This document shows positions 1 through 64,000 of a stretch of DNA of 64,000 nt, piece by piece. The stretch comes from Roseimicrobium gellanilyticum (GTDB lineage: Bacteria > Verrucomicrobiota > Verrucomicrobiia > Verrucomicrobiales > Verrucomicrobiaceae). The notes beneath the pieces are model-generated. The model was not told the DNA's origin, searched no databases, and saw nothing but the letters and a program-made list of their open reading frames with translations. The first letter of the stretch is position 1. Every line of letters starts with the position of its first letter. The stretch spans positions 558,001 through 622,000 of the forward strand of contig NZ_QNRR01000001.1 of assembly GCF_003315205.1 (NCBI RefSeq), in the 5' to 3' direction. The position numbers and the translations under genes were made by a program.

Positions 1-1318
1 GCCCGCCGCCATGATCGGTGCGGGTGGGTGGACGATCCGGATGCCGGTAGTGCGAAGTGATGACCACCTTCACATAACGGGCATGCACCGGCGGGAAGCT
101 GAAGTCGTGGAAGGGGAATTCCCGCTCCGACTTCCTGATGCGGGGAAGCTGCCCCTGCACCAGCGGGAAGAAGCTCAGGTTATCCAGTGACCCATACGCG
201 GTGAAGGTGTCCGTGCCGCGGTCGCCGATGCCACGATTGTTGGTGTTCTGCATCGCGAGACGCGCGATGGTCTCCGGCTGTAGGAGGTCCACAGTGAATT
301 CACCATCCTGTTCATTCGGCGCGAGCCAGAAGGCCCAGTCACCCGGCACACCCGAGTCATTGAGCCTGCCGTCCGTCAGGCGGTCAGGCGGGAAAATGGA
401 ACCATGCTTCCGCGCGTAGAATCCAGGACTGAAGACAGGCTTTCCCAGCGCGAGATTGTCAGTGTCCGTGCGAGGTGTGACCGTGGGGAGTTGCTTCGCG
501 TGATTCACCAGGAGGATGGGGGACTCATCCAGCGTGGTCAGCAGCGTGGGGTTGCCCTCATCTTGCACGAGCGCGCGGCTCTCGCCCTTCATCAGGCGTG
601 TGGGCGTGGGAGTGGCCAGCACCTCCACTTCACCCGTGAAGACCTCGGTGAGCACCACCGGCTTGTTGCCATCGGAACCCACTGCGAGACCGAATTCCGT
701 GCCCAAATCCACAAAGCGTCCTCCCGGTGTATCCACACGGAACCCCTGCGCCCCCTCGGGTGCGTGCACGGAGACGCGGCCATGCATCATCGTGAGCGTC
801 TCAGCTTCCTTCACGAGAAAGCGACAGGGAGCTTCCAAGGTGGCCGTCGCTCCGGAGGGGAATCGCAGCTTGAGGAAGCCCTGCGCCAGTTCCATCGCCT
901 GGTTCGCTGGCAGCGCTCCCGTTTCAGGAGCGGGTGAGCCTTCCTTCCACTGCACACCACCTGCTTCCACCACGGTCGCGAGGGCCTTCTCGCGCGGTGC
1001 TTGCAGCAGAATCAGGGACACACCTGCAATGAGTGCCACGCCCAGCAGTGCCAGCGAAGCGAGAGAAATGTGAAAGCGCGACGCAGGCTGCGATGTCGTG
1101 TTCCCTGTGACCTCATGCGATGGCTTCACAAAGTCGGGCAGCATCTGCTCCGCAAGCGCATGTCGCGACAGCGCTGCATGAATCGCTGAGACGCTCAAGT
1201 AGCGCGCACGCCGTTCCGCTGATTCCAGCAGGGCTGCATTCAGCTCGGCACGCCCCGCTTCATCCAGCTCGCCTTCGAGCAGACGGTGCAGCAATTTCTC
1301 AAGAGTTTCCTCCGTCAT
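1..1318 (-). CDS. FecR-like anti-sigma/regulator with discoidin-like C-terminus, partial
   Basis: The reading frame starts at ATG 1318 and has no stop before the window edge, so the gene continues to the left (439 codons seen). Residues 1-80 form a Glu/Leu/Ala-rich cytoplasmic region. A single membrane segment lies at about 84-106. A FecR-like extracytoplasmic domain follows, with the typical TPGG...VDLGTEF stretch at about 197-209. From about residue 295 the sequence resembles a discoidin (F5/8 type C) carbohydrate-binding fold (LALGKPVF, RLTDG, HARYVKVVI). The start overlaps the stop of the upstream ECF sigma gene by ATGA, so the two are translationally coupled. By family knowledge, FecR-like proteins of this type modulate the partner sigma factor. 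The discoidin part suggests glycan sensing at the cell surface (inference). Confidence 0.8.
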   Translation of the reverse strand, partial: MTEETLEKLLHRLLEGELDEAGRAELNAALLESAERRARYLSVSAIHAALSRHALAEQMLPDFVKPSHEVTGNTTSQPASRFHISLASLALLGVALIAGVSLILLQAPREKALATVVEAGGVQWKEGSPAPETGALPANQAMELAQGFLKLRFPSGATATLEAPCRFLVKEAETLTMMHGRVSVHAPEGAQGFRVDTPGGRFVDLGTEFGLAVGSDGNKPVVLTEVFTGEVEVLATPTPTRLMKGESRALVQDEGNPTLLTTLDESPILLVNHAKQLPTVTPRTDTDNLALGKPVFSPGFYARKHGSIFPPDRLTDGRLNDSGVPGDWAFWLAPNEQDGEFTVDLLQPETIARLAMQNTNNRGIGDRGTDTFTAYGSLDNLSFFPLVQGQLPRIRKSEREFPFHDFSFPPVHARYVKVVITSHYRHPDRPPTRTDHGGG

Positions 1319-1848
1319 ATCATCGCCAGCTTTTGTTGGATGCACTTCTCCAGCAGCTTCCGGATGCGCATGAGGGTGAGCGAAATTGCCGTGGGACTTT
1401 TCCCATGTTGGTCAGCCAGCGCCTGCACCGAGCCACCGCGTTCATAACGTGCGAGGATGAGCTTGTGCTGGTCGGCGGGCAGGGCACTGAGACACTCCAT
1501 GAGCGCTGGCTCCAGTGGAGGTTGGGCCGTCAACATCGCAGCTTGTTCCTGGGCGAGAAGGTCGACCAGCGAATCGTCAAACACATGCCGATCCCGTCCG
1601 TGATCCCGCCGCGCAGCCTGCACCTGGTGCCAGGCAACCGTCATGGCCCACGGCAGGAAGGGGCGTGCGTGGTCATACTCATCCGCCTTCCGCCACAGCA
1701 CAAGATTGGTCTCCTGCAGCACGTCGTCCGCGAGGGAGATGTTCGGGATGAGGGAGACGATGTAGCGATGCAGCACGGCCTGATGACCGGTGATCAGGCT
1801 GATCATCCGGTCTTCTTCGGGGCTGCGGCTGTCCATTCGGTGCGCCAT
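1315..1848 (-). CDS. ECF RNA polymerase sigma factor (Rhodopirellula/Verrucomicrobium type)
   Basis: This 177-residue protein has sigma-70 region 2 at about residues 15-80 (ADDVLQETNLVLWRK, then PFLPWAMTVAW) and region 4 at about 120-170 (ALPADQHKLI, then a helix-turn-helix with SVQALADQHGKS). It directs transcription of a small regulon, probably under control of the FecR-like protein encoded immediately downstream with an ATGA overlap. The wording of regions 2 and 4 matches the sigma family found in Planctomycetes and Verrucomicrobia (TIGR02989, from memory). No clear Shine-Dalgarno sequence precedes ATG 1848. A second in-frame ATG four codons later is equally possible. Confidence 0.88.
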   Translation of the reverse strand: MAHRMDSRSPEEDRMISLITGHQAVLHRYIVSLIPNISLADDVLQETNLVLWRKADEYDHARPFLPWAMTVAWHQVQAARRDHGRDRHVFDDSLVDLLAQEQAAMLTAQPPLEPALMECLSALPADQHKLILARYERGGSVQALADQHGKSPTAISLTLMRIRKLLEKCIQQKLAMI

Positions 1849-1910
1849 GGTTGTTAGGTGTTACCAGAAGGCGCCCGAATCTTTCTGACAAAAGTCTGGA
1901 GGCAGCAGAA

Positions 1911-3389
1911 TTATTCTGCCGGCTTTGGTTTTGGAGGCGGATTCCTCCACACGTGCATGACAGCATAGCTGCGCCACGGGCGCCACGCCTGGGAGAGATC
2001 CTCAGCCTCCTTCGCGCTCACGCCACCGAGGTTGTTGCGCACGGCGATGTCCTCCTTGGGAAAAGCATCCGGCCACCGCAGGGCCCGCATGGCAATGTAG
2101 TGTGCCGTCCATGGGCCGATGCCGGGCAGGGCCACGAGCTGCGCGATGGCCGTGTCCGGATTGGCGCCCGCATCCAGCTTCACGACGCCGGAGTGAAAGG
2201 CTTGGGCGAGTGCGATGATGGTCTTCGAGCGAGCGCTCACGATGCCGAGTGTTGCCACATCATCCACACTGGCCCGGGCGACCCGACTTGCGAGCGGGGA
2301 GAGCCGGCTGAGTTCGGGGAATGGCGTCTCGAATTTCTCTCCGAAAGCGTCTGCAAACCGGCACGCGATCGTAGTGGCCGCCTTCACGGTGATCTGCTGC
2401 CCGAGAATCGCACGGATCACCATTTCAAATCCATCGAAGGCACCCGGCACACGCAGCCCCGGATTCTTTTTCACGGCCGCCTTCAGTGTTTTATCGCGCA
2501 TCAAATGCGCGGCGATGAGATCTGGACGAGCGGTAAGGTCAAAGAGGTTGCGCAGTCGGCCAAGCAAGGTTGGCAACACCGGCGCGAGTGAGTGGGTGAA
2601 TTCCACCATGAGCGCGTGCTTCTCCGCCGCGTGCGTCACTTTGAGCCAGCCTGTGTGTTTTCCCAGTCGCACTGTGCGCGCATAGCTGTCACTGGTGTCC
2701 AGTTCCACGTCCTTAATCATGCGCGCCTTCAAGAATTCCAGGATGCCATCCCAATCATACGGCGGGCGATAGTTCAGCTGCAGCGTCGAGGTGCCTGCAG
2801 CATCAATGGCGGTCTGATGTTCCTCATTCGCCGCCTCTTTACGCAACCGCGTGGGAGGCATGCGGTACTGTGAGCTGAAAGCATCGTTGAACCGTCGTAG
2901 GCTGGAGAAGCCACTGGCAAAGGCGATTTCCGTCACGGGCAGTTTCGTTTCCGTGAGCAATTGTTTGGCCAGCAGCAGGCGGCGCGTTTGCAGCAGTTCG
3001 ATCGGAGAGACGCCCAATTCTTTTTGAACGATGCGCCGCAATTGACGCGAGCTGATTTCAAACTGCGCGGCGATCTCCTCCAGGCCCGTGCCGTCCTCCA
3101 GCATGCCTTCATCGATGCGATGCGAGATCTGGTGCGCAATGCGATGTGCATTGTCCACTGGCGCATGGCCCGGCGCCAGTTCGGGACGGCAACGTAAACA
3201 CGGCCGGAACGATGCTTTCTCTGCGGCCTCCGCGCTGTCAAAGAAGCGACAGTTCTTCAGCTGAGGCGTTTTCACCGGGCAGATGGGCCGGCAGTAGATG
3301 CCCGTCGAGGTCACGCCGACATAAAAGACTCCGTCAAAACGCGGGTCATGGGACTTCAGGGCACTGTAGGCAGCTTTGGGATCAATCAT
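1911..3389 (-). CDS. Ada-type Zn/AraC regulator fused to AlkA 3-methyladenine DNA glycosylase
   Basis: A 492-residue bifunctional protein for alkylation damage. Residues 1-75 are the Ada N-terminal zinc domain with Cys33, Cys37, Cys64 and Cys67. These have exactly the spacing of E. coli Ada Cys38/42/69/72, where the first Cys accepts methyl from phosphotriesters. An AraC helix-turn-helix region follows at about 95-185 (GVSPIELLQTRRLLLAKQLL; GFSSLRRFNDAF). The rest is AlkA: the AlkA N-domain and a helix-hairpin-helix (LPGIGPWTAHYIAMRAL) with the catalytic Asp at residue 447 (FPKEDIAVR). An upstream in-frame ATG at 3434 would add 15 residues. I prefer 3389 because the Ada domain conventionally begins near MIDPKAAY. 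The gene is divergent from ogt across an inverted repeat. E. coli has this O6-methyltransferase domain inside Ada; here it is the separate ogt gene. Confidence 0.9.
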   Translation of the reverse strand: MIDPKAAYSALKSHDPRFDGVFYVGVTSTGIYCRPICPVKTPQLKNCRFFDSAEAAEKASFRPCLRCRPELAPGHAPVDNAHRIAHQISHRIDEGMLEDGTGLEEIAAQFEISSRQLRRIVQKELGVSPIELLQTRRLLLAKQLLTETKLPVTEIAFASGFSSLRRFNDAFSSQYRMPPTRLRKEAANEEHQTAIDAAGTSTLQLNYRPPYDWDGILEFLKARMIKDVELDTSDSYARTVRLGKHTGWLKVTHAAEKHALMVEFTHSLAPVLPTLLGRLRNLFDLTARPDLIAAHLMRDKTLKAAVKKNPGLRVPGAFDGFEMVIRAILGQQITVKAATTIACRFADAFGEKFETPFPELSRLSPLASRVARASVDDVATLGIVSARSKTIIALAQAFHSGVVKLDAGANPDTAIAQLVALPGIGPWTAHYIAMRALRWPDAFPKEDIAVRNNLGGVSAKEAEDLSQAWRPWRSYAVMHVWRNPPPKPKPAE

Positions 3390-3439
3390 GGTGCTCGGGT
3401 GGGTTTGTGATACCAATGCTAAGCGCCCGGCCACTCTTT

Positions 3440-3497
3440 CGCTGGCCGTTTTCGGACATCACCACAATATCATACTCATGTCCGAATACGGCCAGCG
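3440..3497. promoter_or_regulatory. Inverted repeat between divergent ada-alkA and ogt, candidate operator
   Basis: Two 20-bp arms (3440-3459 and 3478-3497) are reverse complements with one mismatch, separated by 18 bp. They lie in the divergent intergenic region between two alkylation-repair genes. One of those genes encodes an Ada/AraC-type activator, so a shared operator is the natural reading. A cruciform or dispersed repeat is the alternative. Confidence 0.5.
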
Positions 3498-3549
3498 CCT
3501 TTCATGAGATGGGTCATCTTACCCCAATAGAAACAACCGCAGAAGACCC

Positions 3550-4035
3550 ATGACCTATTCCTACAAAACCATGAAGACCCCGGTGGGAGAGCTGAAAATT
3601 GTGGCCAGTGACCGCGGCCTGGCCGCCGTCCTCTGGGAGAACGACGACCCCAAGCGTGTGCGCCTCTCTCCCATGGTGGCAAACAAAAACCACCCCGTTC
3701 TCCTCGAAGCCGAACGCCAGCTCCGCGACTACTTCGCGGGCAAGCTGAAGAAATTCTCCCTGAAGTTTGATCCCGTGGGGACGGACTTCCAGAAGGATGT
3801 CTGGAACGCTCTCTCCACCATCCCCTTCGGCCAGACCCGCAGCTACGCGCAGATCGCAACCCAAGTCGGTCGCCCCAAAGCCGTCCGCGCCGTCGGTGCT
3901 GCGAACGGTAAGAATCCCATCTCCATCATCGTCCCCTGCCACCGTGTCATCGGCTCCAATGGCAAGCTGACGGGGTTTGCGGGGGGGTTGGAGGTGAAGG
4001 AAGTGTTGCTGAATCTGGAGTCTGGAAAACAGTAG
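3550..4035 (+). CDS. ogt: Methylated-DNA--protein-cysteine S-methyltransferase
   Basis: This 161-residue suicide enzyme removes O6-methyl groups from guanine by transfer to its own cysteine. The active-site motif PCHRV is present with Cys130, preceded by the DNA-binding helix region (SYAQIATQVGRPKAVRAVG) and followed by GFAGGLEVK. The length is normal for stand-alone Ogt/Ada-C proteins. It starts at ATG 3550 and is divergent from the ada-alkA fusion, so both genes are likely induced by the same methylation signal through the intergenic inverted repeat (inference). Confidence 0.95.
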   Translation: MTYSYKTMKTPVGELKIVASDRGLAAVLWENDDPKRVRLSPMVANKNHPVLLEAERQLRDYFAGKLKKFSLKFDPVGTDFQKDVWNALSTIPFGQTRSYAQIATQVGRPKAVRAVGAANGKNPISIIVPCHRVIGSNGKLTGFAGGLEVKEVLLNLESGKQ

Positions 4036-4101
4036 TTGCTCAGGATACTGGTTCCTTTCATAGAATAGGCAACGTCCCTGATTGCATGCGTGTAACCGAT
4101 G

Positions 4102-5106
4102 TTATGAGGATTCGCGAGGACCGAAGAAGCGGTCGCCATTGAAGTGAATCATGTGGTCAGGTTCTTCGGCAATCCACACGTCTGTTTCCCAAGCAATATC
4201 TGGTGCGAATTTTCGGAATGTTGTTCGGTCTAGGAACGCCGTTACGAAGACCCGCGGGACATTGCATTCTTTGCAGAGCTCATTCAAGGAGACGAGACGC
4301 TCCGGCGAGATTGGGCCAAAACTGTGGACGGCTTCGATCAGAAACAACCATTTGCGGTGTGAATCTAGAAGTACAACGTCCGGAAGACTCTTGGCGACAT
4401 TAAGTTCGATTCCAATGCTGGCCAATGTTGTCGCCTCCATGTACAGCTCTTTGTTTTCGGCATCGCCTAGATAGAGCACCGTGGTATTTGGGGCGAATCT
4501 CGGTCGAAATTGCTCTATGATGCTGCGCTGTAACGCGTTGTGGCTGCCGGGCCCTAATTTAAGTTCTGAACCATTTGGCAGCACTAGTGGCATTGCCATG
4601 ACACTTTGCTTGGCAAAGACGCTGTCAGACAAGTGAGGCCGCGTCGCCATGAACTGCGCTGCCTTTTTTCCCCAGCCTTCCTGCCCGTAGAGATTGATGA
4701 TTGCACTGTGTTCTGGACTGAGTCCATAACCGCGTGTGGGATCGTTGGCAGCAGCCCCTGGGTTGCCGGCGCTCTGCTGAATTACTCCTGCCAAAACGGC
4801 AAACTTGAGGTGTTTGCGTCGGATGTCATCATAGGAACCACGAGAAACCTGTTCTCCGAAGTGCTTGTTGATGAAGTCGATAATCTCGCGCGTACGCAGT
4901 GGAGGAGACGGATGACTGCCCGCAGACGACCAGTCTGCCGAGTGGGTGACTCCCGCTACGGCAAGGAAACACATGGATGCCATATCGCGGCGACGATCAG
5001 TGAGTCCTGCCAAGGGAACTCCGAATCCCTGCAAGATTTCGATTCCTTCGTTGATCAATCGCCGGACGGCTGGGCGCTTTTTAGCAGCCTGTTTCTTGAG
5101 AGCCAT
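4102..5106 (-). CDS. BsuBI/PstI-family type II restriction endonuclease
   Basis: A 334-residue protein recognised from the conserved C-terminal half of BsuBI/PstI-type enzymes. Key blocks are HNALQRSIIEQFRPRF at about 190, LPDVVLLDSHRKWLFLIEAV at about 240, and FVTAFLDRTTFRKF leading to WETDVWIAEEPDHMIHFNG near the end. The N-terminal half (about 1-130) is a winged-helix-like region. PstI and BsuBI cut CTGCAG by family knowledge; the specificity here is not proven. The gene starts 3 nt after the methyltransferase stop, so modification is translated first. By eye the pair looks less GC-rich than flanking metabolic genes, which fits acquisition by transfer. Confidence 0.9.
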   Translation of the reverse strand: MALKKQAAKKRPAVRRLINEGIEILQGFGVPLAGLTDRRRDMASMCFLAVAGVTHSADWSSAGSHPSPPLRTREIIDFINKHFGEQVSRGSYDDIRRKHLKFAVLAGVIQQSAGNPGAAANDPTRGYGLSPEHSAIINLYGQEGWGKKAAQFMATRPHLSDSVFAKQSVMAMPLVLPNGSELKLGPGSHNALQRSIIEQFRPRFAPNTTVLYLGDAENKELYMEATTLASIGIELNVAKSLPDVVLLDSHRKWLFLIEAVHSFGPISPERLVSLNELCKECNVPRVFVTAFLDRTTFRKFAPDIAWETDVWIAEEPDHMIHFNGDRFFGPRESS

Positions 5107-5109
5107 AGT

Positions 5110-6099
5110 TTAACAGCTAGCCACTTCTCGAGTCCCGCTACGACGAACTGGCACCGAGAGATGCTTTACAACACTTTGAGCGAGAGCATAGGCGAACATC
5201 GGAGGGACTGCATTGCCAATTTGATTAAATGCGCTGCCTTCTGCACCTGCAAACTGGAAGTGGTCCGGGAAACTTTGTAGGCGTGCGGCTTCACGAACAA
5301 GCAGCCGACGGCGACGACCATCAGGCAACTTTATACGCTGCATGTCACCCGTTGCACCTGCTAGATTGCGGCATGTCAATGTGCGCGCGGGTTGATCGAG
5401 ATGGAGGTCTCGAGGCTTCACACAACATGACGCTTTTTCGTAATTGGCAACATACCGATCCATGCTGGGAGTGAGAAACTTTGATTCCGGAGGGGTGAGG
5501 AAGAGCATGTCCTCCAATGCCTGACCGGCTGTCCACTGAATTGGGCTCACTCTCGGGAAAACAAATCCGCCTGAGTGGCCGACCACGACAAGCCGCTCTC
5601 GCTTCTGCGGAACCCCATAATACAGCGTGCTCATCAGACGGGCCTCGACTTGATACCCAAGAGACCTGAGCTCTACAAGTATCTCATCAAGATACCACTT
5701 GTTGCCGTACATCATTCCCCGAACGTTTTCGAACATCCAGAGGCGAGGGCGGAGTCGTTTCACGGCCGAGATAAATGTTGGAAAGCCGTCGCGTGAATCA
5801 TGAAGACCATTTTGATGGCCTCCAACTGAAAAGGGCTGGCAAGGAGGACCACCAATCACGACGTCACAAGGTGGCAGGTCGCTTTCGGGCGTAAGAAATG
5901 TTTCGACACATTCTCCGGTGAGATTCTTGCGATAGGTAGCACACGCATCCCTGTCTTTTTCGAATCCTATCGTCGTAATCCCCGCAGCTTCAAAGCCTAG
6001 TGCCAGTCCCCCACATCCGGCGAAGAGGTCGACAGCCATGAATTTGGCCTTTCGCCTCGGCACCAGTGTCGCGTTGATGATTTCGGGATATGAGGGCAC
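5110..6099 (-). CDS. DNA (cytosine-5-)-methyltransferase
   Basis: A 329-residue m5C methyltransferase that protects host DNA from the adjacent restriction enzyme. All main motifs are visible in canonical order: motif I DLFAGCGG at about 24-31, catalytic motif IV GGPPCQPFS with Cys87, motif VI MFENVRG, motif VIII QKRERLVVV, a target-recognition region at about 190-255, motif IX REAARLQSFP and motif X QIGNAVPP. The start appears to be GTG 6099; ATG at residue 21 would remove sequence before motif I. No controller (C) protein gene was seen beside it. Pairing with a BsuBI/PstI-type nuclease is notable because M.PstI and M.BsuBI are N6-adenine enzymes. Confidence 0.93.
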   Translation of the reverse strand: MPSYPEIINATLVPRRKAKFMAVDLFAGCGGLALGFEAAGITTIGFEKDRDACATYRKNLTGECVETFLTPESDLPPCDVVIGGPPCQPFSVGGHQNGLHDSRDGFPTFISAVKRLRPRLWMFENVRGMMYGNKWYLDEILVELRSLGYQVEARLMSTLYYGVPQKRERLVVVGHSGGFVFPRVSPIQWTAGQALEDMLFLTPPESKFLTPSMDRYVANYEKASCCVKPRDLHLDQPARTLTCRNLAGATGDMQRIKLPDGRRRRLLVREAARLQSFPDHFQFAGAEGSAFNQIGNAVPPMFAYALAQSVVKHLSVPVRRSGTREVASC

Positions 6100-6194
6100 G
6101 GGCTCTTTTAGATCAGAGTTCCGACCGAGGCAAGCTGTTCATACGCTCACTATCAATTTTCTGCGATGGTGCAGGTGATTTTTTCACCCCTCCC

Positions 6195-7235
6195 CTACAA
6201 CCTCCTCAACCCGTCCTCCGTCATCGGCGTCGGGATCTGCTCATCGATTTCATCAATCCGCCCTAACGTCTCCGTATCCAGCACCAAATTCGCAGCCTTC
6301 AGACTCTCCTCAAGCTGGGCCACCGTCGTCGCACCAATGATCGTGGAGGCCACGAAGTCATGCTGTTTGCTCCAGGCAACAGCCAGCGTGGTGACGCTGA
6401 TACCGAGATCCTGTGCAATCACTTGAAGACGCTTCGTCGTTTCCAGTGAGCGCTCGTTCACGAACCGCGCCGCCATGCGTTTCTGACGTGGGCCACCATT
6501 CACAAAGTAGTCGCTGAAGCGCGCACCAGTCGGCAGGGCACCATCATTGTACTTCCCAGTGAGCACGCCACCGCCGAGGGGTGAGTAAGGGAGGAGGCTT
6601 ACGCCTTCCTTGCGGCAGACCTGCGCGAGCTCGCTTTCGCAACGGCGGTTGATAAGCGAGAAGTTATTCTGCACCGTGTCGTAGCGTTGCAGCTTGTGCT
6701 TCTCCGCCTCCCAGAGATTCTTCATCAGCCCCCAGCTCGTTTCATTGCTGCAGCCGATGGCTCGTACCTTGCCTTGGTCGACCAGTTCAGTCAGGGCGCT
6801 GAGCGTTTCATCCTGCCGCATGCCGTGATCCGGCCAGTGAGTCTGGTACAGGTCGATGTAGTCTGTCTTGAGCCGCTTCAGGCTGTCTTCACAGGCCTGG
6901 TGAATCTGCCGGCGATCCAGCGCGGTGAAGCCTCCGCGAATGGGCGGGCGGAACCAACCATGGCCGGGACCCGTGACCTTGGTCGCCAGGATGATCTCGC
7001 CACGCTTCTGCCCCTTCAGCCACTTGCCGACAATTTCCTCCGTCACGCCGAACTTCTCCGCACTGGGCGGCACTGGGTACATCTCCGCCGTGTCGAAGAA
7101 GTCGATCCCCGCCTCCAAGGCGCGGTCCATGATGGCAAAGGAAGTCTTCTCATCCGCCTGCAGGCCGAAGGTCATCGTACCCATGCAGATGTCCGTCACT
7201 ACAATCCCACTGCGCCCAAGTCGTTTCCGGTTCAT
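6195..7235 (-). CDS. Aldo/keto reductase (Tas-like)
   Basis: A 346-residue NADPH-dependent oxidoreductase of the aldo/keto reductase superfamily with a single TIM barrel. The catalytic tetrad is readable: Asp and Tyr in [11 protein letters not shown], Lys in LATKVTG and His in QTHWPD. The cofactor-binding end is seen in [16 protein letters not shown]. Substrate cannot be told from sequence. It starts at ATG 7235 with no operon partner; the restriction-modification genes lie downstream on the same strand after about 95 bp. Confidence 0.93.
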
Positions 7236-7489
7236 GAAGGCACCCTAGGACGGGCCGTGGTGTGCGCAAGTCACGAGAGGGACCCCGTCTCGTAAGCGGT
7301 GCCTCAAGCTCCAAGCCTCTAACCTTGTTCCAGCCCATATCGTCCATCTGACCCGGCAACATCCGGCAGGCTGGCAATACACTTCCTGCTGGTCGGCGAA
7401 ACACGACCCCGGTTAGGCTCGTTCCCGTCACCGCTTCGCAATTTGGGATCAGTCAGTATCAGGACATCGCATTTTCGCTCTTCCTCACT

Positions 7490-8620
7490 ATGAACTCATC
7501 TACGCATCTCTTTCCGCGGCGCCTCACAAGGCGCGACTTCCTCACCATGTCTGGCGCTGCTGCCGCCACTTTGTTGCCTGGCGCCTCCGCGCTCGCGGCG
7601 GCCGCCGCTGCCGGTCCGGTGAAAATCGGTGAAGGCAAGTGGACCTACACCCTGGATGAGGCCTGGGGTGCTCTGCCTGCGGGAATGAAGTACGGCTTCG
7701 GTTGCGGCATCGCGGTGGACTCGAAAGATCGCGTGTACGTCACCTCTCGCAGCACGAATCCCTGCGTCGCCATCTTCGGCGCGGATGGGAAGCTGGAGGA
7801 AACCTGGAGCAAGGACTTCGGTGATGGCGTGGGCTACACCCCAGAGCAAGTCAGTGCCACCGCGCACTGCATCTACCTGAGCAAGGAAGGTGACCAGGAG
7901 TTCCTCTACTTCACGGAGAACGTCGGCAAGGATGCCTCCGGCCAGCCCACCCTTGGCAAGCGTGTGTACAAGACCGACCTCAAGGGCAAGGTGCTCTACA
8001 CCATCGGCAATGTGGATAAGGAGGACTCCACTCATCAGAAGTTCACCTGGACGAACCCCACCGACGTGGCGGTGGCGCCGAACGGTGACATCTACATCGT
8101 AGACGGCTACGGCAGCCAGATCGTGAGCCGTTTCGACAAGAACTTCAAGCACCTCAAGACCATCGGCGGTCGCGCGCCGAAGGATGCGGTGAAGGGTCCC
8201 AAGGCGCCGAATGGCACCTTCAACACCTGCCACGGCGTGTGGATCAACACCCTGAAGGGCGAGCCTGAGGTCTACATCGCCGATCGTGCGAATGGCCGTT
8301 ACGAGGTCTTCGACATGGATCTCCAGTACAAGCGCACCATCAGCGGTGACTTCGTGCGGAATCCCTGCTGCTTTTACCAGGCCCACGGCCATCTCTACGT
8401 ACCGGACCTTGGCTCCCTCGTCGCGATCCTCGACAAGGATGACAAATGTGTCGCCAAGCTCGGCGATGGCAGGGGCCAAAAGAAGGAAGAATTCGAGGCC
8501 GGCCAGAAAGACAAGTTCACCACGCCCCACGCCCTTACCGTGGACTCGAAGGGCAGTCTGTATGTCCTGGAATGGGTGCCCTACGGTCGCGTGCGGAAGT
8601 TCACGCATACCCCCGCCTGA
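7490..8620 (+). CDS. Tat-exported NHL-repeat (six-bladed beta-propeller) protein
   Basis: A 376-residue protein with a twin-arginine signal (TRRDFLTMSG at 13-22, then an Ala-rich hydrophobic stretch to about residue 42), so it is exported folded. The mature part is an NHL/SMP-30-like propeller. Recurring blades include CGIAVDSKDRVYVTSR, DVAVAPNGDIYIVDGYG, and ALTVDSKGSLYVLEWVPYGR at the end. Substrate or binding partner is unknown; such proteins in Planctomycetes and Verrucomicrobia are generally annotated only as NHL-repeat proteins. It stands alone, followed by a palindromic element before serS. Confidence 0.85.
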   Translation: MNSSTHLFPRRLTRRDFLTMSGAAAATLLPGASALAAAAAAGPVKIGEGKWTYTLDEAWGALPAGMKYGFGCGIAVDSKDRVYVTSRSTNPCVAIFGADGKLEETWSKDFGDGVGYTPEQVSATAHCIYLSKEGDQEFLYFTENVGKDASGQPTLGKRVYKTDLKGKVLYTIGNVDKEDSTHQKFTWTNPTDVAVAPNGDIYIVDGYGSQIVSRFDKNFKHLKTIGGRAPKDAVKGPKAPNGTFNTCHGVWINTLKGEPEVYIADRANGRYEVFDMDLQYKRTISGDFVRNPCCFYQAHGHLYVPDLGSLVAILDKDDKCVAKLGDGRGQKKEEFEAGQKDKFTTPHALTVDSKGSLYVLEWVPYGRVRKFTHTPA

Positions 8621-8631
8621 GATAGGCATAG

Positions 8632-8771
8632 AGGCAACAGGCACAAAGGCACAGAGTGGGGAACCGCTGCTGTGCCTTTTGTTTTGTCGGGTGTCGGGAA
8701 GAGCAGCTGGGCAGCGTCCCCAAAGGGCGGGCCGGTGCCCCCTCCACTTTGTCCCTTCGTGCCTGTTGCCT
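8632..8771. repeat. Imperfect palindromic element (28-bp terminal arms)
   Basis: Arms 8632-8659 and 8744-8771 are reverse complements at 25 of 28 positions. The inner region continues partial complementarity after a small offset. The element fills the space between the NHL gene and serS. It could be a miniature inverted-repeat element or a long transcript hairpin. No transposase and no clear target-site duplication were seen. Confidence 0.55.
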
Positions 8772-8803
8772 TTGTCCCTCTTTTCCCTACACTCCCGCCC
8801 CCT

Positions 8804-10075
8804 ATGCTCGACATCCGCCTCATTCGCGACAACGCCACCCTCGTCAAGGATCGCCTCGCCACCCGCGACGCGTCCCTCTCCGCGATGGTCGATGAGGTGC
8901 TGGCCATCGACGAGCAGCGCCGAGCCGCGGAGACGGAGCGCCAGAAACTGCAGAGCGACCGCAATCGCATCAGCAAGGAAATCGGCATTGCCAAGAAGAA
9001 GGGCGAGGACACCAGCGCCATCGAGACGGAGGTTCGCGGCATCGGCTCGCGCATCGACCAGATCGGCAAGGACGCGGACGAGCTCGATGTGCGCCAGCGC
9101 GACCTGCTGCTCTCGATCCCCAATCTTCCCCACGAGGCCTGCCCCGTGGGAACCAGTGCCGAAGACAATCCTGAGGTGCGCGTCTGGGGTGCAAAGCCTG
9201 CCTACGACTTCCAGCCAAAGGATCACGTCACCCTCGGCGCACAGCATGGCATGCTCGACTTCGAAGCCGGGGCGAAAATCACCGGCAGCGCCTTCGTGGT
9301 ATACCGAGGGCCTGGAGCTCGTCTGGAGCGTGCGCTCATCAGCTTCCTTTTGGACCTGCATACCACCGAGCATGGTTACCAGGAAGTGTCCGTGCCTTTC
9401 CTCGTGAAGTCGGATGCGCTCGTGGGCACCACGCAGCTCCCGAAGTTCGGTGACCAGGTGTACCACTGCGAGGTGGATGACCTCTACCTCATCCCTACGG
9501 CGGAAGTGCCGGTGACGAACCTGCATCGTGAGGAGATTCTTACCCTCGCCGGCCTGCCCATTCACTATGCCGCTTACACACCCTGCTTCCGTCGCGAGGC
9601 AGGCAGCGCCGGTCTCGGCACGCGCGGGCTGATACGCATGCACCAGTTCGACAAGGTCGAGCTCGTGAAAATCACCACGCCGGAGACCTCCATGGAGGAG
9701 CTGGAAAAGCTCACGGGCAATGCGGAGAAGGTGCTCCAGACCCTCGGCCTGCACTACCGCGTGATCGAGCTCTGCACGGGCGACATCGGCTTCGGCTCGG
9801 CCAAGACCTATGACATCGAAGTCTGGGCGCCGGGGCAGGGGAGCTATCTTGAAGTTTCCAGCTGCAGCAATTTCGGCGATTATCAAGCCCGCCGCATGAA
9901 CCTGCGGTACAAGGATGAAAACGGCAAAAACCGCTTCTGCCACACGCTCAACGGCTCCGGCACCGCGCTCGCGCGGCTCTTCGTCGCGCTCGTCGAGACC
10001 TACCAGCAGGCAGATGGCAGCATCCTCATCCCCGAGCCGCTCCGCAGGTACTTCGGTAGCGAAAAAATCGGCTGA
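8804..10075 (+). CDS. serS: Serine--tRNA ligase
   Basis: A 423-residue class II aminoacyl-tRNA synthetase that charges tRNA-Ser in the cytoplasm. The N-terminal long coiled-coil arm spans about residues 30-100 and binds the tRNA variable arm. Motif 2 is seen in TPCFRREAGSAG...TRGLIRMHQF, and motif 3 in HTLNGSGTALARLFVALVE near the C-terminus. The start at ATG 8804 (MLDIRLIRDN) matches the family. The upstream in-frame extension to 8672 would translate the palindromic element and is rejected. tilS overlaps its 3' end. Confidence 0.96.
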   Translation: MLDIRLIRDNATLVKDRLATRDASLSAMVDEVLAIDEQRRAAETERQKLQSDRNRISKEIGIAKKKGEDTSAIETEVRGIGSRIDQIGKDADELDVRQRDLLLSIPNLPHEACPVGTSAEDNPEVRVWGAKPAYDFQPKDHVTLGAQHGMLDFEAGAKITGSAFVVYRGPGARLERALISFLLDLHTTEHGYQEVSVPFLVKSDALVGTTQLPKFGDQVYHCEVDDLYLIPTAEVPVTNLHREEILTLAGLPIHYAAYTPCFRREAGSAGLGTRGLIRMHQFDKVELVKITTPETSMEELEKLTGNAEKVLQTLGLHYRVIELCTGDIGFGSAKTYDIEVWAPGQGSYLEVSSCSNFGDYQARRMNLRYKDENGKNRFCHTLNGSGTALARLFVALVETYQQADGSILIPEPLRRYFGSEKIG

Positions 10076-11129
10076 AGGGGCAAGGCGACCCAAACGAGCG
10101 CGGACTTCCAAGTCTGCTGGCCCTGACATCGCTCTCGCACGTCGCTTCGAAGAGAAAGCCGCAGCCGCTCTCGCAGAGCTGCAGCGCCTCCATCCTGAGC
10201 TCACACCTGACAGCACCGCTCTCGTCGCCATCTCAGGCGGTCGCGATTCGGTGGCGCTGTTGCATTGTCTTGTGGCATCGGGATGGAAGCATCTCATCGT
10301 CTCACATCTCGATCACCAACTCCGTGGCAGGGAGTCGGATGGCGATGCGGCATTCGTGAAACGACTCACGAAGAAATTTGGCCTCGTATGCGAAGTGCAT
10401 CGTGAGGACATCGCGGCACGTTCCAAGGACAAGAAACAATCCCTTGAGACCGCGGCACGCAACGCACGGGACGCCTTCTTCCACGCGCTCTCCGAGAAGC
10501 ACACCACACCCCATGTCTTCCTCGCGCACCATGCGGAGGACAATGCCGAGACCATCCTTGGCAATCTCTGCCGCGGCTCCGGACTTCACGGCATCTCCGG
10601 CATGCCCCTGTCTGCGACCACGCGGAAGGGGCTCACGAAGCTGCGCCCTCTTCTGGAGACAAGACGCGCCGAAATCGATGCCTACCTCAAGGTGCATCGG
10701 CTCCAGTGGCGTGAGGATTCCAGCAACACCTCACGCGCGCATCGCCGCAACCGTCTGCGGCACGATGTGCTCCCCATGCTTTCCGATGCCAACGGCCGCG
10801 ATGTGGTGGAGCTCATCCTGCGGACGGCGCGTCTCGCGACACGCGATGAAGCCTGCCTTCAGGAAACCGCCACGCATTTGGTGGAACAGGAACGCCTGCT
10901 CGCGCCCGACGGCAGCCTGCTCATCACTTCGGAATTCAAGAGGGCGCATTCCGCCGTTCAGTCACGCATCTTGAAGCACTGGCTGAGCGAACTGCGAAAC
11001 GTCCCCTTGGTGGGTGCCTACGAAGTGGAGAGCGCATTGGCCATGCTGCAGCCGGATGGCCCGGCCAAGACCAATCTCCATGGAGGACTTCATCTCCGGC
11101 GGAAAGCGAAGCGGCTGTGGGTGGAGTGA
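10014..11129 (+). CDS. tilS: tRNA(Ile)-lysidine synthase
   Basis: This enzyme ligates lysine to C34 of the CAU-anticodon tRNA-Ile, changing codon reading from AUG to AUA. The ATP pyrophosphatase P-loop SGGRDS is at residues 74-79 of the 371-residue reading from ATG 10014. Downstream are the family blocks HLDHQLRGRESDGDA and FLAHHAEDNAETILGNLCRG. The N-terminus is uncertain. ATG 10014 overlaps serS by 62 nt, ATG 9915 would overlap more, and no start codon lies between the serS stop and the conserved domain. The first 35 residues are Ser/Arg/Lys-rich and partly an out-of-frame reading of serS. The serS-tilS overlap suggests co-translation of two tRNA-function genes. Confidence 0.9.
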   Translation: MAASSSPSRSAGTSVAKKSAEGARRPKRARTSKSAGPDIALARRFEEKAAAALAELQRLHPELTPDSTALVAISGGRDSVALLHCLVASGWKHLIVSHLDHQLRGRESDGDAAFVKRLTKKFGLVCEVHREDIAARSKDKKQSLETAARNARDAFFHALSEKHTTPHVFLAHHAEDNAETILGNLCRGSGLHGISGMPLSATTRKGLTKLRPLLETRRAEIDAYLKVHRLQWREDSSNTSRAHRRNRLRHDVLPMLSDANGRDVVELILRTARLATRDEACLQETATHLVEQERLLAPDGSLLITSEFKRAHSAVQSRILKHWLSELRNVPLVGAYEVESALAMLQPDGPAKTNLHGGLHLRRKAKRLWVE

Positions 11130-11209
11130 TGATAATATCCCCGATCCTTGCCTGCCGGACCTATCACCTGCCAGAGTTGGGGTTAGCCCAAGAGCTCAGT
11201 TTTAAGAGG

Positions 11210-11389
11210 CTACGACAACAGCTCCCGAATCTTTGCTTCCACCGCCGTGAAGGCCTCGTCCACGTGCTTCGCCAGATCCCGCACGGTGGTCTTGGCAATG
11301 CCGTCCACGTGCTTGTTGGAACCCTCGGGGGTGTGCGCGATGAATTTCGCTGCGGCGACCAGGATGGCGACTTTGAGCAGGAACTTCAT
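11210..11389 (-). CDS. Small uncharacterised protein, 59 residues
   Basis: A short frame with strongly coding-like third positions (mostly G or C). Residues 3-17 are hydrophobic (FLLKVAILVAAAKF). A charged amphipathic helix follows (about 28-58: HVDGIAKTTVRDLAKHV, AFTAVEAKIRELL). It may be a peripheral membrane or helix-bundle peptide. No family is recognised and no Shine-Dalgarno is seen. It is convergent with tilS and has no partner gene. Confidence 0.55.
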   Translation of the reverse strand: MKFLLKVAILVAAAKFIAHTPEGSNKHVDGIAKTTVRDLAKHVDEAFTAVEAKIRELLS

Positions 11390-11831
11390 GGTGAACGAGA
11401 TGGGCGGGCCAGATTGAATTCTTCAGAAATCTAAGCTCTGTCGACTGTAATTGCCACAAAATATCGCATTCTTCTGTATATTCGCGTTTTTGAGAGTCGA
11501 TTGTGACGTCTAAGAAGGTGAGGCGGGCGATGGAGTGGTGAAGTGGTGAAATGGCGAGAGTTCTATAAAGTAGCTTGGGAGAATCGAGCCGGAGGGGTTT
11601 AGGGAAACGGCACCGTTCTGCCACTTCACCACGATATCCCTGACGCGAGGAACAGGCGTCGCCCCCAATTCGGGACAAGATTCGTATACGAATCATACTC
11701 CTTGGCACTCTTCGTCCTACACGTCGTCACACCGCGAGCGGATGCGCGAAAATTCACGCCTCTGGAGTAGCACCTGCGCTTGCAACGTGCGAATTTTGCG
11801 CCCCTTTAGTCTCCCCCTGCAAAACTAGATC
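11390..11831. other. Gene-free stretch upstream of sucA
   Basis: No convincing gene is seen. It contains a 12-bp perfect inverted repeat (11535-11546 with 11621-11632) and a 16-bp perfect palindrome at 11679-11694. A longer minus-strand open frame here ends inside the small gene in another frame and has no coding character. Confidence 0.5.
11679..11694. promoter_or_regulatory. 16-bp perfect palindrome upstream of sucA
   Basis: GATTCGTATACGAATC is fully self-complementary and lies about 137 bp before the sucA ATG. The size and symmetry fit an operator for a dimeric regulator. There is no further evidence for function. Confidence 0.35.
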
Positions 11832-14609
11832 ATGAACGCCACACTGCCGTACCGAGCGAACGCTGACCTGCTCGATGAGAAGTACCTCGCTTGGAAAGAA
11901 GATCCCCGCAGTGTAGAGCCAGCATGGTCATCGTTCTTTGAGGGTTTCGAGCTCGGCATGGCCCAGATTCGCCCGTCGGGAGCGCCAGCAGCCAAGGGAG
12001 TAGAGCAGGCCGCCGCGGGACAGCCGCTTTCGGAGAAGACCCTCGCCTTCCGGACCAAGGTCACCAACGCCATTCTCGACTTCCGTCGTATCGGCCACAC
12101 CGCCGCCTGGCTGGATCCGCTCAGCAAGACCGCTCCCGAGCAACCCCTTCTCTCCCCTGCCGGACTCGGCTTCACGGACGAAGAGCTGAACGAGGAAGTC
12201 ATGACGAACTTCCACGGCCAGGGCCGCCCCATGAAGGCGAGCGTGATGCTGGAGGAACTGCGCCGCATCTACTGCGACAAGATTGGCTTCGAGTTCATGC
12301 ATATTCACAACCGTGAAGTGCGTGCCTGGCTGCGTGAGCGCATTGAGGGCCGTCTTGACGCCCCCGCTCCTTCCCCGGAACAGCAGGCGGAGATCCTCCG
12401 CTGGGCGCTGGAGCCGGAAACCTTCGAGCGCTTCCTGCACAAGCGCTACGTAGGACAGAAGCGCTTCTCTCTGGAGGGTGGCGAGTCCCTCATGGTGGCG
12501 CTGCAGAATATCTTTGAGAAGCTGCCCACCGTGGGCGCGCAGGAAATCGTGATGGGCATGGCCCACCGTGGCCGCCTCAGCGTGCTGGCGAATTTCCTCA
12601 AGAAGCCGCTCAAGGTCCTCTTCTACGAGTTCTCCGAAAACTACGTGCCCAACATGGTGGCCGGTGACGGGGACGTGAAGTACCACCTCGGTTTTGAAAC
12701 CCACCGCCGCGCGAAGTCTGGCGATGAGGTGATGATCCATCTCGCTGCCAACCCGAGCCACCTTGAAGCTGTTGATCCGGTGGTGGAAGGCAAGGCCCGT
12801 GCCCGGCAGCGTCACCTCGGCGACACGGTGAACCGCAAGAAGGTGCTCCCCATCCTCATTCACGGGGACGCCGCGTTCGCCGGGCAGGGCATCGTGGCGG
12901 AGGTGCTGAACCTCTCCCAGCTTCCCGGCTATCGTACCGGTGGGACCATTCACATCATCACGAACAACCAGATCGGCTTCACCACGCTGCCGGCGGATGC
13001 GCGTTCCTCCTTCTACTGCACGGACGTGGCGAAGACCATTGAGGCGCCGGTCATTCACGTGAATGGTGACTCGCCGCTGGACGTGGCCTTTGCCGCGCAG
13101 CTCGCGCTCGACTTCCGTCAGAAGTTCTCCCGCGACGTGGTCATCGACATCGTGTGCTACCGCCGTCACGGACACAACGAGACGGACGAGCCCAGCTTCA
13201 CCTCGCCGAACATGGCGCGCCTCATCGCCAGCCAGCCCAGCACGGCCACGCTCTTCCGTGACAAGCTGGTGAAGGACGGCGTGATGACCGCCGAGCAGGC
13301 GGATGCGCTGCAGAAGGAACTCGAAGGCAATCTCGAACAAGGGTTCTCGGACCTCGCTGAGGAAGAAAAGACCAAGGGCAGCAATCCTTTTGAAGGCAGC
13401 ACCGCTCAGCCGCAACCACGCTACACGCATGATCCGGTGAATACCGGTGTGCCCGCTGAGAAGTTGCGCAATCTCGGCCTGAAGCTGGTGGAACCTCCGC
13501 CGGATTTCAAACTGCACCCCACCATTGAGAAGCGCTTCCTCGCGGCACGTAAGAAAGCGCTCGAGACCGGCACCGGCTTCGATTGGGCCCATGCCGAAGC
13601 TCTTGCATTCGGCTCCCTCCTTTCTGAAGGCACGGGTGTCCGCCTCAGTGGTCAGGACTGCCGTCGTGGCACTTTCTCGCAGCGGCACTGCGTGCTGTAT
13701 GACAACAGCACCCGCGAGCGCTACATCCCACTGCAGAATCTGGCGCCTGAGCAGGGCCGCTTCTGCGTGTACAACTCTCTCTTGAGTGAGGCCGCCGTGC
13801 TCGGCTTTGACTACGGCTACTCGCTCCTCGCGCCGAACGTGCTCATCTGCTGGGAAGCCCAGTTCGGTGACTTCGTGAATGGCGCGCAGGTCATCATCGA
13901 CCAGTTCATCAGCAGCGCCGAGAGCAAGTGGCAGCAGCCCAGCGGTATCGTGTTGCTTTTGCCGCACGGGTTCGAAGGTCAGGGGCCTGAGCACAGCAGC
14001 GCCCGTCTCGAGCGCTTCCTGCAGCTCTGCGCCGGTTGCAACATGCAGGTGGCGAATGTCACCACCCCCGCGCAGTACTTCCACCTGCTGCGCCGCCAGA
14101 TGAACCGCCCCTTCCGCAAGCCGCTGGTCATCATGACTCCCAAGAGTCTGCTGCGCCATCCGCAGGCCGTGAGCAAGCTGGAGGACATGGCCGATGGCAC
14201 CGCCTTCCGCGAAGTGCTGGACGATGACGCCCTGACCACCGACCCCAATCGCGTGACCCGCCTCATCTTCTGCTCCGGCAAGGTGTACTATGATCTCATC
14301 AACTTCCGCAAGGAAAACGACATCAAGAACGCTGCCGTCATCCGTATTGAGCAGCTCTATCCGCTGAACGTGGACATGATTGAGAAGGTGGCCGCGCGCT
14401 ATCCGCGCGCGCAGAAGAAGTGGGTGTGGTGCCAGGAAGAGCCGGAGAACATGGGTGCCTGGACCTTCATGCATCATCGCCTTGAGGAGATGACGAATCA
14501 CGTGCTGCGTTACGCAGGACGCGAGCGCGCCTCCAGCCCGGCGGCTGGCAGCAAGGCCATCCACACGCACGAGCAGGAGCGCTTGGTGGAAGACGCGTTT
14601 AGCGTGTAA
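11832..14609 (+). CDS. sucA: 2-oxoglutarate dehydrogenase E1 component
   Basis: A 925-residue thiamine-diphosphate enzyme that decarboxylates 2-oxoglutarate in the TCA cycle and transfers succinyl to the E2 lipoyl group. The N-terminus (ADLLDEKYLAWKEDP...WSSFFEGFELG) is the usual E1 leader for contact with E2/E3. Family blocks are GMAHRGRLSVLANFLKKP, LAANPSHLEAVDPVVEG, HGDAAFAGQGIVAE, TNNQIGFTT and YRRHGHNETDEP, with a C-terminal transketolase-like half (DYGYSLLAPN, LLLPHGFEGQGPEHSSARLE). Length is typical. sucB is 1.8 kb downstream rather than adjacent, and no E3 gene is nearby. Confidence 0.97.
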   Translation: MNATLPYRANADLLDEKYLAWKEDPRSVEPAWSSFFEGFELGMAQIRPSGAPAAKGVEQAAAGQPLSEKTLAFRTKVTNAILDFRRIGHTAAWLDPLSKTAPEQPLLSPAGLGFTDEELNEEVMTNFHGQGRPMKASVMLEELRRIYCDKIGFEFMHIHNREVRAWLRERIEGRLDAPAPSPEQQAEILRWALEPETFERFLHKRYVGQKRFSLEGGESLMVALQNIFEKLPTVGAQEIVMGMAHRGRLSVLANFLKKPLKVLFYEFSENYVPNMVAGDGDVKYHLGFETHRRAKSGDEVMIHLAANPSHLEAVDPVVEGKARARQRHLGDTVNRKKVLPILIHGDAAFAGQGIVAEVLNLSQLPGYRTGGTIHIITNNQIGFTTLPADARSSFYCTDVAKTIEAPVIHVNGDSPLDVAFAAQLALDFRQKFSRDVVIDIVCYRRHGHNETDEPSFTSPNMARLIASQPSTATLFRDKLVKDGVMTAEQADALQKELEGNLEQGFSDLAEEEKTKGSNPFEGSTAQPQPRYTHDPVNTGVPAEKLRNLGLKLVEPPPDFKLHPTIEKRFLAARKKALETGTGFDWAHAEALAFGSLLSEGTGVRLSGQDCRRGTFSQRHCVLYDNSTRERYIPLQNLAPEQGRFCVYNSLLSEAAVLGFDYGYSLLAPNVLICWEAQFGDFVNGAQVIIDQFISSAESKWQQPSGIVLLLPHGFEGQGPEHSSARLERFLQLCAGCNMQVANVTTPAQYFHLLRRQMNRPFRKPLVIMTPKSLLRHPQAVSKLEDMADGTAFREVLDDDALTTDPNRVTRLIFCSGKVYYDLINFRKENDIKNAAVIRIEQLYPLNVDMIEKVAARYPRAQKKWVWCQEEPENMGAWTFMHHRLEEMTNHVLRYAGRERASSPAAGSKAIHTHEQERLVEDAFSV

Positions 14610-14658
14610 GCCACGGCGCTTTTAGTCACAGTCACTGGCAAGTTTCCAGCCCCCTCCC

Positions 14659-15081
14659 ATGAAATTCTTCTCATGGGGGCTGCTGGGCGCGGTGTTGGTA
14701 TTTGCGATTGGTGTCGCCCACTTGGTTTACACCATCCAATGGGTATCGCGCGCCGAGCGAGCCATCGGCAAAGCAGGGCACACCAGTTTCACCAAAAGCA
14801 CCGTTTCAAAGACACCCGGCACCTACACGGTGTACGTGACCTATGCCACGAAGGCAGGGGAGGGGAAGACCGTGGGGCTCAGTGTCTGGTCACGGGAGAG
14901 CTACCCTGAGGGCAGTGCTGTCCCCGTGATCTTCCATCCCACGCAACCGGGTTCGACCCGGCTGGATACCTTCGTGGACCTATGGCTGGTGCCCTCCGTG
15001 TTGGTGCTCTGGGGTGTCTCCTGGCTGGTAGGATGCTGGCGGAAGTACAAGCGAGAGCAAGCGGAAGCTACCGCGAGCTAG
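14659..15081 (+). CDS. DUF3592-like membrane protein
   Basis: A 140-residue protein with two membrane segments (about 5-27 and 112-135) flanking an extracytoplasmic beta-rich region. That region contains YTVYVTYATKAGEGK and a PVIFHPTQPGSTRLD motif typical of DUF3592 proteins. Function is unknown. It starts 49 nt after sucA in the same direction and could share its transcript. The C-terminal tail is short and basic. Confidence 0.7.
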   Translation: MKFFSWGLLGAVLVFAIGVAHLVYTIQWVSRAERAIGKAGHTSFTKSTVSKTPGTYTVYVTYATKAGEGKTVGLSVWSRESYPEGSAVPVIFHPTQPGSTRLDTFVDLWLVPSVLVLWGVSWLVGCWRKYKREQAEATAS

Positions 15082-15528
15082 GACAACATTAAGGCAGGAG
15101 AGACGAGGTTTCGCCAAAGTGGTGCACGCTGCCCCTAGCGTGAACCGTCGCTATATCCCAGATATTTTACGTCCCCACCGCATGGCCAAGGTGGGATGCA
15201 GCATTGATAAGCCCTGCGACACTCCTCTTCTCTACCGCTTTGCGTGCCTAATACACCGGTGGGGAGCCGCTGCGTCGGCTTCCTAATCAGGAGGGCGGAG
15301 ACGGTGTGGAACTGGTGTGTGGCAAGCCGCTTTCGCCCGGATGCTCCGCCCCACCTCCGCCCCCGAAAATTAGGAGGCCGACGCAGCGGCCCCCTACCAG
15401 TCAACAGGTAGGCGGCGCCATGGACCAGAGGAGCACGGTAATTCTTCTTTCACCCTGATGTTACATCCCATCCCATCGCGGGATGACGAGCCACTTGCGC
15501 TTCTCCCCACCCAGCATTCATTCATCCC
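15082..15528. other. Gene-free stretch containing a palindromic element
   Basis: No coding frame with plausible composition was found on either strand. The main feature is the inverted-repeat element at 15258-15398. The rest shows nothing recognisable. Confidence 0.5.
15258..15398. repeat. MITE-like palindromic element (30-bp terminal inverted repeats)
   Basis: Terminal arms 15258-15287 and 15369-15398 are reverse complements at 27 of 30 positions and share the core GCCGCTGCGTCGGC. The total length is 141 bp with no coding capacity. The structure fits a miniature inverted-repeat element. The element at 8632-8771 is organised the same way but has a different sequence. Confidence 0.6.
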
Positions 15529-16350
15529 ATGCTGAAAAGCCTGCTGCCTTCCTGCGCCCTCGTCCTTCTCCTCAGCTCTTGCGGGGACGGTAAGCCCGGT
15601 GCGTTCGACAAGGCGGGCTATCATGTGGATGGGAAGGTCGTCTGGTATCTGCAAAGCTGGACCAGCTCTCCCTTCCAGGTTGCCGGAGCGGATGTGGCCA
15701 CCTTTGAGCATCCCCTGCCGAAGGGCGAATCCAGCTACGCCAAGGACAAGAACCACGTGTACCTCAGCGGTCGCGCGCTGAAAGACGTGGACCCCGCCAC
15801 GTTCGAGATCCTTGATGGGCGCTATTCCCGCGACGCCAAATACGTGCACCGCGGGGAGGAGCGCATCTGTGATGACCCGGCAAACTTCGAAGTGCTGAGC
15901 GGTAACTTCGTGAAAAACAGCAAGGCCGTCTACCGCCTGTACCCCCAGGTGGAAGTGCAGACCACCGACGTGGCAAACTTCCGCCTCCTGTCAGACGCAG
16001 ACTACTACTCCTACTTCGCGGACAGCCAGTATGTGTACGTGAACGGCAACACCGTAGAGGGTGCCATGCCCGCCAGCTTCAAGGTCATCAAAGGTGGATT
16101 TGGAAAGGATGAAAAGCAGCCCTTCTACTTCGACAAGCCCATGCCGGACGGCACCCTGCTGGACAGCTTCGAAGTGCTCGATAGCCCCTACGCGCGCGAT
16201 GCGAAACGGGTGTACTTCATGGGGAAAATCGTAGAAGGCGCGGACCCGGTCACTTTTGAGGTCACGGATGCGAAATTCCAGCGCGGCAAGGATGCGAAGA
16301 ACCGCTACGAACAGGAGAAATCCGTGCCCGCCAGCGCGGGAAATCCGTAA
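15529..16350 (+). CDS. DKNYY-domain lipoprotein
   Basis: A 273-residue exported lipoprotein. Residues 1-17 are the signal peptide and LSSC gives the lipobox Cys18. The mature protein consists of repeats of about 35-45 residues with DKNHVYL..., SRDAKYVHRG, KNSKAVYRL, FADSQYVYVNG and ARDAKRVYFMG. Each is followed by PATFEIL or a similar block, the hallmark of the DKNYY family. Function is unknown; these repeats are thought to form a beta-sheet surface domain. It sits between sucA and sucB in the same orientation and after the palindromic element, an odd place for an envelope protein. Confidence 0.8.
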   Translation: MLKSLLPSCALVLLLSSCGDGKPGAFDKAGYHVDGKVVWYLQSWTSSPFQVAGADVATFEHPLPKGESSYAKDKNHVYLSGRALKDVDPATFEILDGRYSRDAKYVHRGEERICDDPANFEVLSGNFVKNSKAVYRLYPQVEVQTTDVANFRLLSDADYYSYFADSQYVYVNGNTVEGAMPASFKVIKGGFGKDEKQPFYFDKPMPDGTLLDSFEVLDSPYARDAKRVYFMGKIVEGADPVTFEVTDAKFQRGKDAKNRYEQEKSVPASAGNP

Positions 16351-16432
16351 TTCATCGTGCATGTCGTCACGATGTTTTGATCTTCACTTTGCGTGGCGCG
16401 GAAAGCTCCTCTAGGTTCGCATTCCCATTCCC

Positions 16433-17587
16433 ATGTCCACTGAAGTCAAGATCCCCACGCTCGGCGAATCGATTGCCGGCGGCCTCATCTCGAAATGGCA
16501 CAAGAACGACGGTGATGCCGTCAAAGCCGGAGACGTGCTGCTCACGCTGGAGACGGACAAGGTCGCCCAGGAAATCGCGGCTGAGGCGGATGGCGTGCTG
16601 CGCCAGAAGGCCAAGGAAGGGGACGAAGTGGAAGTGGGTGCCGTGGTTGCCCTGATTGAAGCCGGAGCCGCTGCACCTGCCGCCGCCGCTCCTGCTCCCG
16701 CGCCGAAGGAACCCGAAAAGGCAGCAACCCCTGCCCCGGCAGCCAAGGCCGCCGAGCCTGCTCCCGCTCCTGCCGCCAAGAAGGAAGAGGCTCCCAAGGC
16801 CGAGGCAGCTCCCCAGTTGAAGCTCGTGCCCAAGCCCGAGGCAGAAGCCGCTCCTGCGCCGGCTCCCAAGCCCACTCCTTCACCGGAAGGCCGCACCACG
16901 CGCAAGAAGATGACCCCGCTGCGCCGGAAGATTGCCGAGCAGCTCGTGAATGCCCAGCGCACCGCGGCCATTCTTACCACCTTCAACGAGTGCGACATGT
17001 CCGAGGTCATGACCCTGCGCAAGGTGATGCAGGATGACTTCGTGAAGAAGCATGGCGTGAAGCTCGGCTTCATGTCCTTCTTCGTGAAGGCCGTGGTGGA
17101 TGCTCTCAAGTCCGTGCCGCAGATCAACACGCGCGTGGATGGCGACGAAATCATCTCCAACAATTTCTATGACATCGGCGTGGCCGTGGGCACCGAGAAG
17201 GGTCTCATCGTCCCTGTGATTCGTGACGCGGATCAGAAGTCCTTTGCTGACATCGAGAAGGACATCATCGCCTACGCGAAGAAGGCCAAGGAGGGCAAGA
17301 TTGCCATCGATGACCTCACCGGCGGCGTATTCACCATCAGCAATGGTGGCGTGTACGGCTCCCTCCTGAGCACTCCGATTCTCAATCCTCCGCAGAGCGG
17401 TATCCTCGGCCTGCACGCCATCAAGGAGCGTCCGGTCGCTGAGAACGGCCAGGTCGTTATCCGCCCGATGATGAACCTCGCGCTGAGCTACGACCACCGC
17501 GTCGTGGATGGCAAGGAAGCCGTGACCTTCCTCATCCGCGTGAAGGATTGCATCGAGAAGCCGGCGAGGTTGCTGGTGGGGGTGTAA
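16433..17587 (+). CDS. sucB: Dihydrolipoyllysine-residue succinyltransferase (2-oxoglutarate dehydrogenase E2)
   Basis: A 384-residue acyltransferase that accepts succinyl from SucA and passes it to CoA. The lipoyl domain is at about 1-76 with the modified Lys in [10 protein letters not shown] long Ala/Pro/Lys/Glu linker spans about 77-150. The catalytic domain is at about 155-384, ending with [16 protein letters not shown] and the catalytic His. The usual peripheral-subunit-binding domain (about 35 residues that hold E3/E1) is not visible between linker and catalytic domain, which explains the short length. It lies downstream of sucA after two unrelated small genes. A hairpin with a T run follows the stop. 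Confidence 0.95.
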
Positions 17588-17596
17588 GCCTGATGG

Positions 17597-17613
17597 CGGG
17601 CAATGCCCGTTTT
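17597..17613 (+). terminator. Probable rho-independent terminator of sucB
   Basis: A 5-bp perfect stem (CGGGC/GCCCG) with a 3-nt loop is followed directly by TTTT, ten bases after the sucB stop. The stem is short, so strength is uncertain. Confidence 0.5.
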
Positions 17614-17633
17614 ACAATGCCGGATCCAGTGTG

Positions 17634-18053
17634 ATGAATGGGCGAAGCAAATTGCGCATGAATCTCCTTCGCCTGGCGGTGGGATTGGGGTGTGCGTTCT
17701 CGTTCAGCTCGTGTGTGATTTACGGTCACCGCGAGCGTGTGGTGCGGATAACAAATCGTGACACAGGCAAGCCAGTGGGCGAGGTCAGGTTCCGCTTCAC
17801 GCACGCTGTCCCGGCCGTGCATCTTCCCAAAACGCCGGAGCCCATTGATGTGCTGCTCGGCCCGAACGGCGAGGCCAAGGTGCGCTTTCCTGTGGTGATG
17901 GGATGGGCTCGCGTGAATGGCGCTTCTGCACTATTGCATCCGGAAAACATTCGTGAAGGGGGATCGTTTGAACTCGAGAAGCAGCCAACCGTACGGTCTG
18001 AACGTTTCAAAACGACCATGGTGCTTGAAATTGAGAAACCGCACCATCCATAG
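17634..18053 (+). CDS. Small lipoprotein of unknown function
   Basis: A 139-residue exported protein with a basic n-region (RSKLR), hydrophobic core and lipobox FSSC (Cys27 from ATG 17634). A GTG one codon earlier and ATG 17658 are alternative starts. The mature part reads as one beta-sandwich: RVVRITNRDTGKPVGEVRFRF, a GPNGEAKVRFPV turn, and terminal strand TTMVLEIEKP. The pattern resembles small carboxypeptidase-regulatory-like or transthyretin-like folds, but I do not recognise a family. It begins a run of small same-strand envelope genes up to 21.0 kb. Confidence 0.65.
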   Translation: MNGRSKLRMNLLRLAVGLGCAFSFSSCVIYGHRERVVRITNRDTGKPVGEVRFRFTHAVPAVHLPKTPEPIDVLLGPNGEAKVRFPVVMGWARVNGASALLHPENIREGGSFELEKQPTVRSERFKTTMVLEIEKPHHP

Positions 18054-18089
18054 CGTGCATTTCGGAATCTCGTACTGCTGGATGCACGC

Positions 18090-18710
18090 ATGAAAGGTTG
18101 TCTCCCCAGTCTGGTAGCCCTGGTCGTGGTGGCTGCGATTCTTGCCACCGGCCTGGTGCCGGGATACATCGCGAGCAGCATCTTTGGAGTGGAAAACAAA
18201 GGGGTAATGGCCATCACCGCGGGTGGCATTGCACTTGCTCTTTATGGCATCTACCGATGGCTCATCTATCTTCAGGATAGAGAAAAACGAGTCCTGTCTG
18301 TTCTCACCGATCCTGTGTTCGGCGAAGTGAAGCAACTTCGTGACCACTGGGAGGCTGACCAACCCATCAGTGAAGGTGGAGAAGCCGTTGAAATCTGGGG
18401 TGACGCCTTGGCTCCGACATCCGCGCAGACCTCGACCTTCACGAACATACGAGAACGTTGGCCGGCGTTGCTGGCTCTTTGTGTGGAGGCGGCAAACAAC
18501 CTGATCGCCTCGGTCTATCATAACGAAAAGGGGCCTGTGCCATCCGTCAAAGCGGAGCAACTCAACTTGAAAACCGTGGCTTTGGATGACGGAAACATCG
18601 GAGACTTCACGCTCATGTTTGAGCTGCCCTCAGCGGTGAAACTCCTGCCGTGGGGACTGGACGTGACGTTTGAGAATTTTGTCGTGGTTGAAGCTTCGGA
18701 CAATCACTGA
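18090..18710 (+). CDS. Two-TM protein with small cytoplasmic domain, unknown function
   Basis: 206 residues. Hydrophobic segments at about 5-27 and 38-60 are followed by a soluble domain of about 140 residues (DPVFGEVKQLRDHWEAD..., IWGDALAP, IRERWPALLALCVEAANN). The soluble part loosely resembles small immunity-type DUF families with an FG...W....G..V.I pattern. This is a weak analogy, not an assignment. It lies 36 nt after the small lipoprotein gene and may be co-transcribed. Confidence 0.6.
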   Translation: MKGCLPSLVALVVVAAILATGLVPGYIASSIFGVENKGVMAITAGGIALALYGIYRWLIYLQDREKRVLSVLTDPVFGEVKQLRDHWEADQPISEGGEAVEIWGDALAPTSAQTSTFTNIRERWPALLALCVEAANNLIASVYHNEKGPVPSVKAEQLNLKTVALDDGNIGDFTLMFELPSAVKLLPWGLDVTFENFVVVEASDNH

Positions 18711-18805
18711 TTCCACAATAGGCATCTGCGGAAACCCAGGGTGGGTGCCTGGGTGTCGTTGTTTTTCCTTGAGGTTTCAGTCCCGGTGTTGCTTCATTCA
18801 ATTGC

Positions 18806-19870
18806 ATGAGTGAACCCGAAGTCCTCCTTCACGACGTCTCTCCGCATGGAAATCTGGAAGCTGTAGTCGAACAGGACCATCGGGTGGCGCATCTCTACCT
18901 GCGGGCGACGGAGAATGAGGACTTTGGTCTCAAGTCCTGCTGGGTACGCAATATCGCACCTGCGCCCGATGAATTGGACGTGGCAGGAATGCAGGAGGGC
19001 ATCGCTCCGATGCTGCCGAAAGAGCATTGCGCGTATCCCCAGGGGCAGCCGCCGTTGGATGCTGGCCGGCTTCGATTGCTCTGGCTTCCCGAAGGCGATG
19101 GTGTGGTGCTGCTGGAAGATGACGAGATGCTCGCGATCATTCCCGGATGGAGCGGGTACAAAGACTTTGAAGGTTATGCCCGCGACTGCGTAGGGGAGAG
19201 CAGACTCTGCTGGAAACTGGAGAGCAATGTGGAATGGGACCGACGCATCTCTGAGGCCGATGCCTACTGGAATGCTTGGGGGGAAGAGTCGTCACCGTGG
19301 CCGGAGTGCCAGGATGCGTTTCTCGCCGCCTATGAAAAGGTCTTGGGACCACATGCCAAGTACTATGGCATCGATGGTGACAACTGGCCCCCCAAGGCCA
19401 TGATCCGCATCGACCACGCAGATGGGATCTATCTCCTGACGCTGGGAGTGTCCCTACGCCCCCAGCCCGAAGTGGAGATGTACTACGAAGACCCAACGGA
19501 CTTTCGGAGATTCGAGCTGGCCGCCTGCCTGCCTTGTGATGTTTCGGAAGAGAGCGTCGGCCGTTTTGCCGACTACCTTTCCGGTCAAGCTTCATTGCCG
19601 TGGACGAACTTCACCTTTCTGGGTCATGGACACACCGTTCCATGCGATGCATTCGCCGGTGATGACAAGCTGGAGCAGTTCAAGTTTGTGCTGCTCGCGG
19701 AGAGCCCGGCAGGAGCGCCCGAATTGAACACACCCCGTATGAGCGGAGAAAAAGTCTCGCTCTTGTGGGCCATCCCCATCACCGGGGACGAGCAGGCTCT
19801 GGCTCAGCGTGAAGGCAGCGCGGCAGTGTTGGGACAACTGGAATCGCTGCTACGACTCGCCTCCGATTGA
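18806..19870 (+). CDS. Suppressor-of-fused (SUFU) domain protein
   Basis: 354 cytoplasmic residues with no signal or membrane segment. The C-terminal half (about 165-354) has the bacterial SUFU pattern: AAYEKVLGPHAKYYG, ELAACLPCDV, LPWTNFTFLGHGHTVPC, FKFVLLAESPAG, and a final VSLLWAIPITGDEQAL. Comparative studies of polymorphic toxins place bacterial SUFU proteins among immunity proteins. No toxin gene is adjacent here, so it could be an orphan immunity gene or a housekeeping homologue. The N-terminal half (about 1-160) shows no recognised family. Confidence 0.75.
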   Translation: MSEPEVLLHDVSPHGNLEAVVEQDHRVAHLYLRATENEDFGLKSCWVRNIAPAPDELDVAGMQEGIAPMLPKEHCAYPQGQPPLDAGRLRLLWLPEGDGVVLLEDDEMLAIIPGWSGYKDFEGYARDCVGESRLCWKLESNVEWDRRISEADAYWNAWGEESSPWPECQDAFLAAYEKVLGPHAKYYGIDGDNWPPKAMIRIDHADGIYLLTLGVSLRPQPEVEMYYEDPTDFRRFELAACLPCDVSEESVGRFADYLSGQASLPWTNFTFLGHGHTVPCDAFAGDDKLEQFKFVLLAESPAGAPELNTPRMSGEKVSLLWAIPITGDEQALAQREGSAAVLGQLESLLRLASD

Positions 19871-19922
19871 GGAATCGTCCCATTGGCAATATGTTCAAGA
19901 ATACCGAACCCAAGTTCTACCC

Positions 19923-20387
19923 ATGAAAAAGACAGCCCCTTGGATCTTGCTGGCATTGGTCATTGCATCGGTGGCCGTGTCGAAAGCGGTGGAGCCGGAC
20001 GACTCCTGGCACGAGGTGAAGATCCGTCATCTGGATGCCACCGACGTTGCGCAGGCCCTGGTAAAGGAAAGCGAGGATCTGGCAGAGGCCCTGGTAAGGA
20101 TTGATGTGCGTCGCAACAGCATCCTGTTGGATGCTGAGAGTCCGTCCTTCGGCGCTGCGGCCAAGAAGCTCGCGGACCTCGATCAACCTCCCAAGCTGGT
20201 GATCTACAAAATGGAGATCACAGAAATGGTGACACGAAACGACAAGACGAAGGAGCGTATCGTGTTCCGCCCGACGATCCACGCGATGGAAGGCAAGCCT
20301 GCCGAAGTCACCCATCAGATCGACAAGGAAAGGTTGCTGAAAATCTCCGTAGTCTCAACGATCACCTCAATCGCGAAAGGTCGCTAG
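19923..20387 (+). CDS. Secreted protein with secretin-N-like domain
   Basis: From ATG 19923 (MKKTAPWILLALVIASV) there is a clear signal peptide; the longer frame from 19809 overlaps the SUFU gene. The 154-residue product contains one unit resembling the ring-building N-domains of secretins: HLDATDVAQALVKESE, then RIDVRRNSILLDAESPSF, then AAKKLADLDQPPKLV. A beta-rich tail follows. No secretin channel domain is present. It may be a periplasmic accessory protein or merely share the fold. Function is unknown. Confidence 0.6.
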   Translation: MKKTAPWILLALVIASVAVSKAVEPDDSWHEVKIRHLDATDVAQALVKESEDLAEALVRIDVRRNSILLDAESPSFGAAAKKLADLDQPPKLVIYKMEITEMVTRNDKTKERIVFRPTIHAMEGKPAEVTHQIDKERLLKISVVSTITSIAKGR

Positions 20388-20457
20388 GTTGACCACTCTC
20401 CAGTGCCTTCATATCCCGGCTTGAAGTGTCGGGCCCTTCCTCATAGCATCTTCAAGC

Positions 20458-21018
20458 ATGAGACGTCGTCTGCTTGCCCGGGCCGCGCTGGCCATCATCA
20501 TCTGGGTTTCCATGTGTCATGCGGCGTTCTTCCCGCTTTCGCTTGAGGAAAAGAGCATGAAGGCGGATCTCGTCGTGGTGGCTGAAGTGATCTCGGTCAA
20601 TCGTCTTGCCTCGAGGGAGATGTTGGTCACCGAAAAAGAACGAGGTCTCTATCTGGGGCCAACATCCATTGCTGTTGTCAAAATCTCCGCGCTGTGGAAG
20701 GACTCGGGGCATCTGACCCGATTCATCACAGACGGTTCGGGCGACAAGCTGACGCAGGCGATTTTCGTTCCCTGCGACTACACTTTCGATGAAAGTCCCT
20801 CCGACCTGACGGTTGGCCGACGCTATGTCCTGTTCTTGGATGCGCTTGGTGCCAACATGTTTCATCCCATCGATCCCGCTTCCACGCATGTTCTCCACGA
20901 GGGAAGGGTCGCCACATTTGGGGTGAATCATTCTCCGGGTGAAGACTTCACGCAGCAGTCGCTCACCTTGGAGGAATTCAAAAAGCAGGTGATGAACGCG
21001 ATCGGTGTGAAGAAATAG
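20458..21018 (+). CDS. Secreted protein of unknown function
   Basis: 186 residues with a signal peptide (basic MRRRLLAR, hydrophobic ALAIIIWVSM, likely cut after CHA at about 22). The mature domain starts KADLVVVAEVISV and has strands around VAVVKISALWKDSG and a VGRRYVLFLDA segment. That order resembles netrin/TIMP-like OB folds, but no family is certain. It is the last of the same-strand small envelope genes and is convergent with the TetR gene. Confidence 0.6.
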   Translation: MRRRLLARAALAIIIWVSMCHAAFFPLSLEEKSMKADLVVVAEVISVNRLASREMLVTEKERGLYLGPTSIAVVKISALWKDSGHLTRFITDGSGDKLTQAIFVPCDYTFDESPSDLTVGRRYVLFLDALGANMFHPIDPASTHVLHEGRVATFGVNHSPGEDFTQQSLTLEEFKKQVMNAIGVKK

Positions 21019-21032
21019 CGGGTTGCGGGTTG

Positions 21033-21644
21033 CTACTTCTCCATGGCCGCCCTTACCAGTGCTTTCACCGCCCAGCTCTTCACCTTGCGTGCGGTCTTCT
21101 CGTCCACACGCAGGACATCGCGAAATACAATCATCGACTCCGTGCCGAAGATGACGGAGAGCGCAGCGCACAGCTTCTTGTAGTCCGCATCGCGGAATCG
21201 ATCGCGTGAGGTGGACAGCGCCGCCTCGATGAGCGGCAGTCGTCGGTTCTGCCGCACCGGTGCGGCTCCATCTTGAGTGCGACTGGCAATGCTGTGCGCC
21301 AGCATGACACGCAGTGAGGCTTCATTCTCATAGGTGACGCGGTGCATCGCGGCTTCGGCCTTGTCGATGCGTGCTTCGGCATCGGCGGAGGTGTCGCCAT
21401 CGAAGAGCGTGTCCAGCACTCCCGTGGCAGCGTCCGCGGGCGCTTCGGCCAGCAACGCTTCCACATTGGCAAAGTAGCGGTAGGCGGTCGCTCGTGAGAC
21501 GAGCGCCTCCTTGGCAATCTCATCCATGCTGGGCTTGTGCCCTTGCTTGATGAGTTGACTGGCCGCACGCAACAGGTCCTTGCGCGTGCGCAACTCCCGG
21601 TTGCTCGGGCTCGACGGGACGGGCTTGGCGGGGCTCTTCTTCAT
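21033..21644 (-). CDS. TetR-family transcriptional regulator
   Basis: A 203-residue regulator. The N-terminal helix-turn-helix spans about residues 17-65 (TRKDLLRAASQLIKQG, SMDEIAKEALVSRATAYRYF). The rest is an all-helical ligand/dimer domain. The start at ATG 21644 overlaps the stop of the upstream SnoaL-like gene as ATGA, so the two are translationally coupled. The regulator probably controls its own operon (inference). The longer frame to 21695 reads through the upstream gene and is rejected. Confidence 0.85.
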   Translation of the reverse strand: MKKSPAKPVPSSPSNRELRTRKDLLRAASQLIKQGHKPSMDEIAKEALVSRATAYRYFANVEALLAEAPADAATGVLDTLFDGDTSADAEARIDKAEAAMHRVTYENEASLRVMLAHSIASRTQDGAAPVRQNRRLPLIEAALSTSRDRFRDADYKKLCAALSVIFGTESMIVFRDVLRVDEKTARKVKSWAVKALVRAAMEK

Positions 21645-22072
21645 GCCGCGTTTGCAGGAGCGAGTTGTTGCAGAATGGAAGCGAGGTCCACCCACACCTG
21701 TTCCTTCTGAATCTGACCATCGTCGCGAAACTCCAGCACGTGCAGCAGACGGAAGGAGAGGGGACGATTGTTTCCTTCGATGCCGAAGGGACGCCCAGGA
21801 GCGCGGCCTTCCCAGAGGGACTCATCCACCATGAAGTTCTCGCCATACTTGCGATTCAATGAGGTGGCCTTGCCGTCAGCGAGATCGCTGAAGAGCGTTT
21901 CATAGAAGCCACGGACGCTGGCATGATCGCGGCTGGGTCCGGTGGGCCAGCCGACGATGTCATGGGTGACGTCCTCGGTGAGCGTGGCGAGCACGCCCTC
22001 CACGTTGTCGCTGGCTTCGTGGCCGAAGTGTTCATCCAGCTTTCGATCCATTTGGGCAGGGGTGAGCGGCAT
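21641..22072 (-). CDS. Nuclear transport factor 2 / SnoaL-like protein
   Basis: 143 residues of the alpha+beta-barrel SnoaL/NTF2-like type: an N-terminal helix (AQMDRKLDEHFGHEAS), LATLTEDVTHDIVG, then SVRGFYETLFSDL and C-terminal strands LHVLEFRDDGQIQKEQVWVD. Such proteins are small isomerases, hydrolases or ligand binders; the substrate cannot be inferred. It is first in a two-gene operon with a TetR regulator. Confidence 0.8.
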   Translation of the reverse strand: MPLTPAQMDRKLDEHFGHEASDNVEGVLATLTEDVTHDIVGWPTGPSRDHASVRGFYETLFSDLADGKATSLNRKYGENFMVDESLWEGRAPGRPFGIEGNNRPLSFRLLHVLEFRDDGQIQKEQVWVDLASILQQLAPANAA

Positions 22073-22228
22073 AGTGAGAAGTCGGTTGGTTTGTGCGGAA
22101 TATTGCTATGAGACGATTGTCGCATTTCAAGAAAAAGTTCTAAATTGCACCTTTGTTGATGCGGAATTCCCTCGAAGCCAATGGAAGAGACATGATAACT
22201 TTCCTCAACGGGTGCATCTTCTTTACCC

Positions 22229-22684
22229 ATGGCCGTTACCATCAGGCTTCTAGGAAGCGCTGACGCAGCTCTGATTGCGACGGCGGCGGATGTCTTTGAT
22301 CACTGTCCACAGGCGCATCTCACCGCGGAGTTCCTACAGGATCCACGGCACCACTTGATTGCTGCCATCGACGATTCGCAGTTGGTGGGCTTCATTTCCG
22401 CCGTGCACTACGTGCATCCGGACAAGCCTGCGGAACTCTGGATCAACGAAGTGGGAGTTGCTCCTTCGCACCAAGGGCAGGGCATTGGGCGCCAGATGCT
22501 GCGTCTTGTGTTGGAACATGGGAAGAAGCTCGGATGCGTGAACGCCTGGGTACTCACGGATCGAAACAATCCTGCCGCCATGCGTCTTTATGCCGGTGCC
22601 GGCGGGGTGGAGGCGGAGAAGCCGGCAGTGATGTTCGAGTTCGGCCTTGAAGGAGGTGAGTCGATCACAGAATCGCAGCCATAG
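22229..22684 (+). CDS. GNAT-family N-acetyltransferase (AAC(3)-I-like)
   Basis: A 151-residue acetyl-CoA-dependent acetyltransferase. The acetyl-CoA loop is VAPSHQGQGIGRQMLRLVLE (the Q/RxxGxG/A motif), preceded by the beta4 strand ELWINEVGV and followed by DRNNPAAMRLYAGAGG. Length and overall pattern resemble AAC(3)-I-type aminoglycoside acetyltransferases, but the actual substrate is unknown. It is a monocistronic gene divergent from the SnoaL-like/TetR pair. Confidence 0.87.
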   Translation: MAVTIRLLGSADAALIATAADVFDHCPQAHLTAEFLQDPRHHLIAAIDDSQLVGFISAVHYVHPDKPAELWINEVGVAPSHQGQGIGRQMLRLVLEHGKKLGCVNAWVLTDRNNPAAMRLYAGAGGVEAEKPAVMFEFGLEGGESITESQP

Positions 22685-22873
22685 GATATCGTCGTGTGCT
22701 CCCTGAACCCTTGGTCGCATCGGGCTTGCCAATTCTTCGTGCAGAAAAAAATGCCGACATGACCCTGTTTCCCACAAAGTCACCTGCCCATTGAAATTTT
22801 GTCCTTCCGTATGGCGTGAACATTTCTAGAGTATTGAACCAGGGTGGCTGTAGGTCTGTCAGCCACAGAGAGC

Positions 22874-23767
22874 ATGTCTGACCCCCATTTCTCAGCATCC
22901 CCCATCCGCCACCCCCTAGTGTGGGTTCGCAACAAGTTCCTTGCGGGCTTGGCGATCGTCATCCCGTTGGTGGTGACGTTCTGGATTCTGAGGCTGGTGT
23001 ACGACTTCATTCGGGGTCTGAGTCAGCCGCTGCTGGAGTCCTTTGCCGGGCTGTACAACCAGACGATGCCCGACCCCAATCTTCATGTCGACATCGCCAG
23101 CCCGCACTTCTCCCAGTTTGTGAGCCTGGTGGGCTTCCTCATTCCCATGGGGCTGGTGGTGGCCCTGGGGGTCATGGCCACGAACGTCATCGGTGTCCGG
23201 GTGGTGTCCGCTATGGACAAGCTCCTGCTGAGCATCCCGGTCATCTCCTTCATTTACAAGTCGCTGAAGCAGGTGATCGAGGCCTTCCGCGGCTTCGGGG
23301 GCACCCGCAGCTTCAAGAGGGTCGTGTATGTGGACTACCCTTCGCCTGGTATGAAGCTCATTGGGTTCGTCACCGGTCAGTACGACGACCCGAAGACGAA
23401 GAAGAACATGAGCTGTGTCTTCCTGCCCGGCGCTCTCAGCCCCATGACCGGGTTGCTGATCGTCACTGAGACCTCCCGACTGGAGGACGCACCCTTGAGC
23501 ATCGAGGACGCGATGAAGATGATCTTCTCCGGCGGACTTATCGGCCCCTCATCCGAGGAAGAACAGAAGGCCAAGGCTGCTCGCAAGCCGAAGTCTTCCA
23601 AGCATTCAGAGGCCAGACCCCAAGTCGCGCAGAATCCCGACTTCGCACACCTGCCTACCGCCGAAGATTCGCTGGATACGTTCGTTGACCCTCCCACGAG
23701 CGGTGCCGGAGGCAGTGCCGCGCCGGACAAGCCGGTGCTTGTAGGAGCAGGAAACCGGGAGCGCTAG
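22874..23767 (+). CDS. DUF502 membrane protein
   Basis: 297 residues from ATG 22874, chosen over GTG 22844 because an AGAGAG Shine-Dalgarno-like stretch precedes it. Two membrane segments (about 27-48 and 80-105) are followed by the DUF502 signature (VMATNVIGVRVVSAMDKLLL, IPVISFIYKSLKQVIEAF, then VVYVDYPSPGMKLIGFVTG). The C-terminal 80 residues are a low-complexity Lys/Ser/Glu-rich cytoplasmic tail longer than in most family members. DUF502 function is unknown. The gene is convergent with the LptA/OstA-like gene. Confidence 0.88.
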   Translation: MSDPHFSASPIRHPLVWVRNKFLAGLAIVIPLVVTFWILRLVYDFIRGLSQPLLESFAGLYNQTMPDPNLHVDIASPHFSQFVSLVGFLIPMGLVVALGVMATNVIGVRVVSAMDKLLLSIPVISFIYKSLKQVIEAFRGFGGTRSFKRVVYVDYPSPGMKLIGFVTGQYDDPKTKKNMSCVFLPGALSPMTGLLIVTETSRLEDAPLSIEDAMKMIFSGGLIGPSSEEEQKAKAARKPKSSKHSEARPQVAQNPDFAHLPTAEDSLDTFVDPPTSGAGGSAAPDKPVLVGAGNRER

Positions 23768-23816
23768 GTCGGCCACGCCGATCTGCTGTTCCTGCGGTGG
23801 GGAGGGGAGAGGCTAG

Positions 23817-24671
23817 CTAGTTGCCCGCACCCTGACCGGCCTCTTCCATAAGACGCTTTGCGACGCGGGTTTGAGCCCGGCCTTCTGTAAGCATCTTGCC
23901 CGTCTTCGGGTAGAGGAGAACGCGGGTGCTCTGCTCAGCGGCAACGAGCTCCTGGCCCTGGCCCTGAATCTTGGGCCAACCGGTCATCACGAGGGTGCCT
24001 TTGCCAGGGTCGTAGACCGCGTTCTGCGACTGGCCGCGATACCGCTTTTCCGGGGGGACGCCGGTAAGTTGCACGTTCACTGCACCTTTAGCCTCCATCA
24101 TTTTAAAGGACGTCCGGTCCTTACCCAGGTGTACCACCAGTTCTTCCCCAGTGAGATGGAACTGAGGAGAGCTGAGCGAGACGCGCCCACGAAACACCAC
24201 TTTGAGGTTGCCCATGTCGACCCGGGTTGCTTCGTCTGCAGTGATGTGAAATCCAGAACCGGATTGCACGGCTTCGAATGCCAGGTCTTCAGGGGCAGGT
24301 TGTTCCCTAAAGTCCCCAATTTCAGGCAATTTCGAAGATTTGGCGCGCGGAGCGGCATTTCCAGAGTCAATCCAATGTGCCCGGGGGAGGGCGCGTGCTC
24401 CAAGGGGGCGTTGGCCGACGTCTTCGCCGAGCGGACCGGGGGCGGAACCGTCGTCCTTGGCCCACGCAAACCTTGAGTGCTCAAAGGTCAGTTCCCCAGA
24501 TACCGGGGGCTGCACACCAACGGCAGTCCTTCCGCCGGCATAGTTTGGAACCTGCTGAATTTGAGAGGTTCGCGTGCCTTTAGTAAAGCTGTCATTCTCC
24601 ACCTTCACGAGCCAGCCCGAGATGGCTATCAGACTCAACGGCACAGCGATGAGGTAAGTGGACGGCGTCAC
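23817..24671 (-). CDS. LptA/OstA-like LPS-transport protein
   Basis: 284 residues with an N-terminal hydrophobic segment (TYLIAVPLSLIAISGW) that serves as signal or anchor, then a Pro/Gly-rich spacer to about 135. The conserved OstA domain follows (ITADEATRVDMGN, VVFRGRVSLSSPQFHLTGEELVVHLG, AKGAVNVQLTG, AVYDPGKGTLVMTGWPKIQGQ). Family members form the periplasmic beta-jellyroll bridge that carries LPS to the outer membrane. The long spacer and tethered N-terminus recall LptC-LptA combinations or the LptD N-domain. No other lpt gene is adjacent. Confidence 0.75.
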   Translation of the reverse strand: MTPSTYLIAVPLSLIAISGWLVKVENDSFTKGTRTSQIQQVPNYAGGRTAVGVQPPVSGELTFEHSRFAWAKDDGSAPGPLGEDVGQRPLGARALPRAHWIDSGNAAPRAKSSKLPEIGDFREQPAPEDLAFEAVQSGSGFHITADEATRVDMGNLKVVFRGRVSLSSPQFHLTGEELVVHLGKDRTSFKMMEAKGAVNVQLTGVPPEKRYRGQSQNAVYDPGKGTLVMTGWPKIQGQGQELVAAEQSTRVLLYPKTGKMLTEGRAQTRVAKRLMEEAGQGAGN

Positions 24672-25071
24672 GACGTGGGGAATTAATAATTAACCGCAAA
24701 AGGTAAGCTTTTCTTAAGTTTTTGTCAATACAAAGCCATCCGAAGGGGTGTCTACAGGCCTGCTGCATGCTGGAGTGCGGGATGCACGGGGGCCCAAACA
24801 TGGAAAAATGTTCAATTAAGTGCAGGAAATAACTTGTCCTATTCGTTGGGTTTCGGTTTAAAATCGTCCACAAAATTTGCACATTTTGGGATACTAGAAC
24901 AGTACAGCGTCATAACTTGGTAATCACAGATGCATCAACCGGTCTTGGACTTCGTTGCCCGAGGGAATTTCCCGTCGGGTCTTTCTGCTGTGGTTCCCTG
25001 TGCAAACGCCTCGGCCGCTGAGGTTTCGAGCGACAATTTTTTCACCAACAACCCCCTTCAATCCTGAACCT
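24672..25071. other. AT-rich divergent intergenic region upstream of the first giant gene
   Basis: 400 bp without a gene. On the minus strand a perfect TTGACA (24723-24728 read in reverse), with a weak -10 17 bp away (TACCTT at 24700-24705), could serve the LptA-like gene. For the giant gene no convincing sigma70 pair or sigma54 site was found by eye, and no Shine-Dalgarno precedes its ATG. Confidence 0.4.
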
Positions 25072-28000
25072 ATGAGAACACTTCGACGCTATCGCGCTCC
25101 TATCGGAGGTCTCTTGATCCTTGTGATGGCCGTATGGCAGATCGCATCGCCATTGAACGCTGCAACGCTGGTCTGGGATGTCACCTCAGCAAACGGTCAG
25201 GTGGACAATGGCGGCGGAACGTGGTCTGCGGGTGGGGCCGGATGGACGGCAACCGGGGGGGCTTCCAACACTACGTTCACGAATGGTGATCATGTCATCT
25301 TTGGTGGAGTGGGAACACTGGGCACGGCCGGTTCCATTTTGCTAGGTACAGACGTCACAGCGGCGAGCCTCACCTTCGGAACGGTTCCCAATCCTGCCCA
25401 TCCTTTCCAGTATTACACCATTGCGGGCGGCGGGAATGATCTCACCATCAGCGGTTCTGGGTACAGTGCCACTTCGGCCGCTCCTGTGGGCTTTCTGGCG
25501 AATGAGTCGGCTGCCGTCACGTCAGATGTGGTGCTGGGTTCCTCGCAGAACTGGCTTGCAGCTCTGTTTGAGTCATTGAGCGTGGATGGCGTCATCAGTG
25601 ATGGCGGCAATGTCTTTGGTATCGCCAAGGACGGCAAGGGACTGGTTTCACTGGGGAATGCGGCAAACACCTATACGGGCCAGACTTCGGTGTTGAATGG
25701 AACGCTGGTGCTGACGGGGGCAAATTCGGCCGGCGCCGCGACCTCCACGGTGCAGGTCTTTGGCAATCGTACCACGGGGGGCGGCACCTTGATGCTGGCC
25801 ACTGGAAATCTCCAAGGCTATACCTTCACTCGCAACATTGTGGCCAGTGGACCTGGTGTTGCCACGGCAAACTCCATCACCACGGCGTTGAATGCGCTCG
25901 GTCTCGGTTCAGTCACCAGTGTGGGGAACAACACCCTCACAGGTTCCCTCACGCTCACTGGCGCGTTTGAACAGCGGGTGTCATCCGGAGCAGGTATGTT
26001 CACCATCGCCGGCCCGGTGACCCTGCAGGCTGGTCAGGAGAATATTTTTTACGGTGCGGGCAATTTCAACGTTACTGGCCAGATCCAGAACACTTCGGCC
26101 GGTATCATCAAGACCGGTGGCAGTGCCATTGCCAGTACGCTGATCCTTTCCAACAATACCAATGCCTACTCCGGTCGTCTGCGTATTGATAGTGGCACGG
26201 TGCGAGTGTCAGATGGTGGCGCCTTGGGGACGAGCACGGCTGCAAACGCCATCGAGTTCAACGGCGGCGGCACTTTGGAGGTCCGTGCGGACGCCGGCAC
26301 CATCGGCACCTTTGCAAACAAGAACCTCAGTACGGCGAGCAACAACGGCACCGTATTCGTGGACCGTGCCATCGGCGGCACCGGATTGAACCAGGTTGTC
26401 GACTTTGGAGCTTTCACTTTCGGCGCCGTCGCCCCCCGGACACTTACGCTCAACGGCCGCAATGGCTATGGCTTCTCCATCGGCACGGCAGGAGTCAACA
26501 TGGCAGGGAACGGCGGAGGGAACGCCACCTTCACCTCGAGTTCGATCAACGGTAAGGTCACGATTGATGGTGACATCACCGTAGGTGACGGCACTGCGGG
26601 AAAATTCGCTGTATTCAGCACCGCAGGTGACATGACGTTCAACGGCTCCGTCTTGTCTACTGGAGCTGGTGGCTCAAACAATTTTGCCAAGCAGAATACC
26701 GGCACCCTGTTTTGGAACAGCACGGTGGCTTCCACGATTACCGGAACGATCCGCATCGATCAGGGCACGTTGTCGGTGAGCAATCTTGCCAACTCGTTTG
26801 GGTCGACGGTTCAGCTCCAGTTTGGCTCATCCGCCACTTCCACCACGGTGGGCACTCTCACCTACACCGGAGCGGGTGAGACTCTCTCCAAGAACATCAA
26901 TGTCAGTGGCACCACTGGAAGCGCCGTTCTTAACGCCAGCGGTACCGGAGCCCTTATTGTCATCGGAACAGTTACAGCGGGAGCGGCCGGAACCAAGTCC
27001 TTCTTCCTTGGCGGCACCAGCACTGCGAACAACGAGTTCCGTGGCGCGTTGCCTGCGGCCAACCTTGCCAACCTGACGAAGCTGGATGGAGGTTCCTGGA
27101 CGCTGTCCACCGGGGCTCATCTGAATACGGGGCCGACCACGATTGCCGGTGGCACGTTGCGGGTCCTGGCTAATAGTGCCTCCGGGAATTCCACGAACCT
27201 TGCGGACACCTCGAATCTTGTGTTCGGACAGGATCAGATTGGCTCTGTCCTGCTCAAGGGCAACGGATGGGCTGGCGGTACCTTTGTGTATGAGTCAGGC
27301 GCGAGCGGAACCTCGGAAACTCTCGGGTCGCTGGTGCCATCAGCGGGTGCAGGCACCATTCGCATTGTGAACAACTCTGCGGGGACGGCAAAACTCCTTT
27401 TCAGCGGCTTGGGCACAGTGGCAGGCGGTTCCAGTCTGAACTTCGAAGCGGCTGGTACTGGGGTGAACGGGGTCAATACCTATCTGAACGTAACTGGATT
27501 GGCAGCGGGCTTCATCAATTCCCACATCTATTATCAAGGGACCCATTTTGCCTTCAATGATACCACGCAGGGAGCCACGAATTTCTTCTGGCGCGCTCCT
27601 GTCTACGGTGCTGACGCGGGTTTCACCACCAGTGCAGCGGCCCTCACTGCGGGTTCGCACAATGAAATCACTGGCAATGTCTCGAGCGGAGCTCTCTCCA
27701 TCAATTCGCTCCGTATCAATGGGGCGCAGACCTTGGATCTCACCGGTTCTCTGACCATCACAAACGGTGGTATCATCCAGACCGGCGGTGCTGGTGTCAT
27801 TGCCCAAAGCGGGGGCGGTTCCTTGACCACGGGCGGAACGGGAGATTTGGTGGTACGGGTCGCTGGCGTATCGGACACGCTGAATCTGGCGGTGCCGATT
27901 TTGGCGACCACTACGGGCGGTCTCACCAAGAATGGTTTGGGTGTGTTGGTGCTGGAAGGAACTAATTTGCAGACTGGGGCGACCACCATCAATGAAGGAA

Positions 28001-31000
28001 CCATCCGCCTCTCTGGCACAGGCACGCTGAGCGGGGCGAATCAGGCTCTCGTGATCCGGCAGGACGGTGTTCTGCATCTGAATGGTGTCAGCTCTGGCAC
28101 TTCGGTTGGCAGTTTCAATGGAGCGGGCCGCGTGACCAACACGTCGGCGAGCAACGCGATTCTCACCATTGGCAACGGCGTGACCACCAATGGCTCTGGA
28201 GGCACATTCTCGGGCATCATTGAAGACGGGGCGGGCGGCGGTCGATTGGGACTCACCGTGACCACGGCGTTGAATACCGCTGGCCAGACGACGACCTTCT
28301 CGCTCTCAGGCGTCAATACCTATACCGGGCCCACCACCATCGCGAAAACGACGGCAGGCAACTTGGTGCTGGCCGTCAACAGCCTGGCTAATATTGGTCA
28401 AAACAGCGCCATCGGTCGTGGTGACAATACCAGTGCTGCGACGAATGCCGCGAGCCTGGTCTTCAACAACGGCATCCTGCAATACACCGGGTCCAGTGCG
28501 AACATCTTCCAGGAGACGCAGACGCCCTCCATTTCGATTGATCGCCTCTTCACGCTCGCTGGCAACGGCACGATCCAGTCCTCCGGCACGTTTGGAAACA
28601 ACATCCTGGGGGCGGGCGGCAACAACCACGCCACGCTGATTTTCAACAATAGCGCCAACGCTGTGGCCTTCGCCGGAGCTGCGGGCGCGAGGCTTCTCAC
28701 CCTTGGAGGCACCTCCATCGGTGACAATGAGATGGGCATCCAGTTGCTGGACCAGCCCGGACCGACGGCGTACACCTTGGGGATCACGAAGGCTGATGCC
28801 GGTCTGTGGATTCTGAGCAACACGGCCAACAACTACTCTGGCGCCACCACCATTTCTGGAGGCCAGCTGCGGGTGACTCTCGGAGCAGCCGGGGTTGCCA
28901 CCTTGTCCGCGAACAGCAACCTGGTGTTCAGCGGTGGTGTTCTCGAAACCTTCGGGACGTTCGCCCAGTCCATTGGGACAGGCGCGGGAACGTTCCAGTG
29001 GGGTACGAATGGGAGCGGCGGTTTCGCAGCCAGCTACTCCAAGCTCACCGTCAATATCGGCGGAGCAGGAGCTCCTGTGACATGGGGAACGGGTGGCATC
29101 GGCAACGGTACCGGCAACCTCATCCTGAATTCCACCACTGCCCTCGCGGAAGTCGAATTTACGAACGCCATCAATTTGGGTACGGCAGGATTCAACACCC
29201 GCCTGATCACGGTGAATGACAACAGTTCGACGAATACGGACTACGCGATCATTTCCGGGGACATCAGCAACAGTGTGGCTGCCAACGCAAACCAGACTGC
29301 CCTGGCCAAAGACGGTACCGGCATCCTGATTCTCACCGGCAACAACACCTTCCAGGGAACGGGCACGGGCGGCGCTTTTAATCTGCGCAACGGCACCTTG
29401 ATGTTCAGTTCGTTTGCGAACAATCTGGGCAGCATGGCCGACCCCACGGGCACCGGCAGAATGCAGATCGGCTCCGGCGGCAACAGCGCCGGTCTCCTCT
29501 ACATCGGTGCTGGTGAAACGGTGACGCGCCGTATCGAGCTGATCGGCACAGGCGGCACCGCCCGCATCGAAAATGGCGGCAGTGGTGCCATCGTCATCAC
29601 CGACGTGATCAACAGCTCGACCGGTACCAAGACTCTCAATATTCGCGGCCTGAATCCTGAGGCCAATGAGATTTCAGCCAATCTCGCCAATGGAGCCGGG
29701 ACCCTTGCCGTCACCAAGGATGATGGTGGCTTCTGGGTGCTCTCAGGCAACAACACCTACACGGGAGGCACTTTGGTAAACGGTGGGGTGCTGGGCCTGG
29801 GCTCGAACACGGCCATCGGCACCGGCAATCTGGACGTTCGCAATGCCGTGGTTCAGGCAATTGGAGGTGACCGTGTCTTCAACAACAATTTCGTGACAAA
29901 CAACGCCACGCCAATCTTCACCGGGTTGCACTCCATGCAGTTCGTGAATGGTTCCAATGTGGGTGGCAACAGCAATTTCGACAACTACCTTGCCAAGGGC
30001 GAGACATTGACCTTCACGGGGACATTCACGCTGGCAGAAGCGGATCAGGCCCGCACCGTGAATTTCCGCGGTACTGGTACGACCATCTTGAATGGCTCCA
30101 TCCTCGCGGGTTCAGGTACTGGAGTAGATGGCTTCACGGTGGCGATGGGCGCATCAACCCATGAAGGGCCAGGCATGCTGCAGATCAATGGGTCCGCTGC
30201 GAACACGGCCACTGGTACAGTCACCTTGAGCAGTGGTATCCTACAGATTGGCAAGTCGGGAACGCTCACCCCATTGGGCACAGGAAATTTCACGATGGGA
30301 AATGGATTCCTCCAGGCGATCACCGATTTGTCCGGCGCGAATGCCCTGACGAATACATTCACCATCAGCAACTCCACTGGCATTTTCCAGGGGAACCAGA
30401 GCATCACCTTCACCGGTGTCGCCAACAACACAGGTGGCAACAGCGTCATCCGCAATAACATCGCCTCCGGTGCGACGCTCACCTTCGCGGGCGCCACTTT
30501 CACCCTGGCGGAAGCCGACCAGACGCGCACCCTTAACTTCGAAGGCAGCGGCGATACGGTCATCACCGGCAATATTGTATCCGGTACTGGTACTGGGGTG
30601 GACGGTCTGACCAAGGCTGGCTCCGGAAGCCTCACGACAAACGGCGTGAACACCATCACCGGTAACGTTGCCGTCAACAATGGCACTTGGAATGCCCTCT
30701 TCAACACGGCAACCACCAACCAACTCGGCGCTGGCACGCTCACCCTTGGCGGTGGTCGTCTCCTTGCCACCAAGTCGGATGCTATTGCTTCAAGTCAGAC
30801 TTGGACCTCGGCTACTCTTACAGGAAACACTGCCTCGACCCTTTCCTTCGTCACTTCCGGAGGTGCGGCTTTGAATGTGACGACCGGGACCATCACTCGC
30901 GGCGCCCAGTCCACGCTGGCCTTTGTGCTTCCCTCGCTGGGATCCATCAATGTGGGCGCTTCCCCGCTGGCGATCGGCGGAGGGGCCACCTCTTGGGCGA

Positions 31001-34000
31001 CGGTTGGAACGGGCAGTTCCAAGACTTTTGCCATCAAGGACGGCGCAAATTTGGTGGCGGCGGCTACCACGGTGACAAAGACCAATGTCGGCACCTGGCT
31101 TCTGTCGGACAATGCGTCGGATGATGCTGCTGGTCCTACGGGCTTCACCGGAACCTTCACCGCGGGCGGCGTGAACACCATCCGTTTCAATGCTCCGACG
31201 ACTTCCACGGTGACCATCGCACAGAATGCGACCCTGAACCTCAGTGGAGGAGGCATTCTCGTGACCACCAATGTGGGGGCGAATGCAGCATCCATCACGG
31301 GCGGCATCATCACGGTGGCTCCGCATCAACTGAGTGGCAACACGACGAATACGAGCACCACCGTGCGTGTGGGGAATACGGACGGACTCTTTGTAGGTCA
31401 GGTGGTGTCTGGTGCCGGAATTGCGGCAGGCACGACCATTGCGAACATTTTGGATGATACCACAATCGTGCTCTCGGCAGCGGCGACCAGTACTAATACG
31501 GCTACGTCGCTCTCCTTCGGCAGCACGACCAGCGAACTGGTGATCCACCAGGATAATACGGCGGCTGACTTCACCATCGCTTCCGCAATCAGGAATCCAA
31601 ACCGTTCGGTATCTGCTGGCATTGGCACGGCTGTTACCAAGTCCGGCTTGGGAACGGTGGTGCTTTCTGGTAACAATGATTTCTTCGGTAACCTGGTCAT
31701 CACCGAGGGTATGGTGAAGCTTGGCAGCAGCACTGCTCTCAAGGGGTATAATTCCGGGAGCGGCTTCAGCGTGCCTGCGGTGGTCCTTGCGAACCGGGCG
31801 AATGCAATGCTGGATCTCAACGGCTTCGACGCCAGCATCGGAAACCTGAGTGGCGGTGGTCTGTTGGGGGATCTGACCCAGATCGGGGGTACTGTGAATG
31901 TCGGAACAGGGACGCTGAAGATTAACCAGACAGGGAACACCACTTACAGTGGCGCTTTGACGGGTACTGGTAGCATCATCCTCTACGGAACTGGCAGTGG
32001 CGCGAACACCTTGACGCTCAATACCTCCGCCAACAGCTACAGCGGTACACTCACGATCAGCAATGGCCAGATGGTCCTGGCAAATGGTACCGTGCCCAAC
32101 GGCGGCACCGTGGCCAACCTGGCCAATGTGCCAACCATCACCATCATGAATGGTGGTGGATTGCATCTCAACAACAACGCCTCACTTCCAGTGAGCCGCT
32201 TGAGTGACACCGTGGCCATCCTGCTGAAGAACACCGCACCAAACGCGGCTGTCGCCACTGTTGGTCTGTCTACGGAAACGGATCAAGTCTTTACCACCAA
32301 TCCTCGCATCGAGTCGGTGGGGGCCGTGACCTTGGGAGCCGGTGTGAACACGCTCCGGGCTGCCACGGGCACTGCAGGCGCGAATCCCATCCTGTCGATG
32401 GCATCATTGACCCGCAACAACGCGTCCACCCTCGTGGTGCTGGCCAATAACATGGACAATCCGATTGCCACCCAGCGTGGTGATGTGGTGGTGCGCGACG
32501 CCTCCAATATCGTTGCCAATCTCGTGGGCGGCGGCAGCACCGTCAACGGTACGAGCAACATCAGCATCCTTCCATGGGCCATCGGCCAGGCAATCACAGG
32601 TACTGGGGCAGGACCTCAGGGCAACACGTTTGTCACCTACAGCACCTTCGGTGGATTCGGTTACGGGTTCCGTGCCCTCACCACGAATGAATATGAGCAG
32701 CTTGGTGCAGCGGGTGGCGTGACGTTGACCAACAACGCCCGCTACAGTGCGAGCGGAGTGAATCTTGCCTTCACCGGCACGGGTCACCAGGTCAACTCAC
32801 TGCTGGTCGAGAATACCTCCACCACGACAGCGATGACTATCTCCGGTTCTGGTGCTGGAGACAGCTTGAACGTCAACAGCGGCGCCTTCCTCTTCCTCGG
32901 TGCTGCGACTGCGCCACATCAGGCGGTGACGATCAATGGATTCAACAATGGCATCTCAATTGGAACCAATGAATACGTGTTCCACCAGCTGAACATGTCG
33001 GGAGCCGGGGTGACCATCGCCAACAACCTGACCAAGGCGGGCGCGGGCGTCACCAAGTCGGGTAATGGTTTGCTTGTCCTGAGTGGTAACAATACAGCAG
33101 TTACAGGAGCCATTGTGTTGAACAAGGGGCTGCTGAAAATCAACGACTTGGACAACATTGGTGGAAACACTGGAACTATTCTTTTCCAAGGCGGCGGTCT
33201 GCGTCTCGCTCCTGGATTCTCCGATGACCTTTCGGGCAGGACGATCATCCTGGGTGATGGCGGCGTGGCGGCGGTAGCAAATGGCACGGGCATGCTCCCG
33301 GAAACCTACTTGTCCGGGAATGTCATTGATACCTTCGGCACCAGCGTGGTCATCAACCTGACCAACGGTACGGCCACCTATACGCTGCCGAGCGTGGCTG
33401 GCCTGGCCATCGGCCAGGTCGTCAGCGGGCCTGGCATTGCGGGCACGGTCACCATTTCCAACATTGTCGGCAACGATGTGACTTTCTCAGCCGCGCCTTC
33501 CGCCACAACTGCGAACGCCACTGTGAACTTTGGCGCGCCGGTCAATGTGACCATCAACAGCGCGCTCACCGGCCCCGGAGGCCTGACCAAGGTGGGACCA
33601 GGAAACCTCGTGCTCGGTGGGACCACGGCCAACACCAATGGCGGCGCCATTGCCGTCACCGGCGGCGAGTTGCACCTCAACAAGACCGTAGGAGTCGATG
33701 CGATTGGAGCGGGTGGCCTCATCATCCAAGCCTCCTCCACAGCCTCGGTGGCGAGGCTTTTGGCGAGCCATCAGATCAACGATGCTGCTGTAGTGATGGT
33801 CATGGGGAACAACGGTGCGAATTCGCGGTTCGACCTCAATAACTTCAGTGAAACCATCGGCGGCCTGGTGATGACCACCAATACCGCGAGCGGTGCCGTG
33901 GTGGCTACGGGCGCGAACGGCATCCTCACTGTAAATGGAGACATCCTTCTCAATAACAACCGTGATGCAGGTGGGGACGAAGCCCAGCATATTGTCATTA

Positions 34001-37000
34001 CAGGTTCCGGAAACACCGGAACCCGCACGCTTGATGGCACGCTCGATCTCGGTGGAGTGGTGCGCAATATCTACGTCACCAGCCAGGCATCGACAGCCAA
34101 TCAGGGTGCGATCAACAGTGCAGGATTTGGCGGTAACAAGCCGGATGCCATTATCGAAACGGTGATTCAGAACGGTGGCATCAACAAGCTTGGCTCCCGC
34201 GTGCTCTTCCTGCGCAATGCGAACACTTATGATGGCCTGACCATCATCTCTGAAGGGGCGATCCGCGCGACGCACAGCCAGGCGCTGGGTTCCACCGTGG
34301 GAGGCACTGAAATCAAGAGCGGTGCCAGCCTCCAGCTGGAAGGCAGCATCGCGATTTCTGAGAACATCACTGTTCAAGGGCAGGGAGCAGGCGGCTATGG
34401 CGCCATTGACAGCATTGCTGGCTATAACTCGCTGAATGGCACCCTGAACATGCTCGGTGACACCGCCTTCGGTGCCGAGGGTGCCGCAGTGCTGGTGATT
34501 AACAGCTTGGTCACCGGTACCGCCCAGATCAACAAGGTGGGCACGGGTACCGTATTCCTCAACAACGCGGCGAATAACTGGACCGGCGGCTTCACCGTGA
34601 CGTCCGGCAGCCTTGGCGTGGGGAACAATACGGCGCCACTCAATGGCAATGCCATCACCATCCTCAACGGCGGCGGCTTTGCCGTGGGCTGGGATGGAAC
34701 GAGCATGCTGAGCGGAGGGACGCAGGAATCGCTGCTGTTCGACTTCAGCGCCAACCCCATCAGCTTCGTCGGCGCCACTGGCAGCCTGACGGTGGACCGT
34801 CTCGGTACGACATTTGCTCCCTACAACCTGCTTCCCACGAACAAGACGCTGCAGATCAATGCCATCTCGTTCACCAATCCGGCATTTGCGCTCACGGTGA
34901 ATAACAATGGGGGATATGGCCTGGAGTTGACCCAGAATTTCGCGCTCGTGACTTCGGGTGGCTCGCCCACCTTCGGCGTGACCAACGCGACCGCATCGAA
35001 TGTGGTCCAGGGCCTCACTATGTCCGGTGTGATCAGTGGCGGGCAGACGGGAGCGGGAACGACTGTCTTCACGAAAGTGGGCAATGGCACCCTCGTCCTG
35101 AGCAACAATGGAAACACCTTTGGTGGAGGCTCCAGCGTGATTGCCATCAATCAGGGTGTGCTCGCGGTCGCCACGAATGAGGCTCTCGGGAACATCAGCA
35201 ATATCATCCGCCTCGCGCCGGCAACGGGCACGGCGACTTTCCGTGCTACGAGCACCTTCTCCACGGCCCGCACCATCCAGTTCGGCAATACGGCGAATAC
35301 GCGTGCGATCGAAGTGACCAAGGACAACGTCCTCACCCTGACGAGCGCCTTTGATGTGACGACCTTCTCAGCGCAAGCTGCGGCACTTGTGAAGAACGAC
35401 CTCGGCACACTCGTGATCAATGCGGACAATGCTGCCTGGACAGGTGCGCTGACCGTCAACCAGGGCGCGGTTCGCGCAGAACACTCCAATGCGTTCGGTA
35501 CCTCAGCAGGGGGCGTCTCGATCGGTACGATTGTTGGCCAAGTTCAATTGACGGGTGGCGTGACCATTGCCGACGCCCTCAACATAGCTGGCGCCAACAA
35601 TCAGACCTGGAGCGGCATCAACTCCACGGGTGCTCTGCGCAGCATGGCGGGAACGAATACATGGTCAGGGCTGATCAACCTCACTGCCGCAACCAGTGCG
35701 GACAATCAGATGCGCGCGGCCATGATCAGCGTCGACGCGGGTTCCATCCTGAATATTACGGGTGGGCTTCGGGCGGATTTGGCGACCTCAGGTACCGGAC
35801 GTGATTCATGGTTCGTGCTGGCCGGCGCGGGGACGGGCAATATCACCGGTACCATTACACATACCAACGGCGCGGCGAACAATGCGTTCCAACTCGCCAA
35901 GATTGGCACTGGCACCTGGAACCTCCAGGCGGCGAATAGTTTTTCGGGTCATCAGCTCTTTGTCCTTCAGGGCACATTGGCTCTGAATGGTGCAGCTACT
36001 TTGGGAACTCCGGGGATCGGCAACACTGCTACCTCAAACAATACCATCTTCATGCTGCCCAAGGGCACCCTTCTGCTGGATAGTACAGGGACCAATACCA
36101 ACAACCGGTTGAGCAACCGCAACCTTGATTTCCGCGGCGGCGAACTGACAATTCTCGGCAACAGCGCGGCGACCACGACGGAAACGACCACGGGCACCGT
36201 GACCCTGAACCCTGGCGCCACCATCCTTACCGTCACGGCCGGAGCGGGCCAGCAGGCGAATTTCACCACCGGTGCCGTCACGCGCAATGCGGGCAGCACG
36301 GTCCTCTTCCGCGGTACCAATTTGGGGAATGCACCGGGTGCAGATGTGGCCACGATTCAAGCCACGGGGGCGGGGTATACCTTCGTTGGTCAGGCTGGTG
36401 CGGCTGGCTCCACCAGCAAGGCGATTCTGCCTTGGGGTATTGTTGATACCTCAAGCGGCGGTTCAGGCATTTCCTTTGCCACTGCTGATACGGCGACCGG
36501 ACGTATCCGTGCCCTCGCGGCCTCGGAGTATGTCAGCACCTTGACTGGCGCCACGGCGAACTTTGAGAACGTTCGCCTCACCACCTTGTTGAACGCCACC
36601 AATACGGCCGTCACTCAATTGCACTCGACCATCAATTCCCTCCAACTGAACTCGGGTGGGGGTCTGGCCCTTGGCGATATGCGGCAACTGACCTTGGACA
36701 GCGGTGGCATCCTTGCTCTTGCAGGCAACACCGGGATCAGCGGCGGGCTTCTCAGCACGACCTCGAACCGTGAAATGATCGTGTATACCGTAGGAGATCT
36801 GAATATCGCCAGCGCCATTACGCTCACCTCCGGCGGTCTGACCAAGTCTGGAGAAGGCATGCTGACCCTCTCATCCACAGGAAACTCTTTCACCGGCAAC
36901 ATCAACATGCTCCAAGGTACCTTGAAGCTGAGCGGCGGTGATAACACCATCTTCTTCAATAACACCCTGCAATTGCAGAATGGTACGGTTGACCTCAATG

Positions 37001-40000
37001 GCACGTTGCAGCACTTCGCCTCGCTGGTGCAGAGCACCACGGCCCCGCGCAATGGGAACCTCCTCCCCAACTCGGGTGGTATCGTCACCAACAGTCAGGT
37101 CGCGACCCAGGCCACCCTCGCCATCAGGACGGGCGGCAGCTTTGCTGGTTCGATTCAGGGGAACATCGCGGTGATGCGCTCCACGGACAACGCAGCATTC
37201 GCGGACTGGAACCTCTATACGGCGAACACTTTCACCGGGCCTCTCCTTCTCAACGGCGGCCGCACCCAGTTGCTGGGTGAAGCCACGTTCAGCAATGTCT
37301 CCGCCATTGAACTCAGCCAGTCGACGCTGCTGCTCTCCAACAACAATGGAACCAGCATCGCGGACGTGAACATCAACGACCGCATCAACGATGCCGCGGC
37401 CATCTACATGCGTGGCGCCATGTTCCAGTATCGCGCGAGATTCGGTGAGGTTGGATTTGAGAAAATTGGGGACGTAACCCTGGGAGTAGGCGCCAGCGCC
37501 ATCGATGTGGCCGAGCCCGGTACTGCCCTCAATGAATCTACTTTGACCATCAACAGCCTTACCCGGGAAGCGGGTTCGCGTGCCACATTGCGCTTCTTCG
37601 GAGTGGACGGTCAGATTGGCAGTCTTGCACAGATTTTCATCACCAATGCGCCGGTGCTGGACAACCACATCATTGGTGGCTGGGCGGTGGTGGAGCGCGA
37701 ATTCGCGACCTACAGCTCTGCTACTGGGATCGCCGCTCTGAATGCCACGGGGGCCATTGGCTATGCGCAGAATACCCTCAATACCGGCCTGACGACCGAC
37801 AACATCAGAATCACCGCCGTAGGCGCCTCAACACTGACGGCCAATCGCGACATCAACAGTTTGGCCATTGTGGTGTCGGGTGCGACGAACCTCAATCTGG
37901 GTGGATTCACCCTGACTCTGGGTAGCGGTGGCTTGATCGCCTCCAACGCGACGGATAACTCTGCCATCACCATCAGCAATGGTGACCTGACGAGCGGTGA
38001 CTTGAATGTCGCGAGCGACCTTTACTTGCATTCTCTGGGTTACAACAACACCGCAGACGTCACCAATCGAGATGTCCTCGTCAGTGCGCGCATTGTCAAC
38101 AATGGTACCGGTGCGGTTACCTTGGTGCTGAATGCTGATTCTGGACGCGGTACTGGCAACAATACCAACGAGACGGTGCTTTCCGGAGCCAATACCTACA
38201 CGGGCGGTACCTTTGTGAACGGCGGCAGGGTGCAGTTGAACACAGCGGGAGCGAACGGTAGCACCATCACCGCAACCGGCACGGGTAACCTGACGATTAC
38301 GGGCGGCACCAGCACAAACGGCTCCACGTTCGATGAGCGTAGCGCCACAGTGATGTTGATGTCTTCGAATCAGATCCACAATTCTGCCATCGTCACCATC
38401 AACGGTGGTGCGACTTTGAATCTCAATGGATTCAACCAGACTCTTGGAGGCTTGGTGTTCAACAATACCGGGGGCAACACTCCCACCGTTTCTACGGGGA
38501 CGAATGGCATCTTGACCTTGAATGGCAATGTCACCGCGACCTCTCAGAATATTGGGAACGCCGCTGTTTCCGCCATGACGACCGCAGGTACCGGGTTTAT
38601 CAGCCTTGGCGGTGCAACACGCACTTTTGATGTGTCGGCCGTCAAATTCAACGGCAAGAACATCTCGCCATTGATTGCGACCCTCAATATCTCGGGTGTC
38701 ATGCGTGGCACGGGCAATGAAGGCATCATCAAGACGGGCGATGGCCTGCTTCAGCTTGGTGGAGCAAGCACCTTCACCGGCGGTGTGGATCTGCAGCAGG
38801 GTGGCATTGCCATTGCCACCAGCAGTACACCCAGCACCTTGGGTGCGCTGGTGACCTCGGGACCGCTGGGAACCGGTACATTCAAGATCGGAGCCAATAC
38901 CTACCTCACCTCCACCGGTGGGCATACTCTGGCGAACAATCTGAACTTGAACAATAACCTTACCTTCCGCGGGGCGAACAGCCTGACGTTCAATGGGAAC
39001 GCCACACTGACGACCGGCGGCACGTTTACGGTCAATGTGGAAGAGGCGAACTTCACCGCCATCTTCAACGGACTCATCAACGCCAATTCAGACTTTACGC
39101 TGGTAAAAGACGGCCTCGGCACCCTGCGCCTGGGCAACAACTACAATCAGGTCAGCGCGGTCACTCTGAATCAAGGCACTCTGGAACTGTTCGGCACCAC
39201 CTTTGGCGTGACGAGTCCAGTGGGAACTGCCGCCATCACCATGAACGGTGGCTTGCTCAGCCTGCGTAACAACGGCGGCGGCGGTACTCCGTCCGGCGCG
39301 GTCATCTCCTACAACAATGATCTCATTTTGGGTGCCGGTCTCACGGACGCCCAGCTCAACGTCAACAACGTCTCGGCTGGTACGAACAATATCATCCAGA
39401 TGGGCAAGCTGACCACGACGACGAATAATCAGCAGATTTCCCTCTCGTCTGCCAACGGCTACAATCTCCGATTTGTTGGCGCTGACATCAATACCCAGGC
39501 CAGGTTCGCCATCCAGTCCGGCACGACGCTGACTGTCCTGTTGTCGAATGTGGGTGCTTCTCAAACGGTGACTGGCTCGGGCACGATTGTGGCGGGCGGT
39601 GACAACTATGTGAATACGGGCGCAGGCACGCTGGTCGTGGGCGTAGGTGTCAAAACCAATACCACCACTGACATGCCCGGTGGGCCGATCAATTTCGCTG
39701 CCGGCAACAACACATTCATTCCGCTCGCGGGAACCTTCTCCAATGCAGGATATACCAAGGGTGGGCTCATGGTGCGTCAGACTAGCTTTGCTGCTGCGCA
39801 GAACGCCAATTCTGTCGCGAACTCCGGGGTGGGTCCGTCGGCGGCCTTTGTGGGTATCACGCCTCCTGCAGACACAGGGTACAACAATCGGCCACCTGTG
39901 GGCGTTGCCAGCACACTCACCAACTCCTCTATCACGTACAGTGGTTTGGTGGAAATCACATCGGGCGGCACTTATGCATTCCGAATTGCTGACGATGACC

Positions 40001-43000
40001 AGGCAGCGCTCTTCATTGACGGGGTGATGGTCCTTGCGGATAACATCAACGGAGGTGGACAGGGGCTCACGGAACGCAATACCGCGTATATCGAACTGAG
40101 TGCCGGCTACCACCAGATTGTGTTTGTGGGGGTAAATGCTGGCGGCGGTGGTGGCTTCAACCTGCTCTACAGCGGACCGGACACTGCGAGCAATGGCTCT
40201 CCCAACGGCTTCCAGGCAATCGATCCCAACAAGCTCTACTACGCCTCGAACTTGGGTAATGCTGGAAACGGATTCCTCAATGCGGCCCGCATCTCGGACA
40301 CCTACAACCTGGCTGCGAGTCAAGCATCAACGCTGGATGGCCAGGGCACGCATTTCAACCTGACGTTCGGCGCTCTCACCATGGGTGCCAGTTCCTCGCT
40401 GACCGTGCAGAACCAGTTCGGTACTGGTTACTACGGTGTGGAAGGCGTTACGACCATCGGCGGTTCGGGCGTCACCGTAAATCCCACCACCGGCACCCTG
40501 TATCTCGCGGGTGGTGTGAATGACGGCGCGGCCTTGGGACTGACCAAGACTGGAGCTGGCAGCTTGTATCTTGGCACGAGCACCAATTTCACCGGCGCGT
40601 TTAACATGAATGCCGGGTTTACGCTTCTTGCCGCAACGAATGCTCTCTCCAGCGGCAGCAACGTTGTTGCCTCCGGCGCTCAGTTGGACCTCTATGGGAA
40701 CTCCAGCCACGGCAATGTAACCCTCAACGGCTCCGGCGTAACCTTGCTCGCCAGCGGAACCACGGCAGCCCTGTGGAACAGCCTGGCAAACAGCACCGGC
40801 ACCTTGACCGGAAATGTTACCATCGGAGCCGGCAGCACTCGCATTGGCGGCATTGGTGATATCGTTTTGTCAGGCGCCCTGAGCGATGGGGCGGCCTTGG
40901 GCTTCACCAAGATTGGCGGCAATACTTTGACGCTGTCCGGCAACAACGTGGGCTTCACGGGTGTGGCTTCCATCTCCAATGGCATCCTGAAGTTGGGCTC
41001 GAATACGGCTCTGGGCACGGGAGGCAGTTCTGCCAGCAATACCGTGATTTCGAGTGCCAGCGCCGGAAACGGAGCTGTCCTTGACCTCAACGGAATGAAC
41101 ATCGCCAACGAATTCCTGAGCGTGGCTGGGATCGGTTTCAACAACCGTGGCACTTCGCCCAACACCCTGGCTGCCATCATCAACTCTTCAAACACGATGG
41201 CGACCTGGGGTGGAAACATCACCATGACGGCCGCAACGAGCATCGGTTCGAATCGCTTGAATGCGAACAGCGGTGTGGCCACCGCGGGTGATATCACCCT
41301 TACTGGGGCGGTGACAGGTGCCTTTGCTCTCACGAAGGTCGGGAACAACACGCTGTTCATCACCGGTAGCGGCAATACCTACAACGGCATGGCGATCAAT
41401 GGTGGCAAAGTGGTGGTCAGTGGTGCTGGCCAGCTCGGTACCGGCGGCAACCACAGCATTGCGGGCTATGGTCAGCCCACGGGACTTCTTCCTGCCACGA
41501 CCCTGCAACTCGACAACACCGGCACAGCCTCAAACTCTCGCTTGGGTGGTCGTGCCTTGAGCATCCGCAATGGTCACTTGATCATCGATGGCCACGCCTC
41601 CACTGCAGTGAATGAAAACCTGGGTGCAAACAACCTGACGATCAGTCTCGGGCACAACGTCATCACCCTCAACAACAACGGAGGAAGTCTGACGTTGAGT
41701 GTCAACCAATTGATTCGTGATGGCAGCGCGACACTGGTCATTCGTGGCAGCGAAAATGACATCGGGTCGAGCGACACGCGCCTCTTGGTCACGTCCGGTA
41801 CTGCCAACGCCATCATTCCCGTGGGCACGGAAAACACGACTCTCCAGTTCACCGATACGGATACGAGTGGGATCTTGCCGTGGATCCTCATCGACAATAG
41901 TATCCTGAACCCCGGCTTTGGGGCGTATTCCATGTCATTTGCACGGTATGACTCGTCCCTTGGTCTTACCAACCTCGCAGTTTATGCCCTTGAACTGCCT
42001 ACTACTGGTACGGTCAATGGAACTGGTGACGTCAATCTGGCAGTGGTCACTGATTTGACGTTGCAAAACACTCTGAGTGTCAATGACATCAATCTTCAAA
42101 CCACTGGGGTAAATTCCATTACCTTCAACGATGATCCTGTGGGAGCCACCATCACTCTTGAGGACCTCCAGATTCTTACGTTGGACAGCGGCGGTATCCT
42201 GGCGCTCTCGTCGGGCAATTTTGCCGGGAACGGTTCGCTGAACGTGGCGGGCAACCGTCAATTCGTCATTCACACCATTGGTGCCTCCACGGTGCTCAAT
42301 GCTGATGTGGAAATGGGGGGACGCCTTGCGCCCACCCAAGGTGGCTTGGCCAAGACTGGCGAAGGTACTTTGATTCTCGGTGAGAGGAACAACTACACTG
42401 GCAGCACGGTCATCAATCTGGGCACCCTCAAGCTGGATGGTGGGGACAACACTCTCTACTACCAGTTCACCGTGGCTCCGGTGTCGAGCACACCGAACAG
42501 CACGCCCCAAGGCCAGGTCCTCGCGGTCGCGCCCGGAGGTATTCTCGACTTGAATGGCACCAACCAGAGCATCAACCTGCTCCAGGGCAACGGTGGTCAA
42601 AACGTGGCTGGCGCGGGTGGCATCATTACCAATACCAGTGCCACTGCCTCAACCCTGAGACTTGTGGTGAATGGCAATGTCAATTGGCAGGGCTCCATCA
42701 ATGGCAACACGAACGTCATCAAGAGCGGTGGCAGCACGACCATTTTCTATGACAACAATGCCTTTACCGGCAACTTGCTCGTACAGGGCGGCGTGTTCTC
42801 GCTCCAGGATCAAGGTCGTGTTTCCGGGGCCAGCAGCATTACGGTAAGTCGCGGTATCCTCCGCTGGGATGACACCGGGATGCAGCAGACGGCCAACCGC
42901 TTCGGGACGGCTGCCATCACCCTCAATGGTGGTACGCTGGATTTCCGTGGTCGTGGCGGTACGAATACGGTGATGGATGTGGGCAGCATCCACCTTGCTG

Positions 43001-46000
43001 GTGGAGCCAGCTACATTAGCGCCACTCCAAACACGGGCACGGTCACCGTGCGTATGGATGGGCTCACCCGCACGAACAACTCCACGCTCACCTTTGCCGC
43101 AAGCAGTGGCACTCCAGGAGCGAATCCGTTCTTCTACTTTGACTCAGCGCCGACCCTTACCAATGGCATCATTGGTGGCTGGGCCTACGCTTTGGGTACC
43201 GATGGTCTCACGGCGGGGACCAACATAGAGTTCGCTACGTACGATACTGCGAGCGGAGTGCGTCAGTTGTCTGGCGCCCAGATGGTGAACCACTTCAATG
43301 ATCCCCTCGCCAATGTGCGCTTTAACGGCAATACCACCGTGAAGGCGGGTGGAGCGGTCATCAACTCACTGACCCTCAATGGTGGTGCTGTCACCCTGAG
43401 TTTCAGTGCGGCAAATGATGTGCTCAACATTACTTCCGGTGGTCTTCTGGGAGGTCTTGACAGCAACGTGCGGACCATTGGCAGCGTTGCCACCCCGGGC
43501 ATCTTGACGGCGGGAGGGGTCAATCCTACCTCCGATGTCTATCTGTACGTGACGAATCCGTCCAACAACATGGTGATCAACTCCATCATCGCGGACAATC
43601 CCACGAACGGAAGGAAGTTGCATCTGGTGCTTGGTTCGGCTGGTCGTGTGGACAACAGTGCGCGCATCACGCTGGGCAACGCCAACACCTACACAGGCCT
43701 GACCTACGTCCAGGGAGCGCGTGTTGACCTTGCCAACCTGACTGGCAGTGGCAATGCCATTACAGGGGACCTCATCATCGCCGGGGGCGTGCAGGATCTT
43801 TCTGACACCGCCAATCCGGATACGCAACGCGTCTACAATCGCGGCAACGAACAGATTGCGGATACCGCCAACGTGACCCTTCTGGGGAATGGCGCATGGG
43901 ATGTCGGTGGATATACGGAAACCATCAACAACCTCATCTTCCAAAGCGAAGGCGGTTCCCGCAATAATGCTGGTCCGCGTGTGCTTACCGGACCAGGCAC
44001 CTTGGTGGTCAACGGCAGCGTCACCGCCACCAATTTGATCAATGCCTCGGCAGTCCCACTGATTGCGGGCCACATCAACTTCGGATCTGACAATGCTCTC
44101 ACCGTGACGGTGGACAAGGTGGCTGGTGCTTCCAATGGCATCCATAATCAGATTGGTCTTGCGATGAATGTCAATGTCATCGGGGGAGGTACACTCACCA
44201 AGCAGGGTGATGGCATGCTGTCCTTGGGTGGTCACAGCGACACCGCATTCCAGGTGAACGTGGCTACAGGTGACCTGACCCTGAACTCCACTGCCTCCTA
44301 TCGGAACGCTACGATCAACCTGGCCAGCGGCACCAAGCTGGACATGCGTGGCCTGACCAACGTGGTCGTGGGCAACGTGACTGGAACGGGAACCATCTTC
44401 AACTTCCACGTGGGTACCGCCGGCAACTTGGTAACTGGTGGAGCGAACACCGATGCCACCTTCGACGGGTTGTTTAGCAGCGAGTTCACCAGTGGCATGA
44501 TCAACGTGACCAAGGTCGGCACGGGAACCTGGACCCTGACAGCGGATAACACCCAGCACCTTTCAGGCACACTATCCCTGCTGGATGGCCGCATCTTGCT
44601 CAACGGGACGACGGCAAGGCTTGGATTTGCCCAGCAGAACATCGCCACAGGCGGCGTGCTGACTTTGGACAACAGCACCAATGTCCTGAATTTCCGCCTG
44701 GGTGGACCCATCGCGGAAAGCAGCACGGGCATCCGCACGGCAGCTTTGCAGATTGGCACCACCAATATCAACTACACGATTCCGAACGGGGATCCCAATC
44801 CCAACCGCAACATGGAGTTCCGCGGCGGTACGGTGAATCTCATTGGGGGCAGCACCAATGTGATGGAAGTGCTCAACCAGGTCGCGATGACCAGCGGAGC
44901 GGGCGTTCTAAACATGACCGCGAGCAGCGCGGAGACGGTCTTCATCACCCACAATCTCGCTGGCGTGAACAACGGCATCCTGTATCTCAATGCTGTGGGT
45001 AGCGGTGCAATCTTGGGGGGCACGAAGGGCGCGGGACACGTGAACTTCGCGGCCACCACGCCGAACCTCCTGGGCGGTGGCGGTTTGGCCGGCACCAAGA
45101 ACATGAGCATCCGTCCGGATATCATCGGCACGGACAGTACGGGGACAGGCTTTGTGACCCACGATTTGGATGGCCTTCGACTGCTGACCGCAGCTGAATA
45201 CAAAACGCCAGATACCAGGTATCTGGGCAACGCCAATCCTTTGCGAGTGTCAACTGTGCCTGGGGCAGCGCCTGGTGACAACGTCGGCACTGCCGACAAC
45301 GTCCGGACCAACCTGACCCACTCCATGGACAACAGCACCTCGGTGAACAGCCTCACCCTGCAGTCAGGCGGTGGCGTGGACTCCACTGGCGGTGGTATGC
45401 TCCTTGGCACTGCACAGGGGCAGTCCGCGGCGGGCAGAATGTTCAATGGCAGTGGAACTCTCAATACACTCACCATCTCCAGCGGCGGTCTCCTGGCTTT
45501 TGCCGGAAACACCGGCATTCAAGGCGGGGTCATCACTTCAGCTTCCGACAGAAGGTTGTACATCACGACACTCGGTGACCTGACCATCGATTCCTACATC
45601 ATTGGTGTCGGTGGAACCGCGGCGAACCAAGGCATCGTGAAGAGCGGCGCTGGAACGCTGACTCTTGGGAAGAAGACCCTTGGTATCGGGGTCCTGTCCC
45701 TGCAAGAAGGCACGCTGGTCCTGAACGCTGGAGATAACACCATCATGGTGGCTCCTACCGGCGGCACTGCCACGCAGCTCGACTTCAATCTCAACGGCGG
45801 CACCCTTGACCTCAATGGCAATGACCAGGCCTTTGGTAGAATCACCACCACCAGTGGGGACACGGCGCCGAATGGTGCGGGAGATATTACCAATACCGGT
45901 GCCCTCGCATCGTTGTACACGAACACCCAGGCGGGAAATGTTACCTACTCGGGTAATATCTCCGGAGCTACCAATGTCGTGAAGACTGGTGCCAACACTT

Positions 46001-49000
46001 GGACACTGACGGGGACGCACAGCTATACCGGAGCGACCATCGTCCGCGGTGGCACGCTGCAATTGCGTGATGACGGTGTCCTGGCAAACACCTCAAACAT
46101 TGAGCTTAACTACGGCACCTTGTTGGTGGACAACACCGGATGGTATGGACAGAACCGGCTTCGGTCCGGTGTCAATATGACCCTTCGTGGAGGCACCTTC
46201 CAGTTCACGCCGCGGCAAACTCAAGTGACGTCCACGAACATGGAAAACGTGGGCACCATCGATTTCGCCGACGGCATGTCCCGCTTCCTCTTCAATGTTA
46301 CTCAGGGCTCATCGGTCACGCTCAACGCGACCTCGCTCGCTCGCAGCAATGGTGATGCCACTTGGTTTGTGAATCCGGGGATCGGCGTGTTGGGTCGTGG
46401 AAGCAGTGACAACAATGATCAGAGCCCCCAGCTGATCCTTCAAAACGCTCCGACCCTGACCAACGGTCTTATTGGCGGCTGGGCCATCCACAACGGAGAT
46501 AACTGGCTGGTCTACCAAGCCGGAGTGCACTCCAGCGGTGGCACCGGTGTGGGTGCCATGTCAGACACAGGGGCCGGGTTTATCACCTATGACGAAGACA
46601 CGGGGACGGTGGCGAATTTCAGCGCGGCTGACTCCATTGCGACTCGTAACATGCGTCTCCAGAACAACACCTACCAGGTGGCTGACATCGGAGGCACGGG
46701 CACGGCGGGGAATTTCCTGTTGAACTCCCTTAACTTCCTCACGAATACCAATGGTCAGACCTTGGAGTTCGTGGACAGTCTGGACACCCTGTACCTGACT
46801 GCGGGCGCATTCCTCCGGTCAGGCAACGTCACCGCCAATATTGGTAACGCTGTCAACAACGGACGGATCTCCGCGGGCGTGGTGGGTGCCACCGGCGTGC
46901 AGCACCTGTACATGTACAACAACCAGAACGTCCTCACCATCAACTCGCGAATCGTAGACAACAGCGCGAGCGCTCCGGTGCGACTGGTTCTGTGGAGTGC
47001 CAACAGCGGCCGAATTGACCTCGCCAGTGTGAACCTTCACACCGGGGGTACCGTGGTGAACGGCCTTACCAACACGACCACGGTCCAGTTGAACATTGCC
47101 AATGCAGTTCCCGCAGGTGGACTCACGATCAATGACACGAACGTGATCACCAATACCTCTGCGAATGTGGTCAATGGGGTGAACGCCAGCAACGTCGTCA
47201 CCATCAATGGGGGTGGTATCTTGAACCTGACTACCAATGCAGTGGCAACCAACACTCTTGCTGGATTGGTGTTCAACAACTCGGGTGGCACAACCACACC
47301 CCAGGTAATCATCGGCTTGAACACTAGCACGCTCATCCTGTCTGGAACGAACGCGATCACGGCTACCAACGAGAACTACCAGACACTGCCGACCATCGCG
47401 GTGACCACCGCCGGCAACTTGCAGTTCAGCGCAGCTGCACCGGTGATCACGGTGAACAATCCCTCGGGGATTGCCACCCATGGCCTGCAGATCAACGCCG
47501 TCATCCAGACCAACGCCGGCTGGACGCAAGCGCTCACCAAGGATGGCAACGGCATGCTGTCCCTGACGGTGGCCAATACCTTCGCCCAAGGCATTGTGCT
47601 GAAGGATGGCGGCATTGTCCTCGGCAATGCTGGCTCTCTCGGCACCGGCAAGCTCACGATTGGCGACGGCGCGGCGGGTGGTACCCACACCTTGATGACC
47701 AACGGTGTGGCCGCTCTGACCATCACCAACCAGATCGACATCAACGAAGACCTGATTATTGGCGGTACCAACGCGAATTCGGGAACGAATCATAACCTCA
47801 CCGCGTCCGGCGCTGTGGCGCTTGGCGGCGGAGATCGCGTCATTACGGTGGAGAGCCCCACGGTCACCTTCACCATCGGTGGTGTGGTGAGCAGCACGGG
47901 TGGCGGCTTGATCAAGGACGGCGATGGCATCCTCCAACTCAACGGGGCCAATACCTACACCGGAAACACCCGTGTGAAGCGTGGTCTGCTCAAGCAGGGC
48001 TCGGGCACCGCACTGGCGGGTTCCCATCTGATCGTGGAGTCTGCCGGTACCGTTGACATGAATGGCAACGCAATGACGGTCAAATCCTTGAGTGGGGAGG
48101 ATTCCCTGCACGGCGGCGTGATCACCAACAGTGCGAATAACACCCAAACGCTGACGGTAGGGGACGTCCTTGCCTCCGTGGACACGACGTTTGCTGGTAT
48201 CATCACCGATGCCCGCGCGATTACGGCCACGACAAACAGCCGTCTCAACCTGGTCAAGAACGGGAATTCCCGTCAGAAGCTGACCGGCCTGAATACCTAC
48301 GGTGGCACCACCACGGTGAACTCTTCGACCACTACACTCGGAGGCGGTGGTCATCTGCAGGTGGGTGAGAACGGCATTGGTCAAACTGGCACGGGTGTTA
48401 CGAGGGTGACGGCTGGTGCCACGCTGTCCGGTTCTGGTCTCATCAATGGAACTCCGAACTCGACCGCGCATGTGGTTGAGAGCGGTGGCAGAATCAGCCC
48501 TGGGGACAACTACGGCGCGTCCAACGGGATACTGACCTTCAATGGCAACCTGACCCTCAACGCAGGTTCTCAGTCCGTGTTCCAGCTCACCTCCAGGACG
48601 ACTTCAACCACCATTGGCGGGGGCTTTGTGAATGTAGCTACCTCTATGAGCGGTGAGCTGGCTACCTGGAACAGCGCTGCGGTGCCGGCAGGTGCGCATG
48701 ACGCCCTCCAGATCAACGGGTCCCTGACCGTGACTGGCGGAAATCCGACCCCCTTGTTCCTGGTGGAGGACAACGGCTACCTGCTGAATGCCAGCATGGG
48801 TGACGTGTTTGACCTGCTGGATTGGACGGGTGCGGCTTTGGCTTCCTTTAACGCGGGAACCAATTTCCGTAGCGGTGGCAGTGGAGGCGGCGACCTTTTC
48901 CTTCCCACTCTTGTCTCTTCGAACCAAGTCTGGGACGTCAGCGCCTTCGCCAGCCATGGCTTCTTGGTGGTCGTGCCAGAACCGAGCAGGGCCATCCTGC

Positions 49001-49053
49001 TATTGGGCGGGTTGCTCCTGCTGCTCTCCGTTCGTCGTCGCCGCAACTGGTAG
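25072..49053 (+). CDS. Giant autotransporter-associated beta-strand repeat protein with PEP-CTERM anchor
   Basis: A 7,993-residue exported protein. ATG 25072 is chosen because a full signal peptide begins there (RTLRRYRAP, hydrophobic core, SPLNA cut near residue 30); the frame is open further upstream to 24955. The body is Gly/Thr/Asn/Ser/Ala-rich and consists of autotransporter-associated repeats of the form LTK.G.G.L.LSG.N.YTG.T.VN.G.L.L; about two dozen clear copies are spread along the protein and imply a very long beta-helix. A PA14-like domain lies at about residues 4897-5038. The C-terminus is a PEP-CTERM signal (PEP from 7969, hydrophobic stretch, RRRRNW), not an autotransporter barrel. 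I noticed no cysteine in the mature protein. By PEP-CTERM/exosortase knowledge it is sorted to the envelope; no exosortase gene is in the window. It lies next to the cassette A-D genes. Confidence 0.9.
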   Translation: MRTLRRYRAPIGGLLILVMAVWQIASPLNAATLVWDVTSANGQVDNGGGTWSAGGAGWTATGGASNTTFTNGDHVIFGGVGTLGTAGSILLGTDVTAASLTFGTVPNPAHPFQYYTIAGGGNDLTISGSGYSATSAAPVGFLANESAAVTSDVVLGSSQNWLAALFESLSVDGVISDGGNVFGIAKDGKGLVSLGNAANTYTGQTSVLNGTLVLTGANSAGAATSTVQVFGNRTTGGGTLMLATGNLQGYTFTRNIVASGPGVATANSITTALNALGLGSVTSVGNNTLTGSLTLTGAFEQRVSSGAGMFTIAGPVTLQAGQENIFYGAGNFNVTGQIQNTSAGIIKTGGSAIASTLILSNNTNAYSGRLRIDSGTVRVSDGGALGTSTAANAIEFNGGGTLEVRADAGTIGTFANKNLSTASNNGTVFVDRAIGGTGLNQVVDFGAFTFGAVAPRTLTLNGRNGYGFSIGTAGVNMAGNGGGNATFTSSSINGKVTIDGDITVGDGTAGKFAVFSTAGDMTFNGSVLSTGAGGSNNFAKQNTGTLFWNSTVASTITGTIRIDQGTLSVSNLANSFGSTVQLQFGSSATSTTVGTLTYTGAGETLSKNINVSGTTGSAVLNASGTGALIVIGTVTAGAAGTKSFFLGGTSTANNEFRGALPAANLANLTKLDGGSWTLSTGAHLNTGPTTIAGGTLRVLANSASGNSTNLADTSNLVFGQDQIGSVLLKGNGWAGGTFVYESGASGTSETLGSLVPSAGAGTIRIVNNSAGTAKLLFSGLGTVAGGSSLNFEAAGTGVNGVNTYLNVTGLAAGFINSHIYYQGTHFAFNDTTQGATNFFWRAPVYGADAGFTTSAAALTAGSHNEITGNVSSGALSINSLRINGAQTLDLTGSLTITNGGIIQTGGAGVIAQSGGGSLTTGGTGDLVVRVAGVSDTLNLAVPILATTTGGLTKNGLGVLVLEGTNLQTGATTINEGTIRLSGTGTLSGANQALVIRQDGVLHLNGVSSGTSVGSFNGAGRVTNTSASNAILTIGNGVTTNGSGGTFSGIIEDGAGGGRLGLTVTTALNTAGQTTTFSLSGVNTYTGPTTIAKTTAGNLVLAVNSLANIGQNSAIGRGDNTSAATNAASLVFNNGILQYTGSSANIFQETQTPSISIDRLFTLAGNGTIQSSGTFGNNILGAGGNNHATLIFNNSANAVAFAGAAGARLLTLGGTSIGDNEMGIQLLDQPGPTAYTLGITKADAGLWILSNTANNYSGATTISGGQLRVTLGAAGVATLSANSNLVFSGGVLETFGTFAQSIGTGAGTFQWGTNGSGGFAASYSKLTVNIGGAGAPVTWGTGGIGNGTGNLILNSTTALAEVEFTNAINLGTAGFNTRLITVNDNSSTNTDYAIISGDISNSVAANANQTALAKDGTGILILTGNNTFQGTGTGGAFNLRNGTLMFSSFANNLGSMADPTGTGRMQIGSGGNSAGLLYIGAGETVTRRIELIGTGGTARIENGGSGAIVITDVINSSTGTKTLNIRGLNPEANEISANLANGAGTLAVTKDDGGFWVLSGNNTYTGGTLVNGGVLGLGSNTAIGTGNLDVRNAVVQAIGGDRVFNNNFVTNNATPIFTGLHSMQFVNGSNVGGNSNFDNYLAKGETLTFTGTFTLAEADQARTVNFRGTGTTILNGSILAGSGTGVDGFTVAMGASTHEGPGMLQINGSAANTATGTVTLSSGILQIGKSGTLTPLGTGNFTMGNGFLQAITDLSGANALTNTFTISNSTGIFQGNQSITFTGVANNTGGNSVIRNNIASGATLTFAGATFTLAEADQTRTLNFEGSGDTVITGNIVSGTGTGVDGLTKAGSGSLTTNGVNTITGNVAVNNGTWNALFNTATTNQLGAGTLTLGGGRLLATKSDAIASSQTWTSATLTGNTASTLSFVTSGGAALNVTTGTITRGAQSTLAFVLPSLGSINVGASPLAIGGGATSWATVGTGSSKTFAIKDGANLVAAATTVTKTNVGTWLLSDNASDDAAGPTGFTGTFTAGGVNTIRFNAPTTSTVTIAQNATLNLSGGGILVTTNVGANAASITGGIITVAPHQLSGNTTNTSTTVRVGNTDGLFVGQVVSGAGIAAGTTIANILDDTTIVLSAAATSTNTATSLSFGSTTSELVIHQDNTAADFTIASAIRNPNRSVSAGIGTAVTKSGLGTVVLSGNNDFFGNLVITEGMVKLGSSTALKGYNSGSGFSVPAVVLANRANAMLDLNGFDASIGNLSGGGLLGDLTQIGGTVNVGTGTLKINQTGNTTYSGALTGTGSIILYGTGSGANTLTLNTSANSYSGTLTISNGQMVLANGTVPNGGTVANLANVPTITIMNGGGLHLNNNASLPVSRLSDTVAILLKNTAPNAAVATVGLSTETDQVFTTNPRIESVGAVTLGAGVNTLRAATGTAGANPILSMASLTRNNASTLVVLANNMDNPIATQRGDVVVRDASNIVANLVGGGSTVNGTSNISILPWAIGQAITGTGAGPQGNTFVTYSTFGGFGYGFRALTTNEYEQLGAAGGVTLTNNARYSASGVNLAFTGTGHQVNSLLVENTSTTTAMTISGSGAGDSLNVNSGAFLFLGAATAPHQAVTINGFNNGISIGTNEYVFHQLNMSGAGVTIANNLTKAGAGVTKSGNGLLVLSGNNTAVTGAIVLNKGLLKINDLDNIGGNTGTILFQGGGLRLAPGFSDDLSGRTIILGDGGVAAVANGTGMLPETYLSGNVIDTFGTSVVINLTNGTATYTLPSVAGLAIGQVVSGPGIAGTVTISNIVGNDVTFSAAPSATTANATVNFGAPVNVTINSALTGPGGLTKVGPGNLVLGGTTANTNGGAIAVTGGELHLNKTVGVDAIGAGGLIIQASSTASVARLLASHQINDAAVVMVMGNNGANSRFDLNNFSETIGGLVMTTNTASGAVVATGANGILTVNGDILLNNNRDAGGDEAQHIVITGSGNTGTRTLDGTLDLGGVVRNIYVTSQASTANQGAINSAGFGGNKPDAIIETVIQNGGINKLGSRVLFLRNANTYDGLTIISEGAIRATHSQALGSTVGGTEIKSGASLQLEGSIAISENITVQGQGAGGYGAIDSIAGYNSLNGTLNMLGDTAFGAEGAAVLVINSLVTGTAQINKVGTGTVFLNNAANNWTGGFTVTSGSLGVGNNTAPLNGNAITILNGGGFAVGWDGTSMLSGGTQESLLFDFSANPISFVGATGSLTVDRLGTTFAPYNLLPTNKTLQINAISFTNPAFALTVNNNGGYGLELTQNFALVTSGGSPTFGVTNATASNVVQGLTMSGVISGGQTGAGTTVFTKVGNGTLVLSNNGNTFGGGSSVIAINQGVLAVATNEALGNISNIIRLAPATGTATFRATSTFSTARTIQFGNTANTRAIEVTKDNVLTLTSAFDVTTFSAQAAALVKNDLGTLVINADNAAWTGALTVNQGAVRAEHSNAFGTSAGGVSIGTIVGQVQLTGGVTIADALNIAGANNQTWSGINSTGALRSMAGTNTWSGLINLTAATSADNQMRAAMISVDAGSILNITGGLRADLATSGTGRDSWFVLAGAGTGNITGTITHTNGAANNAFQLAKIGTGTWNLQAANSFSGHQLFVLQGTLALNGAATLGTPGIGNTATSNNTIFMLPKGTLLLDSTGTNTNNRLSNRNLDFRGGELTILGNSAATTTETTTGTVTLNPGATILTVTAGAGQQANFTTGAVTRNAGSTVLFRGTNLGNAPGADVATIQATGAGYTFVGQAGAAGSTSKAILPWGIVDTSSGGSGISFATADTATGRIRALAASEYVSTLTGATANFENVRLTTLLNATNTAVTQLHSTINSLQLNSGGGLALGDMRQLTLDSGGILALAGNTGISGGLLSTTSNREMIVYTVGDLNIASAITLTSGGLTKSGEGMLTLSSTGNSFTGNINMLQGTLKLSGGDNTIFFNNTLQLQNGTVDLNGTLQHFASLVQSTTAPRNGNLLPNSGGIVTNSQVATQATLAIRTGGSFAGSIQGNIAVMRSTDNAAFADWNLYTANTFTGPLLLNGGRTQLLGEATFSNVSAIELSQSTLLLSNNNGTSIADVNINDRINDAAAIYMRGAMFQYRARFGEVGFEKIGDVTLGVGASAIDVAEPGTALNESTLTINSLTREAGSRATLRFFGVDGQIGSLAQIFITNAPVLDNHIIGGWAVVEREFATYSSATGIAALNATGAIGYAQNTLNTGLTTDNIRITAVGASTLTANRDINSLAIVVSGATNLNLGGFTLTLGSGGLIASNATDNSAITISNGDLTSGDLNVASDLYLHSLGYNNTADVTNRDVLVSARIVNNGTGAVTLVLNADSGRGTGNNTNETVLSGANTYTGGTFVNGGRVQLNTAGANGSTITATGTGNLTITGGTSTNGSTFDERSATVMLMSSNQIHNSAIVTINGGATLNLNGFNQTLGGLVFNNTGGNTPTVSTGTNGILTLNGNVTATSQNIGNAAVSAMTTAGTGFISLGGATRTFDVSAVKFNGKNISPLIATLNISGVMRGTGNEGIIKTGDGLLQLGGASTFTGGVDLQQGGIAIATSSTPSTLGALVTSGPLGTGTFKIGANTYLTSTGGHTLANNLNLNNNLTFRGANSLTFNGNATLTTGGTFTVNVEEANFTAIFNGLINANSDFTLVKDGLGTLRLGNNYNQVSAVTLNQGTLELFGTTFGVTSPVGTAAITMNGGLLSLRNNGGGGTPSGAVISYNNDLILGAGLTDAQLNVNNVSAGTNNIIQMGKLTTTTNNQQISLSSANGYNLRFVGADINTQARFAIQSGTTLTVLLSNVGASQTVTGSGTIVAGGDNYVNTGAGTLVVGVGVKTNTTTDMPGGPINFAAGNNTFIPLAGTFSNAGYTKGGLMVRQTSFAAAQNANSVANSGVGPSAAFVGITPPADTGYNNRPPVGVASTLTNSSITYSGLVEITSGGTYAFRIADDDQAALFIDGVMVLADNINGGGQGLTERNTAYIELSAGYHQIVFVGVNAGGGGGFNLLYSGPDTASNGSPNGFQAIDPNKLYYASNLGNAGNGFLNAARISDTYNLAASQASTLDGQGTHFNLTFGALTMGASSSLTVQNQFGTGYYGVEGVTTIGGSGVTVNPTTGTLYLAGGVNDGAALGLTKTGAGSLYLGTSTNFTGAFNMNAGFTLLAATNALSSGSNVVASGAQLDLYGNSSHGNVTLNGSGVTLLASGTTAALWNSLANSTGTLTGNVTIGAGSTRIGGIGDIVLSGALSDGAALGFTKIGGNTLTLSGNNVGFTGVASISNGILKLGSNTALGTGGSSASNTVISSASAGNGAVLDLNGMNIANEFLSVAGIGFNNRGTSPNTLAAIINSSNTMATWGGNITMTAATSIGSNRLNANSGVATAGDITLTGAVTGAFALTKVGNNTLFITGSGNTYNGMAINGGKVVVSGAGQLGTGGNHSIAGYGQPTGLLPATTLQLDNTGTASNSRLGGRALSIRNGHLIIDGHASTAVNENLGANNLTISLGHNVITLNNNGGSLTLSVNQLIRDGSATLVIRGSENDIGSSDTRLLVTSGTANAIIPVGTENTTLQFTDTDTSGILPWILIDNSILNPGFGAYSMSFARYDSSLGLTNLAVYALELPTTGTVNGTGDVNLAVVTDLTLQNTLSVNDINLQTTGVNSITFNDDPVGATITLEDLQILTLDSGGILALSSGNFAGNGSLNVAGNRQFVIHTIGASTVLNADVEMGGRLAPTQGGLAKTGEGTLILGERNNYTGSTVINLGTLKLDGGDNTLYYQFTVAPVSSTPNSTPQGQVLAVAPGGILDLNGTNQSINLLQGNGGQNVAGAGGIITNTSATASTLRLVVNGNVNWQGSINGNTNVIKSGGSTTIFYDNNAFTGNLLVQGGVFSLQDQGRVSGASSITVSRGILRWDDTGMQQTANRFGTAAITLNGGTLDFRGRGGTNTVMDVGSIHLAGGASYISATPNTGTVTVRMDGLTRTNNSTLTFAASSGTPGANPFFYFDSAPTLTNGIIGGWAYALGTDGLTAGTNIEFATYDTASGVRQLSGAQMVNHFNDPLANVRFNGNTTVKAGGAVINSLTLNGGAVTLSFSAANDVLNITSGGLLGGLDSNVRTIGSVATPGILTAGGVNPTSDVYLYVTNPSNNMVINSIIADNPTNGRKLHLVLGSAGRVDNSARITLGNANTYTGLTYVQGARVDLANLTGSGNAITGDLIIAGGVQDLSDTANPDTQRVYNRGNEQIADTANVTLLGNGAWDVGGYTETINNLIFQSEGGSRNNAGPRVLTGPGTLVVNGSVTATNLINASAVPLIAGHINFGSDNALTVTVDKVAGASNGIHNQIGLAMNVNVIGGGTLTKQGDGMLSLGGHSDTAFQVNVATGDLTLNSTASYRNATINLASGTKLDMRGLTNVVVGNVTGTGTIFNFHVGTAGNLVTGGANTDATFDGLFSSEFTSGMINVTKVGTGTWTLTADNTQHLSGTLSLLDGRILLNGTTARLGFAQQNIATGGVLTLDNSTNVLNFRLGGPIAESSTGIRTAALQIGTTNINYTIPNGDPNPNRNMEFRGGTVNLIGGSTNVMEVLNQVAMTSGAGVLNMTASSAETVFITHNLAGVNNGILYLNAVGSGAILGGTKGAGHVNFAATTPNLLGGGGLAGTKNMSIRPDIIGTDSTGTGFVTHDLDGLRLLTAAEYKTPDTRYLGNANPLRVSTVPGAAPGDNVGTADNVRTNLTHSMDNSTSVNSLTLQSGGGVDSTGGGMLLGTAQGQSAAGRMFNGSGTLNTLTISSGGLLAFAGNTGIQGGVITSASDRRLYITTLGDLTIDSYIIGVGGTAANQGIVKSGAGTLTLGKKTLGIGVLSLQEGTLVLNAGDNTIMVAPTGGTATQLDFNLNGGTLDLNGNDQAFGRITTTSGDTAPNGAGDITNTGALASLYTNTQAGNVTYSGNISGATNVVKTGANTWTLTGTHSYTGATIVRGGTLQLRDDGVLANTSNIELNYGTLLVDNTGWYGQNRLRSGVNMTLRGGTFQFTPRQTQVTSTNMENVGTIDFADGMSRFLFNVTQGSSVTLNATSLARSNGDATWFVNPGIGVLGRGSSDNNDQSPQLILQNAPTLTNGLIGGWAIHNGDNWLVYQAGVHSSGGTGVGAMSDTGAGFITYDEDTGTVANFSAADSIATRNMRLQNNTYQVADIGGTGTAGNFLLNSLNFLTNTNGQTLEFVDSLDTLYLTAGAFLRSGNVTANIGNAVNNGRISAGVVGATGVQHLYMYNNQNVLTINSRIVDNSASAPVRLVLWSANSGRIDLASVNLHTGGTVVNGLTNTTTVQLNIANAVPAGGLTINDTNVITNTSANVVNGVNASNVVTINGGGILNLTTNAVATNTLAGLVFNNSGGTTTPQVIIGLNTSTLILSGTNAITATNENYQTLPTIAVTTAGNLQFSAAAPVITVNNPSGIATHGLQINAVIQTNAGWTQALTKDGNGMLSLTVANTFAQGIVLKDGGIVLGNAGSLGTGKLTIGDGAAGGTHTLMTNGVAALTITNQIDINEDLIIGGTNANSGTNHNLTASGAVALGGGDRVITVESPTVTFTIGGVVSSTGGGLIKDGDGILQLNGANTYTGNTRVKRGLLKQGSGTALAGSHLIVESAGTVDMNGNAMTVKSLSGEDSLHGGVITNSANNTQTLTVGDVLASVDTTFAGIITDARAITATTNSRLNLVKNGNSRQKLTGLNTYGGTTTVNSSTTTLGGGGHLQVGENGIGQTGTGVTRVTAGATLSGSGLINGTPNSTAHVVESGGRISPGDNYGASNGILTFNGNLTLNAGSQSVFQLTSRTTSTTIGGGFVNVATSMSGELATWNSAAVPAGAHDALQINGSLTVTGGNPTPLFLVEDNGYLLNASMGDVFDLLDWTGAALASFNAGTNFRSGGSGGGDLFLPTLVSSNQVWDVSAFASHGFLVVVPEPSRAILLLGGLLLLLSVRRRRNW
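31308..31521 (+). repeat. GI-P-GT module, copy in first giant protein
   Basis: A segment of about 70 residues with the pattern VGQVVSGAGIAAGTTIANI...IVLSAAAT ending in FG. It shares its plan with ten copies in the second giant protein and one at 33342-33536. It lies between ordinary beta-strand repeats. Confidence 0.6.
33342..33536 (+). repeat. GI-P-GT module, second copy in first giant protein
   Basis: Reads LPSVAGLAIGQVVSGPGI...VTISNIVGNDVTFSAAPS and ends in VNFG. It has the same module plan as 31308-31521 and the repeats in the second giant protein. Confidence 0.6.
36420..46960 (+). repeat. Higher-order duplicated units in the first giant protein
   Basis: Two large module types alternate. 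Type 1, with an ILPW.I.D or IRPDIIG core followed by a GGILALAGN-like block, occurs near 36420, 41870 and 45100. Type 2, with a core like IIGGWA followed by FATYD or a similar block, occurs near 37650, 43150 and 46450. Spacing within each pair is about 1.2-1.35 kb. A looser type 1 copy lies near 32570. This indicates ancestral duplication of multi-domain blocks rather than only of single strands. Confidence 0.6.
39760..40185 (+). other. PA14-like domain within the giant protein
   Basis: The translated segment shows the PA14 core: ITYSGLVEITSGGTYAFRI, then DDDQAALFIDGVMV, then an AYIELSAGYHQIVFVGV strand ending in GFNLLYSGPD. PA14 is typically a carbohydrate- or protein-binding beta-barrel inserted in adhesins and glycosidases. 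It is the only non-repeat globular domain I could recognise in the protein. Confidence 0.75.
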
Positions 49054-49072
49054 GTTGAACGTTCAAGTCCAC

Positions 49073-49092
49073 CCCCAACAACTGAGTTGGGG
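49073..49092 (+). terminator. Hairpin after the first giant gene
   Basis: A perfect 7-bp stem (CCCCAAC/GTTGGGG) with a 6-nt loop lies 20 bp after the stop codon. Only a weak T tract follows, so it may act as a terminator or as an mRNA-stabilising hairpin. Confidence 0.45.
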
Positions 49093-49223
49093 TTCGGTCT
49101 CAAAGAGTTAGGATCATTCTTATCTCTACCTAAGCGATTTCGCCGAATCTGAATTCGACATTGGGCGCGCTGTGACCCATCATGCTCGCCCCCAAGCTGA
49201 AGGACAGCTTTATGAATTGGTAA

Positions 49224-49252
49224 TTGACATGATGAAGTAATTACTTTGTAAT
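49224..49252 (+). promoter_or_regulatory. Sigma70-like promoter of the cassette A-D genes
   Basis: A perfect TTGACA at 49224-49229 and TGTAAT at 49247-49252 (one mismatch to TATAAT) are spaced 17 bp. They lie in an AT-rich stretch 52 bp before the ATG of cassette gene A. This is the best promoter match seen in the window and implies expression separate from the giant gene upstream. Confidence 0.6.
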
Positions 49253-49304
49253 TTAATTACTCTCGAAAATCCCATTTCGGCATCCCTAATTAATTCATTC
49301 CGCT

Positions 49305-52300
49305 ATGAACACATCGCAACCTCAACTGAAGTCGCGGAACAGCAAAGGGCTGGCGTTGGTCATCGTCGTCTCGATGCTCGCCCTGCTCACGGTACTGACC
49401 ATCGCGATTTTTTCGCTCGCCGAGAATGAGCGGGCCGCATCTGACCAGCACGGTCAGCAGGAGATGGCCAGGGGAATTGCAGACACAGGCATCAATCTGG
49501 TGATGTCCCAAATCTGGCAGGCAACCAAACAAGATGCGACCACTCCTGGTCGTGAAATTTGGGCTTCCCAACCCGGTGCCATCCGCAAGTATCGCGCAGA
49601 TGGTGCCTTTCACTCTGGTTTCAAGCTCTATTCCAGTTCATCAATGGTGGTCGCTGGCAATGAAGAGCAGATGATCAACGACGTTGCTCCCGGGGACTGG
49701 AATTTGATGCCTGCTCGCTATGTGGATCTCAACGACCCAGTGGTTCGTCCCCCCGTTGCCGGCACTTCTGAGCCAATGGTGTACTTCCCCATCATCGACC
49801 CGAGGGCGTATGTACGCGATCGCGATCTTCCCTCCACTGCTCCCGACAATCCCGAAAACCCCAATGTGGAAGGGTTTTGGTACACATCCACCTCGAGGAC
49901 GAATTCGGAAATTTTCGGCGTGAAGATGGCTCAGACGCCGGATGATATCAGCGCCCGGTTGGCCATGCCTGTGGAGTGGGTCTATTTGCTCAAGGATGGC
50001 ACTGTGGGGGCGTTGGATCAAACGAACGCGTTTGTGAAGCCTGATGGCAGTCTCCTGACGGCAGGTGAGGCCGCCACGAACCCCATCGTCGGTCGAATCG
50101 CGTTTTGGGCAGACGATGAGAGCACCAAGCTGAACGTCAACGTGGCCAGCGAACCATCCTACTGGACCACTCCTTCATTCTACCATGACCGTGATATGTG
50201 GTGGGCACATTATCAGCCGACCACCTATGAGTATCAAAGATACCCGGGACATCCGGCCACGATTGCATTGAGCACCGTGTTCTTCCCCAATCGGGAGATG
50301 GATCTTTACGGCAAGGACGTCGGCAGTCAGTCCTATCAGGAGATCCTCGAGCGGAAAGAATCCATCTACCTGATGGCTCCGAAGGTAAACACCGGTGGTT
50401 CCAAAGCCGGAACGATTCCCTACTGGAAATTCGTCGATAACTACGCTGGTTATCAGGACGCCATGTACAAGAAGTGGGTGGACCTGACGGACTCCATCAA
50501 GGAGCGCCTCTATGCTTCTGTTGATGAATTGTACTTCGCGCAGAAGATGGGCACGGGGAATCTCCGCGACGTCAACAGCTTCGTGGACAGTTCGGGCAAG
50601 CCGACGAAGAACTGGATGTTCACCAAGCCGACGGAAAAGTACAGCGCTGACAAGATCAACCTCGAGAGAGCGAGGTTCTTCCTGACTGCGCAAAGCCGGA
50701 TGCCTGAAGTGAACATCTTCGGCACGCCGCGTGTTGCCATCTGGCCCATCGCGGATGAGGGCGGCATTGAATATGAACCTGGCAAGAAGACCGGTGGGGC
50801 CAAGGGCTCTGACTACAGGACCGGTTATGACCAATTGATCGCTTTCTGCGCGTCCATGGGCAAGCCGACAACCAGCGGTCAAGGCGAAAAGAGCTACTTC
50901 TTCCGCCGCAAATGTGCGTACAGCCCAACCGTTGATGTGAATCTGTATCGCAACCAGCGACTGATGGCCTATCTGCGCAATCTCCTGCAGCAGCAGCTGC
51001 CAGGCGGGCTCTCATTTGCCCAGAAGTATCCCAACGACTATGAACAGATCCTCGTTGAGATCTTTGACTACATTCGGATGACGAATCTTTACGATGGATT
51101 CCTCGCCCCAACCAAGGAAGAGCTTCAGAAGGCCAATACCGTTTACGACTTTAACAACGGCAACAGGTATCCAACTGGGACCAACGAAATCGACAACCAC
51201 GGCAGCCTCTATCGCAACCGGCCGACAACTTTCAAGACTTACACGTATGATAGAGGAAGCTCCAGCCAGAGCCGTGGGGGCTCCCTCGATCCCAAGACTG
51301 AACGCATGGTGGAAAACACCTTCCCTGGCCACGGGATGGTCGTGCCTTCAGAATACAACGGGAAAAAGGGATTCGGCCGCTTTGTGACCCTTACCGAGGT
51401 AGGCTTCCAGTTCATCTGCACCGCCGATGGGCAAACGGACAAGGGTAGCTGGACCAACCTTGAACCTGTGCCAGGCGAAACGCTTCCCAACGGCGAGCAG
51501 AAATACAGGAAAGGCACCGTCAATATTGTCCGCAGTGGTGGACGCACGGCGTTGTGGACGAAGCGTGATACCCAAGACCGAATTGGCCCTGGTGATCAGC
51601 TGCCCAACGATGATCAGGACAAGCTCCTGTTCCCGTTTACCGGAGAGACGGGGCAAAGGCAGTTCTGGTACTCGAACTATCCTCCGGTGCCCATTCCTGC
51701 GGTCATGCAGGCCTACTACAAAGTGGATTCTACGAAAGGCACCAAGGATCCCAACAGTCCCTACAATCATCCCGGGTGCAAACCGGAGTACTGGAATGCT
51801 ACGTTGGACCGTGGACTTCCGCCCCTGACAGCGACTGAGAGAAGGGTGCAGGGGATCTTTTTGATGGAGTTCGCTATGATCGCGGCTGGCTACGCGGAGC
51901 TGAACCCCGAATTTACTGTGGTCATCGAAGGTTTGAAGAACACGAAGCTCAACGGCAAGGACCTGTACGACACTTCATCCGTATTTCCCATTACCTGGAA
52001 GTCCGACAACGATGTCTACCATCGGACTGACTGCCGCCCTGTGGGCGGATGCATCAGCGCCGCTGCGATGTCAGTGGGCCGTAGAGCGGCGGTCCACGGG
52101 GAAGCGCTCATCCCTGCGGACCCGGGGTATGACATCAACGCTTCTAGTAGCGGTGATCCCCATCGCGGAACCAAAAACATGGACCTCGTCACCAAATATG
52201 TGACGATCAATATTGGTGCTGGTGAGACGATGCGCTTTACCGGGGCACCCCTTACGATCAAGCTCTACAGCAGCCACAAGACGACGCAGGACAATCTGGT

Positions 52301-54353
52301 GCAGACCTATAACATCAATCTGCCCAGCCAGGACCTTCCGGCGCCGCAGATTGTGACGATGTCCGCAGACCGTTCCTGGCAACAGAGTGGCAATACGGTC
52401 ACCATCAACGATGCTGTGGATGCTCCCCACTGGTGGGCATTCAACTACGCTGGCGCCATCAACCGGTATGTTGGTGGCTGGACTCCTCGCGGATACAATG
52501 TCGCGCCGGGTTCCAATGGCTTTGTTGTGTCCACCAGAGGGCGCTTTTTCAATCAGGGCGGCAACGATCGTTCCTCGGCGCATGGTATTCCGCGTGGCGC
52601 TTCTCTGATGTGGGCCTTCGAGCCTGTCAGTGGCGGTGCCTTCACGCAGAACCTTCTGAATCCGTCTGATCCCGCGGACGACGTGACTACCGACAACTTC
52701 AGTGACACAAAATGGTCCGATACGGAGCCCTTGACTTCCAAGCGTGGTTCTCGCGGTCAGGATACGGTTTTCACCATGGTGCCCAAGCATGGGGACACGA
52801 GACTTCTTGCCGCCATGCCGGTGGTCCCCGCCACCGAGTGGATGGACCATCCGCGTATCGGTGACTTGGGCAAGGTGGTGAAGGCATCCGGTCATACCGT
52901 GGCGTTCAAGCAATATGTGGCGCACAGCATGAGCCGTTACTATTCAAGCTCTGACGCAGGGTTTGATCGCGGTTCTGCCTCCTTGCGTCTGGTGCCGAAC
53001 GCAAACTACAACGCTCGTGCCTACCCTGAGATTGCGGCTCACAAAACTGCGGTGGAGGCGGCTGGCAAGTATGGGGACTTTGACACTGGTGGCTTTGCCT
53101 CGGGATGTCGTGACGGAGCTCTCATCAATAAGCCTGATGAAGGGGACACCAGCATCACCTTCCGCCGGTATGGCCCCAACGATACCCAGACCATTCGTAT
53201 GGTGAATGCCTACCTGGCCACCATTGACTACAGCTGGTTGTACACCAATGCGGGTGAGTCGTTCATGACGCCCAATCGCATCATGCCCTCTCCGGGCATG
53301 TTTGGTTCGCTTTCCACTGGCGTCTATGACGGGGTACCGTGGAAGACCTTGCTCTTCAGGCCGCAAACCCGTGGTTCATTGGCGACTCAATACCTCAATG
53401 ATCACCCGGGTGCCGCCAAGTGGCAGGGTGGAAAGGATCCGGCGGACCATTACATCATGGATCTTTTCTGGATGCCGATCGTGGAGCCCTACGCTGTGAG
53501 CGAGCCCTTCTCCACAGCTGGCAAGGTCAACATCAACTACCAGATTGTGCCGTTCAGCCACATCCGCCGTGCGACTGGCATTCACGCTGTGCTGAAAGGG
53601 GAAATGCTGAAGGCCGTCCCGGTTGCGGATGCGGGAAGTTATAATGTGATGCCGGGCAGCCCGCCTGATCGCAAGCGAGATGAATACACCTACCGGCAGC
53701 CTTGGACGGATCTCACCAAGAACCAGGCATCCAACACGACCATCAAGCGGTGGCACCGGCAGATTGATGTGGAAACGCGTCAAACCTCCACCAATCCTGT
53801 GGTGCTGGGTACGATATCTCAATTCGAGAGCCGCTTTAACTTCAGCCCGCGTTCGGGCGACAAGGATGACGCGACTCCGCCGCCGGCTCTCTGTGGTCTT
53901 TTCAGGTCTGCCAGCCAGATTTGCGAAATACATCTGCTGCCCAAAGTGATTACGGGGGGGGATGGCGCCGACTCCATCGGTAGTGACAAGTCGTACACTG
54001 TGGCAAAAATGAGCAGTGTCTTCTGGGCTACTCGCCGACTCACGGGTGACAACATCCGCGAACGTCCCTATGCGAATATCTACGGAAAGATCACCACACA
54101 GAGCAATACCTACCGTGTGCACTTCAGAGCCCAAGCCTTGAAGAAGGCTCGTTCGACGAAGCAGAACGTTTTCGAGCCGGCTCAAGACGCCGTGCTGACA
54201 GACTACCGTGGCTCGGCGCTCGTTGAGCGGCGCATTGACCCGTCGGACACCCGGATTCCTGACTACGGAGCCGCTGCGAACCCGATCAACCTGCCCCCCC
54301 TGGATGACTTCTACCGGTTCCGTGTGCTTGAGATGAAGCGCTTCATGCCGTGA
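49305..54353 (+). CDS. Verru_Chthon cassette protein A (giant GspK/PilX-like pseudopilin)
   Basis: A 1,682-residue protein with a prepilin-like N-terminus: a basic leader ending in KG at 14-15, then a hydrophobic helix (LALVIVVSMLALL...) without Glu at position +5, then polar helix residues (ENERAASDQHGQQEMARG). The missing Glu5, the RG/KG-x-ALV.V start and an internal DDESTKLNVNV block at about 270 all parallel GspK of type II secretion. The remaining 1,600 residues are a Trp/Tyr/Pro-rich extracytoplasmic region with no other recognised domain. I assign it to the Verru_Chthon cassette family A from memory of that family (first of four genes, beside PEP-CTERM giants). It is followed by gene B in the same operon. 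Confidence 0.85.
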   Translation: MNTSQPQLKSRNSKGLALVIVVSMLALLTVLTIAIFSLAENERAASDQHGQQEMARGIADTGINLVMSQIWQATKQDATTPGREIWASQPGAIRKYRADGAFHSGFKLYSSSSMVVAGNEEQMINDVAPGDWNLMPARYVDLNDPVVRPPVAGTSEPMVYFPIIDPRAYVRDRDLPSTAPDNPENPNVEGFWYTSTSRTNSEIFGVKMAQTPDDISARLAMPVEWVYLLKDGTVGALDQTNAFVKPDGSLLTAGEAATNPIVGRIAFWADDESTKLNVNVASEPSYWTTPSFYHDRDMWWAHYQPTTYEYQRYPGHPATIALSTVFFPNREMDLYGKDVGSQSYQEILERKESIYLMAPKVNTGGSKAGTIPYWKFVDNYAGYQDAMYKKWVDLTDSIKERLYASVDELYFAQKMGTGNLRDVNSFVDSSGKPTKNWMFTKPTEKYSADKINLERARFFLTAQSRMPEVNIFGTPRVAIWPIADEGGIEYEPGKKTGGAKGSDYRTGYDQLIAFCASMGKPTTSGQGEKSYFFRRKCAYSPTVDVNLYRNQRLMAYLRNLLQQQLPGGLSFAQKYPNDYEQILVEIFDYIRMTNLYDGFLAPTKEELQKANTVYDFNNGNRYPTGTNEIDNHGSLYRNRPTTFKTYTYDRGSSSQSRGGSLDPKTERMVENTFPGHGMVVPSEYNGKKGFGRFVTLTEVGFQFICTADGQTDKGSWTNLEPVPGETLPNGEQKYRKGTVNIVRSGGRTALWTKRDTQDRIGPGDQLPNDDQDKLLFPFTGETGQRQFWYSNYPPVPIPAVMQAYYKVDSTKGTKDPNSPYNHPGCKPEYWNATLDRGLPPLTATERRVQGIFLMEFAMIAAGYAELNPEFTVVIEGLKNTKLNGKDLYDTSSVFPITWKSDNDVYHRTDCRPVGGCISAAAMSVGRRAAVHGEALIPADPGYDINASSSGDPHRGTKNMDLVTKYVTINIGAGETMRFTGAPLTIKLYSSHKTTQDNLVQTYNINLPSQDLPAPQIVTMSADRSWQQSGNTVTINDAVDAPHWWAFNYAGAINRYVGGWTPRGYNVAPGSNGFVVSTRGRFFNQGGNDRSSAHGIPRGASLMWAFEPVSGGAFTQNLLNPSDPADDVTTDNFSDTKWSDTEPLTSKRGSRGQDTVFTMVPKHGDTRLLAAMPVVPATEWMDHPRIGDLGKVVKASGHTVAFKQYVAHSMSRYYSSSDAGFDRGSASLRLVPNANYNARAYPEIAAHKTAVEAAGKYGDFDTGGFASGCRDGALINKPDEGDTSITFRRYGPNDTQTIRMVNAYLATIDYSWLYTNAGESFMTPNRIMPSPGMFGSLSTGVYDGVPWKTLLFRPQTRGSLATQYLNDHPGAAKWQGGKDPADHYIMDLFWMPIVEPYAVSEPFSTAGKVNINYQIVPFSHIRRATGIHAVLKGEMLKAVPVADAGSYNVMPGSPPDRKRDEYTYRQPWTDLTKNQASNTTIKRWHRQIDVETRQTSTNPVVLGTISQFESRFNFSPRSGDKDDATPPPALCGLFRSASQICEIHLLPKVITGGDGADSIGSDKSYTVAKMSSVFWATRRLTGDNIRERPYANIYGKITTQSNTYRVHFRAQALKKARSTKQNVFEPAQDAVLTDYRGSALVERRIDPSDTRIPDYGAAANPINLPPLDDFYRFRVLEMKRFMP

Positions 54354-54397
54354 TGCGACGCCTTCCCGGTACTGCACCCGTCTTTGCACTCAAACCC

Positions 54398-54937
54398 ATG
54401 AAAAACTTCCCTTCGATCCGGCGTCCCCAAGGATTCTCACTGCCTGAAGTGGCCATCGCCACGGCGATTGCCGCTTTGGGTATCATCACCCTGCTCGGCT
54501 TGTTGCCGACAGGGCTTGAAAACGTTCGCCAGGCTGGCAACACCGTGGCGATTGCCAGGATTTATCAGCAGATGGTGAATGAAATCCAATCCGCCGACTG
54601 GGGTGAACAGTCGGGTGGCATATGGCAGAACCTGAGGAAGTATGAGAATGCCAGGCGCTACTTTGATTCGGAGGGCACAACCCTGAATCGTTCTGGGAAC
54701 CATACGCTGGGCGATGAAGAGTATCTGGCTCTTTCCTACGTAGCCAAATATGAATTTGTGCCGCTCAACACGGCCCTTGTTCCGGGGGCGGGCATCGTGC
54801 CGGGGGGGATGAATGAACGGGCGGACGCCCGGAGGATCATCATTCACGTCGCGGTCACTCCCACACCGGGTTACGACTTTGATGACGTACGGTCCAAGCA
54901 CGAAAAACGCGCGTTCACCATTACGCGCCAATATTGA
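54398..54937 (+). CDS. Verru_Chthon cassette protein B (GspI/PilV-like prepilin)
   Basis: 179 residues from ATG 54398. The frame is open upstream to ATG 54353 and GTG 54350, which overlap the stop of gene A. A class III prepilin signal is seen: a basic leader (SIRRPQG), cleavage after Gly12, then FSLPE with Glu at +5 and a hydrophobic helix (VAIATAIAALGIITLLG) ending in LLPTGLENVRQA. That last block is typical of PilV/GspI minor pilins. A small C-terminal beta domain follows. Second gene of the cassette operon; prepilin peptidase is encoded elsewhere. Confidence 0.85.
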   Translation: MKNFPSIRRPQGFSLPEVAIATAIAALGIITLLGLLPTGLENVRQAGNTVAIARIYQQMVNEIQSADWGEQSGGIWQNLRKYENARRYFDSEGTTLNRSGNHTLGDEEYLALSYVAKYEFVPLNTALVPGAGIVPGGMNERADARRIIIHVAVTPTPGYDFDDVRSKHEKRAFTITRQY

Positions 54938-54959
54938 ACCAGCTTTTCAAAGGACGACA

Positions 54960-56057
54960 ATGCATATATCACTTGCTTGTAGGGGAAGGGATGGCGGTTC
55001 GAAGCCGAGTCGCCATGGTGGGGCTGCATTTACCCTGGTGGAGCTTCTCGTGTCGATGACGGTTCTTACCGTGCTCCTTTTGCTGGTAACCAGCGTAGTG
55101 GGCAGTGTGCAGGGCGCATGGCATCAGGCGCACTCCAAAGTCTCGGAGTTCCGCGAAGCGAGACGCGCTTTTGATCGGATGGTCAATGCCATCAGTCAGG
55201 CAAGTCTCAATAATTATCTGGTCTACCGATACCCGAACAATGATGACCCATTGACTCCTCCCTCCAAGACTCAAACTGCGCAACCATCGGGCTATGCACG
55301 TTATTCGGAGTTGCAGTTCATTTGTGGCCGTTCTTCTTCCGCAACGGACCCGCCGATGACGGGCCTCCCCCCGGACATCTCGCCGGGGCATGCGATCTTC
55401 TTTCAGGCGCCGATGGGTACTACTTCGGAGTACCGGCTGCCAACCTCGCTGAACGGCTGCGGATTCTTCGTGCAGTTTGGGTCTGACAGGGACTATCGGC
55501 CTGACTTCCTGAACAACATCGGCCAGGCAGAAGTGTACCGCTACAGGCTGTACGAATACCGAGCCCCTACGGAGAACAATCGGGCTTATGATCCCGACAG
55601 CAATGCCAGCGGAAGGCGTTGGTATGAAGACTTTGCCCAGTGGAGCAAACCTATCGCCAACAATGTGGTTCTGCTGGTGCTGTCTCCCCGGCGCTCTCAA
55701 GCGGACAAGGATGGTCTCTCCCCGGTAACTGACATCGCGCCTTTCTATACCTACAACACGAGGCCGAAAGACCCCATGTCCACCACTGTGCAGGACCCCA
55801 GTGAATATCAGTTGCCTCCCATGGTAGCGGTTACCTTTGTGGTTGTAGACGAGGCATCAGCCACGAACATGTCCATCGACAACGGGACCTCACCACCTTT
55901 GAGGGATGTTCTTAACACAGGCCTGTTCCAGCGGGCGGAAACCTACCACACCGATTTGGATCTCGTGGTGAAGGGGCTGGTGGACAAGAAAATCAACTTC
56001 CGGGTCTTCACCGCTACCGTTCCCATTCGCGCATCGAAATGGGGGCAAGGTACCTAG
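54960..56057 (+). CDS. Verru_Chthon cassette protein C (GspJ/PilW-like prepilin)
   Basis: 365 residues from ATG 54960, which has a good Shine-Dalgarno (AAAGGA) 5 nt upstream; the longer frame from 54813 overlaps gene B and is rejected. The prepilin signal is GGAA then FTLVE with Glu at +5, a hydrophobic helix (LLVSMTVLTVLLLLVTSVV) and a REARRAFDRMVNAISQA segment as in GspJ/PilW. Residue -1 is Ala rather than Gly, which may slow peptidase processing. The globular part is beta-rich (AVTFVVVDEAS, FTATVPIRASKW). Confidence 0.85.
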   Translation: MHISLACRGRDGGSKPSRHGGAAFTLVELLVSMTVLTVLLLLVTSVVGSVQGAWHQAHSKVSEFREARRAFDRMVNAISQASLNNYLVYRYPNNDDPLTPPSKTQTAQPSGYARYSELQFICGRSSSATDPPMTGLPPDISPGHAIFFQAPMGTTSEYRLPTSLNGCGFFVQFGSDRDYRPDFLNNIGQAEVYRYRLYEYRAPTENNRAYDPDSNASGRRWYEDFAQWSKPIANNVVLLVLSPRRSQADKDGLSPVTDIAPFYTYNTRPKDPMSTTVQDPSEYQLPPMVAVTFVVVDEASATNMSIDNGTSPPLRDVLNTGLFQRAETYHTDLDLVVKGLVDKKINFRVFTATVPIRASKWGQGT

Positions 56058-56074
56058 CCACCTTCAAATCCACC

Positions 56075-56821
56075 ATGAAAGCAGCTTCGTCTCAGAACGC
56101 CCCGAGCTCCGGCAGTCGCGCCGGGGCTTTCACGCTTATCGAGCTTTTGATCGTCATTACGGTCATTGCAATCCTCATTGCGGTGGCGGCACCCACCATT
56201 TTGGGCAGTGTTGGCGCCAGCCGGCTCACCTCCGGCGGTGAGACCTTGGTTGGCCTTTTTTCCGAGGCCCAAAGTCGGGCAAACAGCAACAATCGACCAG
56301 TGGAGGTGCGTCTCTATCGGGTGCCCAGCGAAGAAGATGCCCTCAACGGAGCCTCCGCGGAAGGATTTTACCGTGGGGTAGTTTTCACGGAATACTATCA
56401 GACTGGAGAGTTGGACCCCCGTGCGGCTACTCAAAAGGCCTATACGCAGCTCATGAGGCCTCTTGCCGTTGTCCGCAAGGCCATGCACCTTCTGCCTGGC
56501 GGAACAGCCATCTCCGAAGATGTGCAAATGTCGACACTGATCGGGAATCGTCCTGATTCCTTGGATGGAGACGGGCAGACTGTGGATGCGGTGCTACGTG
56601 TGGGTGATAAGTACATTCCCTTCACTCCGCCTGCCTCGAAATACAGGTCGTTTGTGTTTTATCCTGAAGGGACAGACCTCGATGAGGCCGCAAAATGGTA
56701 TCTGACAGTCACCTCGACAGAGAATGCCGAGAAAGCCCCGACGGAGGTTAGAAACTTCTATACTATCCAGGTGGATGCGCTGACCGGCCGATTGAGCAGC
56801 TATCGGCCCTCTATTCAGTGA
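56075..56821 (+). CDS. Verru_Chthon cassette protein D (GspH/FimT-like prepilin)
   Basis: 248 residues from ATG 56075. The prepilin signal is SRAGA then FTLIE with Glu at +5 and a helix (LLIVITVIAILIAVAAPTIL). Next is the FimT/GspH hallmark segment in which a helix with SEAQSRANSNNRPVEVRLYR leads into the beta domain. Again Ala occupies position -1. It is the last cassette gene, 17 nt after gene C. The end of the gene is 84 bp before the second giant gene. Confidence 0.85.
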   Translation: MKAASSQNAPSSGSRAGAFTLIELLIVITVIAILIAVAAPTILGSVGASRLTSGGETLVGLFSEAQSRANSNNRPVEVRLYRVPSEEDALNGASAEGFYRGVVFTEYYQTGELDPRAATQKAYTQLMRPLAVVRKAMHLLPGGTAISEDVQMSTLIGNRPDSLDGDGQTVDAVLRVGDKYIPFTPPASKYRSFVFYPEGTDLDEAAKWYLTVTSTENAEKAPTEVRNFYTIQVDALTGRLSSYRPSIQ

Positions 56822-56831
56822 TAAAGGGTTG

Positions 56832-56857
56832 ATTCGATCGTTGGAACACGATTGAAT
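56832..56857. promoter_or_regulatory. Hairpin/inverted repeat upstream of the second giant gene
   Basis: Arms of 10 bp (56832-56841 and 56848-56857) match at 9 positions with a 6-nt loop. It sits in the 84-bp gap between cassette gene D and the second giant gene. No T tract follows, so it is more likely regulatory than a terminator. Confidence 0.35.
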
Positions 56858-56905
56858 TATCTAGAACTAAGATTGTCGAAATTCGCCGTAAGACCAGGTC
56901 CCCCC

Positions 56906-59900
56906 ATGCACGCAAGATCCAACACCTGCTCCCCCACAGGATTGTTGAACGGACGTCGCCATGCGTTTTCCGCTTCAATTCCTCTCCTCCTAAAGATTGC
57001 TTCATTGGCTGGAGTTCTGTTCGCTGCGGGAACGGCAGGTCATGCGCAGTCCTTCACCACCTCGTGGACCCCGACCACTTCCGGACTCTGGAGCACGGGC
57101 ACCAACTGGAACAACGGGGTGCCGAATTCCCCGAATGCGCAGGTCACGATCCTGTCCAACATCACAGCGACGACCAACATCACGCTGGACATTGCGGCCA
57201 CTCTCGACCGGTTGACGATTGGGGATTCGAGCAACTCGTTTGTGATCTTGCCGAGCGCGCCCGGATCGACCCTTACATTTGCGAACAACGAGGCGCCCGG
57301 CGATGGCGTTGATACCAGAATCAACAAGACCGTTGGTGGGACTGACATCATTGCGGCAGGCATCTTGAACACCGAGCGGCTGGTGCTGAATGTCACCACT
57401 GGAACCCTGGCGCTCTCTGGACCAGTCACCATCTCCACGGAAGTCCTGGAAAAGATTGGTGGGGGCACCGTGGACATTCGCGGCCAGCTCAACCTGCATA
57501 ACCACAATGTTATCACTGCGACGGGGAACAAAGGCCTGCTCGTCACGGCAGGAACCCTGAATCTCTCGTCCCCGTCGAACGCCATTGCCAATACCGTCAA
57601 GGTCACCGGTGGCACGCTGAACTTCAGCGGCCGCGCTGCTTCTCAAGTGGTTTCCGCCACGGTTTCTTCCGGTAACAGCCTTACCTTGACGAACGTTGCC
57701 GGGTTGAGCACGGGGATGGCCATTTCAGGAGCGAACATCCCGGTGGGCACGTATATCACCGGGATCAGCGGGACCACCATCACGCTCAGCAATCCCGTCT
57801 CCGGGAATGTCACTGCAAATGATCGCCTGGTGTTTGGCGGTCCCTCGGTGGGTGCCGCCCTCGCCACGGGCTCCGGTAATTCGATCACCTTGAATTCGAC
57901 AGCCGGTATCTCGATCGGCATGAACGTCCATGGTGCCAACATTCCCGCCGGCACGACCGTGATAGGAGTTTCCGGTAATACGGTGACTTTGAGCAATCCG
58001 GTATCGGGTGGGGGAGTGGGTGCAAACCAGGTGCTGAACTTTGGTGCTCGCCTCGGGGATCCTGTGGCAAACGCCACCGCTCACGCCACGGTGGCGACAG
58101 CTGCTGGGGGGAACACAGTGACTCTTAGTGACGTTTCCCAACTGACTGTCGATATGCTGGTTACTGGCCCCGGAATTCCGGCCAACACGACCATCACCGC
58201 CATTAACACGCTGACGAAGACTATTACCCTTAGCGCGCCCCTTCCTGCAGGAACGTCACTTGCCGAGCTTTCTCAACTCTACTTCGGCACAGGCCAGACC
58301 ACATTCGCTTCGGGTCTTGGCGAATTGGTTGTCACCGGTGGCGCAGTCAACATCGGCACCGCAGGGAATGCGGTGAACTTCATGATCGACGCAGATCAGA
58401 TTGAGATCACCGGTGGTACCTTGACCCTCCAGGCGGGCAACGGTGGGGGTGTCACCACGGTGCTAGGGGGAGCCACCAATCTTCTTACCCTGAATGGCGG
58501 TACGCTGAATGTCCTCTCCAGCGGCACTGCTTCGGGCACGGTGAACTTTGCCAGTGCTATCGATTTGGTGCTGAACAACAACGCGATATTCAACTTCTCT
58601 GACAACGTGGGGACCATTCAGACTTTCGCGTTCGGGTCAGTGAACTCCACCAGCAACAACACCTCCCTTGTCAGCAGCGTGGGGAATGCGGTTTTGCAGA
58701 TCGGAGGCGACGGCGTTAATGATGTCTTCAACGGAACGGTCAACATGGGCGGCTCCGGAGGTAATTCACGGATTGTCAAAGTTGGCACCGAGACCCTGAC
58801 CTTGGGGGGGACGCTGGATAACAGCACTGCGCGAGTGGAAGTGCGGGAAGGAACCTTGATCCTGGCCAAAGCCAGTTCACCTACCGTGCATGCGATTGGC
58901 AGTGGCGGCACACTCATCGTCGGCGTCGCCGGTGGAGGTGTGGAAACTGCGCAGATTGGGGATCTCAGCAGCTATGTGGGCTTGGGGAATACCCACATGA
59001 CGAACTATACAAATCAGATCCATCGTGGAGCCACCTTGACTGTGAATTCCACGGGGGTTTTTGATTTGAATGGTTTTAGTGAGGCCCTCAACGTCATCGC
59101 GGGAGCCGGGGTCATCACCAATAACAAGTTGGGGACGACTTCGACCATCCTGATTGGACAGAATAACACGGAATTCACCTGGTCGGGTATTATCCAGGAT
59201 GGTAACGGGCAGATGGCGGTGTGGAAAGCCAGTTCCACCAACACGTATTTCGAAAACAATCAGACTTACACCGGGGAAACCTTGGTGGGGCGCTCGAGCT
59301 TGGTGCTTCGAGGAGCGAATGGCAGGGTCAGTGGCACCAGCACCATTCGCGTGTCCACCAACGGGCAACTTGCTCTCTTGAACAACACGGCCACGGATGG
59401 TTCTGGGAACAACAACGATCGTGTCAATGACTCCGCGAGGATCTACTTGGACAAGGGAGGATTGCTGTTGATTCGTCGTGCAGCCAATAACGGCACGACC
59501 GTGCATACCATCGAAAAGATGGGGGTGTTGCAAATCGGCGCAGGATTCAGCCAGGTGCGGACGGACCACACCGATGGCACAGGTGGCAATAACAACGTGA
59601 ACCTGTCGAGCGCCATTGAGTATGTGTTCGCTGACTATGAACGCGACCAGGGTGGGATCGTCGGATTTACAGAAATCGCAAGTGATGGCACGAATGGCCC
59701 CGCCGTTGGCTTCAGCCTGACCAACGGAGCTACGGCGCTTTCAAGGGTGAAGTTTGAGAGCGGAGTTTCCCCCGGTTCGATGGCTCTACTGGCAGGCAAC
59801 TCCAACACGGCGGATGCTGGAGATGCTGACTTTAAAGTTCTCATCGGCGCTTACGGTGGCACGCACAACCAAGCTTATGATCGCTTGGTGACGGTGGGCG

Positions 59901-62900
59901 CAGATGGCTACATTCGCCTACTCAATGCATCATTGGCTGCTGATTTCCGGACCCAGATCACCAGCGCGACCACGACCACGTCTTCCAATCTTGCTGCGTC
60001 TGCTACAGCGCTCGTGGCTGCTACGCGCGATAACAATGCACGCGGCGCTGCCGATTTCAGCCTGCTGATTGGTCCCTCAAGCAATGTCTTGCTTGGCGAG
60101 CATTCCTTCAACGCATGGGTGCAAACCGCGGCTGCGGTGACAACGATCTCGGAACAGAATACGCTTCATCTGGGCACTCGTGCAGCAGACGCCAATTATG
60201 CCGGTGTGGATGGCTCCGGCATGTTCCTGGTATCCCTGCCATCAGGTAGCTTTACCATGAATGGCGGTACGTTGAGCTTTGGCACGAGAGAAGCCATCAT
60301 CCGTACCAACAATACCTCAATTTTCCGTTCCGAAATCACTGGTAGCGCCGGCCTTACCAAGAGTGGTGGCGCGCTGATGGAACTGCAGGGATTCAACAAA
60401 TACACGGGGGTGACGACTGTCACCCAAGGTGAATTGCGGATCTACACCAGTGGAGCCCTTGGCGCCAGCGGCTCCGGAAATGGCACCAAAGCCGTGAACG
60501 GCAATCTTGGGATGAACAGTGGTGTAGTCACCGCCAACGATGAAACACTGGAGTTGCTCATCGGCGGAAACCTGCTGGTCATCGACCAGAACAACACCTG
60601 GAACGGCGACGTCTTCATCAACAACAACTTTGAGACAGGTCAGAACAACAACGGGACCATCCAGGTCAATGACAATGGCTCGCTCATCATCAATGGACGT
60701 GTGACCGGCATGAGCGCTGCCTTGGGCGGCATCAACGGAGACCCGGCCTACACCGGGAACGGGGAGAGCCGCGGGCTGATTTTCACCAATGGCGGTGCGA
60801 ACCTCAGCTCGGTGCGTAACGGCATCATCAAAATCAATGGCACGATTACGGACGAAGATTTCGCCGGTGGTGCCGCAGCCCATCAGCGCCTGAATCTCTT
60901 TGTGCGCGGTTACACCGGGCAAGGGTCCCTTACCAACAGCCGCTTCAATGTGTTCTTGAAGGATGCGAGCCAGACCAATGGCCAGCTGGACCTCCGTTCC
61001 GGCTACCTCCACCTGGATAAGGGTTATGCCTCGGCCGGGGGACCTGGTGGTGCCGGCGTCACGGTGACTGTGGTGCAGGACGCCTTCACCGGCGGTACCA
61101 CGCTGGTGGTCGATACGACCGCTGGCTTGACGGTGGGAACCGTCATCACGGGACCAGGCATCGAGCCCGGGACCACAGTCGCTGCTATTGATGGCGCCAC
61201 CAACACCATCACCCTGAGTGATCCCCTGACCGCGGATGTGACGGCCAATACGTCGATCTCTTCTGGAGCGGGTGGTACCTTCACCATTCTTCGTCAGCAC
61301 GATGGCGGGAACGTGGATCGCGCAGGGACCATCAGCGCTCTGTTGCTGTCGGAGGCTGGCGCCATCTTCCGCTCCCCCACGATTCAGATTGGTGAAAACA
61401 CCGGTGCTTATTCTTCGAACAACATCGCTCTTTTGGGCGGTGAGAACACGAGTGGCACTGTCACGTTCGGCGCCGGTACAAACACGGTGGACATGAACCC
61501 CATCACAGGGACGTCGGGTGGTTCCCTGACCATTCCGGGCGCGACTGGGAGCGGTGCCACCTCACTGACCCTTTCATCGGCAGCGAACTTGAGGGTTGGC
61601 GATGGCGTCTCTGGTACTGGCATCGCCCCTGGTACGACCATCACCGGGATCAACGGAAACGTCATTACCTTGAGCACGCCGACGAGTGGGAACATCGCCG
61701 CGAATGGGACCATTTCCTACGGCTATCTCAGCACCACGAACAACGCGGCTGGGTCTCCAGGCACGACCAAGGTGCTTTCACTGAGCAGCACAGGCGGCGG
61801 AGCGGCAGGCTCACAGGTGATTCAACTTTCCAATGCCAACTGGCTTGAAGCGGGGATGCAAGTCACCGGCCACCCAAATATCCCCAATGGTGCCACCATT
61901 CTCAGTGTCAATCCTGCAACGGATGAAATTACCATCAGCGTTGACATCACCGGGAGCGGGGTGCCGTCCGGCACCACACTGAGTATTGCCACGGCCAGTG
62001 GCAACAGAATTGTCTTCCTGAATAGCGTGGCAGGCTTGGAACCGGGCATGGGAATCTCTGGTACAGGGATTCCGACAGATACCAAAATTGTGTCCGTGAA
62101 TGCTGCCACGGGAGCGGTGCTGTTGAGCAAAGCTACGACTGCGGCGCCACCCGCCGTCGGCAGCAATTACAGCGTCTACGCACTGAGCAACACCATCACA
62201 TTGTCCACGGTGCAAGGACTTCAGATCGGCATGGGCATCTCAGGAAATGGCATCCGGATAGGTACTGTCATCACTGCCATTGATCCTGTGACCAAGACGG
62301 TGGTTCTGAGTGCGGCTACCAACGGGCCCATCAACGAAACAACGATCCAGACGGTGCCCATCCCGGCGGTGGCTTACAATGTGTCTGCGACTGCTGCGTC
62401 CGGCTCCAACACACTCGTACTTTCCTCGGTGGCTGGCTTGTCCATTGGTGCCACGGTGAGCGGTACGGGCGTCCCGAACGGCACGGTCATCACCGCCATC
62501 AATCCCGCGACCAACACCGTCACTCTCAGCCAGCCGATCAGTGCGCAAATTGCCGCTGCGGCGTCTGTGAACATCCGCAAGGTTTCCAACTTCTCCGAAA
62601 CCCGTCTCTATCAGGCTGCGGGAGGTAAGTCAGACTTCCAGATGCGCTTCACGGACGATGGCGGATTTAGCCTGCAAAATGAAGTTGGAGCGTTGACCAA
62701 AGTAGGGCGCGGTGTCGTAACACTGAGCGGCAGCACCGCTGGAGCGAGCGATCTGGATGGCGGGATCAACGTTCACGGAGGAACGCTGGAACTTCTGTAC
62801 GGCCAGGCAAACACGAACAACTCCCGTGTGAACGGTGGAACTGCGGCCAACCCCTACCAGTTGACCCTGGCAGGTGGGGAACTCAAGATGTCGGCGCTAG

Positions 62901-64000
62901 GCAACTCTTCCGTCGCACAAACGGTGAATGAGTCTTTCCGCGGTGTGTTCACACTTCGAGCGGGCAACTCCTCCATCAAGGCTGGGGCTAACAGTGAGTT
63001 TGCCACCATCGTTCTGAACTTGGGCCTGGACAATCCGTTCTCTGTCTTCATCTCGGAGCCTACGTCTGCTTCCTCAGCCATCCAGAATCCTGATTGGTAC
63101 TGGAGGGCTCCTGATCGTTTTGCAGGCGCTACGATTGCCTTCGATGGAACGCCTCTCACGTCCACGACCATCCGTTATTTGTATTCTCAGAATGCGCTCA
63201 ATGGCAACGGCTTCGCTGACAATGGGCTTCTGGGCTATTTCACCTCCATCCCGTATGCGACTTTCAAGGCTGGTTCTATTGGAAACCCCTCCTATGTGGA
63301 TTTCGCATCCTTCATTCCCGAATCCACCAGCAATCCAAATCTCAACAATACCGTCATCGGTGATTCCAGCGGTCTACTCGGGAACGTGCTCTTCAAGGAC
63401 TACGGTGGAGGCGGCACCTTTGCGTCGCAACTCGGAAGCTGGAGTTCGTATGTAAGTGCTGCGGGTGGCACTGAATACATGACCGATGCCCTTTTTGCGG
63501 GCTCGACCGGATTCACAGGAACGCTCAATGCCAACAGTGGGGGCAACTTCTATGGGGCGAAACTCATTCGATTTGCCGCCGCCGCTTCGAGTACCATCAA
63601 CATTGCTGCGGGCACCCGACTCGTCCTTGGCACCACCGCTCCCGGGGAAGGTGTTTTTGGTACGGCAGGCCTTTCCGTGCAGGACGGCGGAGCCATCCTG
63701 ATCTCCAATTCAGTTGGCGCTAATAACCAGGGGATTGAGGGTGGCGAGCTCACTTCCGCATTGCTGAGCACGTACTATACTCAGCCTCTCACAACCACGA
63801 CCGCTTCGGCGGCTGGTGGTACTGTCGGAGGGAATACCTTGGGCGTGGCTTCCGTAAGTGCGCTGAAAGTAGGCATGACTGTATCCGGCGCTGGCATTGT
63901 GCCTGGCAGCTATATCACAGACATCAATCGGGTGACGAATACCGTGACGCTCAATACGGGCCTGAGCGCGGCCGTGAGCAACGGAGCGGTTCTTGAGTTC
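56906..64000 (+). CDS. Second giant beta-strand repeat protein, partial (open at right edge)
   Basis: The frame from ATG 56906 has no stop for 2,365 codons to the window end, so the C-terminus is unseen. The signal peptide has a basic n-region (NGRRHAF) and hydrophobic core (PLLLKIASLAGVLFAAG) and is likely cut after AGHA at about 47. The mature start (SWTPTTSGLWSTGTNWNNG) and the beta-strand repeats (e.g. LTKVGRGVVTLSGS, ITGSAGLTKSGGALMEL) match the autotransporter-associated type. At least ten modules of 60-70 residues with VSG.GIP.GT.I..I....TLS are interspersed, six of them in tandem at about 61.5-62.6 kb. I saw no Cys after the signal peptide. Whether it ends in PEP-CTERM, a barrel or another anchor cannot be told. 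Confidence 0.88.
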   Translation, partial: MHARSNTCSPTGLLNGRRHAFSASIPLLLKIASLAGVLFAAGTAGHAQSFTTSWTPTTSGLWSTGTNWNNGVPNSPNAQVTILSNITATTNITLDIAATLDRLTIGDSSNSFVILPSAPGSTLTFANNEAPGDGVDTRINKTVGGTDIIAAGILNTERLVLNVTTGTLALSGPVTISTEVLEKIGGGTVDIRGQLNLHNHNVITATGNKGLLVTAGTLNLSSPSNAIANTVKVTGGTLNFSGRAASQVVSATVSSGNSLTLTNVAGLSTGMAISGANIPVGTYITGISGTTITLSNPVSGNVTANDRLVFGGPSVGAALATGSGNSITLNSTAGISIGMNVHGANIPAGTTVIGVSGNTVTLSNPVSGGGVGANQVLNFGARLGDPVANATAHATVATAAGGNTVTLSDVSQLTVDMLVTGPGIPANTTITAINTLTKTITLSAPLPAGTSLAELSQLYFGTGQTTFASGLGELVVTGGAVNIGTAGNAVNFMIDADQIEITGGTLTLQAGNGGGVTTVLGGATNLLTLNGGTLNVLSSGTASGTVNFASAIDLVLNNNAIFNFSDNVGTIQTFAFGSVNSTSNNTSLVSSVGNAVLQIGGDGVNDVFNGTVNMGGSGGNSRIVKVGTETLTLGGTLDNSTARVEVREGTLILAKASSPTVHAIGSGGTLIVGVAGGGVETAQIGDLSSYVGLGNTHMTNYTNQIHRGATLTVNSTGVFDLNGFSEALNVIAGAGVITNNKLGTTSTILIGQNNTEFTWSGIIQDGNGQMAVWKASSTNTYFENNQTYTGETLVGRSSLVLRGANGRVSGTSTIRVSTNGQLALLNNTATDGSGNNNDRVNDSARIYLDKGGLLLIRRAANNGTTVHTIEKMGVLQIGAGFSQVRTDHTDGTGGNNNVNLSSAIEYVFADYERDQGGIVGFTEIASDGTNGPAVGFSLTNGATALSRVKFESGVSPGSMALLAGNSNTADAGDADFKVLIGAYGGTHNQAYDRLVTVGADGYIRLLNASLAADFRTQITSATTTTSSNLAASATALVAATRDNNARGAADFSLLIGPSSNVLLGEHSFNAWVQTAAAVTTISEQNTLHLGTRAADANYAGVDGSGMFLVSLPSGSFTMNGGTLSFGTREAIIRTNNTSIFRSEITGSAGLTKSGGALMELQGFNKYTGVTTVTQGELRIYTSGALGASGSGNGTKAVNGNLGMNSGVVTANDETLELLIGGNLLVIDQNNTWNGDVFINNNFETGQNNNGTIQVNDNGSLIINGRVTGMSAALGGINGDPAYTGNGESRGLIFTNGGANLSSVRNGIIKINGTITDEDFAGGAAAHQRLNLFVRGYTGQGSLTNSRFNVFLKDASQTNGQLDLRSGYLHLDKGYASAGGPGGAGVTVTVVQDAFTGGTTLVVDTTAGLTVGTVITGPGIEPGTTVAAIDGATNTITLSDPLTADVTANTSISSGAGGTFTILRQHDGGNVDRAGTISALLLSEAGAIFRSPTIQIGENTGAYSSNNIALLGGENTSGTVTFGAGTNTVDMNPITGTSGGSLTIPGATGSGATSLTLSSAANLRVGDGVSGTGIAPGTTITGINGNVITLSTPTSGNIAANGTISYGYLSTTNNAAGSPGTTKVLSLSSTGGGAAGSQVIQLSNANWLEAGMQVTGHPNIPNGATILSVNPATDEITISVDITGSGVPSGTTLSIATASGNRIVFLNSVAGLEPGMGISGTGIPTDTKIVSVNAATGAVLLSKATTAAPPAVGSNYSVYALSNTITLSTVQGLQIGMGISGNGIRIGTVITAIDPVTKTVVLSAATNGPINETTIQTVPIPAVAYNVSATAASGSNTLVLSSVAGLSIGATVSGTGVPNGTVITAINPATNTVTLSQPISAQIAAAASVNIRKVSNFSETRLYQAAGGKSDFQMRFTDDGGFSLQNEVGALTKVGRGVVTLSGSTAGASDLDGGINVHGGTLELLYGQANTNNSRVNGGTAANPYQLTLAGGELKMSALGNSSVAQTVNESFRGVFTLRAGNSSIKAGANSEFATIVLNLGLDNPFSVFISEPTSASSAIQNPDWYWRAPDRFAGATIAFDGTPLTSTTIRYLYSQNALNGNGFADNGLLGYFTSIPYATFKAGSIGNPSYVDFASFIPESTSNPNLNNTVIGDSSGLLGNVLFKDYGGGGTFASQLGSWSSYVSAAGGTEYMTDALFAGSTGFTGTLNANSGGNFYGAKLIRFAAAASSTINIAAGTRLVLGTTAPGEGVFGTAGLSVQDGGAILISNSVGANNQGIEGGELTSALLSTYYTQPLTTTTASAAGGTVGGNTLGVASVSALKVGMTVSGAGIVPGSYITDINRVTNTVTLNTGLSAAVSNGAVLEF
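57647..58289 (+). repeat. GI-P-GT modules, cluster of three
   Basis: Three successive copies (about 57647-57838, 57858-58043 and 58078-58289). Each carries a GLSTGMAISGANIPVGTYI-like core, an ITLSNPVSG-like strand and a final F/YFG. They separate two regions of ordinary beta-strand repeats. Confidence 0.65.
61060..61268 (+). repeat. GI-P-GT module, single copy
   Basis: Reads TTAGLTVGTVITGPGIEPGT, then a short link to NTITLSDPLTA. It has the same plan as the three-copy and six-copy groups but is isolated by ordinary repeat sequence. Confidence 0.6.
61524..62576 (+). repeat. GI-P-GT modules, near-tandem array of five to six
   Basis: Consecutive copies at about 61524-61723, 61769-61988, 61991-62181, 62182-62386 and 62387-62576; the 61769 copy is slightly longer and may be a fused pair. 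Typical cores are SVAGLEPGMGISGTGIPTDT and SVAGLSIGATVSGTGVPNGT. Another copy begins near 63790 and runs to the window edge. Confidence 0.65.

Follow-up and report, generated by a model that had tools for sequence, protein, structure and literature searches.

Minor pseudopilin-like gene cassettes as candidate exchangeable secretion tips for giant repeat proteins in Verrucomicrobiaceae

How type II secretion systems (T2SS) choose their substrates is a long-standing question. The tip of the T2SS pseudopilus consists of the four minor pseudopilins GspH, GspI, GspJ and GspK (structures 3ci0, 5vtm and 3cfi), and the proteins analyzed here resemble this tip in the four subunit types, in the pattern of Glu5 and in the folds of two members, A and C. 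The corresponding families are catalogued as Verru_Chthon cassette A-D, and their NCBIfam descriptions name no function. Another question is by which route giant, barrel-less proteins with PATR (autotransporter-associated beta-strand) repeats and PEP-CTERM sequences reach the cell surface. In the literature searched, no earlier report was found for the fold assignment of the cassette proteins or for their link to PATR giants.

The window, i.e. the whole analyzed stretch of 64,000 nucleotides from Roseimicrobium gellanilyticum, contains four consecutive genes that were described as prepilin-like when only the sequence and its open reading frames were inspected (the sequence-only reading). These genes are the Verru_Chthon cassette A-D: they are adjacent, lie all on the + strand in the ORF list, and each protein exceeds the curated NCBIfam cut-off of its family. 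Protein A (49305-54353, 1682 aa) scored 912.6 bits with TIGR02600 (cut-off 332.3), protein B (54350-54937, 195 aa) 80.3 bits with TIGR02598 (cut-off 51.4), protein C (ORF 54813-56057, 414 aa) 303.8 bits with TIGR02599 (cut-off 256.5) and protein D (56039-56821, 260 aa) 88.9 bits with TIGR02596 (cut-off 70). With its first GTG as start, B overlaps the stop of A by 4 nt, an alternative ATG being present at 54398, and C likely starts at codon 50 of its ORF (nt 54960). The flanking giant repeat proteins are likewise real and encoded on the + strand. Giant protein 1 is an 8,032-aa ORF (24955-49053) with PATR repeats and a C-terminal PEP-CTERM, whereas giant protein 2 (3,622 aa, PATR repeats) begins at 56852 and continues beyond the window end at 64000, its first 2,383 codons lying inside. 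Neither PF00437 nor PF00263 was matched in the window, hence the cassette is not encoded together with gsp core genes; those of gsp type sit on three contigs of this genome (C5, C20 and C22).

The prepilin cleavage sites predicted from the sequence follow G15 in A (continuing with LALVI), G28 in B (FSLPE, as noted before), A72 in C (FTLVE) and A30 in D (FTLIE). The absence of Glu5 from A, also claimed by the sequence-only reading, applies to the window protein and to each of the 78 A proteins inspected (54 with a script, 24 visually), while Glu5 is present in 47/47 B, 63/63 C and 40/40 D among the aligned members. This corresponds to T2SS minor pseudopilins, which have a prepilin signal with Glu5 in the H, I and J types and none in the K type. 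The 78 loci are a biased sample: 357 confirmed matches were ranked by their resemblance to A of the window, and the loci derive from the best 80. Alignment A2 comprised the window plus 62 of 67 complete A proteins from these loci (L023, L026, L027, L037 and L049 were dropped for thinning), and alignments A3, A4 and A5 the window plus 62/65, 46/55 and 39/62 members, respectively.

Profile matches support the assignment of B to the GspI/PilV type and of D to the GspH/FimT type. At E<=0.1, XpsI (38/47) and GspI (28/47) were the nearest characterized families for B members, and PilV was matched by 26/47; B itself scored 20.1 bits with XpsI versus a cut-off of 150. D matched GspH with E 6e-7 (29.6 bits, cut-off 80), as did 39/40 D members at E<=0.1, a number tied with ComGD; the Pfam GspH family was matched by 13/40. 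For C, 61/63 members matched GspJ at E<=0.1 (15.8 bits for C with the curated model, cut-off 64.85), and its predicted structure (pLDDT 89) supports a GspJ fold, with Z 11.1 for EpsJ, a span of Z 9.5-11.1 for EpsJ, GspJ and XcpW, and Z 3.5 for the first unrelated structure. None of the proteins A-D reaches the cut-offs of the curated GspK, GspI, GspJ and GspH models (XpsI for B).

Protein A appears as an oversized GspK-type minor pseudopilin. The GspK model NF037980 matched it weakly (18.4 bits, cut-off 130), GspK was the nearest characterized family for 6/11 A proteins (profile matches, E<=0.1), and the only Pfam match in A was a weak one with PilX_N (E 0.37), with no hit to a PilY1 C-terminal domain in A. 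Its fold was assessed on the family member L088, whose model aligned with GspK (3ci0_K) over 260/280 residues in the range 29-1198 (Z 10.3, rmsd 3.4; next-best row Z 4.7) by VIA re-alignment, the sole aligner giving a GspK match. Foldseek alone found no match at E<=0.001 for the A model, the top rows being C2, alpha-hemolysin and other unrelated chains, and the part around 505-790 gave only weak beta-sandwich rows with Z below 5, so that no fold could be assigned to the insert. In this model the GspK fold is discontinuous, and about 1,000 residues of A are apparently inserted into it; the earlier expectation of a GspK-like part inside the first 350 residues had to be abandoned, because the fold of the L088 model spans the entire protein. 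The GspK-like block DDESTKLNVN was located as expected, at residues 270-279. The region without counterpart in canonical GspK (A residues about 410-1404; 50532-53516, + strand) is bounded by the RLYASVDE block (401) and a second KxNxN block (1405), motif positions having been compared with the genome's own GspK. These blocks might be equivalent to those of canonical GspK. When canonical GspK was compared with A using hhalign, the N-terminal helix alone was significant (P 8e-6) and the SVDE and TTRSNT matches had P 0.1 and 0.37, hence their collinear order is an argument rather than a statistic. The blocks also vary: strict patterns over 78 A rows found both KxNxN blocks in 25, RLYASVDE in 38 and TTxSNT in 42. 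Collectively, the identity of A-D as tip proteins, i.e. as minor pseudopilins of the K, I, J and H types, respectively, is well supported: each of the four has profile matches, to which A and C add the evidence from their folds.

The weak PilX_N match in A fits with a different role, in which the giant, bound to A, would remain on the tip of a type IV pilus (T4P) or pseudopilus and the cassettes would provide alternative adhesive or sensing tips. Several other PilB/GspE-family ATPases are encoded in the genome, PilX is without Glu5 as A is, and a parallel exists in PilY1 on PilX, as proposed for type IVa pili. In Myxococcus xanthus, one machine is served by three clusters, each with four minor pilins and a PilY1, and PilY1 was suggested by the authors to be an analogue of T2SS substrates (PMC7541494). 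However, A aligned with GspK in the re-alignment, and the PEP-CTERM on many partner giants would rather suggest membrane or exosortase anchoring than residence at a tip. We regard such a tip-borne adhesin as unlikely, yet worth keeping in mind.

The genome carries 11 complete co-directional cassettes apart from its T2SS-type loci, and one PF06750 match for a prepilin peptidase. The HMM used to identify PATR neighbours was derived from 26 repeats found in this genome. A same-strand PATR giant adjoins 5/11 cassettes, and the other six have none within 1 kb. Random positions would give 0.66% per cassette and thus P of about 5e-9 for the observed adjacency, a value that rests on hand-counted PATR ORFs, becomes 4e-6 if 100 ORFs are assumed, and leaves the clustering of surface genes outside the model. 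In three genomes of the family taken together, 20/36 A genes have a PATR gene on the same strand less than 1 kb away. Such a neighbour was found at 5/7 cassettes in G337 and at 10/18 in G341 (13/18 with divergent genes included), where 18 of 38 candidates were scored and at least one further A exists in L192. Among the contig-search loci, PATR occurred at 34/69 assessable upstream neighbours, 34/34 on the same strand; many of these loci are orthologous (guaB downstream), hence the 34 neighbours are not independent. The orthology became visible when a conserved 485-aa downstream gene was considered as partner and rejected, because its sequence reads as IMP dehydrogenase, GuaB. In five further genomes (G354, G349, G078, G350 and G346), a same-strand PATR ORF lay within 1 kb at 3/15 loci (L205, L209 and L213), the 15 being chosen partly for PATR on the same contig. 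PATR ORFs were present at 0/30 canonical GspK loci, which is a weak control with loci of only about 3.9 kb.

The arrangement of cassettes and giants varies among loci, and their adjacency recurs. For reading nested giants, 11 genomes with a long A ORF were chosen, five of which are apparently the tree rows L040, L045, L051, L064 and L068 and six off the tree. All 9 assessable relatives show the order B-giant-A-C-D, with a giant of 5,620-7,756 aa inside the operon, following B at a distance of -4 to 82 bp. The idea that one clade has lost B, together with the PEP-CTERM of its giant, was rejected, because B is found upstream of the giant in 9/9 assessable genomes. The link between cassette and giant proposed by the sequence-only reading is hence stronger than the sequence alone could reveal, carried by tight neighbours, mostly on the same strand and in several arrangements, and by the nested giants, though 6/11 own cassettes lack an adjoining PATR giant; the recruitment or export that this reading proposed is a hypothesis.

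These six cassettes would also be compatible with a general accessory function for T2SS/T4P that serves other cargo, the giants being nearby through clustering of lineage-specific surface genes. At least 26 PATR ORFs exist in the genome (hand count; 150 of 373 candidates scored), and 20 of the 26 counted lie away from cassettes, hence PATR genes can do without a cassette in cis. Within the family, cassettes over cut-off were found in 56/61 genomes and PATR in 61/61, therefore co-occurrence at genome level says little. Across the phylum, 156/288 genomes match the cassette at E<=0.001 and 8/288 pass the cut-off. Cassettes in genomes without giants, named beforehand as an outcome that would speak against the link, were encountered to some extent, since 6/18 other cassette-bearing genomes of distant lineages gave no PATR match. 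Strict pairing of cassettes with PATR giants was rejected on these 6/18 genomes and the 6/11 own cassettes. However, the linkage is far over the random-position expectation (a model without surface-gene clustering), the contacts are mostly on one strand, and giants are nested between B and A in 9 genomes. Mere clustering thus seems improbable to us as the explanation.

Giant protein 1 likely starts at ATG 25072 with a signal-peptide-like N-terminus, contains 22 PATR domains (HMM from this genome's repeats) and matches the PEP-CTERM model TIGR02595 with 23.4 bits (NCBIfam cut-off 16). Giant protein 2 ends, outside the window, with VPEPSRAMLFVIGFAGMLLRRRRPTRK, in which a PEP-CTERM can be read. 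Two EpsH-family matches exist in the genome, neither of which reaches the family cut-off; one of them lies about 13 kb to the left of the window. PATR is named in Pfam for autotransporter passengers, and an autotransporter barrel is present in outer-membrane proteins of Akkermansia (PMC4960237), so the giants might cross the outer membrane by themselves and share only regulation with the cassette. This proposal is already weakened, because a search of the C-terminal 684 aa of giant 1 and the C-terminal 1,239 aa of giant 2 found no autotransporter barrel; it appears highly improbable.

We favour the reading that the A-D tips are exchangeable, cargo-specific pseudopilus tips recruiting giants for export, to which we assign a probability of about 0.57. 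Proteins A-D would form a self-contained K-I-J-H tip complex with a GspK subunit that is enlarged by about 1,000 residues within the alpha-domain. Because genomes of the family contain one to many cassettes (11 here) besides T2SS-type tip sets, tips could be swapped on a shared pseudopilus machinery. Enlarged A would act as cargo-specific receptor that binds its partner in the periplasm, in many cassettes probably the adjacent, Sec-exported PATR giant. Growth of the pseudopilus would then push the cargo through a secretin and onto the cell surface; there it might be anchored by exosortase processing of the PEP-CTERM or by another C-terminal module. Gene identities, the folds of A and C, the Glu5 pattern, copy number and linkage are observed, from which we infer that the four proteins form a complex, that they use the T2SS, that the insert binds cargo and that the giants are exported. 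The T2SS is a candidate machine here, other PilB/GspE-family ATPases being encoded in the genome as well. It is a more tentative view, somewhat short of an even chance, that in Verrucomicrobiaceae each cassette is a GspHIJK-type tip with an enlarged GspK receptor for one surface protein (as long as about 12,000 residues in the extreme, sometimes encoded in the tip operon), providing a dedicated outer-membrane route for giant beta-strand proteins.

Two published observations count against the favoured reading. In plate assays with Pseudomonas aeruginosa, transposon mutants in xcpX (GspK) and xcpU (GspH) still secreted and those in xcpV and xcpW did not, hence secretion in that species does not strictly require GspK as a receptor (PMC6211770). 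In Akkermansia muciniphila, PEP-CTERM proteins were found more in the intracellular fractions than in those of the outer membrane (PMC4960237). The authors who described PEP-CTERM stated that experiments are needed to learn where such proteins localize (PMC1569441). If giants own pseudopilin tips, their route becomes testable cassette by cassette, and tips with differing receptor domains would represent a natural series for studying T2SS substrate choice. Moreover, four catalogued families gain a function hypothesis.

Compared with known systems, classical autotransporters (T5SS) differ by their C-terminal barrel, which is absent from the scanned C-terminal parts of both giants. The PEP-CTERM/EpsH system shares the PEP-CTERM of giant 1, the outer-membrane route not being named in the parts of its description consulted (PMC1569441). 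Kil Tad pili likewise have interchangeable minor-pilin tips exposing variable domains, but they belong to a Tad system and serve prey killing, with no giant cargo described in the sections consulted (PMC12075869). The M. xanthus clusters 1-3 also combine several sets, each with a large partner gene, with one machine, and their PilX resembles A in its missing Glu5; they differ in the pilins (FimU, PilV, PilW, PilX) and in having PilY1 instead of a PATR giant as partner (PMC7541494). Finally, the cassettes differ from the T2SS tip in the enlarged GspK, from about 320 aa to 1,237-1,841 aa in complete contig-search loci (about 905-1,023 aa in few loci of G337 and G341), in operons that occur in many copies per genome apart from the gsp core genes, and in the giant that is often encoded within or beside the cassette operon.

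The four cassette genes (49305-56821, forward strand, on contig C1 of the 7.93-Mb genome) are genuine open reading frames lying back to back and in one direction. The sequence-only reading of four consecutive prepilin-like genes holds, because each protein exceeds the curated NCBIfam cut-off of its own Verru_Chthon family (A, TIGR02600; B, TIGR02598; C, TIGR02599; D, TIGR02596). The nearest named loci belong to Verrucomicrobium sp. Glutamate at position 5 of the mature prepilin, missing in GspK and present in GspH, GspI and GspJ, is absent from all 78 A proteins of related loci drawn from the best 80 of 357 confirmed matches (54 scored by script, 24 by eye); it is present in all examined B (47), C (63) and D (40) proteins. 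In searches against other families at E ≤ 0.1, B members matched XpsI (38/47), GspI (28/47) and PilV (26/47), C members GspJ (61/63), ComGF (56) and ComGE (54), D members GspH and ComGD in equal number (39/40 for GspH; Pfam GspH 13/40), and A members GspK (6/11). None of the window's four proteins reached a Gsp model cut-off in the NCBIfam profile search, and the matched stretch, where shown, was mostly the N-terminal helix common to all pilins; therefore, the fold was examined.

The model of the window's own C (63 aligned sequences, pLDDT 89.0) aligned with EpsJ (3cfi_B, Z 11.1), GspJ (3ci0_J, 10.8) and XcpW (5vtm_W, 10.8), with which the type IV-like pilin TTHA1219 (5g23, Z 11.0) tied, and the first unrelated row appeared at Z 3.5. 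The A fold was modelled on a short family member of 1,198 aa from locus L088 in place of the longer window protein (63 sequences, pLDDT 82.8, pTM 0.86). Its residues 29-1198 aligned with E. coli GspK (3ci0_K, Z 10.3, 260 of 280 residues; next row Z 4.7), an assignment that rests on a single aligner because Foldseek alone missed the GspK match. Hence, from the predicted likeness to minor pseudopilins, the GspJ-like fold of C stands on its own protein and the GspK-like fold of A on the shorter relative, while the profile matches point to B and D as putative GspI-type and GspH-type minor pseudopilins.

The canonical-size GspK of the genome (318 aa; 82.8 bits, under the 130-bit cut-off) carries its helix at residue 17, followed by EESRLHINS (97), NRKLRTVEE (167), GQLDLNEA (202) and LLTVKGSTTRI (269). 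Similar and probably equivalent blocks occur in the window's A at 15, 270, 401, 1405 and 1597, with hhalign giving significant support to the helix alone. By this spacing, A exceeds the canonical protein by about 1,000 residues in the stretch from the third block to the fourth, and by a further 170 or so ahead of the second. The larger insert presumably sits in the GspK alpha-domain, and structure comparison assigned no fold to it. In many of 288 genomes surveyed across the phylum, proteins of about 700-1,400 aa match Verru_Chthon A, and often GspK, over their first 60 or so residues. At least 148 genomes have an A match under the cut-off, for example G251, G177, G125 and G045; in a coarse look at six such loci (L111-L116), B, C and D were not among the longest-ORF picks. 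Two tandem A genes precede B-C-D at L086 and L091.

The genome holds 11 cassettes with all four genes on one strand; eight have the order A-B-C-D and three the order B-C-D-A. Its A paralogues share 31-44% identity with the window's A. Genes of type II secretion type lie apart from them on contigs C22, C5 and C20. C22 encodes an ATPase, an inner-membrane protein and prepilins with best matches to GspE, GspF, GspG, GspH and GspI, followed by a prepilin in the GspJ position; C5 carries a GspK and a GspD-like secretin as well as two genes that take the places of GspL and GspM. Among these, GspG alone passes its cut-off. C20 adds another GspK together with three prepilins and a secretin, but gave no PF00437 match. 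Further GspE/PilB-family ATPases and secretins are present, and one match to the prepilin peptidase family PF06750 was found. A GspK relative occurs in all 59 family genomes, even in those without an over-cut-off cassette; therefore, the cassettes are additional to such genes.

The window cassette is flanked by ORFs of 8,032 and 3,622 aa with autotransporter-associated beta-strand (PATR) repeats. A same-strand PATR ORF lies within 1 kb of 5 of the 11 cassettes (six contacts, all same strand); cassette C2_758 neighbours a PEP-CTERM ORF alone, on the opposite strand, and the remaining five have neither within 1 kb. With 26 PATR ORFs (at least 26 by hand count), random positions would give 0.66% per cassette (P ~5e-9), a null that takes no account of surface-gene clustering. 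Such same-strand neighbours were likewise found for 5 of 7 A genes in the complete genome of the same genus (G337) and for 10 of 18 scored A genes in G341, where five have no PATR ORF within 1 kb and three, lacking B, C and D within 5 kb, have a divergent one. Taking the three genomes together, a PATR neighbour accompanies 20 of 36 A genes on the same strand and 23 of 36 on any strand. At L190, L191 and L193 of G341, an A gene that has none of its usual cassette partners within 5 kb is oriented divergently from a PATR/PEP-CTERM gene (1,541-1,599 aa), so that A by itself may be the partner-specific part of the cassette.

Among relatives (best 80 of 357 matches), a giant lies directly upstream in 34 of 69 loci with at least 1 kb of upstream sequence and directly downstream in 5 of 61, always on the same strand; many of these loci are orthologues adjoining guaB, and at guaB-linked A-B-C-D loci the upstream giant reaches 11,633 and 12,188 aa. 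The arrangements include giant-ABCD, ABCD-giant, B-giant-ACD, BCDA-giant, giant-BCDA, DBCA-giant and giant-DBCA. One fixed inherited order would not predict such a pattern; adjacency kept while the order changes suggests that cassette and giant are functional partners. Contig C57 of G346, the genome of L088, carries two open frames with PATR repeats, 18,544 and 16,801 aa long; among the matches listed, no cassette lies on that contig.

In a clade of the A tree with 11 rows and support 100, B at first seemed missing. The upstream regions were then read further in 11 genomes with long A. B directly precedes the giant and the giant directly precedes A in all nine genomes with the giant start on the contig (G186, G300, G299, G189, G297, G301, G311, G302 and G198), whereas in G335 and G313 the giant extends beyond the contig end. 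These nested giants have 5,620-7,756 aa; with the first start codon of the ORF as reference, the gap between B and the giant ranges from -4 to 82 bp. On the other side of A, C and D come next in the three genomes read there (G186, G300, G299) and in clade loci long enough to show them. By eye, the nested giants end without PEP-CTERM and with another recurrent end, possibly a different sorting or anchoring end, and the one end scanned contained Ig domains. An end motif of the G-x-G-Y/F-F ... S-G/N-x-V-x-F type in place of PEP-CTERM was seen in L064, L040, L051 and similar loci and in L126. Proteins of about 1,140 aa that resemble one another are encoded ahead of the giant, B or A in G336, G308, G299, G301 and L024.

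The 8,032-aa giant has a signal-peptide-like N-terminus, and a domain scan of the C-terminal ends found no autotransporter barrel in either window giant; therefore, the giants need an outer-membrane route. Outside the window, some 13 kb to its left, lies an EpsH/exosortase-family match (G000:C1:544309-544971; 98 bits, just under the TIGR02602 cut-off of 105.55), and a second, weaker one on C2. The proposed tie of cassettes to giant repeat proteins stood in part: among 18 distant genomes with a cassette, whose completeness is mostly unstated, six gave no PATR match, and 20 of the 26 PATR ORFs counted in the genome are not beside a cassette. Hence, the cassettes would have other partners too, or the giants would be one cargo class. 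Further points against such a partnership come from published studies, which report that GspK and GspH mutants of P. aeruginosa continued secreting (PMC6211770) and that intracellular fractions of Akkermansia were richer in PEP-CTERM proteins (PMC4960237).

The family name Verru_Chthon was not found in the literature searched, and titles and abstract openings on Verrucomicrobia pseudopilins, repeats, PEP-CTERM and giants contained no description of such a system, hence the cassette system appears undescribed within these sources. Related principles are already known elsewhere: interchangeable tips are reported for Kil pili (PMC12075869) and several minor-pilin sets for the type IVa pili of M. 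xanthus (PMC7541494).
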